This document shows, one piece after another, positions 1-59,099 of a stretch of 59,099 nucleotides of DNA. How positions within the stretch are numbered: the stretch's first letter is position 1; every line of letters starts with the position of its first letter. A program made the position numbers and the translations under genes. Source of the DNA: Piscinibacter sp. (GTDB lineage: Bacteria; Pseudomonadota; Gammaproteobacteria; Burkholderiales; Burkholderiaceae_C). The stretch lies in NCBI GenBank assembly GCA_017983795.1, contig JAGOAS010000025.1, forward strand, positions 1-59,099, given 5' to 3'. The notes beneath the pieces were generated by a model. That model did no database searches, was not told the origin of the DNA, and was given only the letters and a program-made list of their open reading frames with translations.

Positions 1-201
1 ACGGACGCCGCTCAGTTCCTCATCGACGCTGGAAGGCGGGGTGGGAGAGTTCTCATTCCGTCGGTCCGTCTTGGCGGCCGATGCCCCCAAGGGCGTCTCT
101 CCACCCCAGCGTCTCGAACCATACAAGACCCCCAAGCTCACTTCGTTCGCTGCCCCCCGAGGGGGCGCTCAGTGGCTTCGGAACGGCCGGGCGCCACTGA
201 G
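1..201. other. Intergenic stretch with two inverted repeats
   Basis: I see no convincing gene here. A near-perfect inverted repeat pairs 38-49 (GGGGTGGGAGAG) with 97-107 (CTCTCCACCCC). A second palindromic block, GCCCCCCGAGGGGGC at 152-166, is followed by a 9-bp inverted repeat, CTCAGTGGC at 168-176 and GCCACTGAG at 193-201, that ends directly before the sixA start codon. The block recurs at 5414-5428 with a similar downstream sequence, so it is a dispersed repeat of this genome. The open frame across 41-568 is a shadow of sixA. Confidence 0.5.
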
Positions 202-660
202 ATGGACCTCATCCTCTGGCGCCACGCCGAAGCGGTCGAGCGCGAGGGGCTGGCCGATCTCGAGCGCATGCTCACCAGCAAGGGCGAGCGCCAGGCCGCG
301 CGCATGGCCGACTGGCTCAACCAGCGCATCGCGCATTCGACGCGCGTGCTCGTCAGCCCGGCGCTGCGCTGCCAGCAGACCGCCAAGGCGCTGGGCCGCA
401 AGTTCCGCACCGTCGAAGCCATCGCGCCCGACGCCGGGCCGGCCGCGGTGCTGGCCGCGGCGCGCTGGCCCGAATCCAGCGAGCCGGTGCTGGTGGTGGG
501 GCACCAGCCCACGCTGGGTCTCGTCGCCTCGCTGCTGCTGGCGGGCACGGCGCAGCCCTGGTCGGTGAAGAAGGGTGCGGTCTGGTGGCTGCGCGGCCGC
601 GACCGCGAAGGCAACGCGCCGGTGGCGCTGCACGCGGTGATGGGGCCGGACGGGCTCTGA
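202..660 (+). CDS. sixA: Phosphohistidine phosphatase SixA-like
   Basis: This 152-residue protein is a histidine phosphatase of the SixA branch, expected to remove phosphate from phosphohistidine in signalling or phosphotransfer proteins of the cytoplasm. The sequence opens with MDLILWRHAEA, which carries the RHxxA signature with the catalytic histidine. SPALRCQQTA and the VGHQP motif, with the second active-site histidine, follow, and the length fits the family. The ATG at 202 is chosen because SixA proteins begin a few residues before the RH motif; an in-frame GTG at 172 would add ten residues read from a repeat. It converges on ppx with an 10-base gap, a pairing common in Burkholderiales and consistent with phosphate metabolism. 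No obvious ribosome binding site is visible, because the repeat runs up to the start codon. Confidence 0.85.
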   Translation: MDLILWRHAEAVEREGLADLERMLTSKGERQAARMADWLNQRIAHSTRVLVSPALRCQQTAKALGRKFRTVEAIAPDAGPAAVLAAARWPESSEPVLVVGHQPTLGLVASLLLAGTAQPWSVKKGAVWWLRGRDREGNAPVALHAVMGPDGL

Positions 661-670
661 GCGCCCGGCC

Positions 671-2200
671 TCAGTCGCGCAGCGCCAGCCTCAGCACCCC
701 GCCACGCGCCCAGGCCTGCACCTCCTCCTGCAGAAGGTAGAGCGTGCGCGGGTGCGCGACGAGCCAGTCTGAGGCGAACGAGAGCTGGGCCTGGTTGCCG
801 TTGCGCTGCAGCGCGAGCGCCTCGCTGCGCACGTCGGCGCGCGCATGGCACTTGATGATCGCCAGCCGCAGGCACAGCACCTGCCAGGCGAAAGCCTCCT
901 GCGTCAGGCCGGTCTCGACCTTGCGCAGCCCGCCGCGCTGGCCCAGCACCAGCTCGGCGACGCGGCGCTGCTGGCTCTGCGAGAAGCCCGGCGCGTCGAC
1001 GTGCGCGAGCAGGTAGGCGCTGTGGCGGTGGTGGTCGTGGTGCGAGACCATCATGCCCATCTCGTGCAGCGCGCAGGCCCACAGCAACTCGCGGCGCGCC
1101 TCGCGGCCGGCGCGCGGCTGCACCTGCGCGTAGAGCGATTCGGCGACGCGCGAGACGCGCTGCGCCTGCTGCACGTCGACCATGAAGCGCCGCTGCAGCT
1201 CGCGCACCGTGGCGTCGCGCAGGTCGTGGCCGTCCTGCGGCAGCGCGGTGGCGTGCAAGCGCTCGTCGAGGTCGAAGACCACGCCCTGGCGCAGCGCGCC
1301 GCGCGCCGGCTGCAGCGACTCGATGCCGAAGTGCGCCGCCAGCGTGTAGAGGATGGCGATGCCGCCGGCGATCACGGCGCGGCGGTCTTCCTTCAGCCCC
1401 GGCAGGGCTAGCCGGTCGATGCGGCCGCACTCGATGCAGCGCCCGATCAGCCAGCGCAACCCGGCCGGCGTGATGCGGCCGTCGGTGATGCCGCTAGCGG
1501 CGAGCAGCTGCGACACCGCGCCCACCGTGCCCGAGGCGCCGAGCGCTTCGCGCCAGTGCCCCGGCGCGAAGGGCTCGAGCGCTTCCTCCAGCTCGGCGCC
1601 GGCGGCCACCTGCGCGGCGCGGAAGGCCTCGGCGCCGAGCCGGCCGTCGCCGAAGAAGCGCATCGACAGGCTCACGCTGCCGACCTGGAAGCTCTCCGCG
1701 TGCAGCGCCTTGCGGCCGTGGCCGAGGATCATCTCGGTGGAGCGCCCGCCGATGTCGACCACGAGGCGCGGCGCGTGCGAGGGCTGCAGGCGCGCCACGC
1801 CGGCGTAGATGAGGCGTGCCTCCTCGCGGCCGGAGATCACCTCGATGGGGTGGCCGAGCACGGTCTGCGCGCGCACCAGGAAGGCATCGCGATTGCGCGC
1901 CTCGCGCAAGGTCTGCGTGGCCACGGCGCGCACCTGCTGCGGCGCGAAGCCCTGCAGCCGCTGCGCGAAGCGCGCCAGGCAGGCCAGGCCGCGCGTCGTG
2001 GCTTCTTCTGTGAGCAGGCCGTTGGCGTCGAGGCCGCCGCCCAGGCGCACGGTTTCCTTCAGGTAGTCGACGCGGCGGTAGCGGCCCTGGTCGAGCTGGG
2101 CGATCTCGAGGCGGAAGCTGTTCGAGCCCATGTCGATCGCGGCGAGCTGGCCGGGCCAGCGGGTGTCATCGTCGTGCGGCAACGGACTCGGCTTGTTCAT
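671..2200 (-). CDS. ppx: Exopolyphosphatase (Ppx/GppA family)
   Basis: The 509-residue protein should hydrolyse terminal phosphates from inorganic polyphosphate, or the related pppGpp gamma phosphate, in the cytoplasm. The N-terminal half has the ASKHA fold signatures: a first phosphate loop AAIDMGSNSFRLE near residues 20-32 and a second loop VVDIGGRSTEM. The C-terminal half resembles the HD-like domain of Ppx, with a histidine-rich stretch, ALHEMGMMVSHHDHHRH. The length matches the long Ppx form. The start MNKPSPLP is preferred over a much longer upstream reading that would run through the divergent hydrolase gene. It lies tail to tail with sixA and back to back with the dienelactone hydrolase gene, sharing a short 39-base promoter region. 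GppA activity is a possible alternative and cannot be separated by sequence reading alone. Confidence 0.9.
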   Translation of the reverse strand: MNKPSPLPHDDDTRWPGQLAAIDMGSNSFRLEIAQLDQGRYRRVDYLKETVRLGGGLDANGLLTEEATTRGLACLARFAQRLQGFAPQQVRAVATQTLREARNRDAFLVRAQTVLGHPIEVISGREEARLIYAGVARLQPSHAPRLVVDIGGRSTEMILGHGRKALHAESFQVGSVSLSMRFFGDGRLGAEAFRAAQVAAGAELEEALEPFAPGHWREALGASGTVGAVSQLLAASGITDGRITPAGLRWLIGRCIECGRIDRLALPGLKEDRRAVIAGGIAILYTLAAHFGIESLQPARGALRQGVVFDLDERLHATALPQDGHDLRDATVRELQRRFMVDVQQAQRVSRVAESLYAQVQPRAGREARRELLWACALHEMGMMVSHHDHHRHSAYLLAHVDAPGFSQSQQRRVAELVLGQRGGLRKVETGLTQEAFAWQVLCLRLAIIKCHARADVRSEALALQRNGNQAQLSFASDWLVAHPRTLYLLQEEVQAWARGGVLRLALRD

Positions 2201-2239
2201 GCGACGATTGTCGCCCGCTCCACTATGAGGACAGCCCCC

Positions 2240-3103
2240 ATGCTTCAGCAGGAACTCGACAGCCTCCTTCCGTCGCGCGATCTGTCGCGGCGCGGTTTCG
2301 TCAAGACCGCGGTGGGCAGCGGCTTCGCCGCGGCCGTGCTGCCGGTGACGGCCCAGACCATCAAGACCGACAGCGAAGGCCTGACGGTGGGCGAGGTGAC
2401 GATTCCGGTGGGCGACTTCAAGATGCCCGCCTACAGCGCCCGGCCGGCCGGCAAGACGGGGCTGCCGGTGATCCTGGTGGTCTCCGAGATCTTCGGCGTG
2501 CACGAGCACATCGCCGACATCGCGCGCCGCTTCGCCAAGCTCGGCTACCTGGCGATCGCGCCCGAGCTGTTCGTGCGCCAGGGCGATGCGCAGTCCTACG
2601 GCGAGATCGCCAAGCTGGTGTCGGAGGTGATCGCCAAGACGCCCGACGCGCAGGTGATGGGCGACCTCGATGCGAGTGTCGCCTGGGCCAAGGCCAACGG
2701 CGGCGACGTCTCGCGCCTGGGCATCACCGGCTTCTGCTGGGGCGGCCGCACCACGTGGATGTACAGCGCGCACAACCCGGCGGTGAAAGCGGCGGTGGCC
2801 TGGTACGGCCCGGTGGCGCGCAGCTACTTCGCGGGCGACAAGCCGGCGCTGGACGTGGCCGCGAGCATCAAGACGCCGGTGCTGGGCCTGTACGGCGCGG
2901 CCGACGAGGGCATCCCGCGCGACACGCTTGACAAGATGATGGCGGCGCTGAAGGCGGCGGGCAACAGCAAGTCGGAACTGGTGGTCTACCCCGACACGCC
3001 GCACGCCTTCCACGCCGACTACCGGCCGAGCTACCGCAAGGGGCCGGCCGAGGATGGCTGGAAGCGCGCCACGGCCTGGTTCAAGACCCACGGCGTGGGC
3101 TGA
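2240..3103 (+). CDS. Dienelactone hydrolase family protein with Tat signal
   Basis: This 287-residue alpha/beta hydrolase belongs to the dienelactone hydrolase family (carboxymethylenebutenolidase-like). The N-terminus contains SRRGFVKTAVGSGFAAAVLP, a twin-arginine signal, so the enzyme is probably exported folded to the periplasm. The nucleophile elbow GFCWGGR holds the expected catalytic cysteine. The catalytic histidine is likely in DTPHAFHADYRP and the acid in GAADEG. An in-frame ATG lies 15 bases upstream at 2225, but GAGGA at 2227-2231 sits eight bases before the ATG at 2240, which decides the start. The physiological substrate cannot be told; chlorocatechol clusters are not present, so this is more likely a general esterase or lactonase. 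Divergent from ppx and convergent with the universal stress gene. Confidence 0.85.
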   Translation: MLQQELDSLLPSRDLSRRGFVKTAVGSGFAAAVLPVTAQTIKTDSEGLTVGEVTIPVGDFKMPAYSARPAGKTGLPVILVVSEIFGVHEHIADIARRFAKLGYLAIAPELFVRQGDAQSYGEIAKLVSEVIAKTPDAQVMGDLDASVAWAKANGGDVSRLGITGFCWGGRTTWMYSAHNPAVKAAVAWYGPVARSYFAGDKPALDVAASIKTPVLGLYGAADEGIPRDTLDKMMAALKAAGNSKSELVVYPDTPHAFHADYRPSYRKGPAEDGWKRATAWFKTHGVG

Positions 3104-3124
3104 GCCACGCCGCGGCCGCTGCGA

Positions 3125-3559
3125 TCAGCGGACGACGAGCACCGCCACCGTCGAGTGCGTCAGCACCTTCTGCGTCTCGCTGCCCAGCAGCAGGGCGCTG
3201 ACGCCGCGGCGGCCGTGCGAGGCCATCACCACCAGGTCGCACTCGTTGCGCTTGGCGTGGTCGATGATGGCTTCCCAGGGGTGCAGCGCCTCGACGCTGT
3301 GCGCCTGGCAGGCCACGCCGGCGGCCTTGGCGGCGTCGGTCACCAGCGCGAGGCGCTTGGCGGCGATGCGCTCCTGCGCGTCGAAGAACTCCTGCGGCGG
3401 CGTCGGCTGCATCTCCGAGATCGCGCTGTAGGGGAACGGCTCCTTCACGCTGATGGCGTAGAGCGTCGCACCGACCGACTTGGCCAGCCCGATGGCCTTG
3501 TCGACGGCCTTGCCGGTGATGTCCGAACCGTCGGTGGGAACGAGGATGCGCTTGAACAT
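3125..3559 (-). CDS. Universal stress protein, UspA family
   Basis: A single-domain universal stress protein of 144 residues. It starts MFKRILVPTDGSD, the usual first beta strand and loop, and ends with the ATP-binding signature G-x2-G-x9-G-S inside SHGRRGVSALLLGSETQKVL, so it belongs to the nucleotide-binding branch. It probably acts as a cytoplasmic dimer in stress or energy-limitation responses. A strong AGGAG ribosome binding site precedes the ATG by eight bases. Two dyads lie just upstream: TGATC-N6-GATCA at 3581-3596 and the perfect palindrome TGTCGATCGACA at 3598-3609, which may be operators. The gene is monocistronic as far as can be seen, with sseA upstream in the same direction but 74 bases away. 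Confidence 0.9.
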   Translation of the reverse strand: MFKRILVPTDGSDITGKAVDKAIGLAKSVGATLYAISVKEPFPYSAISEMQPTPPQEFFDAQERIAAKRLALVTDAAKAAGVACQAHSVEALHPWEAIIDHAKRNECDLVVMASHGRRGVSALLLGSETQKVLTHSTVAVLVVR

Positions 3560-3580
3560 GGCGTCTTCTCCTGTCGTGTG

Positions 3581-3609
3581 TGATCAAGTGAGATCAGTGT
3601 CGATCGACA
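3581..3609. promoter_or_regulatory. Two adjacent dyads upstream of the universal stress gene
   Basis: TGATC-N6-GATCA (3581-3596) and TGTCGATCGACA (3598-3609) lie 22 to 50 bases before the universal stress protein start codon. The spacing between half-sites in the first dyad is too wide for an FNR box, and neither fits a CRP site. They may bind an unknown regulator or overlap the promoter. Purely sequence-based and weak. Confidence 0.3.
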
Positions 3610-3633
3610 GGGTAGGCGCGCGCTTGAGGGCGG

Positions 3634-4485
3634 TCAACCGGTAGCGATCGGGCGCGCCGGGTCGGACGACCACTCGCTCCACGAGCCGGGATAGAGGCGC
3701 GAGCCGGCGAGGCCGGCGTGCTCCATCGCCAGCAGGTTGTGGCAGGCCGTGACGCCCGAGCCGCACTGGTGCACCGTCTGCGCTGCCGCGTCGCGGCCGA
3801 GCAGGGCTTCGAACTCGGCGCGCAGCACGGCAGCGCTCTTGAAGCGGCCGTCGGCACCGAGGTTGTCCTTGAAGAAGCGGTTGAGCGCGCCGGGAATGTG
3901 GCCGGCCTTCGGATCGAGCGGTTCGACCTCGCCGCGGAAGCGTTCGCCGGGGCGTGCGTCGACGAGGGGCACCCGGCCGAGCTGGGCGAGCAACGCGTCG
4001 GCGCTCAGCGTGCCGACCAGCGGCGCGCGCTCGGGGTAGGGCGCCGTCGCATGCGCCGCGGGCTCGTTGTCGTCGACAGCGCCGCCGGCGGTGCGCCAGG
4101 CCGCGAAGCCGCCGTCGAGCACCGCCACCGCCTCGTGGCCCATCCAGCGCAGCATCCACCACAGCCGCGAGGCATAGGGGCCGCCCTGGCGATCGAGCGC
4201 GACCACCTGCGTGGCCGGCGTGATGCCGAGCCGGCCCAGCGTGGCGGCGAAGGCGGCGCGCTCGGGCAGCGGGTGGCGGCCGTTGCGGCCGGTCTTGGTG
4301 CCGGAGAGATCGCGGTCGAGGTGCAGGTAGAACGAGCCGGCCAGGTGCACCGCGCGCCAGGCGTATTCGCCGTCGTCGGTGTCGGCGAGGTCGAAGCCGC
4401 AGTCGACGATCACGGGCGCAGGCCCGGCCGCGAGCAACTCGCGCAGTTCAGCGGCGCTGATCAGCGTGGTGAAGACGTGGGACAT
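3634..4485 (-). CDS. sseA: 3-mercaptopyruvate/thiosulfate sulfurtransferase
   Basis: A 283-residue two-domain rhodanese. The N-terminal inactive rhodanese domain spans roughly residues 5-135 and the catalytic one roughly 155-280. The active-site loop reads HQCGSGVTACHN with the sulfur-carrying cysteine at 241; the CGSGVTA form is that of 3-mercaptopyruvate sulfurtransferases rather than of thiosulfate-preferring rhodaneses. It would move sulfane sulfur from 3-mercaptopyruvate to cyanide, thiols or protein acceptors in the cytoplasm. The stop codon of the upstream EamA transporter gene lies only four bases before the ATG, so the two are probably co-transcribed, transporter first. Substrate preference is inferred from the loop only. 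Confidence 0.88.
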   Translation of the reverse strand: MSHVFTTLISAAELRELLAAGPAPVIVDCGFDLADTDDGEYAWRAVHLAGSFYLHLDRDLSGTKTGRNGRHPLPERAAFAATLGRLGITPATQVVALDRQGGPYASRLWWMLRWMGHEAVAVLDGGFAAWRTAGGAVDDNEPAAHATAPYPERAPLVGTLSADALLAQLGRVPLVDARPGERFRGEVEPLDPKAGHIPGALNRFFKDNLGADGRFKSAAVLRAEFEALLGRDAAAQTVHQCGSGVTACHNLLAMEHAGLAGSRLYPGSWSEWSSDPARPIATG

Positions 4486-4489
4486 GGGT

Positions 4490-5383
4490 TCAGCTCTCCA
4501 GGGTCGATTGGCGGGCGTCGGGCGGTGCGGTCTGGCTGCGCAGCAGCGAGGCGCCCAGCCCCGCGCCGACGATCAGCCCCATGCCGGCCAGCGCCATCCA
4601 GGTGATGCGATCGCCGAACAGCAGCACGCCGTAGAGGAAGGCGAAGGCGATGCCCAGGTACTGCAGGCTCGCCACCACCAGCGTGCGGCCGGTACCGTAG
4701 GCACGCGTCATCAGCAGTTGCGCGATGCTCGCCAGCAGGCCCACGGCCAGCAGGTAGGCCGGGCCTTCGAGCGTGCGGTGCGGCGTGATGCCGGTCCACA
4801 GCATGCTCAGCGCGCCTGCGGCCACGCCGCCCAGCGAGAAGTAGAAGACTATGCGGTATTCGGGCTCGCCGGCGCGGCCGAGCGCCGTGACCTGCAGGTA
4901 GGCGGTGGCCGACAGCATGCCCGAGAGCAGGCCGACCAGGCCGTGCCAGAGCTGGTCGTGCTCGATGGTGGGGCGCAGGATCAGCGCCACGCCGGCGAAG
5001 CCCGCCAGGATGGTGGCAATCAGGCGGCCGTCGACACGCTGGCCGCCGAGCATGATCGCGCCGCCGACGAGGAACAGCGCCATCCACACCGAGGACATGT
5101 AGTTGAGCGTCATCGCCGTGGCCAGCGGCAGGTTGCCGATGGCGTAGAACCACAGGCACAGCGCCGTGACGCCCGAGATGCTGCGCCAGAAGTGCATCGC
5201 CGGCACCGCGGTGCGCAGCGTGCCGCCCTGCCAGCGCGCCACCGCGCTCATCATCGCCAGCCCGACCAGGCCGCGGTAGAAGACGATCTCGCCGGTGGCG
5301 TAATGGGCGGAGGCGAGCTTGACGCAGACGCCCATGGTCGCGAACAGCAGCGACGCGAGGACCATGAGCCAGGGTGCACTCAT
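4490..5383 (-). CDS. DMT-superfamily transporter, EamA domains
   Basis: An integral membrane protein of 297 residues with about ten hydrophobic segments arranged as two EamA repeats, the drug/metabolite transporter layout. The first segment is PWLMVLASLLFATMGVCVKL and the last is near LAGMGLIVGAGLGASLL. Members export amino acids, metabolites or drugs across the inner membrane; the substrate cannot be predicted. The start ATG is preceded by a short intergenic repeat, and the gene runs directly into sseA with a four-base gap. That might link it to sulfur compounds, but this is only context. A second, unrelated-position EamA gene occurs at 22067-23002. Confidence 0.85.
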   Translation of the reverse strand: MSAPWLMVLASLLFATMGVCVKLASAHYATGEIVFYRGLVGLAMMSAVARWQGGTLRTAVPAMHFWRSISGVTALCLWFYAIGNLPLATAMTLNYMSSVWMALFLVGGAIMLGGQRVDGRLIATILAGFAGVALILRPTIEHDQLWHGLVGLLSGMLSATAYLQVTALGRAGEPEYRIVFYFSLGGVAAGALSMLWTGITPHRTLEGPAYLLAVGLLASIAQLLMTRAYGTGRTLVVASLQYLGIAFAFLYGVLLFGDRITWMALAGMGLIVGAGLGASLLRSQTAPPDARQSTLES

Positions 5384-5398
5384 GTCTGCCCCCGGCCG

Positions 5399-5474
5399 GC
5401 GGGTACACCGGCCGCCCCCCGAGGGGGCCGCGGGCCGGCTTGGGAGCGGCCCGGCGCTCGTCCCGCGCGCCGCT
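5399..5474. repeat. CCCCCGAGGGGG-type intergenic repeat
   Basis: The block GCCCCCCGAGGGGGC at 5414-5428 is followed by GGCTTGGGAGCGGCCCGGCGC-like sequence. It matches the block at 152-196 in order and spacing. Such palindromic blocks are known to me as frequent intergenic repeats in Comamonadaceae and relatives. It lies between the Rieske oxygenase stop and the EamA gene start, and could act as a hairpin terminator for the oxygenase gene, though no T-run follows. Confidence 0.6.
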
Positions 5475-6599
5475 TCAACGGTCGCCCAATCTGTCGCCCA
5501 TCACCCCCCGATACCACTCGTGGAAGTGCTGCATGCCGTCTTCCATCGGGCTCTGGTAGGGCCCGACCTCGTCGTCGCCGCGTTCCATCAGGGCGCGGCG
5601 ACCGGCGTCCATGCGCTCACCGATCTCGTCGTCTTCCTTGCAGGTCTCCCAGTAGGCGGCCTGCTCGGCTTCGACGAACTCGCGCTCGAAGGCGGCGATC
5701 TCCTCGGGGTAGTAGAACTCGACCATGTTGAGGGTCTTGTCCGGGCCCTTGGGGAACAGCGTGGAGACCACCAGCACGTGCGGGTACCACTCGACCATGG
5801 TGGTCGGGTAGTAGGTCAGCCAGATCGCGCCGTGGCGCGGCGCCTGGCCGTCGCGGTAGGCGAGCAGCGCCTTCTGCCACTCGCGGTAGGCCGGCGAGCC
5901 GGCCTTGGCGGCCAGCGCCTGGTTGGGGCCGACGGTCTGCACCGAGTGGTGCGCGCCGAACTCCCAGCGCAGATCCTCGCAGGTGACGAAGCCGCCCAGC
6001 CCGGGGTGGAAGGGTGCGACGTGGTAATCCTCGAGGTAGACCTCGATGAAGGTCTTCCAGTTGTACTGGCACTCGTGCAGGTGCACGCTGTCGAACACGT
6101 AGCCGCTGAAATCGAGGTCGGCCTTGGGGCCGAGCTGCGCCAGGTCGGCATTGACATCGCGGCCGCGCGCCTCGAACAGCAGCCCGTTCCAGTTCTGCAC
6201 CGGGTAGTTGCGCAGGTTCAGGCAGGGGTCGTCGGCGAAGTGCGGCGCGCCCAGCAGCTTGCCGCCGGTGTCGTAGGTCCAGCGGTGCAGCGGGCAGACG
6301 ATGTTGCTGCCGGTGTGGCCGCGGCCGCGCAGCATCACCGCCTGGCGATGCCGGCAGACGTTCGAGATCAGCTCGATGCCCTTGGCCGTGCGCACCAGCG
6401 CGCGGCCTTCGCCTTCCTGCGGCAGGGCGTGGTAGTCGCCGACCTCGGGCACGGTCAGCTCGTGCCCCAGGTAGCGCGGGCCGGACTCGAAGATCAGCTC
6501 CAGCTCGTGCCGGTACAGATCGGCGTCGAAATAGGTGGAGACGGAAAGCTGCGAGCGGCTGCGCCGCAGCGCCTCGATCGGGACGCTCAGGTCGGACAT
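5475..6599 (-). CDS. Rieske-type aromatic ring-hydroxylating oxygenase, large subunit
   Basis: A 374-residue Rieske non-heme iron oxygenase alpha subunit. The [2Fe-2S] Rieske motif is complete: C82-x-H84, 17 residues, C102-x2-H105. The catalytic iron site follows in EVYLEDYHVAPFHPG, with H193 and H198 as ligands. Together with a partner reductase such proteins insert oxygen into aromatic or other substrates, or demethylate quaternary amines. No ferredoxin, reductase or small subunit gene is adjacent, so the electron donor must be encoded elsewhere. The start MSDLSVPIEALRR at 6599 is preferred over an in-frame ATG 39 bases upstream, because family members start close to this point. The gene is alone, flanked by a repeat on each side. 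Many Burkholderiales carry this orphan Rieske gene; its substrate is unknown to me. Confidence 0.85.
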   Translation of the reverse strand: MSDLSVPIEALRRSRSQLSVSTYFDADLYRHELELIFESGPRYLGHELTVPEVGDYHALPQEGEGRALVRTAKGIELISNVCRHRQAVMLRGRGHTGSNIVCPLHRWTYDTGGKLLGAPHFADDPCLNLRNYPVQNWNGLLFEARGRDVNADLAQLGPKADLDFSGYVFDSVHLHECQYNWKTFIEVYLEDYHVAPFHPGLGGFVTCEDLRWEFGAHHSVQTVGPNQALAAKAGSPAYREWQKALLAYRDGQAPRHGAIWLTYYPTTMVEWYPHVLVVSTLFPKGPDKTLNMVEFYYPEEIAAFEREFVEAEQAAYWETCKEDDEIGERMDAGRRALMERGDDEVGPYQSPMEDGMQHFHEWYRGVMGDRLGDR

Positions 6600-6714
6600 G
6601 ATCCCCAGGATCTCCAAAAACCGATGTCGAACCGCCACCCCGGCGCACCGGGCGTGGACCTTCGTGCCGCCGGGCTTCGGCGGGGCCGCGGATTGTACCC
6701 AGGGGGTGTGTCGA

Positions 6715-6982
6715 GGGGCCTGTTCACACTACGGATACCAGTGCGAACGGGCCTGGCAGGGCGCAGGGCAAGGCGCACGACGACGCCAAGCCTGGACGGC
6801 TTGGCTAGGAGCGCAACGCCGCCATGCGCCCTGCCAAGCCCGTTCCCTTCGGGTTGCCACGACAAAGCCCGCGCGCGGCGTTGCAAACCTTGCCCAGGCG
6901 TCCAGCCTGGGCCGCGGTCCGCGCCTTGCTCGCGGGCTTTGTCGTGGCAACGCATCTGGCATCCGTAATGTGAACAGGCCCC
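6715..6982. repeat. 268-bp palindromic (MITE-like, cloverleaf) element
   Basis: The ends are 27-bp inverted repeats (6715-6741 and 6956-6982, 25 of 27 matching, beginning GGGGCCTGTTCACA). Inside are two long hairpin arms. Arm 1 has a 23-bp outer stem (6745-6767 with 6823-6845) and an 8-bp inner stem GCCAAGCC/GGCTTGGC around TGGAC. Arm 2 has a perfect 21-bp outer stem (6853-6873 with 6931-6951) and an 8-bp inner stem GCCCAGGC/GCCTGGGC. The cores of the two arms (6768-6823 and 6874-6929) are diverged inverted copies, about 75 percent alike, but their outer stems are unrelated. It has no coding capacity. This looks like a non-autonomous mobile or structural element. Confidence 0.75.
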
Positions 6983-7008
6983 CGCAAAGCCGCACCGCCC
7001 ATGCTGAC

Positions 7009-7014
7009 TACAAT
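7009..7014 (+). promoter_or_regulatory. Putative -10 box of the xseB operon
   Basis: TACAAT matches five of six bases of the sigma-70 -10 consensus and lies 20 bases before the xseB start. No good -35 box is visible, because the upstream DNA is the right end of the palindromic element. The placement means that insertion of the element could have affected expression of xseB, ispA and dxs. Confidence 0.35.
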
Positions 7015-7033
7015 CGCGGACTCAGGATTGCGC

Positions 7034-7282
7034 ATGGCAAAAGGCTCGACATCTCCCGCCGCCACCACCGCCGCCCCGCCGGCCAGCTACGAGGACGCCC
7101 TGCGCGAGCTCGAGCGCCTCGTCGCGGGCATGGAAGGCGGCCAGCTGCCGCTCGACCAGATGCTGGACAGCTACCGCCGCGGCGCTGAGCTGCTGGCCTT
7201 CTGCCGCGGCAAGCTCGAAGCCGTCGAGGCACAGGTCAAGCTGCTCGAGGACGGGCAGCTCAAGCCCTGGATCTCCGGATGA
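7034..7282 (+). CDS. xseB: Exodeoxyribonuclease VII small subunit
   Basis: An 82-residue small subunit of exonuclease VII, which with XseA degrades single-stranded DNA to oligonucleotides in the cytoplasm. The diagnostic stretch is [33 protein letters not shown], followed by a helix ending in LKPWISG. The two-helix size fits the family of about 80 residues. The start at 7034 (MAKGSTSP) is chosen because it gives the usual length; an in-frame ATG at 7001 would extend into the promoter. The stop overlaps the ispA start as ATGA, the classical xseB-ispA-dxs order of proteobacteria. Confidence 0.93.
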
Positions 7283-8166
7283 AGCGACAGCATTTCGACG
7301 CCTGGGCCGCGGCGGAGCTCGATGCGGTCGAGTCCGCGTTGTCGAGCTGGGTGCCGGCCAACGCGCCGGCCGGGCTCGGCGAGACGATGCGCTACGGCGT
7401 GCTCGATGGCGGCAAGCGTCTGCGCCCGCTGCTGGTGCTGGCCGCCGCGCAGGCGGTGGACGGCGAGCGCGAGGCGGCCTTGCGCGCGGCCTGCGCGGTG
7501 GAGCTCATCCACGCCTATTCGCTGGTGCACGACGACATGCCGTGCATGGACAACGACGTGCTGCGCCGGGGCAAGCCGACGGTGCACGTGAAGTTCGGCG
7601 AGGCCCAGGCCATGCTGGCCGGCGACGCCATGCAGGCGCTGGCCTTCGAGGTGCTCACGCCCGAGCACGGCGTGCCGGCGGCGCTGCAGGCGCGGCTGTG
7701 CTCGCTGCTGGCGCGCTCGGCCGGGCACGCCGGCATGGCCGGCGGCCAGGCCATCGACCTGGCCAGCGTCGGCCAGCCGCTGGCCGAGCAGCAACTGCGC
7801 GACATGCACCGCCGCAAGACCGGCGCCCTGCTGCAGGCCAGCGTGCTGATGGGCGCCGCCTGCGGGCCGGTCAGTCCCGCGGCATGGAACGCGCTCGCGG
7901 CCTATGGCGATGCGCTCGGCCTGGCCTTCCAGGTGGTCGACGACATCCTCGACGTGACGGCGCCTTCCGAGACGCTCGGCAAGACCGCCGGCAAGGACCT
8001 GGACAACAACAAGCCGACCTACGTGAGCGTGCTCGGCCTCGAACGCGCCCGCGCGCATGCGCTCGAGCTGTGCGCGCAGGCGCATGCGGCGCTCGCGCGC
8101 AGCGGCCTGGCCGACAGCAGCGCGCTGGCGCTGCTGGCCGACAAGGTGGTGCAACGGGATAACTGA
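7279..8166 (+). CDS. ispA: Farnesyl diphosphate synthase (short-chain polyprenyl synthase)
   Basis: This 295-residue enzyme condenses dimethylallyl or geranyl diphosphate with isopentenyl diphosphate to give geranyl and farnesyl diphosphate, precursors for ubiquinone, undecaprenyl lipids and carotenoids. The first aspartate-rich motif is [10 protein letters not shown] (D85, D86, D91), with the two-residue insertion typical of bacterial farnesyl synthases. The second is DDILD at 221-225. The GGKRLRP motif at 44-50 binds diphosphate. The length is normal. It overlaps xseB by four bases, and dxs begins four bases after its stop, so precursor synthesis and condensation are co-expressed. Confidence 0.95.
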
Positions 8167-8170
8167 CGAC

Positions 8171-10063
8171 ATGAAGTACCTGCTGCTTCCCAACATCAAC
8201 AGCCCGGCCGACCTGCGCAAGCTCTCGCGCCTGGAGCTCAAGCAGCTCGCCGACGAGCTGCGCGATTACGTGCTGACCAGCGTCTCCAAGACCGGCGGCC
8301 ACCTCTCGTCCAACCTCGGCACGGTGGAGCTGACGATCGCGCTGCACGCCGTGTTCGACACGCCCGCCGATCGCCTGGTGTGGGACGTCGGCCACCAGAC
8401 CTATCCGCACAAGGTGCTGACCGGCCGGCGCGACCGCATGGGCTCGCTGCGCCAGCTCGGCGGCTTGTCGGGCTTCCCGCGCCGCGACGAGAGCGAGTAC
8501 GACACCTTCGGCACCGCGCACTCGTCGACCTCGATCTCGGCCGCGCTGGGCATGGCCATCGCCGCGCAGCAGAAAGGCGAGGGCCGCCACGCGGTGGCCA
8601 TCATCGGCGACGGCGCGATGACCGCCGGCATGGCCTTCGAGGCGCTGAACAATGCCGGCATGCCGCACATGGGCCACGTGCCCAACCTGCTGGTGGTGCT
8701 CAACGACAACGACATGTCGATCAGCCCGCCGGTGGGCGCGCTGAACAAGTACCTGGCGCGCCTGATGAGCGGCAAGTTCTACGCCGCCGCGCGCGAGGGC
8801 GCGAAGAACGTGCTGAAGAACGCGCCGCCGCTGTTCGAGCTGGCGCGCCGCTTCGAGGAGCATGCCAAGGGCATGGTGGTGCCGGGCACCATCTTCGAGG
8901 AGTTCGGCTTCAACTACGTCGGCCCGATCGACGGCCACGACCTCGACGCGCTGATCCCCACGCTGGAGAATCTGCGCGACAAGCAGGGCGCGCAGTTCCT
9001 GCACGTGGTCACCAAGAAGGGCTACGGCTACAAGCTCGCCGAGGCCGACCCGGTGAAGTACCACGGCCCCACGCCCTTCGATCCGGCGCAGGGCATCCAG
9101 AAGCCGGCCGTGCCGGGCAAGACCACCTTCACCCAGGTGTTCGGGCAGTGGCTGTGCGACATGGCCGAGGCCGACAAGCGCCTGATCGCCATCACGCCGG
9201 CGATGCGCGAGGGCTCGGGCATGGTCGAGTTCCACAAGCGCTTCCCGGAGCGCTACTTCGACGTCGGCATCGCCGAGCAGCACGCCGTGACCTTCGCCGC
9301 CGGCCTCGCCTGCGAAGGGCTCAAGCCGGTGGTGGCGATCTACTCGACCTTCCTGCAGCGCGCCTACGACCAGCTGATCCACGACGTGGCGCTGCAGAAG
9401 CTGCCGATGGTGTTCGCGCTGGATCGCGCCGGCCTGGTCGGCGCCGACGGCGCGACCCACGCCGGTGCCTACGACATCGCCTTCCTGCGCTGCATTCCGG
9501 CCATGAGCGTGCTGACGCCGGCCGACGAGAACGAATGCCGCCAGGCGCTCTACACCGCCTTCCTGCAAGATCACCCGGTGGCGGTGCGCTACCCGCGCGG
9601 CAGCGGCGCCGGCGTCGAGATCGCCAAGGAGATGACGCCGATTCCCTTCGGCAAGGGCGAACTGCGCCGCCAGGGCTCGCGCATCGCCATCCTCGCCTTC
9701 GGCACGCTGCTCTACCCGGCGCTGGCGGCGGCCGACAAGCTCGACGCCACGGTGGCCAACATGCGCTTCGCCAAGCCGCTCGATGTCGCGCTGGTGACGG
9801 AGCTGGCGCGCAGCCACGACGCCATCGTCACGGTGGAGGAGGGCTGCCTGATGGGCGGCGCCGGCAGCGCGGTGCTGGAAGCGCTGGCCTCGGCCGGGCT
9901 GCAGACGCCGGTGCTGAACCTCGGCCTGCCCGACGAATTCATCGAGCACGGCGACCCGGCCAAGCTGCTGGCGATGTGCGGGCTGGACGCTGCCGGTATC
10001 GAGCAGTCCATCCTCAAGCGCTTCGGCGCCAAGCCCGCGCTGGTGCGGGCGGTGAACCATTGA
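8171..10063 (+). CDS. dxs: 1-deoxy-D-xylulose-5-phosphate synthase
   Basis: A 630-residue thiamine-diphosphate enzyme joining pyruvate and glyceraldehyde 3-phosphate in the first step of the MEP pathway. The thiamine-diphosphate motif begins at GDGAMTAG (G146-D147-G148) and continues to EALNNAG. The N-terminal [10 protein letters not shown] and GTAHSSTS segments, with the histidines that contact substrate, and the C-terminal transketolase domain ([14 protein letters not shown]) are intact. The start at 8171 gives [18 protein letters not shown], the usual beginning in betaproteobacteria; longer readings run back into ispA. It is the last gene of xseB-ispA-dxs. A 68-base gap separates it from folE2. 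Confidence 0.96.
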
Positions 10064-10131
10064 AGCGCGGTGAATCGCGCGTTCAAGTCCGTGTCGCCGC
10101 ACGTGCCGTCATTTGCTGGCATGCTTGAGCC

Positions 10132-10923
10132 ATGAGCAATCTCAAGGACGCGCTGCACATCCCCGACACGCAAAGCGAGCGTGACGAGCGCCATCTGGCG
10201 ATCCAGCACGTCGGCGTGCGCGGCGTGCGCTACCCCATGCAGCTCAAGCTGGGCGCGGCCGAGCTCGCCACGGTGGCCGACTGGGACCTCGACGTCGCCC
10301 TGCCCGCCGAGCAGAAGGGCACGCACATGTCGCGCTTCGTGGCCTGGCTGGAGTCGCTCGAGCAGGCCATCGACGCCGCCGAGCTGCGCCGCCAGATGGG
10401 CCTGATGCTCGGCAAGCTGCACGCGACCAGCGGCCGCATCGAAGCGCGTTTCCCCTTCTTCCTGCGCAAGCGTGCGCCGGTGTCGGGCGTGGAGAGCCTG
10501 CTCGAATACCAGGGCCGCTGGATCGTCGAGGCCAAGGAGGGCGAGGTGGCCGTCTGGGCCGAGGCGGTGGTGCCGGTGAAGAGCCTGTGCCCCTGCTCGA
10601 AGGAGATCTCCGACTACGGTGCGCACAACCAGCGCTCGCACGTCACCGTGCGCGTCGAGTTGCTGCGCGACATCGCCTGGCAGGAACTGGTGCGCTTCGC
10701 CGAAGACTCGGCTTCCAGCGAGATCTGGCCCATGCTCAAGCGCGCCGACGAGAAGTGGGTGACCGAGCGCGCCTACGAGAACCCGAAGTTCGTCGAGGAT
10801 CTGGTGCGCGACGTCGCGCTGCGCCTGAATGCCGATGCGCGCGTCGGCCGCTACGTGGTGGACGTGGAGAACTTCGAGTCCATCCACGCTCACAGCGCCG
10901 TCGCCCGCATCGAGCGGGCCTGA
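10132..10923 (+). CDS. folE2: GTP cyclohydrolase IB (FolE2)
   Basis: A 263-residue enzyme of the COG1469 family that converts GTP to 7,8-dihydroneopterin triphosphate, the first step to tetrahydrofolate and queuosine precursors. It is the metal-flexible alternative to zinc-dependent FolE. The metal-binding cysteine lies in VKSLCPCSKEISDYGAHNQR, and the closing ENFESIHAHSAVARI segment carries further conserved residues. The length fits the family. The ATG at 10132 is the first in frame and gives the expected N-terminus MSNLKDALHIPDTQ. In many bacteria FolE2 takes over under zinc limitation, but no Zur site is visible here and the gene follows dxs, so it may be the main enzyme. It converges on apbE with an 10-base gap. 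Confidence 0.93.
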   Translation: MSNLKDALHIPDTQSERDERHLAIQHVGVRGVRYPMQLKLGAAELATVADWDLDVALPAEQKGTHMSRFVAWLESLEQAIDAAELRRQMGLMLGKLHATSGRIEARFPFFLRKRAPVSGVESLLEYQGRWIVEAKEGEVAVWAEAVVPVKSLCPCSKEISDYGAHNQRSHVTVRVELLRDIAWQELVRFAEDSASSEIWPMLKRADEKWVTERAYENPKFVEDLVRDVALRLNADARVGRYVVDVENFESIHAHSAVARIERA

Positions 10924-10933
10924 GTTCGGATCC

Positions 10934-11947
10934 TCAGCCGGCCGGCGTGAGCCGCGCCTGCATGCCGGTCGACAGCCAGGTCGAGTCGTCCGTCGCGACC
11001 AGTGCGTCGACGCCCGGCCGTTGCGCCAGCCAGCGCTGGCCGCGCTGCAGCCCGCCGACCATGATCGCCGCGCCCAGGCCGTTGACGGCGGCGATGTCGC
11101 GTGCGACGAGCGCCACGCCGTGCACGCCCTGCGTCGGCCAGCCGCTGGCCGGGTCGAGCACGTGGTGCCAGCGCCGTCCGGCGCGGTCGAAGAAACGTTC
11201 GTAGTCGCCCGAGGAGGCGACCACGCCGTCGCGCAAGGCCACCACGCCGGCGAGGCGTTGCGGCGTGCGCGGATCGCGGATGCCGACGCGCCAGTCGCGC
11301 CCCGGCGGGTTGCCGTGGCAGACCACGTCGCCGCCGCCGTCGATCATCGCGGCGGCGACGCCGCTGCGTGCGATCTCGGCGAGCCCCGCTTGCAGGATGG
11401 GCAGCTTGGCGATGCCGCCCAGATCGAGCGCCATGCCGGGGGTGGGCAGGCGAGCGGTGCGCGCCTCGCTGTTGAGTTCGACGCGGCGCCAGCCGACCAG
11501 GCGGCGCTGTTCGACGAGCCGCTGCGCGTCGGCGATCTCGGCGGCGTGGCCCTCGGCATCGTCGCCGAAATGCCAGTCGCGGTAGGCGCCGACGCTGGCG
11601 TCGAAGGCGCCGCCGGTGAAGGCGGCCACCTCGCGCGCGGCGAGCAGCACCTGCATGGTTTCCGCCGGCACGGCCAGCGGCGCGCCGCCGGCGCGCGCGG
11701 CGAGCTGCCGCACGACGCTGCCCTCGCGGTAGCGGCTCATCTGGTCGGCCAGCGCGCCCATGCGCGTCCAGGCGGCCTCGAAGGCGGCGCGGCGCCTGGC
11801 CGCATCCGCCTCGACCAGCGTGATGCGCACGCGCGTGCCCATCAGCGCGCGCTCTTCGTGCTGCACGCCCTCGTCGGCGCGCGCCAGGCCTTGCAGCCCG
11901 GCGGTCACCAGCAGGCCGAGCGTGAACTCGCGGCGGCGCATGCTCAT
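10934..11947 (-). CDS. apbE: FAD:protein FMN transferase, ApbE/NosX family
   Basis: A 337-residue ApbE-type flavin transferase that attaches FMN from FAD to a threonine of target proteins outside the cytoplasm. The core is intact: MGTRVRI near residue 35, MALDLGGIAK, the MIDGGGDVV segment, and HHVLDPASGWPTQGVHGV with the metal-binding residues of the family. The N-terminus MSMRRREFTLGLLVTAGLQGLA resembles a twin-arginine signal. Within a nos locus such a protein is known as NosX, and its expected target is the FMN domain of NosR encoded nearby. It lies 11 bases downstream of the cytochrome c gene, and the two leftward genes diverge from nosZ. ATG at 11947 or 11941 are both possible starts; no clear ribosome site separates them. 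Confidence 0.88.
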   Translation of the reverse strand: MSMRRREFTLGLLVTAGLQGLARADEGVQHEERALMGTRVRITLVEADAARRRAAFEAAWTRMGALADQMSRYREGSVVRQLAARAGGAPLAVPAETMQVLLAAREVAAFTGGAFDASVGAYRDWHFGDDAEGHAAEIADAQRLVEQRRLVGWRRVELNSEARTARLPTPGMALDLGGIAKLPILQAGLAEIARSGVAAAMIDGGGDVVCHGNPPGRDWRVGIRDPRTPQRLAGVVALRDGVVASSGDYERFFDRAGRRWHHVLDPASGWPTQGVHGVALVARDIAAVNGLGAAIMVGGLQRGQRWLAQRPGVDALVATDDSTWLSTGMQARLTPAG

Positions 11948-11958
11948 CGTCGTGCGGC

Positions 11959-12369
11959 TCAGCGCGACAGCATGTACTCGACGGCGGCCTTCACGTCGGC
12001 ATCGGCCAGCGCGGTGTTGCCGCCCTTGGCCGGCATCATGCCCTTCTTGCCGGTGAAGCCTTCGAGCGCGTGCTTGTAGAGCGTGTCCTTGCCCTGCGCC
12101 GCGCGCTCGCCCCAGTCGGCCTTGTCGCCGGGCTTGGGCGCGCCGCCCACGCCGGCGGCGTGGCACATCGCGCAGACCTTGTTGTAGGTCGACTTGCCGA
12201 TCTCGTTGTCGGCCGCGGCCACGGCCTCGGGGGCCGGCGCGGGAGCCGGTGCCGGCGCGGCAGCGGGTGCCGGAGCCGGTGCTGCCGGCGCCGGGGCAGC
12301 GTCCTGCTTGCCGCAGCCGCTCAGGGCCAGGGCGGCCAGCAGGATCATGGAAGGAAGGCGCATCGTCAT
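11959..12369 (-). CDS. Lipoprotein monohaem cytochrome c (c5-like) in nos locus
   Basis: A 136-residue precursor with a lipoprotein signal, LLAALALSGC at residues 10-19, so the mature protein is anchored by the cysteine of the lipobox. A linker of about 30 residues made almost only of alanine and proline follows, then a class I cytochrome domain with one CAMCH haem site and a methionine ligand probably in KKGMMPAKGG. The linker would let the haem domain reach partners in the periplasm. The gene diverges from nosZ and is followed by apbE, so I infer a role as electron donor to the nitrous oxide reductase or to its maturation, possibly alternative to NosR. GAGGA placed before the ATG at 12369 decides the start. 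Confidence 0.85.
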   Translation of the reverse strand: MTMRLPSMILLAALALSGCGKQDAAPAPAAPAPAPAAAPAPAPAPAPEAVAAADNEIGKSTYNKVCAMCHAAGVGGAPKPGDKADWGERAAQGKDTLYKHALEGFTGKKGMMPAKGGNTALADADVKAAVEYMLSR

Positions 12370-12466
12370 CGGAATCCTCGTCGTGTGAATGAAATACGTG
12401 GCGACATGGCACATCCATGCGCCGCATGCACGGCACGCACTGTGACCGAGGCTGTCTGCCCATGCC

Positions 12467-12480
12467 TTGAACTGGTTCAA
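12467..12480. promoter_or_regulatory. FNR/NNR-type binding site in the nosZ promoter
   Basis: TTGA at 12467-12470, ACTGGT, then TCAA at 12477-12480 form a perfect TTGA-N6-TCAA dyad, the core of FNR, DNR and NNR sites. Its centre is 62 bases before the nosZ start codon. A -10-like TACCAT at 12502-12507 puts a start site near 12514, so the dyad would be centred near -41, the class II activation position. It also lies 104 bases upstream of the divergent cytochrome c gene and may serve both directions. Anaerobic and nitric-oxide control is the family expectation. Confidence 0.75.
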
Positions 12481-12535
12481 GGACAGTCCGGCGACGCTCA
12501 ATACCATGACGGGAGTCCAGTCAATAGGTGACAAC

Positions 12536-14470
12536 ATGAATGAGAAGCTCCCGCAAGTTCCCGAGGTGACCACCGGCCTGCCGCGTCGCCGTTTCATGAA
12601 CACCGCAGCGCTGGCTGGCCTCGGCATCGGCCTGGCTGCCTGCAACCAGAAGACCGAGGGCGCAGCCACCGCTCCCGCGAGCGCTCCTGCTGCCGCCGGC
12701 CACGCCGACGCAGCCGCGCCGGCCGGCGTGCATGCGCGTCCCGGTGAACTCGACACCTACTACGGCCTGTGGAGCGGCGGTCACAACGGTGACGTGCGCG
12801 TGCTGGGCCTGCCTTCGGGCCGCGAAATCCTGCGCATCCCGTGCTTCGTGCCCGACGCGCTGGTGGGCTGGGGCATCACCAACGAATCCAAGGCCGTCAT
12901 GGGCACCAAGGCCGACGGCTCGCTGCGCTATACGGTGGCCGATACCCACCACCTGCACGCCTCCTACAAGGACGGCAACTACGACGGCCGCTATGCCTGG
13001 GTGAACGACAAGATCAACGCCCGCCTGGCGCGCATCCGGCTCGACTATTTCATCTGCGACAAGATCACCGACCTGCCCAACGTGCAGGGCTTCCACGGCA
13101 TCTTCCCGGACAAGGCCGACCCCGTCGATGCGGCCATCAACCACACCACGCGCGTGTTCTGCGGCGGCGAGTTCGCCATCCCGCTGCCCAACGATGGCAA
13201 GGACGCGAACAGCCCCGAGAAATACCGCTCGCTGTTCACCTGCGTGGACGCCGAGACCATGGACGTGCGCTGGCAGGTGCTGATCGACGGCAACTGCGAT
13301 CTGGTGGCCACCTCGTATGACGGCAAGCTCGCCGCCACCAACCAGTACAACACCGAGAACGGCATCCACTACGAGGATATGATGTCCGCCGAGCGCGACG
13401 CCTGCCTCTTCTTCAACGTGGCGCGCATCGAGGCGGCCGTCAAGGCCGGCAAGTTCAAGACCTATGGCAACAAGGTGCCGGTGGTCGACGGCACGCGCGA
13501 GGCCAACAAGGATCCGAAGACGGCGCTGGTGGGCTATGTCAGCGTGCCCAAGAACCCGCACGGCGTGAACGCTTCGCCCGACGGCAAATATTTCATCTGC
13601 GCCGGCAAGCTCTCGCCCACCACCACCACCATCGAACTGAGCAAGGTGCTCGATTGGTTCGACGGCAAGCTCGAGAAGCTCGACCAGGCCATCGTCGCCG
13701 AAGTCGAAGTGGGCCTGGGCCCCCTGCACACGGCCTTCGACGGCCGCGGCAACGCCTACACCACGCTGTTCCTGGACAGCCAGGTCGTCAAGTGGAACGT
13801 CGACAAGGCGATCGCCTTCCACAAGGGCGACAAGAGCGCCAAGTACGTGGTCGATCGCATCGACGTGCACTACCAGCCGGGCCACATCAATGCCTCGCAG
13901 TCCGAGACCAAGGCCGCCGACGGCAAATATCTGGCCGTGGGCTGCAAGTTCTCCAAGGACCGCTTCCTGCCCGTGGGCCCGCTGCACCCCGAGAACGAGC
14001 AGCTGATCGACATCTCGGGCGAGAAGATGGTGCTGCTGGCCGACCACCCGGTGCGCGGCGAGCCGCACGACTTCATCATCTTCAAGCGCGACATCCTCAA
14101 GCCCAAGCAGGTCTACAGCCTCGACGAATTCCCGCTGGCCATCAAGGATGCGAAGGATTCCGGCGTCACCCGCAATGGCAAGAAGGTCACCGTGCGCCTG
14201 ACGTCGCAGGCGCCGGCCTTCAGCATGCGCGAATTCACCGTGAAGAAGGGTGACGAGGTCACGCTGATCCTGACCAACCTGGACAAGGTCGAGGACTTGA
14301 CGCACGGCTTTGCCCTGCCCAAGTACAACATCCAGTTCGTGATCAATCCGCTGGAGACCAAGTCGGTCACCTTCCTCGCCGACAAGCCGGGCGTCTTCTG
14401 GGCGTACTGCTCGACGTTCTGCCACGCGCTGCACCTCGAGATGCGCACGCGCATGATCGTCGAGGCCTGA
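12536..14470 (+). CDS. nosZ: Nitrous-oxide reductase (clade I, Tat-exported)
   Basis: The 644-residue precursor of the periplasmic enzyme that reduces N2O to N2, the last step of denitrification. The N-terminus contains LPRRRFMNTAALAGLGIG, a twin-arginine signal typical of clade I. All seven CuZ histidines of the beta-propeller can be matched: H138, H139, H187, H342, H398, H450 and H511. The C-terminal cupredoxin CuA domain has H590 (DLTHGFAL), then C625, C629, H633 and M636 in CSTFCHALHLEM, with the same 35-residue spacing as in known enzymes. The ATG at 12536 follows AGGTGA by five bases and gives MNEKLPQV; readings from further upstream pass through the promoter. It is the first gene of nosZRDFYL and has the FNR-type site upstream. 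A 10-bp GC hairpin follows the stop. Confidence 0.97.
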   Translation: MNEKLPQVPEVTTGLPRRRFMNTAALAGLGIGLAACNQKTEGAATAPASAPAAAGHADAAAPAGVHARPGELDTYYGLWSGGHNGDVRVLGLPSGREILRIPCFVPDALVGWGITNESKAVMGTKADGSLRYTVADTHHLHASYKDGNYDGRYAWVNDKINARLARIRLDYFICDKITDLPNVQGFHGIFPDKADPVDAAINHTTRVFCGGEFAIPLPNDGKDANSPEKYRSLFTCVDAETMDVRWQVLIDGNCDLVATSYDGKLAATNQYNTENGIHYEDMMSAERDACLFFNVARIEAAVKAGKFKTYGNKVPVVDGTREANKDPKTALVGYVSVPKNPHGVNASPDGKYFICAGKLSPTTTTIELSKVLDWFDGKLEKLDQAIVAEVEVGLGPLHTAFDGRGNAYTTLFLDSQVVKWNVDKAIAFHKGDKSAKYVVDRIDVHYQPGHINASQSETKAADGKYLAVGCKFSKDRFLPVGPLHPENEQLIDISGEKMVLLADHPVRGEPHDFIIFKRDILKPKQVYSLDEFPLAIKDAKDSGVTRNGKKVTVRLTSQAPAFSMREFTVKKGDEVTLILTNLDKVEDLTHGFALPKYNIQFVINPLETKSVTFLADKPGVFWAYCSTFCHALHLEMRTRMIVEA

Positions 14471-14486
14471 GCGCCGCTACCGGGCC

Positions 14487-14511
14487 CGCCGCCGGCCGCA
14501 CGCCGGCGGCG
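14487..14511 (+). terminator. GC-rich hairpin between nosZ and nosR
   Basis: CGCCGCCGGC (14487-14496) and GCCGGCGGCG (14502-14511) form a perfect 10-bp stem with a five-base loop, 17 bases after the nosZ stop codon. There is no run of T residues, so full termination is unlikely. It may instead protect the nosZ 3' end from exonucleases or attenuate read-through, giving more nosZ than nosR product. Confidence 0.5.
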
Positions 14512-14523
14512 CCCCGAACCCGC

Positions 14524-17139
14524 ATGCAGTACCTCACCCGTCACGTCGCGGCGTTCTGCGCTGCGCTGCTGCTCCTGCTCGTCCTGCCTGGCCGCGTGCT
14601 CGCGCAGGCCTATGAGGCGCACCTCGCCGACGACCTCGCCACCACGCCCGATCTGTGCGCGCGTGTGCCCTGCGCCGAGGTATTCCCGGGCGCCGCCTCG
14701 TTCTCGCAACGCAAGGGCCAGCCGCCCTACGTCGAGGCCTATGCCGCGGCCGACGCCGCCGGCCAGAAGAAGCTGCTCGGCTGGGTGATGCTGTCCACCG
14801 ACATCACCGACACGCCAGCCTATTCCGGCAAGCCGGTGGTGACGCTGATCGGCATGGACCGCGACGGCCGCTTCGTCGGCGTGAAGGTGCTCAAGCATTC
14901 CGAGCCCATCCTGCTGCTGGGCATTCCGGAAGCGGCGCTGGTCAACTTCAACCAGCAGTACCTGGGCCGCAAGATCACCGACAGCATCGAGGTCGGCCCC
15001 TCGCGGCCGGCCGAGAACGTGATCGGCGTCGACGCGATCTCGGGCGCCACCGTCACGGTGGTGGCGCAGAACCAGGTGCTGATGACCTCCGGCCAGGCGG
15101 TGGCCCGCCAGGTCGGCCTGATCGCGCCGACGCAGCGCGCCCCGGCGCGCTACGTCGCCAGCGGCAAGCGCTACAGCTGGGCCGAGCTGGTGTCGCTGGG
15201 GGTGGTGCAGCCGCTGGTCGTCAAGCCCGAGCAGGTCGGCCTGCCGCCGGGCGGCGCGCCCTTCATCGAATTGTGGTTCGGTGATCTCAACCACCCGGAC
15301 GTCGGCCGCAGCCTGCTCGGCGCGGCCGGCTTCGAGAGCCTGCGCTCGCGCATCAAGGAGGGCGAACATGCGATCTTCGTCGTGCGCACGGCCGGCGCCG
15401 AATCGTTCAAGGGCTCGGGCTTCGTGCGCGGCGGCATCTACGACCGCCTGCAGGTGAAGCAGGGCGCGGATCTCATCACCTTCCGCGACCTCGACTATTT
15501 CAACCTCTACGGCCTGGAAGCGGCGGGTGCACCCTCGTTCACCGAGTCGGGCATCTTCATCGTGCGCTCGCCGGCCTTCTCGGCCGCCTACCCGTGGAAG
15601 CTCGCCTTCCTCGGCAACCGCGTCGACCGTGCCACCGGGCACCGCACCTTCGCGGTATTCGAGCGCAAGCTGTGGCTGCCCGCCGAGCTGCTGCAGGGCG
15701 GGCGCCCGCAGGTCGAGGAGCCGACCGCGCCCTGGGTGCGCATCTGGAAGTCCAAGGCGCTCGAGACGGCGTTGTTCGCGCTGCTGCTGCTCGGCGTCGG
15801 CGTCGTCTACGCCTTCCGCGAGCGGCTCACGCGCTTGTCGACGCACAAGAACAAGTGGCCGGTCAACGCCTTCAAGTACACGGCCTGGGGCCTGTCGATC
15901 GTCTTCGTCGGCTTCGGCCTGATGGCGCAGCCCTCGATCACGCAGGTGCTGACCTGGTTCCACGCGCTGCTGTTCCAGTGGACCTGGTCGCTGTTCCTCT
16001 CCGACCCGGCGATCTTCGTCTTCTGGATCTTCATCATCGCCACCGTCTTCCTGTTCGGGCGCGGGCTGTTCTGCGGCTGGCTGTGCCCGTTCGGCTCGCT
16101 CTCGGAGGCGCTCTACAAGGTCGCCGGCAAGCTGGGCCTCAAGCGCTGGCAGGGTTCGCTGCCGCGGCGCTGGCACGACCGCCTCAAGTGGCTCAAGTAC
16201 GCGATCTTCTTCGGCCTGCTGGCGGTGTCGATGTTCTCGATGGTGACCGCCGAGATGCTCGCCGAGGTGGAGCCCTTCAAGACCACCTTCCTGGTCGGCA
16301 TCACCAACCGCGCCTGGCCCTATGGCCTGTTCGTCGCGGTGCTGCTGGGTCTGTCGCTGTTCATCGAGCGGCCCTACTGCAAATACATCTGCCCGCTCGG
16401 CGCGGCGCTGGCGATGCCCAGCACCTTCCGCTGGTTCGGCCTCAAGCGCAAGCAGGACTGCAACAGCTGCGCCGCCTGCGCCAAGGGCTGCGGCTCGCTG
16501 GCCATCGACGCCGACGGCCGCATCGACCACCGCGAGTGCCTGCACTGCCTGGACTGCATGGTGCTCTACACCGACGTGGGCGGCTGCCCGCCGCTGGCGC
16601 GCGAGCGCAAGCGCCGCGAGCGCGACGGCCTGCTGATCACGCCGATCGGCAAGGATGGCTACTACATTCCCATCGACGCCGTGCCGGCGGTGAGCGCGCG
16701 TGCGGCCGGCGGGCCGGATCCGCGCCAGGCCAGCGCGCCGGTCGAGCTGCCGCACCTGTCGGGCGGCTGGAGCCTGCGCAAGCTGGTGCTGGAAGCGCGC
16801 GACCACCTGTTCCCCTGGAGCGGCGAAGGCTGGCATACGCGCCGCGCACTGCAGGTGGCCGGCATCTCGCTGGCATTCGCGGCCACGCTCGCCTGGGCCT
16901 GGGCGGCGATGGGCCGGATGTCCAGCGGCGCGATCGTCGCCTGGTGGTTCGGCTGGAGCGTCTACGAGGTGCTGATCCGCATGCATGGCCGCCGCTACGT
17001 GAAGGAAGGCCCGTGGTGGGGCCATCGCTACCGCGAGGCGGGCTGGATGGACATGCTCAGCTACGTCGGCTTCAAGAACCTGCTGATCGGCGCCGCGCTG
17101 TTCCTCGCGCTCAAGAGCGTCGGGCTGCTTCAGGGTTGA
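14524..17139 (+). CDS. nosR: NosR, membrane flavin/iron-sulfur protein for N2O respiration
   Basis: A polytopic membrane protein of 871 residues needed for electron delivery to NosZ and for nos expression in studied denitrifiers. A signal peptide (residues 1-28) leads to a periplasmic FMN-binding domain with the flavinylation motif SGAT at 173-176; T176 is the expected FMN-linked residue. Hydrophobic segments follow from about residue 417. Cytoplasmic-side motifs CGWLCPFG and CKYICPLG are followed by two ferredoxin-like clusters, CNSCAACAKGCGS and CLHCLDCM. The C-terminus has two or three further membrane segments. At 871 residues it is longer than the roughly 720-residue Pseudomonas protein, mostly in the C-terminal part. 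nosD starts four bases after its stop. Confidence 0.95.
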   Translation: MQYLTRHVAAFCAALLLLLVLPGRVLAQAYEAHLADDLATTPDLCARVPCAEVFPGAASFSQRKGQPPYVEAYAAADAAGQKKLLGWVMLSTDITDTPAYSGKPVVTLIGMDRDGRFVGVKVLKHSEPILLLGIPEAALVNFNQQYLGRKITDSIEVGPSRPAENVIGVDAISGATVTVVAQNQVLMTSGQAVARQVGLIAPTQRAPARYVASGKRYSWAELVSLGVVQPLVVKPEQVGLPPGGAPFIELWFGDLNHPDVGRSLLGAAGFESLRSRIKEGEHAIFVVRTAGAESFKGSGFVRGGIYDRLQVKQGADLITFRDLDYFNLYGLEAAGAPSFTESGIFIVRSPAFSAAYPWKLAFLGNRVDRATGHRTFAVFERKLWLPAELLQGGRPQVEEPTAPWVRIWKSKALETALFALLLLGVGVVYAFRERLTRLSTHKNKWPVNAFKYTAWGLSIVFVGFGLMAQPSITQVLTWFHALLFQWTWSLFLSDPAIFVFWIFIIATVFLFGRGLFCGWLCPFGSLSEALYKVAGKLGLKRWQGSLPRRWHDRLKWLKYAIFFGLLAVSMFSMVTAEMLAEVEPFKTTFLVGITNRAWPYGLFVAVLLGLSLFIERPYCKYICPLGAALAMPSTFRWFGLKRKQDCNSCAACAKGCGSLAIDADGRIDHRECLHCLDCMVLYTDVGGCPPLARERKRRERDGLLITPIGKDGYYIPIDAVPAVSARAAGGPDPRQASAPVELPHLSGGWSLRKLVLEARDHLFPWSGEGWHTRRALQVAGISLAFAATLAWAWAAMGRMSSGAIVAWWFGWSVYEVLIRMHGRRYVKEGPWWGHRYREAGWMDMLSYVGFKNLLIGAALFLALKSVGLLQG

Positions 17140-17143
17140 GGCG

Positions 17144-18421
17144 ATGAAGCGGGTCGCCGCACTGCTGCTGCCGCTGCTGCTGGCAAGCGTCGGCGCCGCC
17201 GGCGCGGCGACGCTGCGCGTCGCGCCGGGGCAGGATCTGCAGGCGGCGGTCGACCGCGCCGCGGCGGGCGACGTGATCGAGGTCGAGCGCGGGCACTACG
17301 ACGTCAACCTGCGCATCGCGCGGCCGCTGACGCTGCGCGGCATCGGCCGGCCCACGCTCGCCGGCGGCCAGCGCGGCAACACCATCGACGTGCTGGCCGC
17401 CGACGTGACCATCGAAGGCCTGATCGTGCGCGATTCCGGCACCAGCCTGGTCGACCAGCATGCCGGCGTCTACGTGCGCCCCGGCGCGCACCGCACCACG
17501 GTGCGCGACAACGAGCTGACCTACAACCTCTTCGGCCTATGGATCGAGAAGGCCGACGACGTGGTGGTGCAGCGCAACGTCATCACCGGGCTGCGCGACG
17601 TGCAATCCTCGCAGCGCGGCAACGGCGTGCAGCTCTACAACACCCAGCGTGCGCGCGTGCTCGACAACCGGATCTCCTTCGTGCGCGACGGGCTGTACGT
17701 CGACGTGTCGCACCATGCGGTGTTCCGCGGCAACCGCCTGCACCACTGCCGCTACGGCACGCACTACATGAACTCGTACCACAACCTGTGGGAAGGCAAC
17801 GAAAGCTTCCTCAATCGCGGCGGCCTGGCCCTGATGGAGGTGCGCGACAACATCGTGCGCAACAACCGCACCTGGGGAAATTCCGACCACGGCATCATGC
17901 TGCGCACCATGCAGGATTCGGTCGTCGAGAACAACATCGTCGCGGGCAACCAGCGCGGCTTCTTCATCTACGACGTGGAGTACGTGACGCTGCGCGGCAA
18001 CCTGGTGGTCGACAACGCGGTCGGCGTGCACCTGGCCGCCGGCTCGACACGCAACACCGTGCAGGGCAACGACTTCGTCGCCAACCGCGAGCAGGTGCGC
18101 TACGTCGGCGCGCGCGACGAGGCCTGGGGCGCGAGCCGCGGCGCGCGCGAAGGCGGCAACCACTGGAGCAACTACCGCGGCTGGGACCGTGACGGCGACG
18201 GCATCGGCGACGTGCCCTACGAGGCCAACGACCTGATCGATCGGCTGCAGGTGCGCTACCCGGCGATGGCGCTGCTGATGGGCAGCCCCTCGGTGCAGGC
18301 GCTGCGCCTGGTCGGCCAGCAGTTCCCGGTGCTGCGCGTGCCCAGCGTGGTCGACGCGCACCCGCGCATGACGCCTTCGAACCCGAACTGGAGCCCCTGG
18401 CGTGGACGCTACTTCCAGTGA
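17144..18421 (+). CDS. nosD: NosD, periplasmic copper-centre maturation protein
   Basis: A 425-residue secreted protein with a Sec signal MKRVAALLLPLLLASVGAAGA. The body is a right-handed beta-helix made of repeated short strands with Asn/Asp turns, such as NTIDVLAADVTIEGLIVRD and DNELTYNLFG, as in the carbohydrate-binding/NosD family. With NosF and NosY it forms the ABC-type complex that supplies sulfide and helps insert copper into the CuZ site of NosZ. The GAGG overlapping the nosR stop acts as ribosome site. The final 20 bases overlap the nosF start, implying coupled translation. Confidence 0.94.
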   Translation: MKRVAALLLPLLLASVGAAGAATLRVAPGQDLQAAVDRAAAGDVIEVERGHYDVNLRIARPLTLRGIGRPTLAGGQRGNTIDVLAADVTIEGLIVRDSGTSLVDQHAGVYVRPGAHRTTVRDNELTYNLFGLWIEKADDVVVQRNVITGLRDVQSSQRGNGVQLYNTQRARVLDNRISFVRDGLYVDVSHHAVFRGNRLHHCRYGTHYMNSYHNLWEGNESFLNRGGLALMEVRDNIVRNNRTWGNSDHGIMLRTMQDSVVENNIVAGNQRGFFIYDVEYVTLRGNLVVDNAVGVHLAAGSTRNTVQGNDFVANREQVRYVGARDEAWGASRGAREGGNHWSNYRGWDRDGDGIGDVPYEANDLIDRLQVRYPAMALLMGSPSVQALRLVGQQFPVLRVPSVVDAHPRMTPSNPNWSPWRGRYFQ

Positions 18422-19328
18422 CGCGCTGCGCCTCGAGGGCCTGGGCAAGCGCTACGGCGCGTTCGCTGCGCTCGAGGGCGTGAGCCTGGCCATCCCGCGC
18501 GGCCAGCTGTTCGGGCTGATCGGGCACAACGGCGCAGGCAAGAGCACGCTGTTCAAGCTGCTGCTCAACCTGATCGTGCCGACCAGCGGGCGCATCTGGC
18601 TCGCCGGCGTGGAAGTGCGCGGCACGGCCAGCCGCGACACGCGCCGCAGCGTCGGCTACCTGCCCGAGAACCTGGTGCTGTACGACAACCTCAGCGGCCT
18701 GGAGACGCTGCGCTTCTTCGCGCGCCTGAAGGGTGCCCCGCTGGCGCAATGCGGCGAGCTGCTGGAGCGCGTCGGCCTGGCCGCGGCCGGCGCCAAGCCG
18801 GTGCGCGAGTATTCCAAGGGCATGCGCCAGCGCCTCGGCTTCGCGCAGGCGCTGCTGGGCGAGCCCAAGCTGCTGCTGCTCGACGAGCCGACCACCGGCC
18901 TCGACCCGGCCGCCACGCGCGAGTTCTTCGCCCAGCTCGAAGCGCTGCGCGGCCAGGGCGTGACCATCGTGATCAGCTCGCACGTGCTGGCCGAGCTGCA
19001 GAACCGCGTCGACGCGCTGGCCATGCTGGCCGACGGCAAGCTGGCGGCGCAAGGCACGGTGCAGGAGTTGCGCGAACGCTCCGGGCGGCCGCTGCGCGTG
19101 GTGGTGACGGCGCAGCCGCAGCGGCTCGATGCACTGCGCGATGCGCTGGCCGGGCAGGAGGGCGCCGAACTGGAGCGCAACGCTGCCGGCGAGCTGACCA
19201 TCCGCGTGCCGCGCAGCGCCAAGCTGGCCCTGCTGCGCACGCTGGCGCAGCACGAGCTCGACGACCTGCACCTGCACGAGCCCTCGCTGGAGGACCTCTA
19301 TTTCGACCTGCGCGGAGGCGAGGCATGA
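18402..19328 (+). CDS. nosF: NosF, ABC transporter ATP-binding protein
   Basis: The 308-residue cytoplasmic ATPase of the NosDFY complex. Walker A is GHNGAGKST, the signature is YSKGMRQRLGFAQAL, Walker B is LLLLDEPTTGLDP, and the switch histidine is in VISSHVL. A C-terminal extension of about 90 residues after the nucleotide-binding domain is usual for this subfamily. The start is a GTG at 18402 inside nosD, giving V/MDATSSDALRLEGLGKRYG; no ATG gives a plausible length. It drives the conformational changes in NosY that couple to NosD. The stop overlaps the nosY start as ATGA. Confidence 0.94.
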   Translation: MDATSSDALRLEGLGKRYGAFAALEGVSLAIPRGQLFGLIGHNGAGKSTLFKLLLNLIVPTSGRIWLAGVEVRGTASRDTRRSVGYLPENLVLYDNLSGLETLRFFARLKGAPLAQCGELLERVGLAAAGAKPVREYSKGMRQRLGFAQALLGEPKLLLLDEPTTGLDPAATREFFAQLEALRGQGVTIVISSHVLAELQNRVDALAMLADGKLAAQGTVQELRERSGRPLRVVVTAQPQRLDALRDALAGQEGAELERNAAGELTIRVPRSAKLALLRTLAQHELDDLHLHEPSLEDLYFDLRGGEA

Positions 19329-20143
19329 GCCCCATCGTTGCCGTCGCGGCGAAGGAATTCCGCGACCGCCTGCGCAACCGCTGGGTGCTGGCCGTGGCGG
19401 TGGTATTCGCCGCCTTCTCCTTCGCCATCACCTACTTCGGCGGCGCCGGCGAAGGCCGCATCGGGCCGAGCTCGATCGAGCTGACCATCGCCAGCCTGGT
19501 GAGCCTGGTGATCTACCTGATCCCGCTGATCGCGCTGCTGCTCGGCTTCGACAGCATCGTCGGTGAGCGCGAGCGCGGCTCGCTCGACCTGCTGCTGGCG
19601 CTGCCGATCACGCGGCTCGAGCTGCTGCTCGGCAAATACCTCGGCCTTGCCGCCGCGCTGGCGCTGGCCACGCTCGCCGGCCTGGCCGGCGTGGCGGTGC
19701 TGCTGGCGCAGCGCTTCGGCGCGGCCGGGCTGTTCCACTACGGCGGCTTCATGGCCAGCTCGGTGCTGCTGGGCCTGGCCTTCCTCAGCCTGGCGATGCT
19801 GCTCTCGACGCTGGCGCGCGACCGCGCGCGCGCCTCGGGCATGGCGATCGCGCTGTGGTTCGCCTTCGTGCTGGTATTCGACCTGCTGCTGCTGGGCCTG
19901 CTGGTGGCCGGCAGCGGCCAGCTCGCCGGCATGGCGCAGGACCTGCCGGCCTACCTGCTGCTGCTCAACCCGGCGGACGTATTCCGCATCCTCAACGTCT
20001 TCTCGCTCGACGACGTGCGCCGCCTCTACGGCCTCGCCAGCCTGGTGCCGCCAGCGCTGGGCAACCCCTGGCTGATGGGCGGGGCGATGGCGGCGTGGAT
20101 CGTCGTGCCGCTGGCGCTGGCCGCCTGGAGATTTCGACCATGA
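19325..20143 (+). CDS. nosY: NosY, ABC transporter permease
   Basis: A 272-residue inner-membrane permease with six predicted membrane segments, beginning with WVLAVAVVFAAFSFAITYFG and ending with MAAWIVVPLALAAW. It has the ABC-2 type layout with a conserved GERERGSLDLLLALPITR cytoplasmic loop that contacts NosF. With NosF and NosD it delivers a sulfur species and mediates copper-site assembly for NosZ. The start is set by the ATGA overlap with nosF, and the nosL ATG overlaps its stop in the same way. Confidence 0.94.
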   Translation: MSPIVAVAAKEFRDRLRNRWVLAVAVVFAAFSFAITYFGGAGEGRIGPSSIELTIASLVSLVIYLIPLIALLLGFDSIVGERERGSLDLLLALPITRLELLLGKYLGLAAALALATLAGLAGVAVLLAQRFGAAGLFHYGGFMASSVLLGLAFLSLAMLLSTLARDRARASGMAIALWFAFVLVFDLLLLGLLVAGSGQLAGMAQDLPAYLLLLNPADVFRILNVFSLDDVRRLYGLASLVPPALGNPWLMGGAMAAWIVVPLALAAWRFRP

Positions 20144-20697
20144 ACGCTTCCTGCTCCTCCGCTCCTTCCGTCTCGCGCCGCCGCCTGCTGTGCGGCTGCG
20201 CCGGAGCGGCCGCGCTCGCCGCACTGTCGGCCTGCGGCCGCAGCGACGAACGCGCCGCCGCGCCGGTGCCGCTGGAAGTCGACGCCGACACCAGCTGCAC
20301 GCTCGACGGCATGCTGCTGGCCGACTATCCCGGCCCCAAGGGCCAGATGCAGTACGCCAGCGCGCCCAAGCTCGAGTGGTACTGCGACACCATCGAGCTG
20401 CTCGCCGTGCTGCAGCGCCCCGAGCAGGCGCGCGTGCCCAGCGCCGCCTGGGTGCAGGACATGGCCAAGGCCGACTGGGAGCGCCCCACCGGCCACTGGA
20501 TCGACGCCCGCAGCGCCTTCTACGTCTTCGGCAGCCGCAAGAAGGGCTCGATGGGCGCCACCGCGGCGAGCTTCGCCACTGCAGCCGATGCGCAGGCCTT
20601 CGTCGCCGCCAACGGCGGCAAGGTCGTGCCCTTCGCCGAGGTGACGCCGGCGATGGTCGACCTCAGCGGCGGCGCGCTGCACGACACGCGGATGTGA
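20140..20697 (+). CDS. nosL: NosL, outer-membrane copper chaperone lipoprotein
   Basis: A 185-residue lipoprotein precursor: SRRRLLCGCAGAAALAALSAC, where the last cysteine is the likely lipidation site. The NosL domain begins at CTLDGMLLADYPGPKGQMQY; in this branch the metal site is C-x2-D-G-M rather than C-x2-C-G-M. Conserved DARSAFYVFGSRKKGSMGATAASFAT follows. NosL is known to bind Cu(I) and pass it to the NosDFY complex and apo-NosZ. Its start overlaps the nosY stop (ATGA), and its own stop overlaps a GTG that starts the next, NosL-like gene. Confidence 0.92.
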   Translation: MNASCSSAPSVSRRRLLCGCAGAAALAALSACGRSDERAAAPVPLEVDADTSCTLDGMLLADYPGPKGQMQYASAPKLEWYCDTIELLAVLQRPEQARVPSAAWVQDMAKADWERPTGHWIDARSAFYVFGSRKKGSMGATAASFATAADAQAFVAANGGKVVPFAEVTPAMVDLSGGALHDTRM

Positions 20698-21284
20698 TCG
20701 TGCGCCGGCGTGTGCTCGTGGCCGCGAGCGCGGCGGGGCTCGGCCTCGGCGCGGGGCTGCTGCCCTTCGCGCGCGGCCGCAGCCCGGAGCCGCCCGAAGA
20801 CGTCTGCCGCAACGCACCGCCGCTGCCCCACGACCCGGCCTCGGGCCTCGCGCCACTGGCCGCGCGGCCGGTGCCGGTACAGGCGCGCTGCCCGGTGTGC
20901 GGCATGTACCCGGCGCGTTATCCCGGCTGGGCGGCGCTGGCGGTGTTCGACGACGGTGCCGCGCAGTTTCTCGATTCACCGCTGCACCTGCTGCTCTATC
21001 TGCAGCGTGTGCCGCGCTACAGCCCGGGCCGCGAGAGCGCCGGCGTGCGCGCGCTCTACCTGCGCGACCTGCGCACCCAGACCTGGGTGCGCGCCGAGCG
21101 GGCCTTCCTCGTGCACGGCTCGGCGCAAGCCGGGCCGATGCGCAGCCCGGATCTGCCGGCCTTCGCCTCGGAGGCCGATGCGCGGGCGCTGGCGAAGCGC
21201 GATGGCGCGGTGGTGCGGCGCTTCGATGCGCTGCGGGCCGAACTGCCGGCGGAGCTGCTGGCTTTGGCGCCGCATCGGCATTGA
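20694..21284 (+). CDS. Second NosL-family protein, CxxCGM type
   Basis: A 196-residue protein, distantly like NosL and directly downstream of it. The N-terminus RRRVLVAASAAGLGLGAGLLPFARG looks like a twin-arginine or Sec signal without a lipobox. The metal-binding candidate is CPVCGMYPARYPGW near residues 63-76, the full C-x2-C-G-M form, and the C-terminal segment VHGSAQAGPMRSPDLPAFASEADA parallels NosL. I infer a soluble or membrane-anchored periplasmic copper chaperone working with or before NosL, perhaps for CuA rather than CuZ. The start is probably the GTG at 20694, overlapping the nosL stop as GTGA; a GTG at 20700 is also possible. It closes the nos operon. Confidence 0.75.
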   Translation: MIVRRRVLVAASAAGLGLGAGLLPFARGRSPEPPEDVCRNAPPLPHDPASGLAPLAARPVPVQARCPVCGMYPARYPGWAALAVFDDGAAQFLDSPLHLLLYLQRVPRYSPGRESAGVRALYLRDLRTQTWVRAERAFLVHGSAQAGPMRSPDLPAFASEADARALAKRDGAVVRRFDALRAELPAELLALAPHRH

Positions 21285-21415
21285 GCGCGTCATACCGTTT
21301 CGCGTTCAATCGAATAGATCCCGTTCGGGCTGAGCTTGTCGAAGCCCACCGAGTGCCACGCGCGGCCCTTCGACAAGCTCAGGGCGAACGGAGTTCGATG
21401 ATCGATGGCGACGTA
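21285..21415. repeat. REP-like palindrome and 35-bp shared motif after the nos operon
   Basis: The region downstream of the nos operon holds an inverted repeat, 21321-21347 with 21365-21391 (23 of 27 bases pairing), around CTGAGCTTGTCGAAG and CTTCGACAAGCTCAG. This is the widespread proteobacterial REP type whose translations read RPELVEG and LRQAQPER. It may work as a bidirectional hairpin between the convergent nos operon and the YciO gene. The leading 35 bases (21285-21319) resemble 58968-59002 at 29 of 35 positions. Confidence 0.7.
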
Positions 21416-22054
21416 TCACTCGCTCTCGACCGCCAACCCCAGCACTTGCGGCTCGCCGCGCCCCTGGCGCACCAGCGTCGGCTCGGCCCCGGTGAGATCG
21501 ACCACCGTGGTCGGCTGCATCGGGCAGGCGCCGGCGTCGACCACCGCCTGCAGCAGCTTCTGGAAGCGCTCGCGGATCTCGTGCGGGTCGTTCATGGGCT
21601 CGTGCTCGCCCGGCGCGATCAGCGTGGTGGCGATCAGCGGCTGGCCCATCTGCTCGAGCAGCGCCTGCGTCACCGCGTGGTCGGGCACGCGCAGGCCGAT
21701 GGTGCGGCGCGAGGGGTGCGAGAGGCGGCGGGGCACTTCCTTGGTCGCCTCGAGGATGAAGGTGAAGGGCCCCGGCGTGCCCAGCTTGAGCAGCCGGTAC
21801 TGGCGGTTGTCGACGCGCGCGTAGCTGGCCAGCTCGCTGAGGTCGCGGCACAGCAGCGTGAGGTGGTGCTTGTCGTCGACGCCACGGATGCGCCGCAGCG
21901 CTTCGGCCGCGGCCTTGTCGTCGAGGTGGCAGACCAGCGCATAGCTCGAGTCGGTGGGGATGGCCACCACCCCGCCGCCGTGCAGGATCTGCGCGGCCTG
22001 CTTGAGCAGGCGCGGCTGCGGGTTGTCGGGGTGGACTTCGAAATACTGGGACAT
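21416..22054 (-). CDS. YciO/YrdC/Sua5-family protein
   Basis: A 212-residue protein of the Sua5/YciO/YrdC family. Members bind ATP and RNA; the YrdC/Sua5 branch makes threonylcarbamoyl-AMP for the t6A modification of tRNA, while the YciO branch has a poorly understood role. Visible marks are GGGVVAIPTDSSYALVC, in place of the PTDTVYGL of true TsaC, the KHHLTLLCRDLSELASYA segment (KxR-like region altered) and the closing SHPSRRTIGLRVPDH. The DSSYAL wording and length place it nearer YciO. It is leftward and upstream of nothing co-directional within 12 bases of the EamA gene, whose stop lies 13 bases before its start, so co-transcription with the EamA and rnm genes is likely. Confidence 0.85.
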   Translation of the reverse strand: MSQYFEVHPDNPQPRLLKQAAQILHGGGVVAIPTDSSYALVCHLDDKAAAEALRRIRGVDDKHHLTLLCRDLSELASYARVDNRQYRLLKLGTPGPFTFILEATKEVPRRLSHPSRRTIGLRVPDHAVTQALLEQMGQPLIATTLIAPGEHEPMNDPHEIRERFQKLLQAVVDAGACPMQPTTVVDLTGAEPTLVRQGRGEPQVLGLAVESE

Positions 22055-22066
22055 GGCGGGTCGACC

Positions 22067-23002
22067 TCAATCGATGATCGTATCCGCTCCGAGCGCGCTT
22101 ACCGGTGCGCGCGCAGCGGCCGCCTCGCGCACGTTCAGCCAGGCGCTGCCGGCGCCGCACACCGCCACCACCGCCATGCCCAGCCAGCCCCAGGCGTCGG
22201 GCGCGTGCGCGAACACCAGCCAGCCGACCAGCGCGGCAAAGCCGATCTGCGCGTACATCACCGGCATCAGCACCGCCGTGGGCGCGAGGCCGAAGGCCAG
22301 CACCAGCATCAGGTGCCCGGCCGTGCCCAGCACGCCGATGAAGAGCAGCAGGCCCCAGGCGGAGTGGGGCGCCGCGCGCAGGGCGGGCAGCAGCTCGACC
22401 TCGCTGGCCAGCAGCGCCAGCGCGACGATCAGCGAGCCGGTCAGCCCGGTGTAGAAGTGCGTGGTGAAGGGGCTCTCCAGCGAGGCCAGCTTGCGCGTCA
22501 GCACCTGGAAGCTCGCATAGGCCATCGAGCCGGCGATGGGCAGCAGCGCCGCCCAGCCGAACAGCCCGCTGCCGGGCCGGATGACGATCAGCGCGCCGGT
22601 GAGCCCGCCGCCCACCAGCAGCCAGCGCCGGCGCGATACGTGCTCGTGCAGCAGCGTGGCGGCGAGCAGCGTCACCATCACCGGCGTGAGCATGGTGATG
22701 GCGGTGAACTCGGCCACCGGCAGGTATTGCAGGCCGAAGAAGCCGAAGGTGGAACTCGCCAGCAGCAGCACGCCGCGCACCGCCTGGAAGCGCGGGTGCG
22801 CGCTGCGAAAGCCCGCACCGCCGCGGCGCGAGGAGCGCGCCAGCCACAGCGCCATCACCGCCGCCTGCACGCCGTAGCGCGCCCACAGCACGACGAGCAC
22901 CGGCACCAGCGCGCCGACGAACTTGACCGTGGTGTCCATGGTGGCGAAGCACGCCGACATGAACAGGATCAGCGCGATCCCGAGGCCGGGGCGCTGCGTC
23001 AT
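22067..23002 (-). CDS. DMT-superfamily transporter, EamA domains
   Basis: A 311-residue membrane protein with about ten hydrophobic helices in two EamA repeats, from GIALILFMSACFATMDTTVKF to WLGMAVVAVCGAGSAWLNV. It would be an inner-membrane exporter of an unknown small metabolite. The start ATG at 23002 overlaps the stop of the upstream rnm gene (ATGA), which supports MTQRPGLG as the N-terminus over a longer reading from 23038. Co-transcription with rnm and the YciO gene is likely but gives no hint of the substrate. Confidence 0.85.
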   Translation of the reverse strand: MTQRPGLGIALILFMSACFATMDTTVKFVGALVPVLVVLWARYGVQAAVMALWLARSSRRGGAGFRSAHPRFQAVRGVLLLASSTFGFFGLQYLPVAEFTAITMLTPVMVTLLAATLLHEHVSRRRWLLVGGGLTGALIVIRPGSGLFGWAALLPIAGSMAYASFQVLTRKLASLESPFTTHFYTGLTGSLIVALALLASEVELLPALRAAPHSAWGLLLFIGVLGTAGHLMLVLAFGLAPTAVLMPVMYAQIGFAALVGWLVFAHAPDAWGWLGMAVVAVCGAGSAWLNVREAAAARAPVSALGADTIID

Positions 23003-23850
23003 CGCGGCTGCTGGATGCGGTTCTTCAGCAGCTCCCACACCGGCGTCAGCTGGCTCGGCAGCTCGGGCAGGGCGCCGAGGTCGGTATGGCTCTCGTCGGG
23101 GCTGTGGAAATCGCTGCCGCGCGAGGCGGCCAGGCCGTACTCCTGCGCCACCTCGGCGTAGCGCAGCGCTTCGGCGGCGCTGTGGCTGCCGGTCACCACC
23201 TCGACGCCGCGCCCGCCGTGTGCCTTGAACTCGCTGAAGAGCGCGTGCTCCTCGTTGGCCGTGAAGCGGTAGCGCGCCGGGTGGGCGATCACGGCGAGGC
23301 CACCGGCGTCATCGATCCAGCGCACGGCGTCGCGCAGGCTGGCCCAGCGGTGCGGCACGAAGCCCGGCTTGCCTTCGGTGAGGAAGCGGCGGAATACCTC
23401 GCTGGTGTCGGCGCACACGCCGGTCTCGACCAGGTAGCGCGCGAAGTGGGTGCGCGAGATCAGCTCGGGGTTGCCGACGTACTTGAGCGCGCCCTCGAAG
23501 CTGCCGTGGATGCCAGCCTGCGCCAGGCCCTCGGCCATCTCCAGCGCGCGTTCGCGGCGGCCGCCGCGCGTGGCGGCGAGGCCATGGGCCAGCGCCGCGT
23601 TGTCGGCATCGAAGCCGAGGCCGACGATGTGCACCGTCTGGCCGCAGAAGCTGACCGAGATCTCGGTGCCGGTGAGGTAGGCCAGGCCGAGCGCCAGCGC
23701 GGCCTCTTGCGCGCGCTGCTGGCCGCCGATCTCGTCGTGGTCGGTCAGCGCCCAGAGTTCGACGCCGCGCTCCTTGGCCCGCTGCGCCAGCGCCTCCGGG
23801 GTCAGCGTGCCGTCGGACACGCAGGAGTGGCAGTGCAGGTCGGCATTCAT
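22999..23850 (-). CDS. rnm: PHP-domain phosphoesterase, RNase AM type
   Basis: A 283-residue PHP-domain enzyme of the YciV/RNase AM family, which acts as a 5'-3' exonuclease on the 5' ends of rRNA and small RNAs and hydrolyses 3',5'-nucleotide bisphosphates. Metal ligands are seen in MNADLHCHSCVSDG (H6, H8), LTDHDE, a glutamate in TGTEIS, IAHPARYRF and GSDFHSP. The length fits. The start at 23850 gives the family N-terminus; an in-frame ATG 18 bases upstream lies in a hairpin. The leader contains an 8-bp dyad between the probable -10 box (TACAAT, 23884-23879) and the start codon, which could control translation. It is first of a three-gene leftward unit. Confidence 0.88.
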   Translation of the reverse strand: MNADLHCHSCVSDGTLTPEALAQRAKERGVELWALTDHDEIGGQQRAQEAALALGLAYLTGTEISVSFCGQTVHIVGLGFDADNAALAHGLAATRGGRRERALEMAEGLAQAGIHGSFEGALKYVGNPELISRTHFARYLVETGVCADTSEVFRRFLTEGKPGFVPHRWASLRDAVRWIDDAGGLAVIAHPARYRFTANEEHALFSEFKAHGGRGVEVVTGSHSAAEALRYAEVAQEYGLAASRGSDFHSPDESHTDLGALPELPSQLTPVWELLKNRIQQPR

Positions 23851-23853
23851 CCA

Positions 23854-23876
23854 GGAACTCGGTTGCATCGAGTTCC
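23854..23876 (-). promoter_or_regulatory. Dyad in the rnm leader
   Basis: GGAACTCG (23854-23861) and CGAGTTCC (23869-23876) form a perfect 8-bp stem with a seven-base loop. It lies directly before the rnm start codon and after a putative -10 box at 23879-23884 (TACAAT on the minus strand). In the mRNA it would form a hairpin that covers the ribosome binding region. Confidence 0.4.
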
Positions 23877-23887
23877 GGATTGTAGGG

Positions 23888-23906
23888 AGCGGGCTTTGCG
23901 CCCGCT
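23888..23906 (-). terminator. Hairpin after the sugar dehydrogenase gene
   Basis: AGCGGGC and GCCCGCT form a 7-bp stem around TTTGC, starting 12 bases after the stop codon of the leftward sugar dehydrogenase gene. No T-run follows. It separates this gene from rnm, whose promoter seems to begin at the same place. Confidence 0.45.
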
Positions 23907-23917
23907 GGCGTAAGGGC

Positions 23918-25165
23918 TCAGCGCGCGATGCGCACGATGCGGCCGCCGCTGCCGTCGGTGAGCGCGTAGAGCGCGCCGTCGGGGCCCTGGCGGATGTCGC
24001 GGATGCGCGTGGCAAGTTCGCTGAAGTCGAGCTTCTCGCGTGCCGTGATGGTGTTGCCGCCGAGCGTGAGGCGCCATACGCCGGTACCGGCCAGCGCGCC
24101 CATGAACAGGTTGCCCTGCCACTCCGACAGCAGCGTGCCGGTGTAGAAGGCCAGGCCCGAGGGCGCCTGCGAGGTCGGCACCCAGTAGGTCAGCGGCTCG
24201 ACGTAGGTCGGCTTGTGCGTGCCGCCGCCGATGCGGCAGCTGGTGTTGTCGGTGCCGGGATAGCTGTCGCCGTAGTTGCAGCCGTAGCTGACGTTCGGCC
24301 AGCCGTAGTTCTGGCCGCTGAGCGCGATGTTGATCTCGTCGCCGCCTTGCGGGCCGTGCTCGCTGATCCACAGCTCGCCCGTCGTGGGATGCAGCGCCGC
24401 GCCCTGCGGGTTGCGGTGGCCGTAGCTCCAGATGCCGGGCAGCGCGCCGGCGCCCAGGTTGGGGTTGTCGGCGGGGGTGCTGCCGTCGCGGTTGATGCGC
24501 ACCACCTTGCCCAGCGTCTGGCCGAGATCCTGCGCGGGGCTGCCCTGCTGGCGCTCGCCGAGCGTGATGAACAGCGTCTTGTCGCCGCGGAACACCAGGC
24601 GCGAGCCGAAGTGGCCGTCGCCGCTGACCTTGGGGCTCTGGCGGAAGATCACCTCGAGGTTCTGCAGCGTCGTGCCCGAGAGCTGCGCACGCGCCACCGC
24701 CGTGCCGCTGCCGCCGCTGCCGTTCTCCGAATAGCTGAAGTAGACCCACGGCGTGGTCGTGAAGTCGGGGTCGAGCGCAACGTCGAGCAACCCGCCCTGG
24801 CCGCTGCTGTTCACCGCGGGTACGCCCGTCACCGGTGTGGTGCTGCTGCCGTTCGCGCTGACGATCACCATGCTGCCGCCCTTGAGCGTCACCAGCATGC
24901 GCCCGTCGGGCAGGAAGGCCATGCCCCAGGGGCTGGCGAGGTTGCTGGTGATCGTGGTGGCGGTGATCGGGCCGCCCGCGGGCGGCGGCGCCGGTGGCGG
25001 CGGGGCGGGCGGCGTCGGCGCAGGAGGAGTCGGTGCCGGCGTGTTGCCGCTCGGCGCCGGCGCCTCGCTGCTGCTGCCGCCGCAGGAGGCGGCGCTGCTG
25101 GCGCCGGCCAGGGCCATCAGCCAGGCGAGCGTGGTGCGGCGGTTGGGGTGTGACGGCTCGTGCAT
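23918..25165 (-). CDS. PQQ-dependent sugar (aldose) dehydrogenase-like lipoprotein
   Basis: A 415-residue protein of the soluble glucose/sorbosone dehydrogenase family (GSDH, six-bladed propeller). A signal peptide with RR near its start ends at SAASC, a probable lipidation or cleavage site. About 35 residues of proline and alanine linker follow. The catalytic domain runs from GPITATTITSNLASPWGMAF to the end, with LPDGRMLVTLKGG, the SGQGGLLDVALDP block, GERQQGSPAQDLG, WSYGHRNPQGAA and SEHGPQGGDEIN, which together hold the PQQ and calcium ligands of the family. It oxidises aldoses in the periplasm. GAGGAAG eight bases before the ATG supports the start. The gene stands alone. Confidence 0.87.
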   Translation of the reverse strand: MHEPSHPNRRTTLAWLMALAGASSAASCGGSSSEAPAPSGNTPAPTPPAPTPPAPPPPAPPPAGGPITATTITSNLASPWGMAFLPDGRMLVTLKGGSMVIVSANGSSTTPVTGVPAVNSSGQGGLLDVALDPDFTTTPWVYFSYSENGSGGSGTAVARAQLSGTTLQNLEVIFRQSPKVSGDGHFGSRLVFRGDKTLFITLGERQQGSPAQDLGQTLGKVVRINRDGSTPADNPNLGAGALPGIWSYGHRNPQGAALHPTTGELWISEHGPQGGDEINIALSGQNYGWPNVSYGCNYGDSYPGTDNTSCRIGGGTHKPTYVEPLTYWVPTSQAPSGLAFYTGTLLSEWQGNLFMGALAGTGVWRLTLGGNTITAREKLDFSELATRIRDIRQGPDGALYALTDGSGGRIVRIAR

Positions 25166-25256
25166 GGTCGTCTTCCTCGCGATGACAGCGGATGCGCGCA
25201 GTATCGTCACGCGCCATGTCCGCGTCGCTACCAGATGCAACCGTAAGCGTGGCCGC

Positions 25257-26987
25257 TCAGGCGCTGTCTTCGCAGCCCTCGACCACCATCTGCACGCGCT
25301 CACGGCCGTTGTACTCGTCGACGTTGAGCCGGTAGGCGAGGCGCACGCGCGCCGGCAGCGGCTCGCTGCGGCCGAACCAGATCGCGTCGCGCAGCGCGCC
25401 GCCGTGGCGCACCGCGAGCTTCAGGTGACGCTCGCCGACCAGGCGCTGCGAGACGATCTCCACCTCGTCGCAGAACACCGGCGGCTCGAAGGCCTGGCCC
25501 CACACCTGCGCGTCCAGCGCGCGCACCGTGCCGGCCTCGAACTGCGCGGGCTCGAGCGGGCCGTCGGTGAGCAGGGTGCGCGCCAGCGTGGCCGCGTCCA
25601 GCCCTTCGCGCGCGACCTGTTCGAAGGCGGCCGCGAAGCTCGGCAGATCGTCCTCGGCGAGCGTCGCACCGGCGGCCATGGCGTGGCCGCCGAAGCGGCG
25701 CAGCAGCCCCGGGTGGCGCTTGCTGACGAGATCGAGCGCGTCGCGCAGGTGGAAGCCGGGAATGGAGCGCCCCGAGCCCTTGAGCGCGCCGTCCTGCCCG
25801 CGTGCGAACACGAAGGTCGGGCGGTGCACACGATCCTTCAGCCGCGCCGCGACGATGCCCACCACGCCCTCGTGGAAGCCGGGGTCGAACAGCGCCAGCG
25901 CGGGCGGCGGTTCGCCGCGCGGCATCAGCGCATCGAGCAGCGCCTCGGCCTGCTCGCGCATGCCCGATTCGAGCTCGCGCCGCTCGCGGTTGATGGCGTC
26001 CAGCGTCTTCGCCAGCTCGGCGGCGCGCTGTGCATCGTCGGTGAGCAGGCATTCGATGCCCAGCGTCATGTCGGCGAGCCGGCCGGCGGCGTTGATGCGA
26101 GGGCCCAGAGCGAAGCCGAAGTCGAAGGCGCTGGCGCGGCGTGCATCGCGCCCGGCGGCGGCGAACAGTGCGGCCAGGCCCGGCTGCATGCGGGCGGCGC
26201 GGATGCGGCGCAGGCCCTGCGCGACCAGGCGGCGGTTGTTGGCATCGAGCTTGACCACGTCGGCCACCGTGCCGAGCGCGACCAGGTCGAGCAGCGCATC
26301 CAGGCGCGGCTGCGCTTCGGCACTGAAGGCGCCGCGTTCGCGCAGTTCGCCGCGCAGCGCGAGCAGCACGTAGAACATCACGCCCACGCCCGCCAGGTTC
26401 TTGCTCGCGAAGCCGCAGCCGGGCTGGTTGGGGTTCACGATCACCTCGGCCTCGGGCAGCACGACGCGGCCGTCCTGCTGCGCGGGCAGGTGGTGGTCGG
26501 TGACGATCACCGCCATGCCGTGCGCGCGCGCATGCGCCACGCCTTCCAGGCTGGCGATGCCGTTGTCCACCGTCACCAGCACCGCGGGGGCCTGCGCCGC
26601 GGCGAGCTCGACGATTGCCGGCGTGAGGCCGTAGCCGTGCACGGCGCGATCGGGCACGACGTAGGCGAGCGTCTCGCGCGCTGCGCCGAGCAACGCGAGG
26701 CCGCGGATGGCGACGGCGCAGGCGGTGGCGCCGTCGCAGTCGTAGTCGGCGACGATGCAGATGCGCTGTCGTGCTTCGATCGCGTCGGCCAGGCGCCTGG
26801 CGGCCTCGGCCGCGCCGGCGAGCGTGGTCGGCGCCAGCAGCCTGGCGAGGCCGTCGTCGAGCTCTTCGGCGCTGCGCACGCCGCGCGCCGCGAACAGGCG
26901 CGCCAGCAGCGTGGGTACGCCGGCCTGCTCGAGCGTCCACACCACGCGCGGCGGCGCCTCGCGGCGCTTGATCACCGGTGTGCTCAT
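25257..26987 (-). CDS. recJ: Single-stranded-DNA-specific exonuclease RecJ
   Basis: A 576-residue 5'-3' exonuclease of the DHH family used in RecF recombination, mismatch repair and base excision repair. Motifs are in order: VADYDCDGATA, TVDNGI, VTDHHLPA (the DHH motif), GVGVMFYVLLAL, LGTVADVVKL, LGPRINAAGRL, then the DHHA1 domain with GSGRSIPGFHLRDAL and FGGHAMAAG, and a C-terminal OB-like domain. The start MSTPVIKRREAPP at 26987 overlaps the stop of the rpfE-like gene (ATGA). The rpfE-recJ pair is conserved in beta- and some gammaproteobacteria including Xanthomonas. Confidence 0.95.
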   Translation of the reverse strand: MSTPVIKRREAPPRVVWTLEQAGVPTLLARLFAARGVRSAEELDDGLARLLAPTTLAGAAEAARRLADAIEARQRICIVADYDCDGATACAVAIRGLALLGAARETLAYVVPDRAVHGYGLTPAIVELAAAQAPAVLVTVDNGIASLEGVAHARAHGMAVIVTDHHLPAQQDGRVVLPEAEVIVNPNQPGCGFASKNLAGVGVMFYVLLALRGELRERGAFSAEAQPRLDALLDLVALGTVADVVKLDANNRRLVAQGLRRIRAARMQPGLAALFAAAGRDARRASAFDFGFALGPRINAAGRLADMTLGIECLLTDDAQRAAELAKTLDAINRERRELESGMREQAEALLDALMPRGEPPPALALFDPGFHEGVVGIVAARLKDRVHRPTFVFARGQDGALKGSGRSIPGFHLRDALDLVSKRHPGLLRRFGGHAMAAGATLAEDDLPSFAAAFEQVAREGLDAATLARTLLTDGPLEPAQFEAGTVRALDAQVWGQAFEPPVFCDEVEIVSQRLVGERHLKLAVRHGGALRDAIWFGRSEPLPARVRLAYRLNVDEYNGRERVQMVVEGCEDSA

Positions 26988-27913
26988 AGCGCCTCCAGCA
27001 CGTCGGCCGCCGAAGGATGATTGAAGCGCTGGCGCAGCCGCGCCCACCACGAGCCGCCGGCGTTCTCGAAACGCTGCGCGAAGCGTTCGCCGGCGAGCGT
27101 CAGTGCCACCGGTTCGCCACGCTCGGCGGCGCTGGCGAGCGTGGCCAGCGGGCCGGCATCGAGCGCGCGCCAGGCTTCGGCCCAGGCGGCCCAGTCTTCG
27201 CCCAGCAGCGGCGCGCGCAGGCGCTCGTCGATCTGAACGGGCTCGGCCAGGCTCTCCTGCCAGCGCCCGCAGCCGCTCAGCCAGAACGAATTCACCGCCA
27301 GCGCGCCGCGTGCCTCGCGCGCCTCGTTGATCGGGTGCGCGTAGAGCAGCATCTGCACCTCGTTCTGCAGCCGCCGCAGCAGCCGCGCCTCGCGGCCGGC
27401 GGGCAGCCAGCGATCGACGTTGCGGCCGACCACGCGGTCCAGCGAGGCGGTGGGCAGCTCCGCGAAGCTCTCGTGCGCGGCGTACCAGCGCAGCGGCGCG
27501 CCCCAGGCGAGCGCGAAGCCTTCGCTCTCGAACAGCTCGCGCACCGCCTCGAGCAGTGCGCGCGATTCCGCTTCCTCGAGTTGCAGCGATTCGGGATCGG
27601 TGAGCAGGATCTCGTCGCGGCCGACATGCCAGTGCACCGGCGTGAGCTGGCCCCAGGCCAGATCCAGCACCTCGATGCCGTCGGCGTGCGCGGCATGCGC
27701 CGCGAAGGGCAGGGCGCCGGCGCCGCCCTGCCAGCCGCGCGCGGCGGCCAGCGAGGCTTCGTGCGGCGGGGTCAGGCTGTACTCGTCGCTGCCGTGGCGC
27801 TCGGCGGGCTGCAGGCGGCCGAGCAGGCGCTCGAGGTTCGGCAGGTTCAGGTCGCGGATCGTGTGCCGGCCGGCCTCCGACAAGGCCGACGCGAACGGGA
27901 CGAGCAGATGCAT
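26984..27913 (-). CDS. RpfE-like protein of unknown function
   Basis: A 309-residue protein without a recognised catalytic motif. It begins MHLLVPFASALSEAGRHTIRDLNLPNLERLLGRL and contains THIS-like blocks around LTPVHWHVGRDEILLTDPESLQL and the segment LQNEVQMLLYAHPINEAREARGALAVNSFWLSGCG. I recognise this as the conserved family found next to recJ, called RpfE in Xanthomonas, whose rpf cluster controls virulence factor synthesis; some databases label it as a phosphoglycerate-mutase-like protein. The biochemical role is unknown. No signal or membrane segment is seen, so it should be cytoplasmic. It overlaps recJ by four bases and diverges from lolC. Confidence 0.7.
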   Translation of the reverse strand: MHLLVPFASALSEAGRHTIRDLNLPNLERLLGRLQPAERHGSDEYSLTPPHEASLAAARGWQGGAGALPFAAHAAHADGIEVLDLAWGQLTPVHWHVGRDEILLTDPESLQLEEAESRALLEAVRELFESEGFALAWGAPLRWYAAHESFAELPTASLDRVVGRNVDRWLPAGREARLLRRLQNEVQMLLYAHPINEAREARGALAVNSFWLSGCGRWQESLAEPVQIDERLRAPLLGEDWAAWAEAWRALDAGPLATLASAAERGEPVALTLAGERFAQRFENAGGSWWARLRQRFNHPSAADVLEAL

Positions 27914-27972
27914 GGGCCGATTATCCGGCGCGTCACGAATGGCACGGAACGCTCGGTTAGCATGCGCCCGAC

Positions 27973-29226
27973 ATGGACTGGCCCTACGAACTGCAGATCG
28001 GCTGGCGCTACACGCGCAGCGGCCGCGCGGGCCGGCGCAACGGCTTCATCTCCTTCATCTCGGCGGTGTCGATGGCCGGCATCGCGTTGGGCGTGGCCGC
28101 GCTGATCATCGTGCTGTCGGTGATGAACGGCTTCCAGAAGGAGGTGCGCGACCGCATGCTCTCGGTGATCGCGCACGTCGAGGTGCATGCCGCCGGCGAT
28201 GCCGCGCTGCCCGACTGGCGCATCGTCGCCGCACAGGCGCGCAAGCATCCGCAGGTGATCGGCGCGGCGCCCTTCGTCGCCGCGCAGGGCCTGGTGTCGC
28301 ACGGCGAGGCGATGCGCGGCACGCTGGTGCGCGGCATCTCGCCGGCCGACGAAGCGAGCGTGACGCCGCTGGCCGCGAAGCTGCGCCCCGAGATGGACCG
28401 CCTCGTGCCCGGCGGCTGGGGCGTGCTGCTGGGCGCCGAGCTGGCGCGCAGCCTGGGCGTGCGCGAGGGCGACAAGGTGGCGCTCATCACGCCCGGCGGG
28501 CAGGTCACGCCGGCCGGCGTGATCCCGCGCCTCAAGCAGCTCACCGTGGCCGGCACCTTCGAGACCGGCCACTGGGACTACGACAACGGCCTCGCGCTGA
28601 TGCACCTGGACGACGCGGCGCGCCTGTTCCGCGTCGAGGGGCCGACCGGCGTGCAGCTGCGCCTGAAGGACGTGCAGGCGGCCCGCCGCGTCGCCGACGA
28701 GCTCGGCCGCAGCTTCGGCGCCGGCTACGAGCTGCGCGACTGGACGCGCAGCAACCGCGCCTGGTTCGACGCGGTGCAGGTCGAGAAGCGGCTGATGTTC
28801 ATCATCCTCACGCTGATCGTCGCGGTGGCGGCCTTCAACCTCGTCTCCACGCTGGTGATGACGGTCACCGACAAGCGCGCCGACATCGCCATCCTGCGCA
28901 CGCTGGGCGCCAGCCCGCGCTCGGTGATGGGCGTATTCATGGTGCAGGGCGCGGCCTCGGGCGTGATCGGCACGCTGGCGGGCGTGCTGTTCGGCACCCT
29001 GGTGGCCTTGCACATCGACACCATCGTGCCGGCCATCGAGCGTGCGCTCGGCGTGAGCTTCCTGCCCGGCAGCGTCTACGTGATCAGCCGCATGCCCAGC
29101 GATCCGCAGCGCGGCGACATCGTGCCGATCGCGATCATCTCGCTGCTGCTCGCCTTCGTCGCCACGCTCTATCCGAGCTGGCGCGCCAGCCGCGTGCAAC
29201 CCGCTCAGGCGCTGCGTTATGAATAG
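27973..29226 (+). CDS. lolC: Lipoprotein-releasing permease LolC/E family, first copy
   Basis: A 417-residue inner-membrane permease of the LolCDE complex, which extracts outer-membrane lipoproteins from the inner membrane and passes them to LolA. It has one membrane segment near residues 27-50 ([17 protein letters not shown]), a large periplasmic domain of about 220 residues, then three segments near the C-terminus beginning [16 protein letters not shown]. The start gives MDWPYELQIGWRYTRSG, the usual opening. It overlaps the next gene by eight bases. The DNA shares long identical tracts with its tandem neighbour. A -10-like TAGCAT at 27958-27963 may be the promoter. Confidence 0.9.
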   Translation: MDWPYELQIGWRYTRSGRAGRRNGFISFISAVSMAGIALGVAALIIVLSVMNGFQKEVRDRMLSVIAHVEVHAAGDAALPDWRIVAAQARKHPQVIGAAPFVAAQGLVSHGEAMRGTLVRGISPADEASVTPLAAKLRPEMDRLVPGGWGVLLGAELARSLGVREGDKVALITPGGQVTPAGVIPRLKQLTVAGTFETGHWDYDNGLALMHLDDAARLFRVEGPTGVQLRLKDVQAARRVADELGRSFGAGYELRDWTRSNRAWFDAVQVEKRLMFIILTLIVAVAAFNLVSTLVMTVTDKRADIAILRTLGASPRSVMGVFMVQGAASGVIGTLAGVLFGTLVALHIDTIVPAIERALGVSFLPGSVYVISRMPSDPQRGDIVPIAIISLLLAFVATLYPSWRASRVQPAQALRYE

Positions 29227-30493
29227 CCTTGTGAGCCGAAAGCAGGAGTGGCCCTACGAGCTGCAGGTCGGCGTGCGCTACCTGCGCGCGGCGCGCGGCG
29301 GCCGCGACGACGGCTTCATCTCCTTCATCGCCGGCGTGGCCATGCTCGGCATCGCGCTCGGCGTGGCGGCGCTGATCGTCGTGCTGTCGGTGATGAACGG
29401 CTTCCAGAAGGAGGTGCGCGACCGCATGCTCTCGGTGATCGCGCACGTGCAGGTGGCCGAAGTGAACGGCCAGGCGCTGCCAGACTGGCGCGCCACCGCG
29501 GCGCTGCTGCAGCGCCAGCCGGAGGTGACGGCGCTGGCGCCCTTCGTCGCCGTGCAGGCGCTGCTCGGCCGCGGCGACGAGCTGCAGCCGGCGCTGCTGC
29601 GCGGCATCGACATCGAGGCCGAGGCCAAGGTGTCGGATCTGGCCGCGCGGCTGCACGACGAGGTGCTCGCCAAGCTGCAGCCCGGCGCCAACCAGGTGGT
29701 GCTGGGCAGCGAGCTGGCGCGCAAGCTCGCGGTGAAGCCCGGCCAGCGCGTCACGCTGGTGCTGCCCGATGCCAGGCGCCCCGGCGGCACGCCGCGCCTG
29801 CTGCCGCTCACCGTGGCCGCCACCTTCGAGGCCGGCCACTACGAGTACGACAGCACCATGGCGCTGATGCGCCTGGACGATGCGCGCACGCTGCTGGGCC
29901 TTTCCGGCCCGAGCGGCCTGCAACTGCGCCTGGCCGACCGCGACCGCGCCGGCGAAGTCGGCTGGCGGCTCGCCGGCGAGCTGCCGCCGGGCCTGATCGT
30001 GAGCGACTGGACGCGCACCAACCGCCAGTGGTTCGAGTCGGTGCAGATCCAGAAGCGCATGCTCTTCCTCATCCTCGCGCTGATCGTCGCGGTGGCGGCC
30101 TTCAACCTCGTCTCCATGCTGGTGATGACGGTGACCGACAAACAATCCGACATCGCCATCCTGCGCACGCTCGGCGCCACGCCGCGCTCGGTGATGGGCA
30201 TCTTCGTCGTGCAGGGCGCGGCCTCGGGCGTGATCGGCACGCTGGCCGGGCTGCTGCTGGGCCTGCTGCTCGCCTTCAACATCGGCCGCATCGTGCCGGC
30301 CATCGAAGCCCTGCTCGGCACCACGCTGCTGCCGGCCAACATCTACCTGATCGACCACATGCCGAGCGACCCGCGTTTGTCAGACATCGTGCCCATCGTC
30401 GTGATCTCGCTGCTGCTGTCCTTCGTCGCCACGCTCTACCCGAGCTGGCGCGCCAGCCGCGTCGAACCTGCCCAGGCGCTGCGCCATGAGTGA
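29219..30493 (+). CDS. lolE: Lipoprotein-releasing permease LolC/E family, second copy
   Basis: A 424-residue paralogue of the preceding gene with the same plan: a membrane helix near [17 protein letters not shown], a periplasmic domain, and three C-terminal helices from [16 protein letters not shown]. It would form the heterodimeric partner in LolCDE. Assignment of which copy is LolC and which LolE is arbitrary, since the two are more like each other than typical LolC and LolE of E. coli. The ATG lies within the last codons of lolC, and lolD starts within its own last eight bases, so all three are translationally coupled. Confidence 0.88.
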
Positions 30494-31163
30494 AGCCATC
30501 GTCCAGGCGCAGAACCTGCACAAGCGCTTCACCGAAGGCGGGCTCGACGTGCCCGTGCTGCAGGGCATAGCCCTCGCCGTGCAGCCGGGCGAGACGGTGG
30601 CCGTGGTCGGCGCCTCGGGTTCGGGCAAGAGCACGCTGCTGCACCTGCTCGGCGGCCTGGAGGCGCCCACCACCGGCACGGTGCTGCTGGCCGGGCGCAA
30701 CCTCGCTTCGCTGAACGCGGCCGAGCAGGGTGAGTGGCGCAACCGCCACCTCGGCTTCGTCTACCAGTTCCACCACCTGCTGCCGGAGTTCACGGCGCTG
30801 GACAACGTCGCGATGCCGCTGCGCATCCGCCGCCAGAACCTGGCCGAGGCACGCGCGCGCGCGGCAGAGGTGCTGGCGCAGGTCGGCCTGGCCGAGCGCA
30901 CGCAGCACCGGCCGGCGCAGCTCTCGGGCGGCGAGCGCCAGCGCGTGGCGATCGCGCGCGCATTGGCCGGCTCGCCCGGCTGCGTGCTCGCCGACGAGCC
31001 CACCGGCAACCTCGACCGCGACACCGCCGACGCCGTCTTCGCGCTGATGCTCGAACTCGCGCGCAGCCAGGGCACGGCCTTCGTGCTGGTGACGCACGAC
31101 GAAGGCCTGGCGCAGCGCTGCGACCGCGTGCTGCGGCTGGTGAAGGGCCGCTTCGAAGCCTGA
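30486..31163 (+). CDS. lolD: Lipoprotein-releasing system ATP-binding protein
   Basis: The 225-residue ATPase that powers the LolCDE extractor at the inner face of the inner membrane. Walker A is GASGSGKST, the signature is [15 protein letters not shown], Walker B is [12 protein letters not shown] and the switch histidine lies in LVTHDEGLA. The [12 protein letters not shown] segment is the Lol-type Q-loop. It is the third gene of lolCED, overlapping the permease by eight bases, and 13 bases separate it from the exoribonuclease gene. Confidence 0.95.
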
Positions 31164-31176
31164 GAAGGAGTCGTTC

Positions 31177-32667
31177 ATGCGCGGTCGACACGGCCACCAT
31201 CACCGCAGCGACCTGGTTCGCATCGCCATCGAGGCGCTCGCCGAGCGTGGCCTGGAGCCGGAGTTCCCCGCCGCCGTGCAGCGGCAGCTGCAGGGCATCA
31301 CCGGGCCGGGCCGCGACGACGACGCGCGCATCCAGGACTTGCGCGCGCGGCTGTGGTGCTCGATCGACAACGACGACTCGCGCGACCTCGACCAGCTGAG
31401 CGTCTGCGAGCCGCTGCCGGGCGGCGATCTGCGCGTCTTCGTCGCGGTGGCCGACGTCGATGCCGTGGTGGCCAAGGATTCGGCCATCGACCGCCACGCC
31501 TGGACCAACACCAGCTCGATCTACACCTCGGCGCGCGTGTTCCCGATGCTGCCCGAGCGCCTCTCCACCGATCTGACCTCGCTGAACCCGGGCCAGGACC
31601 GGCTCGCGCTGGTGACCGAGATGGTGATCGCGGCCGACGCGACGATCACGCGCGCCTCGGTCTGCCGCGCCTGGGTGCACAACCATGCCCAGCTCGCCTA
31701 CGACGCGGTCTCGGCCTGGCTGGACGGCGAGGGAGCGCTGCCCGAGGCGGCGGCGCGCGTTGCCGGCCTCGACACGCAACTGCGCCTGCAAGACGAGCTG
31801 GCGCAGCGCCTGCGCGCGCGCCGCCACGAGCGCGGCTCGCTCGAGCTCGAGACCTTCCAGCCGCGCGCGGTATTCGAGGACGAGCGCATCGTCGACATCC
31901 GCCAGCAGGTGCACAACCGCGCGCGCCAGCTCATCGAGGAGCTGATGATCGCCACCAACGAATGCACGGCGCGGCAGCTGCAGGCGGCCGGCGTCGCTTC
32001 GCTGCGCCGCGTGGTGCGCTCGCCCGAGCGCTGGCTGCGCATCGTCGACCTGGCGCGCGAGTACGGCGTGCAGCTGCCCGCCGAGCCCGACTCGAAGGCG
32101 CTCGAAGCCTTCCTCGCCGAGCGCCACCGGGCCGATCCGCTGCGCTTCCCGGATCTCTCGCTGGTGGTCGTCAAGCTGATGGGCCCGGGCGAATACATCG
32201 TCGAGCAGCCCGGCGCGGAGCCGGTCGGCCACTTCGGCCTGGCGATCCAGGACTACACCCACTCCACCGCGCCGAACCGGCGCTTCCCCGACCTGGTTTC
32301 GCTGCGCATGGTCAAGGCTCATCTGGCCGGGCGCGCATCGCCTTACTCGCTGGCCGAGCTGACGGCGCTGGCGCGCCACTGCACCGCGCAGGAAGACGCG
32401 ATCCGCAAGGCCGAGCGGCGCGTGCGCAAGTCGGAGGCGGCGCTGCTGCTCGAATCGCGCGTCGGCGAGAGCTTCGACGCGGTCGTCACCGGCAGCGCCG
32501 AGGCCGACACCTGGGTGCGCATCCTCACCCCGCCGGCGGAGGGCAAGCTGGTGGCCGGCGGGCATGGGCTCGCGGTCGGGCGCCGGCTGCGCGTGAAGCT
32601 GGTGCGCGCCGATGTCGAACGCGGCTTCATCGACTTCGCGGCGAACGGCCGCGAGGGGCGCGGCTGA
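31177..32667 (+). CDS. Short RNB-domain exoribonuclease
   Basis: A 496-residue RNase II/R-family protein without the N-terminal cold-shock domains of RNase II (about 640 residues). The RNB domain starts near residue 55 and its active-site loop reads SIDNDDSRDLDQL: D64, D70 and D72 match three catalytic aspartates, while the fourth, D210 of E. coli RNase II, is Q73. The pattern HSTAPNRRFPDLVSLRMVKAHL near the end is the RNA-contacting motif, and an S1-like tail follows. It should degrade or trim RNA in the 3'-5' direction. The GAAGGAG ribosome site before the ATG is strong. It is placed at the end of the lol operon and may be co-transcribed. This short type is common in betaproteobacteria and cyanobacteria. 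Confidence 0.85.
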   Translation: MRGRHGHHHRSDLVRIAIEALAERGLEPEFPAAVQRQLQGITGPGRDDDARIQDLRARLWCSIDNDDSRDLDQLSVCEPLPGGDLRVFVAVADVDAVVAKDSAIDRHAWTNTSSIYTSARVFPMLPERLSTDLTSLNPGQDRLALVTEMVIAADATITRASVCRAWVHNHAQLAYDAVSAWLDGEGALPEAAARVAGLDTQLRLQDELAQRLRARRHERGSLELETFQPRAVFEDERIVDIRQQVHNRARQLIEELMIATNECTARQLQAAGVASLRRVVRSPERWLRIVDLAREYGVQLPAEPDSKALEAFLAERHRADPLRFPDLSLVVVKLMGPGEYIVEQPGAEPVGHFGLAIQDYTHSTAPNRRFPDLVSLRMVKAHLAGRASPYSLAELTALARHCTAQEDAIRKAERRVRKSEAALLLESRVGESFDAVVTGSAEADTWVRILTPPAEGKLVAGGHGLAVGRRLRVKLVRADVERGFIDFAANGREGRG

Positions 32668-33066
32668 CCGGGGCGCCGGTGGCCGGCGCGCCAGGGAGCC
32701 ACTGATCGCATGTGCGATGTCGGCGGGCTCGCTCGGCTCGCGACTTGGACGTGCATCGGTCCGAGCGGCAAAGGGCCGTGCGGGCCGCCCGCAGCGCTTC
32801 GATGAAGCGGCCGGCTGCGCCGGCTCCGCTGCGGTGCTCGGTCTCGCGGCCCCGCCGCGGAACTCACTTTGCGAGCTGCGCTCGCTCCGTTCAAACACCC
32901 GCGGCAAGCATGAAGACGAAGCGCGCGAGTACGCGCGCGGGCCACGAGCCCTGTGCTCCTCGCCGCTTCATAGGCGCGCCGCAGGCGGCCCGCACGGCCC
33001 TTTGCTGAACCAAAGGCGGCATGCCACATGTTCGCCTGCCGCGCCCGCAACGAAAGCGCAACCAGC
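32668..33066. other. Intergenic region filled by a palindromic repeat (copy A)
   Basis: About 400 bases without a gene between the convergent exoribonuclease and VWA genes. The dominant content is the repeat at 32757-33010. Short open frames here translate to arginine- and serine-rich shadows of the repeat. The repeat may serve as a bidirectional terminator or insulator. Confidence 0.7.
32757..33010. repeat. Long palindromic repeat, copy A
   Basis: The element is about 254 bp. Its ends are a 44-bp imperfect inverted repeat: 32767-32810, starting GGCAAAGGGCCGTGCGGGCC, against 32963-33006. Its core runs from about 32811 to 32962. A direct copy lies at 58415-58669, differing at only a small fraction of positions, and a diverged inverted relative lies at 58712-58945. 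No transposase is linked. Confidence 0.85.
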
Positions 33067-34113
33067 TCAGGCCACCCGCCCGAACCAAGCCACCGACAAG
33101 GCCGCAGCCGCCGCCACCAGCAGGGCGCCGAAGGCGGCAAACAGCGCGCTGATCTCGGTCTCCTTCTTCTCGACCACGAGGCGCGTCGAGAGGCCCTGGT
33201 AGACCTTCCTCAGGTCTTCGGCGCTGCCGGCGTAGAAGTAGTCGGCGCGGGTGATCTGGGCCACGGTCTTGAGCGCGTCTTCGTCGAGCCGCACGCGCAT
33301 CGACCAGCCTTCGAATCCGATGGTCTCGCCTTCCTTGGTGCCTATGCCCACGGTGTAGACGCGCACGCCGCGGTCGGCGGCCATCTTGGCCGCCTCCACC
33401 GGGTCGGGCCCGGTGGTGCGCTGGCCGTCGGTGAGCATGATGATCGCGGCCGAGCTGTACGAGCCCGGTTCCACCGGCGTGAAGTCGGGCCGGGGCTTGT
33501 CGTTCGGCCCCGGCGGCATGGCCTTCTGGCCGGTGATCTGCGAGAGGTCGATGCCGGCCTCGGGGAAGATCGTCGCCAGCGAGAGCACGATGCCGCTGCC
33601 GGTGGCGGTGCCGCGCTGCAGCTGGAAGCGGTCGATGGCCGCGTAGACGTCGTCGCGGCTGTGCGTGGGCGGCTGCACGATCGCCGCGGTGCCGGCGAAC
33701 TGCACCACCGCCACGCGCACGCTGCGCGGCAGCTCAGCGACGAAGGCCTTGGCGGCTTCCTGCGAGGCCACCAGCCGGTTGGGCAGCACGTCGGCGGCGC
33801 GCATGCTGCCCGACACGTCCATCGCCAGCACGATGGTCTCCTGCTGCGAGGGCAGGGTGATCACCGCGGCCGGGCGCGCCGCGGCGAGCAGCAGCACGGC
33901 GATGGCCACGAGCATCAGCGCCGGCGGCACGTGGCGCTTCCACCCGGCCGACTTGCCCATGGCCTGCTTGACGAGCGCGAGGTTGGCGTAGCGCAGCGCG
34001 GTCTTCTTGCGCCGCGCGAGCAGCCACAGGTAGGCCAGCACCAGCAGCGGCACGGCCACCAGCAGCCACAGCATGTCCGGCCAGATGAAGTTGAGCGGGA
34101 AGCCGTTCTTCAC
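33067..34113 (-). CDS. VWA-domain membrane protein, BatA/BatB-like
   Basis: A 348-residue inner-membrane protein. Two N-terminal hydrophobic segments (MLWLLVAVPLLVLAYLWLL and ALMLVAIAVLLLAAARP) lead to a von Willebrand A domain from about residue 92 with a complete MIDAS: DVSGSMR, a threonine in GTATGSG and TDGQ. A last membrane helix near residues 325-343 closes it. This is the Bat-protein layout, in which the VWA domain faces the periplasm and works with MoxR and DUF58 partners in envelope stress or protein assembly. The start is a GTG at 34113 overlapping the DUF58 stop (GTGA). Only one VWA gene is present, where many clusters have two. Confidence 0.87.
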   Translation of the reverse strand: MKNGFPLNFIWPDMLWLLVAVPLLVLAYLWLLARRKKTALRYANLALVKQAMGKSAGWKRHVPPALMLVAIAVLLLAAARPAAVITLPSQQETIVLAMDVSGSMRAADVLPNRLVASQEAAKAFVAELPRSVRVAVVQFAGTAAIVQPPTHSRDDVYAAIDRFQLQRGTATGSGIVLSLATIFPEAGIDLSQITGQKAMPPGPNDKPRPDFTPVEPGSYSSAAIIMLTDGQRTTGPDPVEAAKMAADRGVRVYTVGIGTKEGETIGFEGWSMRVRLDEDALKTVAQITRADYFYAGSAEDLRKVYQGLSTRLVVEKKETEISALFAAFGALLVAAAAALSVAWFGRVA

Positions 34114-35049
34114 GACGCCCTCCGCGCCTCGTTGCGCACCAGGTGGGCCGGCGCGCCGCCGCTGGCCAGGCGCGCGCGCTGGCGGCGCAGATCGGCGAAG
34201 CGCAGGATGGCGTCGAGCAGATCGTCGTCGGTGGCGAGCTCGAGCGTGTCGACGCCGGCCGCCGCCAGCGAGCTCAGCAGCGCGTCCTCACGCGCGCGCG
34301 CCGCGGCGGCGAAGCGCGCGCGAAAACCTGCGTCATGCGTGTCGACGAGCAGTTGCTCGCCGGTCTCGGCGTCGCGCATGGTCACCAGGCCGAGGTCCGG
34401 CAGCGCCATCTCCAGCGGGTCGAACAGGCGCACGGCGGTCACGTCGTGGCGGCGCGAGAGCTCGGCCAGCGCCTGCTCCCAGCCCGGCGGGCTGATGAAG
34501 TCGGAGATCACGAACACCGTGCTGCGGCGCTTCACGATGCGCTGGCCGGCGATCAGCAGGTCGCGCAGCTGCGTGGCGCCGGGCGGCGCTTCGGCCGGGC
34601 GCTGCGCCATGCGCTGCAGCAGGTGCAGCACGTGCAGACGGCCGGCGCGCGCCGGGATCACGGTGTCGACCTCGGTGCCGTAGAGCAGGGCGCCGACGCG
34701 GTTGCCGTGGCGCGTCAAGAGGCGCGCCAGCACGCCGGTGAATTCGCGCGCCACGGCGCGCTTGGCGCGGGTGTCGGAACCGAAGTCGACGCTGGCGCTG
34801 AGGTCGACCAGAAACCAGGCGGCCAGCTCGCGGTCTTCGGTGAACTGGCGCACGTAGGGCTGCTGCAGCCGCGCGGTGACGTTCCAGTCGATGTGGCGCA
34901 CGTCGTCGTGGTGCTGGTATTCGCGCAGGTCGGCGAGGTCGAGCCCCGCGCCGCGCATCAGCGTGCGGTAGTCGCCCTGCAGCAGGCCGTCGAGACGGCG
35001 GATCACCGTCCATTCCAGACGGCGCAGCAGGGCTTCCGAATCGGCAGCC

Positions 35050-35078
<29 letters not shown>
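34110..35078 (-). CDS. DUF58 protein
   Basis: A 322-residue DUF58 family protein. The diagnostic block is GDYRTLMRGAGLDLADLREYQHHDDVRHIDWNVTAR, followed by a degenerate VWA-like fold starting at AAWFLVDLSASVDFGS. DUF58 proteins are almost always linked with MoxR ATPases and VWA membrane proteins and are thought to act as an adaptor between them; the exact function is not known. The ATG at 35078 lies 29 bases inside the end of moxR, and its stop overlaps the VWA GTG, so the three proteins are probably made in fixed ratio. Confidence 0.88.
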
Positions 35079-36069
<991 letters not shown>

Positions 36070-36078
36070 GGGGCTCCT

Positions 36079-37074
36079 TCAGAAGGGCGGCATGCCCGCG
36101 CCCTGGGCGGCGTTCTCGATCGGCACCGCGAAGCCGATGCCGACGAAGACGCGCTGCTTGGTCGGGTTGAGGATGGCGGTGACGATGCCGACCACCTCGC
36201 CCTCCATCGTCACCAGCGGCCCGCCGCTGTTGCCCGGGTTGGCCGCGGCGTCGAACTGGATCAGGTTGGTCAGCATGCGTTCGCCCTCGGGCGAGCGGAA
36301 TTCGCGCTTGAGGCCGGAGACGACGCCCTCCGAGGCCGAGGGGCCGATGCCGAAGGGGAAGCCCACCGCCAGCACGCGCTCGCCGGGCTGCAGGTCGGCC
36401 GTGCTGCGCATGGTGGCGGCATACAGGTCGTCGGGGATCTTGCTGGCGCGCAGCACGGCGAGGTCGTGCTCGGGCATCACGGACAGCAGCTTGGCATCGG
36501 CCTCCAGGCCGTCCATGAAGGTGACGCGCACGCGCTCGGCGCCCATCACCACGTGCAGGTTGGTGAGGATGGTGCCGTTGTCGACGATCACCACGCCGGT
36601 GCCCACGCCGCGCTCCTCGAAGCCGGGCAGCTCGCCGCTGTCGCGCTTCGGGCGCGCGTCGTCGCTGCCGGGCGCGTCGCGGCGCAGCTTCTTGTCGGCA
36701 TGTGGCGATTCGCCCACGCGGTCGTAGCCGACCACGCGCACCACCGAGGGAATGATCTTCTCGTAGGCCTTGGCGCCGGCCGAGGCGAGCGGCTTGTCGG
36801 CGATCGACTGGCGCACCAGGTGATCGATCTGCTCGAACGTGAGCGCTGCGGGTGGCTTGGGCCCGCTGCGCCACAGCAGGGCGGCGAGCACGAGAACGAG
36901 CAGGGCGGCGGCCCACAGCGCGCGCTCGTGGCGGCCGGCGAAGGCGCGCAGGCGGGAGCGCGGCGCGCGGGCTTGCTGCGGCTCAGCCGCCGGCGCACCC
37001 GTCGGTTCGGGCGGCGGCACGAGGTCGGCGGCGACCCCCCGGCGAGATCGGCTGTACAGCGGTGCCTTTTTCAT
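36079..37074 (-). CDS. Membrane-anchored trypsin-like serine protease, no PDZ
   Basis: A 331-residue serine protease of the HtrA/DegP-like S1C type but lacking a PDZ domain. The first 50 residues are cytoplasmic and rich in proline and arginine; a single membrane helix ALWAAALLVLVLAALLW (about 52-68) anchors it, so the protease faces the periplasm. The catalytic triad is complete: histidine in LTNLHVVMG, aspartate in PEHDLAVLR and serine in NPGNSGGPLV. It starts the operon that continues with moxR, DUF58 and VWA genes. That placement suggests it processes substrates or partners of the MoxR/VWA system in envelope quality control. The first gene of the unit, divergent from tatD with 111 bases between. 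Confidence 0.87.
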   Translation of the reverse strand: MKKAPLYSRSRRGVAADLVPPPEPTGAPAAEPQQARAPRSRLRAFAGRHERALWAAALLVLVLAALLWRSGPKPPAALTFEQIDHLVRQSIADKPLASAGAKAYEKIIPSVVRVVGYDRVGESPHADKKLRRDAPGSDDARPKRDSGELPGFEERGVGTGVVIVDNGTILTNLHVVMGAERVRVTFMDGLEADAKLLSVMPEHDLAVLRASKIPDDLYAATMRSTADLQPGERVLAVGFPFGIGPSASEGVVSGLKREFRSPEGERMLTNLIQFDAAANPGNSGGPLVTMEGEVVGIVTAILNPTKQRVFVGIGFAVPIENAAQGAGMPPF

Positions 37075-37185
37075 CGGCTGCTCCGGCGCGGCGCCTGATC
37101 CAGCAGACCAGGACGGGATGCGCTGCTACGGTAGCACGACCGGCGCTCCGGTGTCAGCGCCGTCGCAGCAGGCATCATCGCGCCC

Positions 37186-37992
37186 ATGTGGATCGACACG
37201 CACTGCCACCTCGACGCCCCGGAGTTCGACACCGACCGCGACGCCGTGGTGGCGCGCGCCCGCGCCGCCGGCGTGGCGCAGCTGGTGCTGCCGGCGGTGG
37301 AGGTGGCGCATTTCGCGGCGCTGCGCGCGCTGGCGCGCACGCACGGCTTCGCCTACGCGCTCGGCATCCACCCGCTCTACGTGCATCGCGCGGCCGACGA
37401 AGATCTGGCGCGGCTCGACGCCGAACTCGCCGCGCAGCGCGACGACCCGCTGCTGGTGGCCGTCGGCGAGATCGGGCTGGATCACTTCGTGCCCGGGCTG
37501 GACCGCGAGCGCCAGGAGCGCTTCTACGTCGAGCAGCTGAAGATCGCGCGGCGCCACGGCCTGCCGGTGATCCTGCATGTGCGGCGCTCGGCCGATGCCC
37601 TGCTCAAGCACTTGCGCCGCGTCGAGGTCGGCGGCGGCATCGCCCATGCCTTCAACGGCAGCGCGCAGCAGGCGCAGGCCTTCGTCGAGCTCGGCTTGCG
37701 GCTCGGCTTCGGCGGCGCGGCCACCTTCGACCGCGCCCTGCAGATCCGCGAGCTGGCGCGCACGCTGGCGCTGGACAGCATCGTGGTCGAGACCGACGCG
37801 CCCGACATCCCGCCGCACTGGCTCTACCGCACGGCCGTGCAGCGCGCCGCCGGCGAGGCGAGCCGCAACGAACCGGCCGAGCTGCCGCGCATCGGCGCGC
37901 TGCTGGCGGGGCTGCGCGGCATGGCGGTGGACGAGTTCGCCGCGGCCACCGCCGCCAACGCCCGCGCCGCGCTGCCGCGGCTCGCGGCATGA
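37186..37992 (+). CDS. tatD: TatD-family metal-dependent DNase
   Basis: A 268-residue TIM-barrel hydrolase of the TatD family, metal-dependent nucleases linked to DNA repair and to RNA or D-aminoacyl-tRNA quality control. Metal ligands are seen in MWIDTHCHLD (H6, H8), VGEIGLDHF, LPVILHVRRS, AHAFNGS and ETDAPD. The length is standard. The start ATG at 37186 gives the family N-terminus. Its stop overlaps the DNA glycosylase start (ATGA), the first of several overlaps in a four-gene rightward operon. Confidence 0.92.
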   Translation: MWIDTHCHLDAPEFDTDRDAVVARARAAGVAQLVLPAVEVAHFAALRALARTHGFAYALGIHPLYVHRAADEDLARLDAELAAQRDDPLLVAVGEIGLDHFVPGLDRERQERFYVEQLKIARRHGLPVILHVRRSADALLKHLRRVEVGGGIAHAFNGSAQQAQAFVELGLRLGFGGAATFDRALQIRELARTLALDSIVVETDAPDIPPHWLYRTAVQRAAGEASRNEPAELPRIGALLAGLRGMAVDEFAAATAANARAALPRLAA

Positions 37993-38489
37993 GCGGCGAA
38001 GAGCTGCACGGGCTGGCCCCGGTGGTCGGCCGCGAGACGCGCCTGGTCGTGCTGGGCAGCTTCCCGAGCGTCGCCTCCCTGCGCGCGCAGCAGTACTACG
38101 CCCACCCGCGCAATCACTTCTGGCCGCTGCTCTCGGCGATCTGGGGCGTGGACCTGGTGGCCATGCCCTACCGCGCGCGGCTGGCCGAGGTGAAGCGCCG
38201 CGGGCTGGGCATCTGGGACGTCTACGCCCGCTGCCGCCGCGAGGGCAGCCTGGACAGCGCGATCGAGGACAGCGTGCCCAACGACCTCGCGAGCCTGAAG
38301 CGCCGCGCGCCGAAGCTGGAAGCGGTGGCGCACAACGGCGGCGAGTCGGCGCGCGCCATGGGCGTCACGCGCGCGCTGGGCGTGGCGGTGATCCGCCTGC
38401 CTTCCACCAGCCCGGCCAATGCGAGCTGGAGTTTCGAGCGCAAGCTGGCGGCCTGGCGTGCCGCCTTTGCAGCGCATGGATTGACATGA
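37989..38489 (+). CDS. DNA-deoxyinosine (hypoxanthine-type) glycosylase, UDG superfamily
   Basis: A 166-residue protein of the uracil-DNA glycosylase superfamily, hypoxanthine-DNA glycosylase branch (family 6). The mark is LVVLGSFPSVASLRAQQYYAHPRNHFWPLLSAI, cut here as GSFPSVASL and YYAHPRNHFW; the C-terminal loop is LPSTSPANASWS. It would remove deaminated adenine from DNA and start base excision repair. The start is set by the ATGA overlap with tatD; longer upstream readings are shadows of tatD. Placement after a TatD nuclease gene suggests a DNA maintenance pair. Confidence 0.82.
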   Translation: MSGEELHGLAPVVGRETRLVVLGSFPSVASLRAQQYYAHPRNHFWPLLSAIWGVDLVAMPYRARLAEVKRRGLGIWDVYARCRREGSLDSAIEDSVPNDLASLKRRAPKLEAVAHNGGESARAMGVTRALGVAVIRLPSTSPANASWSFERKLAAWRAAFAAHGLT

Positions 38490-39268
38490 CAACGAAGAAG
38501 AACACCGCGATCGAGCTGGCGCAGGCCACCCTCTCCGAGCACGACGGCGTGCGCTACCTGCATCTGGGCACGCCCTGGGTGCAGGGCGCGATGCGGCTGA
38601 AGAAGCCGGCGCAGATCGAGCTCGAGTACGTGCAGCGCATGATGGCCTGGATGCTGCTGCGGCCCGCCGGCGAGCTGGCGCGCGGCCACGCCGTGCAGCT
38701 CGGCCTGGGCGCCGGCGCCATCACGCGCTTCACGCAGGGCGTGATGAAGATGCAGACCACGGTGGTCGAGCTCAACCCGTCGGTCATCGCCGCGAACCGC
38801 GCGTATTTCCGCCTGCCGGCCGAGGGCCAGCGTTTTCAGGTGCTCGAGATGGACGCACAAACCTGGGTCGACGAGGTCGCCGAGCCCGGCGCGGCCGACG
38901 TGCTGTGCGTCGACCTCTACGACCACGAGGCCGCCGGCCCGGTGCTCGACAGCGCGGCCTTCTACCGCGGCTGCGCGCGCGCGCTCGCCGAAGGCGGGGT
39001 GATGAGCGTCAACCTGTTCGGCCGCCATGCCAGCTTCGCGCGCAGCGCGGCGCGCATCGCCGCCGCCTTCGAGGGCGGCACGGTGATCTCGCTGCAGCCG
39101 ACGCGCGAGGGCAACACCATCGTGCTCGCGCTCAAGCACGCCAGTCTTCCCGAACGTGAAGAACTCGCCGCCCGGGCGCTGCAGATCGATACCCGCTACG
39201 GCTTGCCGGCGCGAAAATGGCTGCGCATGATCCGTCCGTTGCCGGACTCCGTCCTCGCCCGCCCATGA
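38486..39268 (+). CDS. Spermidine-synthase-like methyltransferase-fold protein
   Basis: A 260-residue protein with a Rossmann methyltransferase/spermidine-synthase fold. Visible parts are LGTPWVQGAMRLKKPAQIELEYVQRMMAWML, the nucleotide-binding LGLGAGAITRF, TTVVELNPSVIAAN with an acidic ligand, and DVLCVDLYDHEA. It lacks the clear polyamine-binding motifs of SpeE, so aminopropyl transfer is doubtful and the substrate is unknown. It overlaps both neighbours by four bases (ATGA at each end), with the DNA glycosylase gene before and the GspE-like ATPase after it. Confidence 0.75.
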   Translation: MTTKKNTAIELAQATLSEHDGVRYLHLGTPWVQGAMRLKKPAQIELEYVQRMMAWMLLRPAGELARGHAVQLGLGAGAITRFTQGVMKMQTTVVELNPSVIAANRAYFRLPAEGQRFQVLEMDAQTWVDEVAEPGAADVLCVDLYDHEAAGPVLDSAAFYRGCARALAEGGVMSVNLFGRHASFARSAARIAAAFEGGTVISLQPTREGNTIVLALKHASLPEREELAARALQIDTRYGLPARKWLRMIRPLPDSVLARP

Positions 39269-41055
39269 ACGCTCCCGAACTGCACATCGACAAGCCGCAC
39301 GTCGGCCCGCTGGACTGGCGCGTGCTGCTGCGCTGGCTGCGCAAGGACGGCGTGCTCAGCGAGGAGGTGGCGCGCGCCACCGAGAAGCGCTTCCACGGCG
39401 CCGACAGCCGGCTGCACCCGCTGGTGCGCATCGCCGGCCTCGGCCTCGTGCGCGAGAAGGATCCGGGCAAGGGCCGCGCGCTCGACGTGGAGGCGCTCAC
39501 CGAGTGGCTGGCCGAGCGCGTCAGGATGCCCTACCTGCGCATCGACCCGCTCAAGGTCGACGTCGGCCGCGTCGCCGAGGTGATGTCGATCAGCTATGCC
39601 GAGCGCCGCCGCGCGCTGCCGTTGAACGTCGGCCTGCGCGACGTGACCATCGCCACCTGCGAGCCCTGCGACATCGGCTGGGTGCCTGAGATCGAAGCGC
39701 ACACCGGCAAGCCGGTCAAGCTGGTGGTGGCCAGCCCCGCCGAGCTGCAGAAGTACACCACCGAGTTCTACAGCCTGTCGCGCTCGGTGCGCGCCGCCAT
39801 CAAGACCGGCGAGACCTCCGCCATCGCGAGCTTCGAGCAGCTCGTCGAGCTCGGCCGCAGCAACAAGCAGCTCGACGCCAACGACCAGGGCGTGGTGCAG
39901 GTGGTCGACTGGCTGTGGCAGTACGCCTTCGACCAGCGCGCCAGCGACATCCACCTCGAGCCGCGCCGCGAGCGCTCGGTGATCCGCTTCCGCATCGACG
40001 GCGTGATGCACAACGTCTACCAGGTGCCGCCGGGCGTGATGAACGCGATGATCGCGCGCGTCAAGCTGCTCGGCCGCATGGACGTGGTCGAGAAGCGCCG
40101 CCCGCTGGACGGCCGCATCAAGACGCGCAACCCGGCCGGCGAGGAAGTCGAGATGCGCCTGTCGACGCTGCCCACCGCCTTCGGCGAGAAGATGGTGATG
40201 CGCATCTTCGACCCCGAGACCACCGTCAAGAGCATCGACGCGCTCGGCTTCGGCACGCACGACGGCAAGCGCTGGGAAGAGCTGATCACGCAGGCGCACG
40301 GCATCATCCTCGTCACCGGCCCGACCGGCTCGGGCAAGACCACCACGCTGTACTCGACGCTGCGCCGCCTGGCCACCGACGAGGTGAACGTCTGCACCGT
40401 GGAAGACCCGATCGAGATGATCCAGCCGGCGCTCAACCAGACGCAGGTGCAGCCGGCCATCGAGCTCAACTTCGCCGAGGGCCTGCGCGCGCTGATGCGC
40501 CAGGACCCGGACATCATCATGGTCGGCGAGATCCGCGATCTGGAGACCGCCGAGATGGCGATCCAGGCCGCGCTCACCGGCCACCTCGTCTTCAGCACGC
40601 TGCACACCAACGATTCGGTCTCGGCCATCACGCGGCTCGAAGACCTGGGCGTGCCGCCCTACCTGATCGGCGCGACGGTGATCGGCGTGCTCGCGCAGCG
40701 CCTGGTGCGCACGCTGTGCCCCAGCTGCAAGCAGCCCGACGACGCGCTCTCGCGCGACGACCTGAGCGAGTTCGTCAAGCCCTGGCGCCTGACCGGCGGC
40801 GTCAAGCCCTACAAGCCGGTCGGCTGCCTGGAGTGCCGCATGACCGGCTACCGCGGCCGCGCCGGCCTCTACGAGCTGCTGACCGTCGGCGAGGAGGAGC
40901 GCCAGTGCATCTCGCCCAGCACCGACGTGGCGCGCCTGCGCAAGCACGCGCTGCACGGCGGCCTGCGCCCGCTGCGCGTGGCCGGGGCGATGAAGGTGGC
41001 CGAAGGCCTGACCACGCTCGAAGAAGTGCTGCGCGCCACGCCTGCGTGGCAGTGA
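39265..41055 (+). CDS. GspE/PilB-family secretion or pilus assembly ATPase
   Basis: A 596-residue ATPase of the type II secretion/type IV pilus family. The N-terminal MshEN-like domain covers about residues 60-170. The ATPase core has ASDIHLEP, Walker A GPTGSGKTTTLYS with K358, the Asp box CTVEDPIEM, Walker B DPDIIMVGEIRD, the His box HLVFSTLHTNDS, and the tetracysteine zinc site CPSC and CLEC. It would drive pseudopilus or pilus fibre growth from the cytoplasmic face. No pilin, GspF/PilC or other secretion gene is nearby, so it is an isolated copy, typical of some betaproteobacteria. The start at 39265 is set by the ATGA overlap with the preceding gene. Confidence 0.88.
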   Translation: MNAPELHIDKPHVGPLDWRVLLRWLRKDGVLSEEVARATEKRFHGADSRLHPLVRIAGLGLVREKDPGKGRALDVEALTEWLAERVRMPYLRIDPLKVDVGRVAEVMSISYAERRRALPLNVGLRDVTIATCEPCDIGWVPEIEAHTGKPVKLVVASPAELQKYTTEFYSLSRSVRAAIKTGETSAIASFEQLVELGRSNKQLDANDQGVVQVVDWLWQYAFDQRASDIHLEPRRERSVIRFRIDGVMHNVYQVPPGVMNAMIARVKLLGRMDVVEKRRPLDGRIKTRNPAGEEVEMRLSTLPTAFGEKMVMRIFDPETTVKSIDALGFGTHDGKRWEELITQAHGIILVTGPTGSGKTTTLYSTLRRLATDEVNVCTVEDPIEMIQPALNQTQVQPAIELNFAEGLRALMRQDPDIIMVGEIRDLETAEMAIQAALTGHLVFSTLHTNDSVSAITRLEDLGVPPYLIGATVIGVLAQRLVRTLCPSCKQPDDALSRDDLSEFVKPWRLTGGVKPYKPVGCLECRMTGYRGRAGLYELLTVGEEERQCISPSTDVARLRKHALHGGLRPLRVAGAMKVAEGLTTLEEVLRATPAWQ

Positions 41056-41161
41056 GCGCAGCGCCCCGCTACGTGTAAACCACACGAGAGGCCTGGGGAT
41101 GCCTGCCTAGAATCCGCCGCGGACAGCTTGTTGACAGGGTTCGTTTCGGAGGAGACAGGTA

Positions 41162-41626
41162 GTGAAGATCAAGAGCCAGCGCGACTTCTGGTCGGGCCTC
41201 ATGTTCATCGGCGTCGGCCTGGCCTTCGCCTGGGGCGCCACCAACTACAGCTTCGGCAGCTCGGCGCGGCCGGGGCCCGGCTACTTCCCCTTCGGCCTGG
41301 GGCTGCTGATGGCGCTGCTCGGCGCCATGGTGCTGTTCAAGGCGCTGACCATCGAGGTCGAGGGCGGCGATCCGGTCGGCGCCTTCGCCTGGAAGCCGCT
41401 CGGCTTCATCGTGCTGACGGTGGCGATCTTCGGCTGGGCGCTGCCGCACCTGGGCATGGTGATCGCGCTGCCGCTGCTGGTGGTGGTGGCCGCGCTGGCC
41501 GGCGACGAATTCCACTGGGGCGAGGCGCTGCTGAATGCCGCCATCCTCACCGCCGGCAGCTGGGTCATCTTCATCCTCGGGCTGAAGCTGACCATCCCGC
41601 TGTGGCCCAGCTTCATCGGCAACTGA
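41162..41626 (+). CDS. tctB: Tripartite tricarboxylate transporter small subunit TctB
   Basis: A 154-residue membrane protein with four hydrophobic segments, beginning FWSGLMFIGVGLAFAWGA and containing the family mark SSARPGPGYFPFGLGLLMALLG. It is the small membrane subunit of a TTT transporter that takes up tricarboxylates or related acids. The start is a GTG at 41162 preceded by GGAGGAG. The usual third component, a TctC-like binding protein, is not next to it. tctA follows after ten bases. Confidence 0.9.
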   Translation: MKIKSQRDFWSGLMFIGVGLAFAWGATNYSFGSSARPGPGYFPFGLGLLMALLGAMVLFKALTIEVEGGDPVGAFAWKPLGFIVLTVAIFGWALPHLGMVIALPLLVVVAALAGDEFHWGEALLNAAILTAGSWVIFILGLKLTIPLWPSFIGN

Positions 41627-41636
41627 GGACGGCGCC

Positions 41637-43151
41637 ATGGAACTGCTCTCGAATCTCGCGCTCGGCTTCGGCGTCGCCTTCACCTTCCAGAACCTGCTGT
41701 ACGCGCTTGGCGGCTGCATCCTCGGCACGCTGATCGGCGTGCTGCCCGGCCTCGGGCCGGTGGCCACCATCGCCATGCTGCTGCCCTCGATCTATTCGCT
41801 GGACGCGACGCCGGCGCTGATCATGCTGGCCGGCATCTATTACGGCGCGCAGTACGGCGGCTCGACCACCGCCATCCTGATCAACGTGCCGGGCGAATCG
41901 AGCTCGGTGGTGACCGCCATCGACGGCTACCAGATGGCCCGCCAGGGCCGCGCCGGCGCGGCGCTCGCGGCCGCCGGCCTGGGCTCCTTCTTCGCCGGCT
42001 GCGTGGGCACGGTGATCATCGCCGCCTTCGCGCCGCCGCTGACCGAGCTGGCCTTCAAGTTCGGCCCGGCCGAATATTTCTCGCTGATGGTGCTGGGCCT
42101 GATCGGCGCGGTGGTGCTGGCCTCGGGCTCGCTGGTCAAGGCGATCGCGATGATCCTGCTCGGCCTGCTGCTCGGCCAGATCAATACCGACGTCATCTCC
42201 GGCACGCCGCGCTACAGCTTCGACATCCCCGAGCTGACCGACGGCATCGGCTTCGTCGCCATCGCGATGGGCGTGTTCGGCTTCGGCGAGATCATCGCCA
42301 ACCTGGGCATGCCCGCCGAGCACCGCGAGGTGTTCACGAAAGACGTGAAGGGCCTGTGGCCGACGCGCCAGGACTTCAAGGACGCCTTCCCGGCGGTGCT
42401 GCGCGGCACCTCGATCGGCTCGCTGCTCGGCGTGCTGCCGGGCGGCGGCGCGCTGCTCGCCTCCTTCGCCGCCTACACGATCGAGAAGAAGACCCGCGGC
42501 CGCGCCGGCGAGGTGCCCTTCGGCAAGGGCAACATCCGCGGCGTGGCGGGCCCGGAGTCGGCCAACAACGCCGGCGCGCAGACCTCGTTCATCCCGATGC
42601 TGACGCTGGGCATCCCGCCCAACGCGGTGATGGCGCTGATGGTCGGCGCGATGACCATCAAGGGCATCCAGCCCGGCCCGCAGGTGATGACCAGCAACCC
42701 GCAGCTGTTCTGGGGCCTGATCGCCTCGATGTGGGTCGGCAACCTGATGCTGGTGATCCTCAACCTGCCCCTGATCGGCATCTGGATCAAGCTGCTGACG
42801 GTGCCCTACCGCTTCCTCTTCCCGGCCATCATGGCGTTCTGCTGCATCGGCCTGTACACGCTGAACAACAGCTCCTTCGACGTCTACGTGGGCGCGCTGT
42901 TCGCCGTCGTCGGCTACATCTTCTACAAGCTCTCCTGCGAGCCGGCGCCGCTGCTGCTGGGCTTCATCCTCGGGCCGATGATGGAAGAGAACCTGCGCCG
43001 CGCGCTGCTGCTCTCGCGCGGCGACTGGAGCACCTTCCTGACGCGCCCGCTGTCGGCCGGCCTGCTGGTGGCCGCGGCGCTGATGATCGTGGTGGTGATG
43101 CTGCCGTCGATCAAGAACAAGCGCGAAGAGGCCTTCCAGGAAGCGGATTGA
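41637..43151 (+). CDS. tctA: Tripartite tricarboxylate transporter large subunit TctA
   Basis: A 504-residue integral membrane protein with about 12 hydrophobic segments. The family signatures GVLPGLGPVATIAMLLP and GGSTTAILINVPGESSSVVTAIDGYQMARQGRAG, and the second-half PESANNAGAQTSFIPMLTLGIP, are all present; I give them in short form as LPGLGP, NVPGE and ESANNA. It is the substrate channel of the uptake system. Together with tctB it forms a two-gene unit; a periplasmic binding protein from elsewhere in the genome is needed, as is often seen in Burkholderiales, which carry many orphan binding proteins. Confidence 0.93.
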   Translation: MELLSNLALGFGVAFTFQNLLYALGGCILGTLIGVLPGLGPVATIAMLLPSIYSLDATPALIMLAGIYYGAQYGGSTTAILINVPGESSSVVTAIDGYQMARQGRAGAALAAAGLGSFFAGCVGTVIIAAFAPPLTELAFKFGPAEYFSLMVLGLIGAVVLASGSLVKAIAMILLGLLLGQINTDVISGTPRYSFDIPELTDGIGFVAIAMGVFGFGEIIANLGMPAEHREVFTKDVKGLWPTRQDFKDAFPAVLRGTSIGSLLGVLPGGGALLASFAAYTIEKKTRGRAGEVPFGKGNIRGVAGPESANNAGAQTSFIPMLTLGIPPNAVMALMVGAMTIKGIQPGPQVMTSNPQLFWGLIASMWVGNLMLVILNLPLIGIWIKLLTVPYRFLFPAIMAFCCIGLYTLNNSSFDVYVGALFAVVGYIFYKLSCEPAPLLLGFILGPMMEENLRRALLLSRGDWSTFLTRPLSAGLLVAAALMIVVVMLPSIKNKREEAFQEAD

Positions 43152-43158
43152 GTTCCGT

Positions 43159-44754
43159 GTGAACGACGCGCCACCGTCGTCGCTGGCCCCGCTCAAGGGG
43201 CCGGTGTTCCGCATGCTCTGGCTGGCCTGGCTGGCCGCCAACGTGACCATGTGGATGAACGACGTCGCGGCGGCGTGGCTGATGACCACGCTGACAGACA
43301 GCGCCGTGCTGGTGGCGCTGGTGCAGGCGGCCTCCACGCTGCCGGTGTTCGTGCTGGGCCTGCCCAGCGGCGCGCTGGCCGACATCGTCGACCGGCGCCG
43401 CTACTTTGCCGTCACGCAGCTGTGGGTGGCCTGCGTGGCGCTGCTGCTGTGCCTCGCCTCGCTGGCCGGCGTGCTCTCCGCGCCGCTGCTGCTCGCGCTG
43501 ACCTTCGCCAACGGCATCGGCCTGGCGATGCGCTGGCCGGTGTTCGCCGCCATCGTGCCCGAGCTCGTGCCGCGCCACGAACTGCCGGCGGCGCTGGCGC
43601 TCAACGGCGTGGCGATGAACATGTCGCGCGTCATCGGCCCGGTGCTGGCCGGCGCGCTGCTGGCCGGCGCAGGCAGCGCGGCGGTGTTCGCGCTCAACGC
43701 CGTGCTGGCCATCGTGGCCTTCGTGCTCATCCTGCGCTGGAAGTCGCAGCGCAAGGTCAGCGCGCTGCCCGGCGAGCGCTTTCTCGGCGCGATGCGCGTC
43801 GGGCTGCAGCACGTGCTGCAGTCGCCGCGCATGCGCGTGGTGCTGATCCGCATCTTCGTGTTCTTCCTGCAGTCGACCTCGCTGACCGCGCTGCTGCCGC
43901 TGCTGGCGCGCAAGCTGCACGGCGGCGTCGGCGGTGCCGGCACCTTCACGCTGCTGCTGGCCTCGATGGGCAGCGGCGCGATCGCCGCGGCGCTCTACCT
44001 GCCGCGCCTGCGCCAGAACATCGGCCGCGACCAGTTCGTGAGAGCCGGCACCCTCGTGCACGCTGCCGCGGCCATGACGGTGGCCTTCGCGCCGACGCTG
44101 TGGCTGGCGGTGCCGGCCATGGTGGTGGCGGGCATGGCCTGGATCTCCACCGCCAACTCGCTGACCCTGGCCGCGCAGATGGCGCTGCCCAACTGGGTGC
44201 GCGCGCGCGGCATGTCGATCTACCAGATGGCCTTGATGGGCGGCAGCGCCGCCGGCGCGGCGCTGTGGGGCCAGGTGGCGACCTGGACGAGCGTGCCCAC
44301 CAGCGTGCTCGCCGCGGCGATCGCCGGCCCGCTGGTGCTGCTGCTGACGCGCCGCCTCAGCGTCGACGGCGGCGAGGACGAAGACCTCAGCCCCGCCCGG
44401 CCGGGCGGCACGCCGCCCACGCCGCTGGTCGAGCCGCTGCCCGACGAGGGGCCGGTGATGGTGACGCTGGAATACCTGATCGACCCGTCGCGCGCCGACG
44501 ACTTCATCGCCGTGATGGAGCAGACGCGCCGCGCCCGGCTGCGCCAGGGCGCGCTCTCCTGGGGCCTGTTCCGAGACCCCGCGGTGCCGGGCCGCTACCT
44601 CGAATATTTCCTCGACGAGAACTGGGTCGAGCACCTGCGCCGCCAGGAGCGCTTCACCGCCGCCGACGTCGGCCTGCGCGAGAAGCGCCTCGCCTTCCAC
44701 CTGGGCGCCGAGCCGCCCAAGGTGCAGCGCTACGTCGGCGAAAGCATCGAATAG
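43159..44754 (+). CDS. MFS exporter fused to an ABM-like domain
   Basis: A 531-residue protein. Residues 1 to about 410 form a major-facilitator transporter of the EntS/MFS_3 type with 10 to 12 membrane segments; the loop PSGALADIVDRRRYF corresponds to the conserved loop between helices 2 and 3. The remaining 110 residues (from about VMVTLEYLIDPSRADDFIAVM) look like a dimeric alpha/beta-barrel domain of the antibiotic-biosynthesis-monooxygenase type, which would lie in the cytoplasm. Such fused exporters are known but poorly studied; substrate unknown. The start is a GTG at 43159, seven bases after the tctA stop. Co-transcription with tctBA is possible. Confidence 0.82.
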   Translation: MNDAPPSSLAPLKGPVFRMLWLAWLAANVTMWMNDVAAAWLMTTLTDSAVLVALVQAASTLPVFVLGLPSGALADIVDRRRYFAVTQLWVACVALLLCLASLAGVLSAPLLLALTFANGIGLAMRWPVFAAIVPELVPRHELPAALALNGVAMNMSRVIGPVLAGALLAGAGSAAVFALNAVLAIVAFVLILRWKSQRKVSALPGERFLGAMRVGLQHVLQSPRMRVVLIRIFVFFLQSTSLTALLPLLARKLHGGVGGAGTFTLLLASMGSGAIAAALYLPRLRQNIGRDQFVRAGTLVHAAAAMTVAFAPTLWLAVPAMVVAGMAWISTANSLTLAAQMALPNWVRARGMSIYQMALMGGSAAGAALWGQVATWTSVPTSVLAAAIAGPLVLLLTRRLSVDGGEDEDLSPARPGGTPPTPLVEPLPDEGPVMVTLEYLIDPSRADDFIAVMEQTRRARLRQGALSWGLFRDPAVPGRYLEYFLDENWVEHLRRQERFTAADVGLREKRLAFHLGAEPPKVQRYVGESIE

Positions 44755-44782
44755 CATCGCGCAGCGGAGGAAGCTGTCAGCG

Positions 44783-46075
44783 ATGCAAAACGTCCACCCC
44801 TTGCGCGAAGCCCTGCACCACGAGGTGCACGCGCGCCCCTACGAGCGCATGAACGCGCCGCTGCTGCTCTCGCACGTGGCGCTGGAGGGCAACGCCGGCG
44901 ATGCCGAGCGGGCGCACCTCGCCGCGCTGCTCGCCTCGCGCCAGCTGCCGGTGCCGGCCGAGGGCGCCAGCCACCTGAGCGCCGACATCGGCGGACTGCG
45001 CCTGCGCTGGGAGAAGCACGGCGAGTTCCACACCTGCACCTTCTGGCGCCAGCTCGCCAGCGCGCCCGAGGGCTTCGGCACGCCGCCCATAGCCGACGTG
45101 CCGGCCGACTGGCGCGCCGCGCTGCCGGGGCAGTGGCTGGTGGGCCTGCACGTGCTGGTGCTGCCGGCGCCGCTGCTGCGCCACGAGCTGCCGGCTCCGG
45201 TGCGCGGCCTGCTCGACGAGGACAGCCTGGTCGGCGCGCGCGTGATGGACGACTCGGCCGAGGTCTATACCGATTTCCGCCTCTACGGTGACGGTTTCGC
45301 GCGCTGGATCGTGGTGGCCGGCGACATGACGCCGCGCCGCCTCGGCCGCCTGGTGCAGCGGCTGCAGGAGGTGGAGACCTACCGCATGATGGCGCTGCTG
45401 GGCCTGCCGCTGGCGCGCGAGGTCGGCGCGGCCCTGGTGGGCGCCGAGCGCGATCTCGCCGAGGTGGCCGAGCGCATCCGCCTCGCGCAGGCCGACGACG
45501 AACCCGAGCTGCTGCGCCAGCTCACCCAGCTGGCGGCGCGCGTCGAGGGCCTGTACGCGCGCACGCATGCACGCTTCTCGGCCAGCGCCGCCTATTTCGA
45601 GCTGGTGCAGCGGCGCATCGACGAGCTGCGCGAGGAACGCGCGCACAACCTGCAGACCATCCGCGAGTTCATGGATCGCCGCCTGCTGCCGGCCATGCAG
45701 ACCTGCGCCTCGGCGGGGCGGCGGCTGCAGGCGCTGTCGGAGCGCGTCTCGCGCGTCTCCAACCTGCTGCGCACGCGCGTCGAGATCGAGCAGCAGGCGA
45801 GCAGCCGCGAGCTGCTCGACGCGATGAACCGGCGCCAGAAGGCCCAGCTGCTGCTGCAGAGCGCGGTGGAAGGCCTCTCGGTGGCCGCCGTCACCTACTA
45901 CGGCGCCGGCCTGGTGGGCTACGCCGCCAAGGGCGCCAAGTCGCTCGGCTGGAACGTCTCGCCGGATCTCGCGGTGGCGCTGGCCATTCCGCTGATCGCG
46001 CTGGCCGTCTGGCTGGGCGTGCGCCGCCTGCATGCGCAGGCGCATGCCGCCGCCGATACCCATGGAGAGCATTGA
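44783..46075 (+). CDS. DUF3422 membrane-anchored protein
   Basis: A 430-residue protein recognised by its N-terminal HPLREALHHEVHARPYERM, the mark of DUF3422. It carries a long helical region (roughly residues 200-370) that may form coiled coils, and two hydrophobic segments near the C-terminus (VAAVTYYGAGLVGYAAKG and LAVALAIPLIALAVWLGV), so it is likely anchored in the inner membrane with its bulk in the cytoplasm. The function is unknown. GGAGGAA before the ATG is a good ribosome site. The ggt start codon follows its stop immediately. Confidence 0.8.
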   Translation: MQNVHPLREALHHEVHARPYERMNAPLLLSHVALEGNAGDAERAHLAALLASRQLPVPAEGASHLSADIGGLRLRWEKHGEFHTCTFWRQLASAPEGFGTPPIADVPADWRAALPGQWLVGLHVLVLPAPLLRHELPAPVRGLLDEDSLVGARVMDDSAEVYTDFRLYGDGFARWIVVAGDMTPRRLGRLVQRLQEVETYRMMALLGLPLAREVGAALVGAERDLAEVAERIRLAQADDEPELLRQLTQLAARVEGLYARTHARFSASAAYFELVQRRIDELREERAHNLQTIREFMDRRLLPAMQTCASAGRRLQALSERVSRVSNLLRTRVEIEQQASSRELLDAMNRRQKAQLLLQSAVEGLSVAAVTYYGAGLVGYAAKGAKSLGWNVSPDLAVALAIPLIALAVWLGVRRLHAQAHAAADTHGEH

Positions 46076-47701
46076 ATGACTCACGCCTTCGACTGGAGTG
46101 CCGGCTACCCCAGCCAGCGCGTGCCGGTATTCGGCCGCAACATCGTCTCGACCTCGCACCCGCTGGCCGCACAGGCCGGCCTGCGCATGCTGTGGAAGGG
46201 CGGCAACGCGGTCGACGCGGCGATCGCCGCGGCGGCGGCGATGACCATCGTCGAGCCCTGCAGCAACGGCCTGGGCTCGGACGCCTTCGCGATCCTGTGG
46301 GACGGCACCCGGCTGCACGGCCTGAATGCCAGCGGCGCTGCGCCGCAGGGCTGGACGCCGGAGTACTTCCGCGCCAAGTGCGGAGACGATGCGCGCGTGC
46401 CGCCCAAGCGCGGCTGGGACAGCGTCACCGTGCCGGGCGCGGTGTCGGCCTGGGTGGCGCTGTCGGAGCGCTTCGGCACGCTGCCCTTCGCCGACCTGCT
46501 CGAACCCGCCATCGAGATCGCCGAGCGCGGCTATGCCGTGCCCTGGGTCGTGCGGCAGAAGTGGGCGATGGCCGCGGCGCTGCCCGAGCTGACCGATCAG
46601 CCCGGCTTCGCCGAGGCCTTCCTGCCGAACGGCCGCGCGCCCGAGGTGGGCGAGCTGTTCCGCTTCCCGGCGGCGGCGCGCACGCTGCGGCTGATCGCCG
46701 AGAGCCACGGCGAGGCCTTCTACCGCGGCGAGGTGGGGCAGGCCATCGCAGCGCATGCGAAGGCCCACGGCGGCGCGATGACGGCGGCCGATCTCGCGGC
46801 CTTCCGGCCCGAGTGGGTGGAGCCCATCGGCCGCGACTACGCCGGCCACCGCCTGCACGAGATCCCGCCGAACGGGCAGGGCATCGCCGCGCTGATCGCT
46901 TTAGGCATCCTCTCGCACTTCGATCTCGCCGGCATGAAGGCCGACGGCGTCGAGGCCCAGCACCTACAGATCGAGGCGATGAAGCTGGCCTTCGCCGACA
47001 CCTACCGCTACGTCTCGGACGCGCGCTCGATGGAGGTCACGCCCGCGCAGATGCTCGACGACGAGTACCTGTTCCAGCGCGCGAAGCTGATCGACCGCCG
47101 GCGCGCGCAGGACTTCGGCGCCGGCAACCCGGTCAAGGGCGGCACCATCTACCTCACCGCCGCCGACGAGCGCGGTTTGATGGTCAGCTTCATCCAGAGC
47201 AACTACATGGGCTTCGGCTCGGGCGTGGTGGTGCCGGGCTACGGCGTCTCGCTGCAGAACCGCGGCCATGGCTTCAGCCTGCGCGCGGCCAGCCCCAACG
47301 TCGTGGCGCCGGGCAAGCGGCCCTTCCACACCATCATCCCGGCCTTCCTCACCAAGGATGGGAAACCGCAGATGAGCTTCGGCGTGATGGGCGGCAACAT
47401 GCAGCCGCAGGGCCATCTGCAGACCCTGGTGCGCATGCTCGATTTCCGCCAGGAGCCGCAAGCCGCCTGCGACGCGCCGCGCTGGCGCTTCAACCAGGGC
47501 CTGTCGATCAACGTCGAGGCCACCATGCCGGCCGCCACGCGCGAGGGCCTGCGTGCGCTCGGCCACCAGGTGGAGTCGTTCCAGGACAGCTACCAGGATT
47601 TCGGCGCCGGCCAGTTCATCTGGCGCCTCGGCGACCCGGCGGTGCAGGGCTACGTGGCGGCCAGCGACCCGCGCCGCGACGGGCTGGCGGCGGCGTTCTG
47701 A
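46076..47701 (+). CDS. ggt: Gamma-glutamyltransferase / glutathione hydrolase family
   Basis: A 541-residue Ntn-hydrolase of the gamma-glutamyltransferase family. It is made as a precursor that should cut itself before the nucleophile threonine, here probably T357 in KGGTIYLTAAD. Other marks are the GGNAVDAAIAAAAAM and NGLGSDAFAI segments near the N-terminus and GFGSGVVVPGYGVSL after the cut. Unlike the E. coli enzyme it has no signal peptide, so it is probably cytoplasmic and may act on other gamma-glutamyl or related compounds. It starts directly after the DUF3422 stop. Confidence 0.87.
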   Translation: MTHAFDWSAGYPSQRVPVFGRNIVSTSHPLAAQAGLRMLWKGGNAVDAAIAAAAAMTIVEPCSNGLGSDAFAILWDGTRLHGLNASGAAPQGWTPEYFRAKCGDDARVPPKRGWDSVTVPGAVSAWVALSERFGTLPFADLLEPAIEIAERGYAVPWVVRQKWAMAAALPELTDQPGFAEAFLPNGRAPEVGELFRFPAAARTLRLIAESHGEAFYRGEVGQAIAAHAKAHGGAMTAADLAAFRPEWVEPIGRDYAGHRLHEIPPNGQGIAALIALGILSHFDLAGMKADGVEAQHLQIEAMKLAFADTYRYVSDARSMEVTPAQMLDDEYLFQRAKLIDRRRAQDFGAGNPVKGGTIYLTAADERGLMVSFIQSNYMGFGSGVVVPGYGVSLQNRGHGFSLRAASPNVVAPGKRPFHTIIPAFLTKDGKPQMSFGVMGGNMQPQGHLQTLVRMLDFRQEPQAACDAPRWRFNQGLSINVEATMPAATREGLRALGHQVESFQDSYQDFGAGQFIWRLGDPAVQGYVAASDPRRDGLAAAF

Positions 47702-47804
47702 GCTCGCGTCGGCTCGACGATTCGCCGGCGTGCGTGACACGCCGCACGCTCGCGCAGCGTGGGTGCGCACACGTGCGAGCGCTGCGCTCCTAGACTCGGG
47801 AGCC

Positions 47805-48218
47805 ATGTCGAACGCGAACGCCAACACCCTCGACTTCCGTCCCTCCGGCTCGATCGACTTCGAGCCGGTCTCGATTCCCGCCGCCTCGGCGCCCGCCGCG
47901 CCGGTGGACGACAAGATCGACCGCGATCCGCTCTCGATCAATTTCGGGCGTGAGAAGCTTCACAAGCCGGCCGCCGCCGAGCGCATGCTCGCCGGCACGA
48001 CGATCGACTGGCTGATCTCCTTCCCGATGGAGGCGCGGCCCAAGGCCTTGTGCGAGAAGTACCCGCACGTGGCCAACCGCCTGGCCGGCGAGTGGCGCGA
48101 CACGGCGCGTGTGCGTGGCAGCCTGCAGGCGCTCGTCGACGATGCGCGCTGGGGCAGCGCCGGTTATCCGGCCCTCGTCCAAGGCGAGCTGAACAAGCTG
48201 CTGGCGCGCCTGGCTTGA
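47805..48218 (+). CDS. Conserved hypothetical protein
   Basis: A 137-residue soluble protein I cannot assign. The first 45 residues are low in complexity (alanine, proline, aspartate), and the rest is a compact helical part with DWLISFPMEARPKALCEKYPHVANRLAGEW, cut here as SFPMEARPKALCEKYPHVAN, and a closing ALVQGELNKLLARL. There is no signal or membrane segment. A 103-base gap with a TAGACT box at 47791-47796 separates it from ggt, so it may have its own promoter. It converges on the acyl-CoA dehydrogenase gene. Codon use is like its neighbours, arguing for a real gene. Confidence 0.7.
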   Translation: MSNANANTLDFRPSGSIDFEPVSIPAASAPAAPVDDKIDRDPLSINFGREKLHKPAAAERMLAGTTIDWLISFPMEARPKALCEKYPHVANRLAGEWRDTARVRGSLQALVDDARWGSAGYPALVQGELNKLLARLA

Positions 48219-48236
48219 GCCGGCGCCGGCCGCGCT

Positions 48237-49400
48237 TCACATGAAGCGCGCCGCCAGCTCCTTCATGATCTCGTTGGTGCCGCCGTAGATGCGCTGCACG
48301 CGCGCATCGGTGTAGAGCTCGGCGATCGGGTATTCGCTCATGTAGCCGTAGCCGCCGAAGAGCTGCAGGCATTCGTCCATCACCTTGCCCTGCTGCTCGG
48401 TGACCCAGTATTTGAGCAGCGCCGCGCGTTCCACGCCGAGTTCGCCGCGCAGGTGAGCGACCATCGCCGCATCCACCATCGCGCGCGCCGCCAGCACCGT
48501 GGCCTGCACCTCGGCGAGCTTGAAGCGGGTGTTCTGGAACTCCCAGATCGCCTTGCCGAAAGCCTTGCGCTCCTTCACGTAGGCCAGCGTCTCGGCGAGC
48601 GCACGCTCCATCGCGGCGATGCCCCCGAGCGCGACGATCAGACGCTCCTGCGGCAGCTGCTGCATCAGCTGCACGAAGCCCTGGCCTTCGGCGGCGCCGA
48701 GCAGGTTGTGCGCCGGCACGCGCAGGTCGTCGAAGAACAGCTCGGCGGTGTCCTGCGCCTTCATGCCGATCTTGTCGAGCAGGCGGCCGCGGCGGAAGCC
48801 TTGTGCGTTCTCTGTCTCGACGACGACGAGCGACATGCCCTTCGAGCCTTCGCCGCCGGTGCGGCAGGCGACGATGATCAGGTTGGCGTTGCCGCCGTTG
48901 GTGATGAAGGTCTTCTGGCCGTTGAGAACGTAGTGGTCGCCTTGCGCACCGGTTGCGCGTCTTGCGGTCGTGCGGATCGCCTGCAGGTCGGAGCCGGTGC
49001 CGGGCTCGGTCATTGCGATCGCGCCGATCAGCTCGCCCGTGGCCATCTTCGGCAGCCAGCGCTGCTTCTGTTCCTCGCTGCCGTAGTGCAGCAGATAGGG
49101 CGCGACGATGCCCGAATGCAGCCCGCCGCCGAAGCCGCTCAGGTTGGCGCGCGCCGCTTCCATCAGGATCACCGCGTCGTGCGCGAAGCTGCCCCCGCCA
49201 CCGCCGTAGGCCTCGGGCATCGCGGCGCACAAGAGGCCTTGCGCGCCGGCCTCGCGCCAGGCCTCGTGCGGCAGCCGGCCGGCGGCGCGCCATGCCGCCG
49301 CCTGCGGCACCCAGCGTTCGCCGAAGAAGCGCCGCGCCGCGTCTTCGAGCGCGCGGTGTTCCTCGTCCATCCAGGCCGAGGGGAAGTTGGCGATGGGCAT
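48237..49400 (-). CDS. Acyl-CoA dehydrogenase, LCAD-like
   Basis: A 387-residue FAD flavoprotein that would introduce the alpha-beta double bond in an acyl-CoA. The flavin-binding AIAMTEPGTGSDLQAI and ITNGGNANLIIV segments are intact. The C-terminal QRIYGGTNEIMKELAARF is like mammalian long-chain acyl-CoA dehydrogenase. In this branch the catalytic base is not at the IYxGT site (glycine here) but in the earlier helix, probably the glutamate of IAAMERALAE. It is the last of a leftward SCP2-merR-dehydrogenase unit, nine bases after merR. Electrons would go to ETF. Confidence 0.88.
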   Translation of the reverse strand: MPIANFPSAWMDEEHRALEDAARRFFGERWVPQAAAWRAAGRLPHEAWREAGAQGLLCAAMPEAYGGGGGSFAHDAVILMEAARANLSGFGGGLHSGIVAPYLLHYGSEEQKQRWLPKMATGELIGAIAMTEPGTGSDLQAIRTTARRATGAQGDHYVLNGQKTFITNGGNANLIIVACRTGGEGSKGMSLVVVETENAQGFRRGRLLDKIGMKAQDTAELFFDDLRVPAHNLLGAAEGQGFVQLMQQLPQERLIVALGGIAAMERALAETLAYVKERKAFGKAIWEFQNTRFKLAEVQATVLAARAMVDAAMVAHLRGELGVERAALLKYWVTEQQGKVMDECLQLFGGYGYMSEYPIAELYTDARVQRIYGGTNEIMKELAARFM

Positions 49401-49409
49401 GCGGGCTCC

Positions 49410-49865
49410 TTACGCGGCTGACTTTGCGCCGCGCTTGCGCGCCTCGAGCTGGGCGCGGCAGGTCTGGTTGATCAGGCGCAGCTCGGCCAGCGTCGCGTCG
49501 ATGTGCGCGCGGCGCGCTTCCAGCTCGGCGATGGCCGCGTCGGTGCGCGTGATGACGAAGTTGAGCTGCTGGGCGCGGCCCTCGCCGTGGTCGCCGTAGA
49601 GATCGAGGTAGTGCTTGATCTCGGCCAGCGAGGAGCCGATTGCCTTGGCGCGCAGGATCAGCGCCAGCCGCGCCCGGTCGCGCCGCGTGTAGACGCGCGT
49701 GCCGTTGACGCGCCGCGGCGCGAGCAGGCCCTTGTCTTCGTAGAAGCGCAGCGCGCGCAGCGTCACGCCGAACTCGCGGCACAGCTCGGCGATGCCGAAC
49801 AGCTCGGCGCTGCCTTCGTCGCGGTGCGAGGCGACGAAGGCGCGGGCGTTGTCGCGGCTCGTCAC
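49410..49865 (-). CDS. MerR-family regulator, LiuR-like
   Basis: A 151-residue MerR-type transcription factor. The winged helix begins at LFGIAELCREFGVTLRALRFYEDKGLLAPRRV, short motif RALRFYEDKGLL, and a coiled-coil dimerisation helix follows (about residues 95-140). There is no metal-binding cysteine cluster, so it is not of the metal-sensing type; MerR proteins of this size next to acyl-CoA genes resemble LiuR and probably sense a CoA ester. The start is a GTG at 49865 two bases after the SCP2 stop. It likely binds the palindrome at 50202-50215 and controls both divergent operons. Confidence 0.82.
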   Translation of the reverse strand: MTSRDNARAFVASHRDEGSAELFGIAELCREFGVTLRALRFYEDKGLLAPRRVNGTRVYTRRDRARLALILRAKAIGSSLAEIKHYLDLYGDHGEGRAQQLNFVITRTDAAIAELEARRAHIDATLAELRLINQTCRAQLEARKRGAKSAA

Positions 49866-49867
49866 GC

Positions 49868-50164
49868 TCAGACCACGCGTTGCATGCGCAGTGCCACGCT
49901 CATGTCGCCGGCCACCTTGAGCTTGCCGGTCATGAAGCCGGTGGCGGGTTCGAGCTCGCCGCGCAGCATGGCGGCGAGGTTGTCGAGCGTGATGCCGACG
50001 GTGCAGTCGGCGTCGGCCGCGCGGTTGTCCACCGTGTTCGGCTGCGCCTTGCCGTCGACGTAGATGCTGCCGGCCTCGCCGCAGTCGAAGCGCAGCGTGG
50101 CGCCGAGGCCGCTGTCGTCGCCGACTTTCGCGCGGATGGCGGTGGTGCAGTCGTCTAGGGTCAT
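49868..50164 (-). CDS. SCP2-type sterol/lipid carrier domain protein
   Basis: A 98-residue single SCP2 domain. Landmarks are GLGATLRFDCGEAGSIYVDG, DADCTVGITLDNLAAMLRGELEPATGFMTGKLKVAGDMSVALRM, given here in part as TGKLKVAGDMSVAL. Such small proteins bind acyl-CoA or other lipids in the cytoplasm and may present substrate to the neighbouring dehydrogenases. GGAG before the ATG supports the start at 50164. It leads the leftward operon, whose promoter overlaps that of the SDR-carboxylase operon. Confidence 0.85.
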   Translation of the reverse strand: MTLDDCTTAIRAKVGDDSGLGATLRFDCGEAGSIYVDGKAQPNTVDNRAADADCTVGITLDNLAAMLRGELEPATGFMTGKLKVAGDMSVALRMQRVV

Positions 50165-50201
50165 GGGTGTGCTCCGTGGAATCACCTATACGCAATGGAG
50201 A

Positions 50202-50215
50202 TGACGTTAACGTAA
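50202..50215. promoter_or_regulatory. ACGT-type palindrome, probable MerR/LiuR operator
   Basis: TGACGTTAACGTAA contains the perfect palindrome ACGTTAACGT (50204-50213). It lies in the 62-base divergent region between SCP2-merR and the SDR-carboxylase operon, 11 bases before the SDR start codon. On the minus strand a TATAGG -10 box stands about 19 bases downstream, the long spacing usual for MerR promoters. ACGT-rich palindromes of this kind fit my knowledge of LiuR-type sites. Confidence 0.6.
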
Positions 50216-50226
50216 TCTGCGCCGCC

Positions 50227-51108
50227 ATGGAAGCCCCCTCGCGCTACGCCAGCGTGCTGCGTCCCGGCCTGTTCGCCGGGCAGCTGCATTGGGTGACGGG
50301 CGGCGGCAGCGGCATCGGCCGCTGCGTCGCGCACGAGCTGGCCTCGCTGGGTGCCACGGTGGTGCTCAGCGGCCGCACGGCGGAGAAGCTGGAGCGCGTC
50401 GCCGCCGAGATCGCCGAAGACGGCGGCCGCGCGATCACCCGCGCCTTCGACATCCGCGACGAGGAGGCAGTGAAGGCCAACATCGCCGAGGTCGTCGCCG
50501 GGCACGGCGCGATCCATGGCCTCGTCAACAACGCCGGCGGCCAGTTCCCGGCGCCGCTGATGGCGATCAGCAAACGCGGCTTCGAGGCGGTGGTGGCCAA
50601 CAACCTCACCGGCGGCTTCCTGATGATGCGCGAGGTGTTCCTGCAATCCATGCAGCAGCACGGCGGCGCGATCGTCAACATGACGGCCGACTTCCGCAAC
50701 GGCATGCCCGGCATGGGCCACAGCGGCGCGGCGCGCGCCGGCATGTCCAACCTGACCATGACGGCGGCCTTCGAATGGGCGCATGCCGGTGTGCGCGTCA
50801 ACGCCGTGGCGCCGGGCTGGATCGCCTCCAGCGGCATGGACCACTACGGCGGCATGACGCGCACGATCATTCCGAAGCTCAAGCAGCATGTGCCGCTGCG
50901 CCGCATGGGCGTGGAGGCTGAGGTGAGCGCGGCGATCTGCTTCCTGCTCAGCCCCGGCGCGGCCTTCATCACCGGCGTCACGCTCGCCATCGACGGTGGC
51001 GCGCCGCTGGGCAGCCCGCTGTTCCCCGCGCTCGACCACGAGAAGTCGAAGCCCTTCGAGGGCTTCCACCGCGCCGTGCTGCCCGAGGTGCTGAAAGGCA
51101 GCGCCTGA
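50227..51108 (+). CDS. SDR oxidoreductase, PECR/AtuB-like
   Basis: A 293-residue short-chain dehydrogenase. The nucleotide site is VTGGGSGIGR, the NNAGG motif is present, and the catalytic region reads HSGAARAGMSNLT; the usual YxxxK is replaced as in peroxisomal trans-2-enoyl-CoA reductase, which has the same GAARAG sequence. It probably uses NADPH on an enoyl- or oxoacyl-CoA. It is the first gene of the rightward operon, and its stop overlaps the carboxyltransferase start (TGATG). In atu clusters of acyclic terpene catabolism an SDR gene (atuB) holds the same position. Confidence 0.85.
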   Translation: MEAPSRYASVLRPGLFAGQLHWVTGGGSGIGRCVAHELASLGATVVLSGRTAEKLERVAAEIAEDGGRAITRAFDIRDEEAVKANIAEVVAGHGAIHGLVNNAGGQFPAPLMAISKRGFEAVVANNLTGGFLMMREVFLQSMQQHGGAIVNMTADFRNGMPGMGHSGAARAGMSNLTMTAAFEWAHAGVRVNAVAPGWIASSGMDHYGGMTRTIIPKLKQHVPLRRMGVEAEVSAAICFLLSPGAAFITGVTLAIDGGAPLGSPLFPALDHEKSKPFEGFHRAVLPEVLKGSA

Positions 51109-52718
51109 TGCCGGTGCTCGATTCCCGCCTCGATACGGCCGGCGTTGCCTTCGCGGCCAACGCGCAGCGCATGGCCGAGCGCCTGGCCGAAGTGCAGCGC
51201 CTCGAAGGCCTGGTGATCGCCGAGAGCGAATCGAAACGCGAGCGCTTCGAGCAGCGCGGCCAGCTGCTGCCGCGCGAGCGCATCGCCCGGCTGCTCGATC
51301 GCGGCTCGGGCTTCCTCGAGCTGAGCCGCCTTGCCGGGCTCGGCATGCACGACGACGACGGCAAGAAGGCCGTGCTGGGCGGCGGCAGCATCGTCGGCAT
51401 CGGCACGGTGGCGGGCAAGCGCGTGCTGATCTCGGCCAGCGACAGCGGCGTCAAGGGCGGCACCGTGCCGCCCATGGGGCTGAAGAAGGCGCTGCGCGCG
51501 CAGGAGATCGCGCGCGAGAACAAGCTGCCGCTGATCTCGCTGGTGGAGTCGGGCGGCGCCAACCTGATGTACCAGGCGGAGATCTTCGTCGACGGCGGGC
51601 GCAGCTTCGCCAACCAGGCGCGCCTGTCGGCGGCCGGCATTCCGCAGATCGCGGTGGTGCACGGCTCGTCCACCGCCGGCGGCGCCTACCTGCCGGGGCT
51701 GTCGGACTACGTGGTGCTGGTGCGCGGCCGCAGCAGCATCTACCTCGCCGGCCCGCCGCTGGTGAAGGCTGCGATCGGCGAGGACGCCACCGACGAGGAA
51801 CTCGGCGGTGCCGTCACGCACGCCGAGGTCACCGGCCTGGGCGAATACCTGGGCGAGAACGACGCGCATGCCATCGCGCTGGCTCGCGAGCTGATGGACA
51901 AGCTGCCCTGGGATGCGGTGGCATCGCCGCGTCGTTTCGAGGAACCGCGCTTCGAGCGCGAGGAGTTGATGGGCATCGTGCCCGCCGACGAACGCGAGCC
52001 CTACGACGTGCGCGAGGTGATCGCGCGCCTGGTCGACGCCAGCGACTTCCTCGAATTCAAGCCCGGCTACGGCAGCGAAACGGTGTGCGGCCACGCGCGC
52101 ATCCACGGCCATGCGGTGGCCGTGATCGGCAACAACGGGCCGATCCAGCCCGAGGGCTCGACCAAGGCCGCGCAGTTCATGCAGTTGGCCGACCAGAGCG
52201 GCGCGGCGCTGGTCTTCCTGCAGAACACCACCGGGTACATGGTCGGGTCCGCAGCCGAACGTGGGGGCGCCATCAAGCACGGCTCGAAGATGATCCAGGC
52301 GGTGGCCAATGCGCGCTGCCCCAAGTTCACCATCGTGCTCGGCGGCAGCTACGGCGCCGGCAACTACGGCATGTGCGGGCGCGGCTTCGACCCGCGCTTC
52401 ATCTTCGCCTGGCCCTCGGCGCGCACCGCGGTGATGGGCGGCGCGCAGGCCGCCAAGGTGATGGACATCGTCAACCGCGGCAAGCTCGAACGCGCCGGCC
52501 AGAGCGTCAACGAAGAAGCGCTGGCGGCGATGAGCGATGCGCTCCGGCTGCGGCTCGACAAGGAATCGACCGCGCTGTTCGGCACCGCGCGCCTGTGGGA
52601 CGACGGCATCATCGACCCGCGCGACACGCGCCGCGTGCTCGGCCTGTGCCTGGATCTCGCCGCCGAAGCCGACGCGCGCCGACTTCGTCCCAACAGCTTC
52701 GGCGTTGCCCGTTTCTAG
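51108..52718 (+). CDS. Acyl-CoA carboxylase carboxyltransferase subunit (MCC/GCC type)
   Basis: A 536-residue carboxyltransferase (beta) subunit of the methylcrotonyl-/geranyl-CoA carboxylase class. The N-half holds DSGVKGGTVPPMGLKKALRAQ and VESGGANLMYQ; the C-half holds NTTGYMVGSAAERGG and LGGSYGAGNYGMCGRGFDPRF, given in part as GGSYGAGNYGMCGRG, which shape the biotin and acyl-CoA sites. It works with the biotin-carrying alpha subunit encoded at 54676-56625. Leucine-type (LiuB) and terpene-type (AtuC) enzymes are close; the gene order SDR, beta, dehydrogenase, hydratase, alpha is that of atuBCDEF, but no HMG-CoA lyase gene (liuE) is here. Confidence 0.9.
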   Translation: MPVLDSRLDTAGVAFAANAQRMAERLAEVQRLEGLVIAESESKRERFEQRGQLLPRERIARLLDRGSGFLELSRLAGLGMHDDDGKKAVLGGGSIVGIGTVAGKRVLISASDSGVKGGTVPPMGLKKALRAQEIARENKLPLISLVESGGANLMYQAEIFVDGGRSFANQARLSAAGIPQIAVVHGSSTAGGAYLPGLSDYVVLVRGRSSIYLAGPPLVKAAIGEDATDEELGGAVTHAEVTGLGEYLGENDAHAIALARELMDKLPWDAVASPRRFEEPRFEREELMGIVPADEREPYDVREVIARLVDASDFLEFKPGYGSETVCGHARIHGHAVAVIGNNGPIQPEGSTKAAQFMQLADQSGAALVFLQNTTGYMVGSAAERGGAIKHGSKMIQAVANARCPKFTIVLGGSYGAGNYGMCGRGFDPRFIFAWPSARTAVMGGAQAAKVMDIVNRGKLERAGQSVNEEALAAMSDALRLRLDKESTALFGTARLWDDGIIDPRDTRRVLGLCLDLAAEADARRLRPNSFGVARF

Positions 52719-52730
52719 AAAGGCCTGGTC

Positions 52731-53888
52731 ATGAAGTTCACCCCCGAACACGAGCAGATCGCCGACACGGTGCGCAAGTTCGTCGCCAAGGAGATCAACC
52801 CGCACGTGGCCGAGTGGGAGGCGGCGCAGGAATTTCCCAGCCACGCGCTGTTCAAGAAGCTCGGCGACCTGGGCCTGCTGGGCATCAAGTACCCGACCGA
52901 ATACGGCGGCATGGGCCTGGACTTCAGCTACTCGATGGTGATGGCCGAGGCGCTGGGCGAGGCCAACTGCGGCGGCGTGCCCATGGCGATCGGCGTGCAG
53001 ACCGACATGGCCACGCCGGCGCTGGCGCGCTTCGGCAGCGACGAGCTCAAGCGCGAGTTTCTCGCCCCCACCATCGCCGGCGACTATGTGGCCTGCCTGG
53101 GCGTCAGCGAGGCCGGCGGCGGCTCCGACGTCGCGGCAGTGAAGACCAGCGCGCGCAAGGACGGCGGCGACTACGTCATCGACGGCTCGAAGATGTGGAT
53201 CACCAACGGCCTCAAGGCCGACTGGTGCTGCCTGCTCGCCAATACCTCGGAGCAGGGCGGGCCGCACCGCAACAAGAGCCTGATCATCGTGCCCATGGAT
53301 GCCAAGGGCATCACCAAGCAGAAGATCCGCAAGATCGGCATGGACGCGTCGGACACGGCGCAGCTCTTCTTCGACAAGGTGCGCGTGCCACAGCGCAACC
53401 TGATCGGCCAGGAGGGCATGGGCTTCACCTTCCAGATGCTGCAGTTCCAGGAGGAGCGGCTGTGGGGCGCGGCCAGCTCGCTGCGCAGCCTGGACCGGCT
53501 GATCGACCAGACCATCGAATACACGCGGCAGCGCCAGGCCTTCGGCAAGAGCATCCTCGACAACCAGGTGGTGCACTATCGGCTCGCCGAACTGCGCACC
53601 GAGGTGGAGGCGCTGCGCGCACTGACCTACCGCGCGGTGGAGATGTACGTGGGTGGCAAGGACGTCACCAAGCTCGCCTCCATGGCCAAGCTCAAGTGCG
53701 GGCGGCTCTCGCGCGAGGTGGCCGACTCCTGCCTGCAGTACTGGGGCGGCATGGGCTTCACCTGGGACAACCCGATCTCGCAGGCCTACCGCGACAGCCG
53801 GCTGGTGTCGATCGGCGGCGGCGCCGACGAGGTGATGCTCGGGATCATCTGCAAGCTCGAAGGCACCTTGCCCAAGGCGGTGAAGTGA
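52731..53888 (+). CDS. Acyl-CoA dehydrogenase, citronellyl-CoA dehydrogenase-like
   Basis: A 385-residue acyl-CoA dehydrogenase. Landmarks are GVSEAGGGSDVAAVKT, MWITNGLKADWC, RQRQAFGKSIL and the end QAYRDSRLVSIGGGADEVMLGII. The SIGGGADEVML ending differs from that of isovaleryl-CoA dehydrogenases and is what I associate with AtuD-like enzymes acting on methyl-branched isoprenoid CoA esters. It passes electrons to ETF. AAAGG upstream is the ribosome site. Its stop overlaps the hydratase GTG start. Substrate assignment is inference from gene order and this ending. Confidence 0.85.
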   Translation: MKFTPEHEQIADTVRKFVAKEINPHVAEWEAAQEFPSHALFKKLGDLGLLGIKYPTEYGGMGLDFSYSMVMAEALGEANCGGVPMAIGVQTDMATPALARFGSDELKREFLAPTIAGDYVACLGVSEAGGGSDVAAVKTSARKDGGDYVIDGSKMWITNGLKADWCCLLANTSEQGGPHRNKSLIIVPMDAKGITKQKIRKIGMDASDTAQLFFDKVRVPQRNLIGQEGMGFTFQMLQFQEERLWGAASSLRSLDRLIDQTIEYTRQRQAFGKSILDNQVVHYRLAELRTEVEALRALTYRAVEMYVGGKDVTKLASMAKLKCGRLSREVADSCLQYWGGMGFTWDNPISQAYRDSRLVSIGGGADEVMLGIICKLEGTLPKAVK

Positions 53889-54679
53889 ACGAGAGCCCCG
53901 TTCTCCAGCGCCGCGACGGCGCGGTGCTGCACCTGACACTGAACCGCCCGCAGGCACGCAACGCGCTCAACGTGGCCCTTGTGCTGGCGCTGCGCGAAGC
54001 GCTGGCGGCCGCCGAACGTGACGAGGGCGTGCGCGTGATCGTGCTGCGCGGCGCGGGCGGGCATTTCAGCGCCGGCGCCGACCTCTCCGAGATGGCCACG
54101 GCGCGCATGAAGCTCGCGGCCAACCCGAATGCGATCGCCGAGCTGAACGCGCAGTTCGGCGAGCTGTGCGCCGACTTCGGCCGCAGCGGCCGCGCCGTGG
54201 TGGCGGTGGTGGAAGGCACGGCGATGGGCGGCGGCTTCGGCCTGGCCTGCGCGGCCGACGTCACGCTGGCGGGCAAGAGCGCGGTCTTCCGCCTGCCCGA
54301 GACCTCGCTCGGCGTGGTGCCGGCGCAGATCGCGCCCTATCTCGTCGAGCGGCTCGGCCATTCGCAGGCGCGGCGGCTGGCTGTTACCGGCGGCCGCATC
54401 GCCGCGCAGCGCGCACTCGAGATCGGCCTCGTGCACGAACTGCACCCCGATGCGGAGCTCGACGCGGCGCTGGCGCGCACGCTGCACGAGATCCTGCAGA
54501 ACGCGCCGCAGGCGGTGGCCGCCACCAAGGCGCTGATCGCCAAGGCGCGGCTGCACAGCCCGGCCTCGCTGGTGCAGGAGGCGGCCGAGGTGTTCTCGCG
54601 CGCCGCGCTGTCGGCCGAGGGCACCGAGGGGCAGACGGCTTTCCTCGCCAAACGCAAGGCGAACTGGATGCCGCAGTGA
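53885..54679 (+). CDS. Enoyl-CoA hydratase/isomerase family protein
   Basis: A 264-residue crotonase-fold protein. The oxyanion-hole segments are GGHFSAGADLSEM and GTAMGGGFGLACAADV, and the LPETSLGVVPAQIAPYLVERLG block marks the LiuC/AtuE-like branch. In the leucine or terpene pathways the enzyme hydrates 3-methylglutaconyl- or isohexenylglutaconyl-CoA. The start is a GTG at 53885 overlapping the dehydrogenase stop (GTGA), and the biotin carboxylase gene likewise starts with a GTG overlapping its stop. Confidence 0.87.
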   Translation: MNESPVLQRRDGAVLHLTLNRPQARNALNVALVLALREALAAAERDEGVRVIVLRGAGGHFSAGADLSEMATARMKLAANPNAIAELNAQFGELCADFGRSGRAVVAVVEGTAMGGGFGLACAADVTLAGKSAVFRLPETSLGVVPAQIAPYLVERLGHSQARRLAVTGGRIAAQRALEIGLVHELHPDAELDAALARTLHEILQNAPQAVAATKALIAKARLHSPASLVQEAAEVFSRAALSAEGTEGQTAFLAKRKANWMPQ

Positions 54680-56625
54680 GCTTCGGCACGATCCTCATCG
54701 CCAACCGCGGCGAGATCGCCTGCCGCGTGATCCGCACGGCGCGCGCGCTGGGCTATCGCACGGTGGCGGTATTCAGCGATGCCGACGCGGACGCGCTGCA
54801 CGTGCGCCAGGCCGATGCGGCCGTGCACATCGGCGCTTCGCCGGCGGCCGAGTCCTACCTCAATGCGGTGGCGATCGTCGAAGCGGCCCGGCGCAGCGGC
54901 GCCGATGCCATCCACCCCGGCTACGGTTTTCTCAGCGAGAACGCCACTTTCGCGCAGGCCTGCCTGGATGCGGGGCTGGTGTTCATCGGCCCGCCGCCCG
55001 AGGCGATGCGTGCGATGGGCGACAAGGCGCAGGCCAAGCGGCGCATGCACGATGCCGGCGTGCCCTGCGCGCCGGGGTATCTCGGCGACGCGCAGGACGA
55101 GGCCACGCTGCGCACCGAGGCCCTGAAGCTCGGCTTCCCGCTGCTGGTGAAAGCGGTGGCCGGCGGTGGCGGGCGTGGCATGCGCCTGGTGCGCGCCGAA
55201 GCCGAACTCGACGAAGCGCTCGCCGGCGCACGCCGCGAAGCGCGCAGCGCCTTCCGCGACGATGCGCTGATGCTCGAGCGCCTGATCGAGCATGGCCGGC
55301 ACATCGAGATCCAGGTCTTCGCCGATGTGCAGGGCCACGTCATCCACCTCGGCGAACGCGACTGCAGCGCGCAACGGCGGCGCCAGAAGGTGATCGAGGA
55401 GTCGCCCTCGCCGGTGGTCTCGCCGGCGCTGCGCGAGGCCATGGGCCGCGACGCGGTGGCCGCGGCACGCGCGGTGGGCTACGTGGGTGCCGGCACGGTG
55501 GAGTTCATCGTCGACCAGAGCGGGCGGCACTTCTTCCTCGAGATGAATACGCGGCTGCAGGTGGAGCATCCGGTCACCGAGTGCGTCACCGGGCTCGACC
55601 TGGTGGAATGGCAGTTGCGCATCGCCGCCGGCGAGCCGCTGCCGCTGACGCAGGAGCAGGTGGCGATGCGCGGCCACGCGATCGAGGTTCGGCTCTACGC
55701 CGAAGACCCCTACCAGGGCTTCGCGCCGCAGACCGGCACGGTGCTGCACTGGCGACCCGAGGCGGCGCTGCAGCCCGGCCTCCGCATCGATCACGGCATC
55801 ACCGAAGGCAGCGTGGTGAGCCCTTTCTACGATGCGATGGTGGCCAAGCTGATCGCGCACGGCCGCGACCGCGACGACGCGATCCGCCGCCTGCGTGCCG
55901 CGCTGGCCGCCACGCCGCTGCTGGGCCTGCGCAACAACGCGCGCTTCCTGCGTGATCTGCTCGATCACCCGACCTTCCGCCGCGGCGAGACGACCACCGC
56001 CTGGCTCGATGAAGCGCAGGCGCGCGGCGACGCGCTCTACGCCGCGCCCGAGCCGGGCGAGGAAGACTGGTGCCTCGCGGCGGCCGCTTTCGCGCTGCGC
56101 GAGGGTGCACCGTGGCGGCCCGACAGCGTGGCGGCCTATGGCCTCACGCTGGCCTGCGGCGAGCGCAGCGAGGCGCTGCGCGTGCGTGCCGGCGAGGCGG
56201 GGCGCGTGCAGGTCACGCTCACCGGCACGACCCATTCGCTGCGCCTGCTCGATGCCGCGCCCGATTCGCTGCGCTACGACTGGCAAGGCGTGCAGCTATT
56301 GCGCATCGCACGCTGGCAAGCCGACGCATTGCACCTCGCGCACGAAGGGCACGCCTTCGTCTTCAGCGAGCCCTCGCCGCTGCCGCGCAGCGCCGATGCA
56401 CGCGACCCGCGCCGCGCGCTCGCGCCGGTGGCGGGCGTGGTGGCGAAGCTGGCGGTGAAGGAGGGCGATGCCGTCGCGGCCGGCCAGCCGCTCGCCTGCA
56501 TCGAGGCGATGAAGATGGAGATGTGGGTCACGGCGGCGGCGGCCGGCCGCGTGCTGCGCGTGACGGTGGGCGAAGGCGCTCAGGTCGCGGCGCAGAGCCT
56601 GCTCGTCGAACTGGAGATCGTCTGA
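54676..56625 (+). CDS. Acyl-CoA carboxylase biotin carboxylase/BCCP subunit
   Basis: The 649-residue alpha subunit of an acyl-CoA carboxylase. It carries a biotin carboxylase domain (residues 1 to about 450) with ILIANRGEIACRV, the ATP-grasp loop VKAVAGGGGRGMR, HIEIQVFADVQGHVIHLGERDCS and FLEMNTRLQVEHPVTE, given in short form as EMNTRLQVEH. A linker domain follows, then the biotinyl domain with EAMKMEM; K613 takes the biotin. The start is a GTG at 54676 overlapping the hydratase stop. The size and the FAPQTGTVLHWRP segment fit MCC-alpha (LiuD) or GCC-alpha (AtuF). It pairs with the beta subunit three genes upstream. Confidence 0.92.
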   Translation: MSFGTILIANRGEIACRVIRTARALGYRTVAVFSDADADALHVRQADAAVHIGASPAAESYLNAVAIVEAARRSGADAIHPGYGFLSENATFAQACLDAGLVFIGPPPEAMRAMGDKAQAKRRMHDAGVPCAPGYLGDAQDEATLRTEALKLGFPLLVKAVAGGGGRGMRLVRAEAELDEALAGARREARSAFRDDALMLERLIEHGRHIEIQVFADVQGHVIHLGERDCSAQRRRQKVIEESPSPVVSPALREAMGRDAVAAARAVGYVGAGTVEFIVDQSGRHFFLEMNTRLQVEHPVTECVTGLDLVEWQLRIAAGEPLPLTQEQVAMRGHAIEVRLYAEDPYQGFAPQTGTVLHWRPEAALQPGLRIDHGITEGSVVSPFYDAMVAKLIAHGRDRDDAIRRLRAALAATPLLGLRNNARFLRDLLDHPTFRRGETTTAWLDEAQARGDALYAAPEPGEEDWCLAAAAFALREGAPWRPDSVAAYGLTLACGERSEALRVRAGEAGRVQVTLTGTTHSLRLLDAAPDSLRYDWQGVQLLRIARWQADALHLAHEGHAFVFSEPSPLPRSADARDPRRALAPVAGVVAKLAVKEGDAVAAGQPLACIEAMKMEMWVTAAAAGRVLRVTVGEGAQVAAQSLLVELEIV

Positions 56626-56627
56626 GC

Positions 56628-57500
56628 ATGGACAAGGCCATCCTCACCTGCGCGCTCACCGGCGTGCTCACGGATCCGAAGCAGCATCCCGTGCCGGTGA
56701 CGCCGGCGCAGATGGCGGCCGAGGCGCGTGATGCGTTCAACGCCGGCGCGTCCGTCATGCACGTGCACCTGCGCGCCCAGGAGCCGGGCCACGGCCACTT
56801 GCCGAGCTGGGATCCGGACGTGGCCGAGGCGGTGGTGAATGCGATCCGCGCCGCGTGCCCGGGCGTGATCATCAACCTCACCACCGGCGTGATCGGCCCC
56901 GACATCGGCGGCCCCGCGGCCTGCATCCGCCGCGTGAAGCCGGAGATCGCGGCCTGCAATGCCGGCAGCCTCAACTACCTCAAGCTCAAGGCCGATGGCC
57001 AATGGGCCTGGCCGCCGATGGTGTTCGACAACCCGGTGTCCAAGGTGCAGCAGTTCCTGGCCGTGATGGCCGAGTGCGGCACGCACCCGGAGTTCGAGTG
57101 CTTCGACGTGGGCATCGTGCGTTCGGTGGGCATGTATGTCGAGGCCGGCATGCTGACGCCGGCGATGGGCCGGCCCGAACTCAACTTCGTGATGGGCGTG
57201 GCCTCGGGCATGCCTTGCGACGCCGATCTGCTGGCGCTGCTGCCGCGCTGGCTGAAGCCCGGCAGCGTCTGGCAGAGCACGCTGATCGGCCGCGCCGAGG
57301 TCTGGCCGGTGCACCAGCGCACCGCCGAACTCGGCGGCATGCTGCGCACCGGCCTGGAAGACACGTTCTACCTGCCGGGTGGCGAGCGTGCGGCGGGCAA
57401 CGGCGCGCTGATCGCAGCGCTGGCCGAGTGCGCGCGCCGCGCCGGCCGTGACGTCGCGAGCCCGGCGGAAGCGCGGCAACTGCTCGGCCTGCGCGGCTGA
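56628..57500 (+). CDS. BKACE family beta-keto acid cleavage enzyme
   Basis: A 290-residue TIM-barrel enzyme of the BKACE family (DUF849, 3-keto-5-aminohexanoate cleavage enzyme-like). The zinc site is marked by HVHLR near residues 45-49, and TCALTG and NLTTGVIG are the usual strand ends. Members condense or cleave beta-keto acids with acetyl-CoA, giving acetoacetate and an acyl-CoA. It starts three bases after the biotin carboxylase stop and so ends the catabolic operon. It may deal with acetoacetate-type products of the pathway in place of an HMG-CoA lyase. True substrate unknown. Confidence 0.85.
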   Translation: MDKAILTCALTGVLTDPKQHPVPVTPAQMAAEARDAFNAGASVMHVHLRAQEPGHGHLPSWDPDVAEAVVNAIRAACPGVIINLTTGVIGPDIGGPAACIRRVKPEIAACNAGSLNYLKLKADGQWAWPPMVFDNPVSKVQQFLAVMAECGTHPEFECFDVGIVRSVGMYVEAGMLTPAMGRPELNFVMGVASGMPCDADLLALLPRWLKPGSVWQSTLIGRAEVWPVHQRTAELGGMLRTGLEDTFYLPGGERAAGNGALIAALAECARRAGRDVASPAEARQLLGLRG

Positions 57501-57506
57501 GCCGTC

Positions 57507-58370
57507 TCAGGCCGGCGCCAGCCCCATCGCCTCGCCCATGCGGATGGCGCGGCCCGGCGCCCACTCGGGGTTGAAGCGCAGCGTATTCTTCGGGAACAGC
57601 AGCACCACGGTGGAGCCGAGCAGGAAGCGGCCCATCTCGGCGCCGCGCGCGAGTTGCACCGCGCCTTCGCCACGCTCGGGATAACTCCATTCACGCAGCG
57701 TGCCCGGCCGCGGCGGGTTGACCACGCCGTGCCACACGGTGGCCATGCTGCCGACGATGGTGGCGCCCACCAGGGTCAGCACGAAGGGGCCGCGCTCCGA
57801 CTCGAACACGCAGACCACGCGCTCGTTGCGCGCGAACAGCCCCGGCACGCCGCGCGCCGTGGTCGGGTTGACGGAGAAGAGCGGGCCCGGCACGTGGATC
57901 ATGCGCACGAGCCGGCCGGCGCAGGGCATGTGGATACGGTGGTAGTCGCGCGGGCTCAGGTAGAGCGTGGCGAACTGGCCGTTCTCGAAGCGCGCGGCCA
58001 GCGCCGCATCGCCGCCGACCAGCGCGGTGGTCGAGTAGCCGTGGCCCTTGGCCTGCAGCACCTGGTCACGCTCGATCGCGCCGAACTGGCTGATCGCGCC
58101 GTCCACCGGGCACAGCCAGGGCGCATCGGCGAAGGGGCGTGCGCCGGGCTTGAGCGCGCGCGTGAAGAACTCGTTGAAGGTCGGGTAGCTCGCGATGTCC
58201 GGGTTCGCGGCCTCGGCCATGTCGACGCCGTAGCGCGCGACGAAGCGCCGGATCGCGGCCGTGGTCAGATCGCCCGCCGCATGGCGCGCCGCTGCGCCGG
58301 CGAACGAGGTCAGCAACTGCTTGGGCAGCAGGTACTGCGGCAGGACGGCAAGGCGGTCGGCGAGGCTCAT
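57507..58370 (-). CDS. psd: Phosphatidylserine decarboxylase
   Basis: A 287-residue proenzyme for phosphatidylethanolamine synthesis at the inner membrane. It cleaves itself at LGST, here residues 251-254, giving an alpha chain with an N-terminal pyruvoyl group made from S253. The other members of the self-cleavage triad are D90 (CPVDGAIS) and H147 (RIHMP). The size fits the bacterial long form. The stop lies six bases from the convergent BKACE gene, and the start is followed upstream by the repeat region. The ATG at 58370 gives MSLADRLAVLPQYLLPKQLL, the usual N-terminus. Confidence 0.94.
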   Translation of the reverse strand: MSLADRLAVLPQYLLPKQLLTSFAGAAARHAAGDLTTAAIRRFVARYGVDMAEAANPDIASYPTFNEFFTRALKPGARPFADAPWLCPVDGAISQFGAIERDQVLQAKGHGYSTTALVGGDAALAARFENGQFATLYLSPRDYHRIHMPCAGRLVRMIHVPGPLFSVNPTTARGVPGLFARNERVVCVFESERGPFVLTLVGATIVGSMATVWHGVVNPPRPGTLREWSYPERGEGAVQLARGAEMGRFLLGSTVVLLFPKNTLRFNPEWAPGRAIRMGEAMGLAPA

Positions 58371-58414
58371 GGGCGCGGGATTCTATCGGTCGGCTTCTTT
58401 TGGGTTGCCTGCGC

Positions 58415-58669
58415 CGGTCTGAGCGGCAAAGGGCCGTGCGGGCCGCCCGCGGCGCTTCGATGAAGCGGTCGGCTGCGCCGACTCCGCTGCGGTGCTCGGT
58501 CTCGCGGCCCCGCCGCGGAACTCACTTCGCGAGCTGCGCTCGCTCCGTTCAGACACCCGCGGCGAGCATGAAGACGAAGCGCGCGAGTACGCGCGCGGGC
58601 CGCAAGCCCTTGTGCTCCTCGCCGCTTCATAGGCGCGCCGCAGCCGGCCCGCACGGCCCTTTGCTGAAC
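58415..58669. repeat. Long palindromic repeat, copy B
   Basis: A direct copy of the element at 32757-33010. Terminal 44-bp inverted repeats lie at 58425-58468 and 58622-58665. Substitutions against copy A are scattered, with only one or two single-base length changes, so the copies are fairly recent or under constraint. It lies 44 bases upstream of psd, in its promoter region. Confidence 0.85.
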
Positions 58670-58711
58670 CGGCGGTGGCATCCCACGTGTCCACGGGCCA
58701 CCAGTGGTTCA

Positions 58712-58945
58712 GCGCGGCAGGCGCGGCCCCGTGGGGGCGATTTGGGAGTCGCCGAGGAACGCAGCGCAGGAGGGCGGCGCGCGGTCACGCGCGCTTCGTG
58801 AACTGACTCGTCGCCGGTGTTTGAGCGCAGAGAGCGCAGCGAACGAAGCGAGTTCGGCGACGCGCCCTCCGGAGCGAGTACCGCAGGGGAGCCGGCGCAG
58901 CCGGCCGACTCCGTATGAGCCACCGCGGGGCCGCGCCTGCCGCGC
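58712..58945. repeat. Palindromic repeat C, inverted core with different ends
   Basis: Perfect 20-bp terminal inverted repeats (58712-58731 and 58926-58945, beginning GCGCGGCAGGCGCGGCC) flank a core. Read on the minus strand, the core resembles that of copies A and B: GGCTGCGCCGGCTCC, CTGCGGTACTCG, GAACTCGCTTCG, GCTGCGCTC and TCAAACACC occur in the same order. The outer stems are unrelated to those of A and B. Confidence 0.75.
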
Positions 58946-59001
58946 CGCTCGGAGCTTTGTGCCAGCCGCGAGTCATACCAAGTCGCGTTCAATAGATTAG
59001 A

Positions 59002-59007
59002 TATAGT
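59002..59007 (+). promoter_or_regulatory. Putative -10 box before the edge gene
   Basis: TATAGT lies in an AT-rich patch (58988-59009) that stands out in this GC-rich DNA, 30 bases before the start at 59037. No convincing -35 box is seen at the usual distance. Confidence 0.35.
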
Positions 59008-59036
59008 ATCGATCCACGGACTTCAAGGAGTCGTGG

Positions 59037-59099
59037 ATGAAGAGTCTGATCGTGGGCGACAAGGCCACCGTGGAGCGGTTGGCCGAGAGGCTGAAGAAG
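59037..59099 (+). CDS. Start of an unidentified gene, cut by window edge
   Basis: The first 21 codons of a rightward gene. AAGGAG at 59024-59029 stands seven bases before the ATG, a strong ribosome site. The N-terminus begins MKSLIVGDKATVERL and continues as a charged helix. This is too short to assign a family. The upstream AT-rich leader suggests its own promoter. Confidence 0.6.
   Translation, partial: MKSLIVGDKATVERLAERLKK

Follow-up and report, generated by a model that had tools for sequence, protein, structure and literature searches.

Within the window, by which we mean the whole 59,099-nucleotide stretch of Piscinibacter sp. DNA analyzed here (genome G000), a cloverleaf-shaped element separates two divergent genes, one for the alpha-subunit of a Rieske/ring-hydroxylating oxygenase and the other xseB, which is followed downstream by ispA (NF045485) and dxs (TIGR00204). 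A first-pass annotation had placed the element ∼50 bases 5' of this operon, and the start of xseB is indeed 51 bp beyond it. Open reading frames traverse the region, as is common in high-GC DNA, and the element itself is apparently gene-less. By eye, two outward-pointing TACAAT-like boxes, at 6692-6697 (reverse) and 7009-7014 (forward), bracket the element; both are also kept in G007, and the insertion into this divergent promoter region left the two intact. The window copy is apparently not transcribed, a reading that rests on these boxes, whereas a scan for consensus promoters gave none in its vicinity.

The same annotation had described a 268-bp repeat in which 27-nt terminal inverted repeats surround two large hairpins with inverted, diverged cores (about 42 of 56 positions), and measurement recovers this anatomy (Table 1). 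The stem of arm 1 (6745-6769/6821-6845, 25 nt) is 92% paired and that of arm 2 (6853-6876/6928-6951, 24 nt) 96% paired, and the arm cores are mutual inverted copies over 55 nt (6768-6822/6875-6929, 75%). The length, however, needs revision, as most sister copies reach their match limit one base inside these ends, leaving a common unit of 266 bp. Folded as single-stranded DNA, the element forms an outer stem and two arms with a minimum free energy of -119.3 kcal/mol, compared with -64.6 ± 3.9 for shuffled sequences (z -14), and none of 200 shuffles was equally stable. A model of the arm (R1) scores the two true arms at 96 and 87 bits, and its third-best match within the window reaches only 17.

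Table 1. Features of the cloverleaf element and its neighboring genes in the window
Feature	Position	Strand	Basis or remark
Rieske/ring-hydroxylating oxygenase alpha-subunit gene, divergent neighbor	5475..6638	-	PF00848, PF00355
Cloverleaf mobile element, 266-bp unit	6716..6981		alignment to sister copies
268-nt variant of element	6715-6982		counts extra G/C pair common with C45:226092 copy
Left terminal inverted repeat/outer stem	6715..6741	+	27 nt, 93% complementary to 6956-6982
IS5-type end GGGCCTGTTCACAC	6716..6729	+	1 mismatch vs GGGCCTGTTAACAC of G011 IS
Arm 1 hairpin, core on minus strand	6745..6845	-	model R1 6748-6842 -, 86.8 bits
Conserved core of arm 1, GGCGTTGC...GCGCCTTGC	6768..6820	-	core motif
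Mini-hairpin linker joining arms, CCCTTCGGG	6845..6853		sequence
Arm 2 hairpin, core on plus strand	6853..6951	+	model R1 6855-6949 +, 96.4 bits
Conserved core of arm 2	6877..6929	+	core motif
Right terminal inverted repeat/outer stem	6956..6982	-	27 nt, 93% complementary to 6715-6741
IS5-type end, right copy	6968..6981	-	single base off left copy, at 6968
xseB, divergent neighbor, first gene of xseB-ispA-dxs	7034..7282	+	PF02609

The element belongs to a mobile family. Its own genome gave 11 BLAST matches, a number that includes the self-match and hits on both strands, and 15 matches to the arm model (E ≤ 1e-4); a copy at C45:226092, inverted relative to that in the window, shares 93% identity with it, and one at C45:225110 shares 69%. 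In a set of 60 genomes, its own included, 22 gave matches, so that the other copies which the first-pass annotation had proposed to search for do exist. Full-length copies of the window's end type (type A) comprise 36 distinct sequences, the window copy among them, of 265-270 bp, with 27 measuring exactly 266 bp. Seven further genomes of the genus were searched, and at the xseB promoter site each of them lacks the element, with flanks that align; IspA is 82-92% identical across the genus genomes compared, and G007 is the nearest in sequence at the site. The dinucleotide TA stands on both sides of 25 of the 36 full-length type A copies, on one side of 7 and on neither side of 4, compared with a flank background of 0.95%. 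The target-site duplications that had been sought are thus found in the family but not at the window copy, which belongs to the four with TA on neither side. From the empty sites and these flanks, the family appears to have moved as a transposable element. At one locus (L054, ∼550-602, in G012:C7) a type A element has inserted at a CTAG within the conserved core of another arm (GCGCCTAG), and the core can therefore itself contain the preferred CTAG target.

Shorter forms also occur. Elements with one arm measure, for example, 182 bp (at C7) and 151 bp (in G007), and TA-flanked palindromes of 31-39 bp that consist of the two ends only (L354, L355, and L356, in G006 and G021) are possible deletion products or empty coats. 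The one-arm and arm-less forms fit the arms being losable modules.

The arms extend far beyond the genus. At E ≤ 1e-4, R1 matched 34 of 143 genomes drawn from the class, with up to at least 29 matches per genome, and 36 of 200 Pseudomonadota genomes, with up to at least 21; both samples contain G000 and overlap in some genomes, and many of the hits are single. Folds were inspected for 25 loci from far genomes (L158-L178 and L210-L213), in two of which (L165 and L174) the folded stretch did not cover the arm. A BLAST search of plasmids yielded copies with two arms in the fold from Halomonas sp. PA16-9, Burkholderia cenocepacia CMCC(B)23006, and the Azotobacter chroococcum plasmid pAcX50f, in each of which R1 picked up one arm; four other BLAST hits were rejected, having proved to be hemB genes. 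The 22-base left end with its TA is also present in contigs of Pelomonas, Ideonella, Piscinibacter, Aquabacterium, and Rivibacter. It occurs too in a contig assigned to a Candidatus Peregrinibacteria MAG (L109, MNZJ01000025.1), possibly through a binning error. On viral-classed IMG/VR contigs the core pattern gave at least 120 stretches, and 5 of the 100 of those 120 that were rescored carry arms (L256, L249, L285, L333, and L282).

For a comparison of the arms themselves, an ungapped alignment of whole elements, which lost arm 2 because the arm lengths differ, was replaced by arms anchored on the core. The 176 arm placements, which include alternatives for the same arm, were reduced to 112 and then to 34 clusters, and these align without gaps outside the apical hairpin. 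Each arm is built from a basal helix of 22 bp and a further helix of 7 bp, with an internal loop between the two and a second loop separating the 7-bp helix from the apical hairpin. In the 34 clusters, standard pairs make up 86.3% of the pairs compared with 55.0% after shuffling and 34-44% with slid partners, a set pre-filtered for ≥15 of 20 pairs and hence circular for pairing. In an unfiltered check, ≥13 of the 20 basal pairs form in 99 of 103 strict cores, one of the four exceptions being the L054 arm whose CTAG is interrupted by another element, and a reversed-motif control returned one site, with 5 pairs. Stem positions mostly carry all four pair types with near-perfect pairing, and stem covariation is 0.724 in the 34 clusters (0.181 shuffled) and 0.822 phylum-wide in an alignment of 93 distinct arms (A3; 0.180 shuffled), A3 having been fitted to R1 and R1 built from filtered arms, so that its pair counts lean toward structure. 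Two of the five covariation measures do not, or barely, exceed shuffles: pairs changed on both sides number 32 compared with 29.7 in the 34 clusters, a value reached by 35 of 500 shuffles (18 of 500 for A3), and further pair types in A3 were reached by 500 of 500. The covariation in both arm sets supports the proposal that pairing is kept while stem sequence varies, as expected of selection on structure.

What does not vary is largely unpaired. The conserved core of the arms reads CGTTGC...GCGCCTwG, and the letters invariant in the 34 clusters are mostly unpaired (G26, T27, T28, and G69-T72), together with the closing pair C22-G74. Columns 24-30 and 67-72 keep one base at ≥80% across 94 arms from 56 loci, which come mostly from far genomes, with three arms from G000 and several from one genome. 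Arrangement is equally regular, as 34 of 35 adjacent arm pairs across these mostly far loci run minus-then-plus, such a pair being present at 34 of the 56 loci, and in 33 of those 34 the gap between R1 model ends is 9-13 nt. The sole minus-minus pair is at L170 (12-210, G116).

An ordinary MITE, whose hairpins are kept by mutation bias only as template switching or hairpin repair copies strand onto strand, would show the same almost fully paired stems, with most positions occupied by all four pair types, and require no structural selection. Some close copies already show changes on both sides: between the window copy and C45:226092 (19 differences), 13 pairs changed over both folds combined, of which 5 changed on both sides and stayed Watson-Crick and 8 on one side. 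In 52 pairs of 266-bp copies with ≤45 differences, sequence pairs that are not independent, the ratio of compensated to one-sided changes is 5:44 at ≤10 differences, 40:142 at 11-20, and 115:280 at 21-45, with 0, 9, and 26 other two-sided changes, respectively. The compensatory changes that the first-pass annotation had called for are found in part: in the covariation of the arms they are strong over long divergence, whereas one-sided changes are the majority in every bin and among the close copies. The compensated share nevertheless climbs with divergence, which fits the expectation if mismatches arise singly and are then mended by selection, and stepwise compensation accounts better than strand copying for this rise and for the 44 one-sided changes against 5 in the closest copies. 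Correction of one strand by the other should also have erased the fixed, unpaired GTT and GCCT of the loops, and it is at odds with the phylum-wide conservation of the core columns and with the conserved basal helix length, arm order, and gap. On this balance we consider mutation bias as the sole cause unlikely.

Whether DNA or RNA is the selected form had been left open by the first-pass annotation. The basal helices of the 34 clusters contain 657 Watson-Crick pairs, 13 G·T, 23 A·C, and 55 other mismatches, and the skew between G·T and A·C per element is as expected by chance (χ2 31.7, 31 df). A selected RNA should tolerate G·U on its own strand; G·T is not favored over A·C, so the constraint looks DNA-level. 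Together with the site of the window copy between apparent divergent promoters, these counts lean toward DNA as the likelier form. The alternative, that the cloverleaf acts in transcripts as a small RNA, terminator, RNase III site, or mRNA stabilizer and that its mobility is incidental, is attractive for the stability of the fold and for the one-sided decays of the window copy, which are mostly A·C and so would be G·U on the minus strand, and RNA action is proposed for other bacterial MITEs (PMC2229807, PMC10969869). However, G·T is not favored over A·C and the per-element skew is not overdispersed; no strand is favored, because the element is dyad-symmetric; the copy sits between two outward -10-like boxes seen by eye and conserved in G007; and Rfam 15 gave no match above the gathering score in 7 loci, the 7 hits of a further search each falling below it. 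We judge an RNA element to be improbable.

Arms and ends behave as separate modules, an alternative the first-pass annotation had raised and which the data support, as they combine across three end types. A type A arm (C45:225110) and an arm from an element with type C ends (L075) are 88% identical over 95 nt, although the outer stems of A and C are only 30-47% identical. A third outer stem (D, GAGCTTGAGAGG) is present in the window's own genome at C16 and C4, with 30-43% identity to A and 50-60% to C, and the arms inside it share 74-84% identity with arms of type A or C. This comparison recorded pairs of ≥70% identity only, and the arms of the window copy form no such pair with any C or D arm included in it. 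Within a single genus, homologous arms are thus enclosed by three kinds of end, with duplications of two lengths. Independent origin of similar hairpins in two or more unrelated MITE families, with no shared cassette, would suit the low identity of the A, C, and D outer stems (30-60% over 30 bp, C against D 50-60%), but not the 74-88% identity over 95 nt, basal stems included, of some arms across end types, nor a core motif common across the phylum, and such convergence seems very improbable.

The ends point to candidate helper enzymes, and the partner transposase with similar ends that had been suggested has counterparts in two IS families. In G011, a genome of the same family, nine loci carry an IS5-family IS with ends GGGCGTGTTAACAC and GGGCCTGTTAACAC, and the outer 14 bp and TA target of the element match this IS. 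Both IS ends lie 820-824 bp apart with TA outside at eight of the nine loci; at L119 one end differs in its first base. Against the IS5 transposase model NF033580 (cut-off 110 bits) its second open reading frame scores 133 bits and its first 107. These two reading frames (L112-L121) lie in different frames around an A-rich run, an arrangement consistent with programmed frameshifting. No PF13340 gene was found in G000 itself. Of the 11 type C elements (from G006 and G004), 8 are flanked by identical TNA triplets, and scanning three further loci in those two genomes for ends yielded none. The type C ends resemble those of an IS1182-family IS of which the genome of the window has one copy, at G000:C44 (1659 bp, flanked on both sides by TGA, 373 bits against NF033551). 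Measured for the type C elements other than L071, its right end has 2 mismatches of 17 to L064, L065, L066, L068, L072, L073, L075, and L076 and 4-5 to L063 and L067, and its left end has 2-6 of 17 mismatches to the eight elements that best match the right end. Among the end types, which also include GAGCTTGAGAGG and GAGCGTGTTTGCG, the types GTGTCCTGTC, GTACTCTTTC, and ACCCGGCAAC, with others, are without an assigned helper.

Other helpers were considered and, for the window's end type, rejected. An IS630-type enzyme was suggested for it by the TA target, but the IS630-type loci examined are without such ends: at nine of them in five genomes the window-type end (≤3 mismatches) was found only in a one-arm element beside L084, and at the two where ends were definable both are unlike the window's. 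Among 15 genomes with other end types, IS630-type genes occur in 3, and the definable ends there differ. For these far genomes the picture is mixed, since in G181 a ACCCGGCAAC end lies beside an IS630-type transposase gene with no left partner found (L208), and ACCCGGCAAC-type ends enclose ∼240 bp adjoining an IS630-type gene (L209). A loose regular expression for the core, applied near RAYT and IS loci, was discarded because it matched everywhere in GC-rich DNA. Y1 (HUH) enzymes recognize bulged hairpins with conserved unpaired bases, and Y1 transposase genes occur in 6 of 10 genomes searched, yet a REP/RAYT-type element moved single-stranded by such an enzyme through its bulged hairpin core is the least probable reading of all and RAYT was dropped as a partner, since the arm-carrying G000, G006, G002, and G032 among those ten have no Y1 gene and the ends with their TA/TNA flanks fit DDE transposases.

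We therefore consider it probable that the element is a non-autonomous, MITE-like hairpin cassette that unrelated DDE transposases mobilize in trans, with arms kept as DNA hairpins. Copies, an empty site, TA/TNA flanks, IS-end matches, covariation, an unpaired conserved core, and the sharing of modules all support this explanation, and from them we infer that the element is transposed in trans, that it is selected as DNA and not as RNA, and that a factor binds the core. The element would consist of two half-units in inverted orientation, joined by the mini-hairpin, each comprising one hairpin arm and an end to which the transposase binds. A TA-duplicating transposase of the IS5 family would recognize the outer ∼14 bp and move it in trans, and the presence of the same arm cassette inside other ends (IS1182-like with TNA duplication, and others) suggests that it is not bound to one helper. 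The arms may be kept as hairpins in the single strand at a replication fork or in an extruded cruciform; the basal and apical helices would need only to pair, and the sequence-conserved internal loops would probably be read by a putative protein factor. Hairpin repair may, through mutation bias, contribute to stem pairing, but it leaves the conserved unpaired loops unexplained. Against this explanation weigh the missing TA at the window copy, the location of the matching IS5-family IS in another genome, and the single copy of the IS1182-family IS with its less similar left end. The additional empty sites and the one-sided changes pull our confidence in opposite directions.

By the features tested, namely terminal inverted repeats, target-site duplication in the family, autonomous relatives with the same ends, and insertion polymorphism, the element is a MITE, and its novelty lies in its interior; no description of it was found in searches of papers and of Rfam, ISfinder lying outside that comparison. 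More tentatively, and with slightly less than even confidence, we propose a phylum-wide superfamily of hyperparasitic DNA, in which a hairpin cassette selected as folded DNA, its loops read by a conserved host or element protein, has repeatedly swapped ends and been carried by unrelated IS (IS5, IS1182, and others). If true, this would show a way for a gene-less element to outlast any single helper. The strong covariation of its natural copies would also be evidence that folded DNA is under selection in bacteria, and the defined loop motif could be used to capture the protein partner.

Most accounts of known MITEs regard them as decayed derivatives of a single IS, whereas here the interior is conserved and the transposase-binding ends appear exchangeable. 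Integron attC sites, which are recognized as a folded single strand, likewise conserve structure above sequence, but by eye the attC consensus boxes are not evident in the arms, and these sit between transposon ends. REP/REPIN sequences are palindromic and non-coding with conserved unpaired bases, as is the element. They differ from it in size, REP palindromes being 20-40 bp (PMC3733652) and the present arms ∼100 nt, and several hosts of the arms are without a Y1 gene. The CIR repeats of Caulobacter and Brucella, compared by their description in PMC2229807, also have two long inverted repeats and two arms joined by a linker, but are there described without a terminal inverted repeat or outer stem and with GANTC at the loop. 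According to the same source, RUP, Correia/NEMIS, and ERIC are short, non-coding elements with terminal inverted repeats and TA termini or targets, as here, and RUP is thought to be mobilized in trans by IS630-Spn1, which shares its ends (PMC2229807). The present element differs from these TA-target MITEs in having two internal arms whose stems vary around a conserved loop core, in its occurrence within both IS5- and IS1182-type ends, and in its spread across the phylum.
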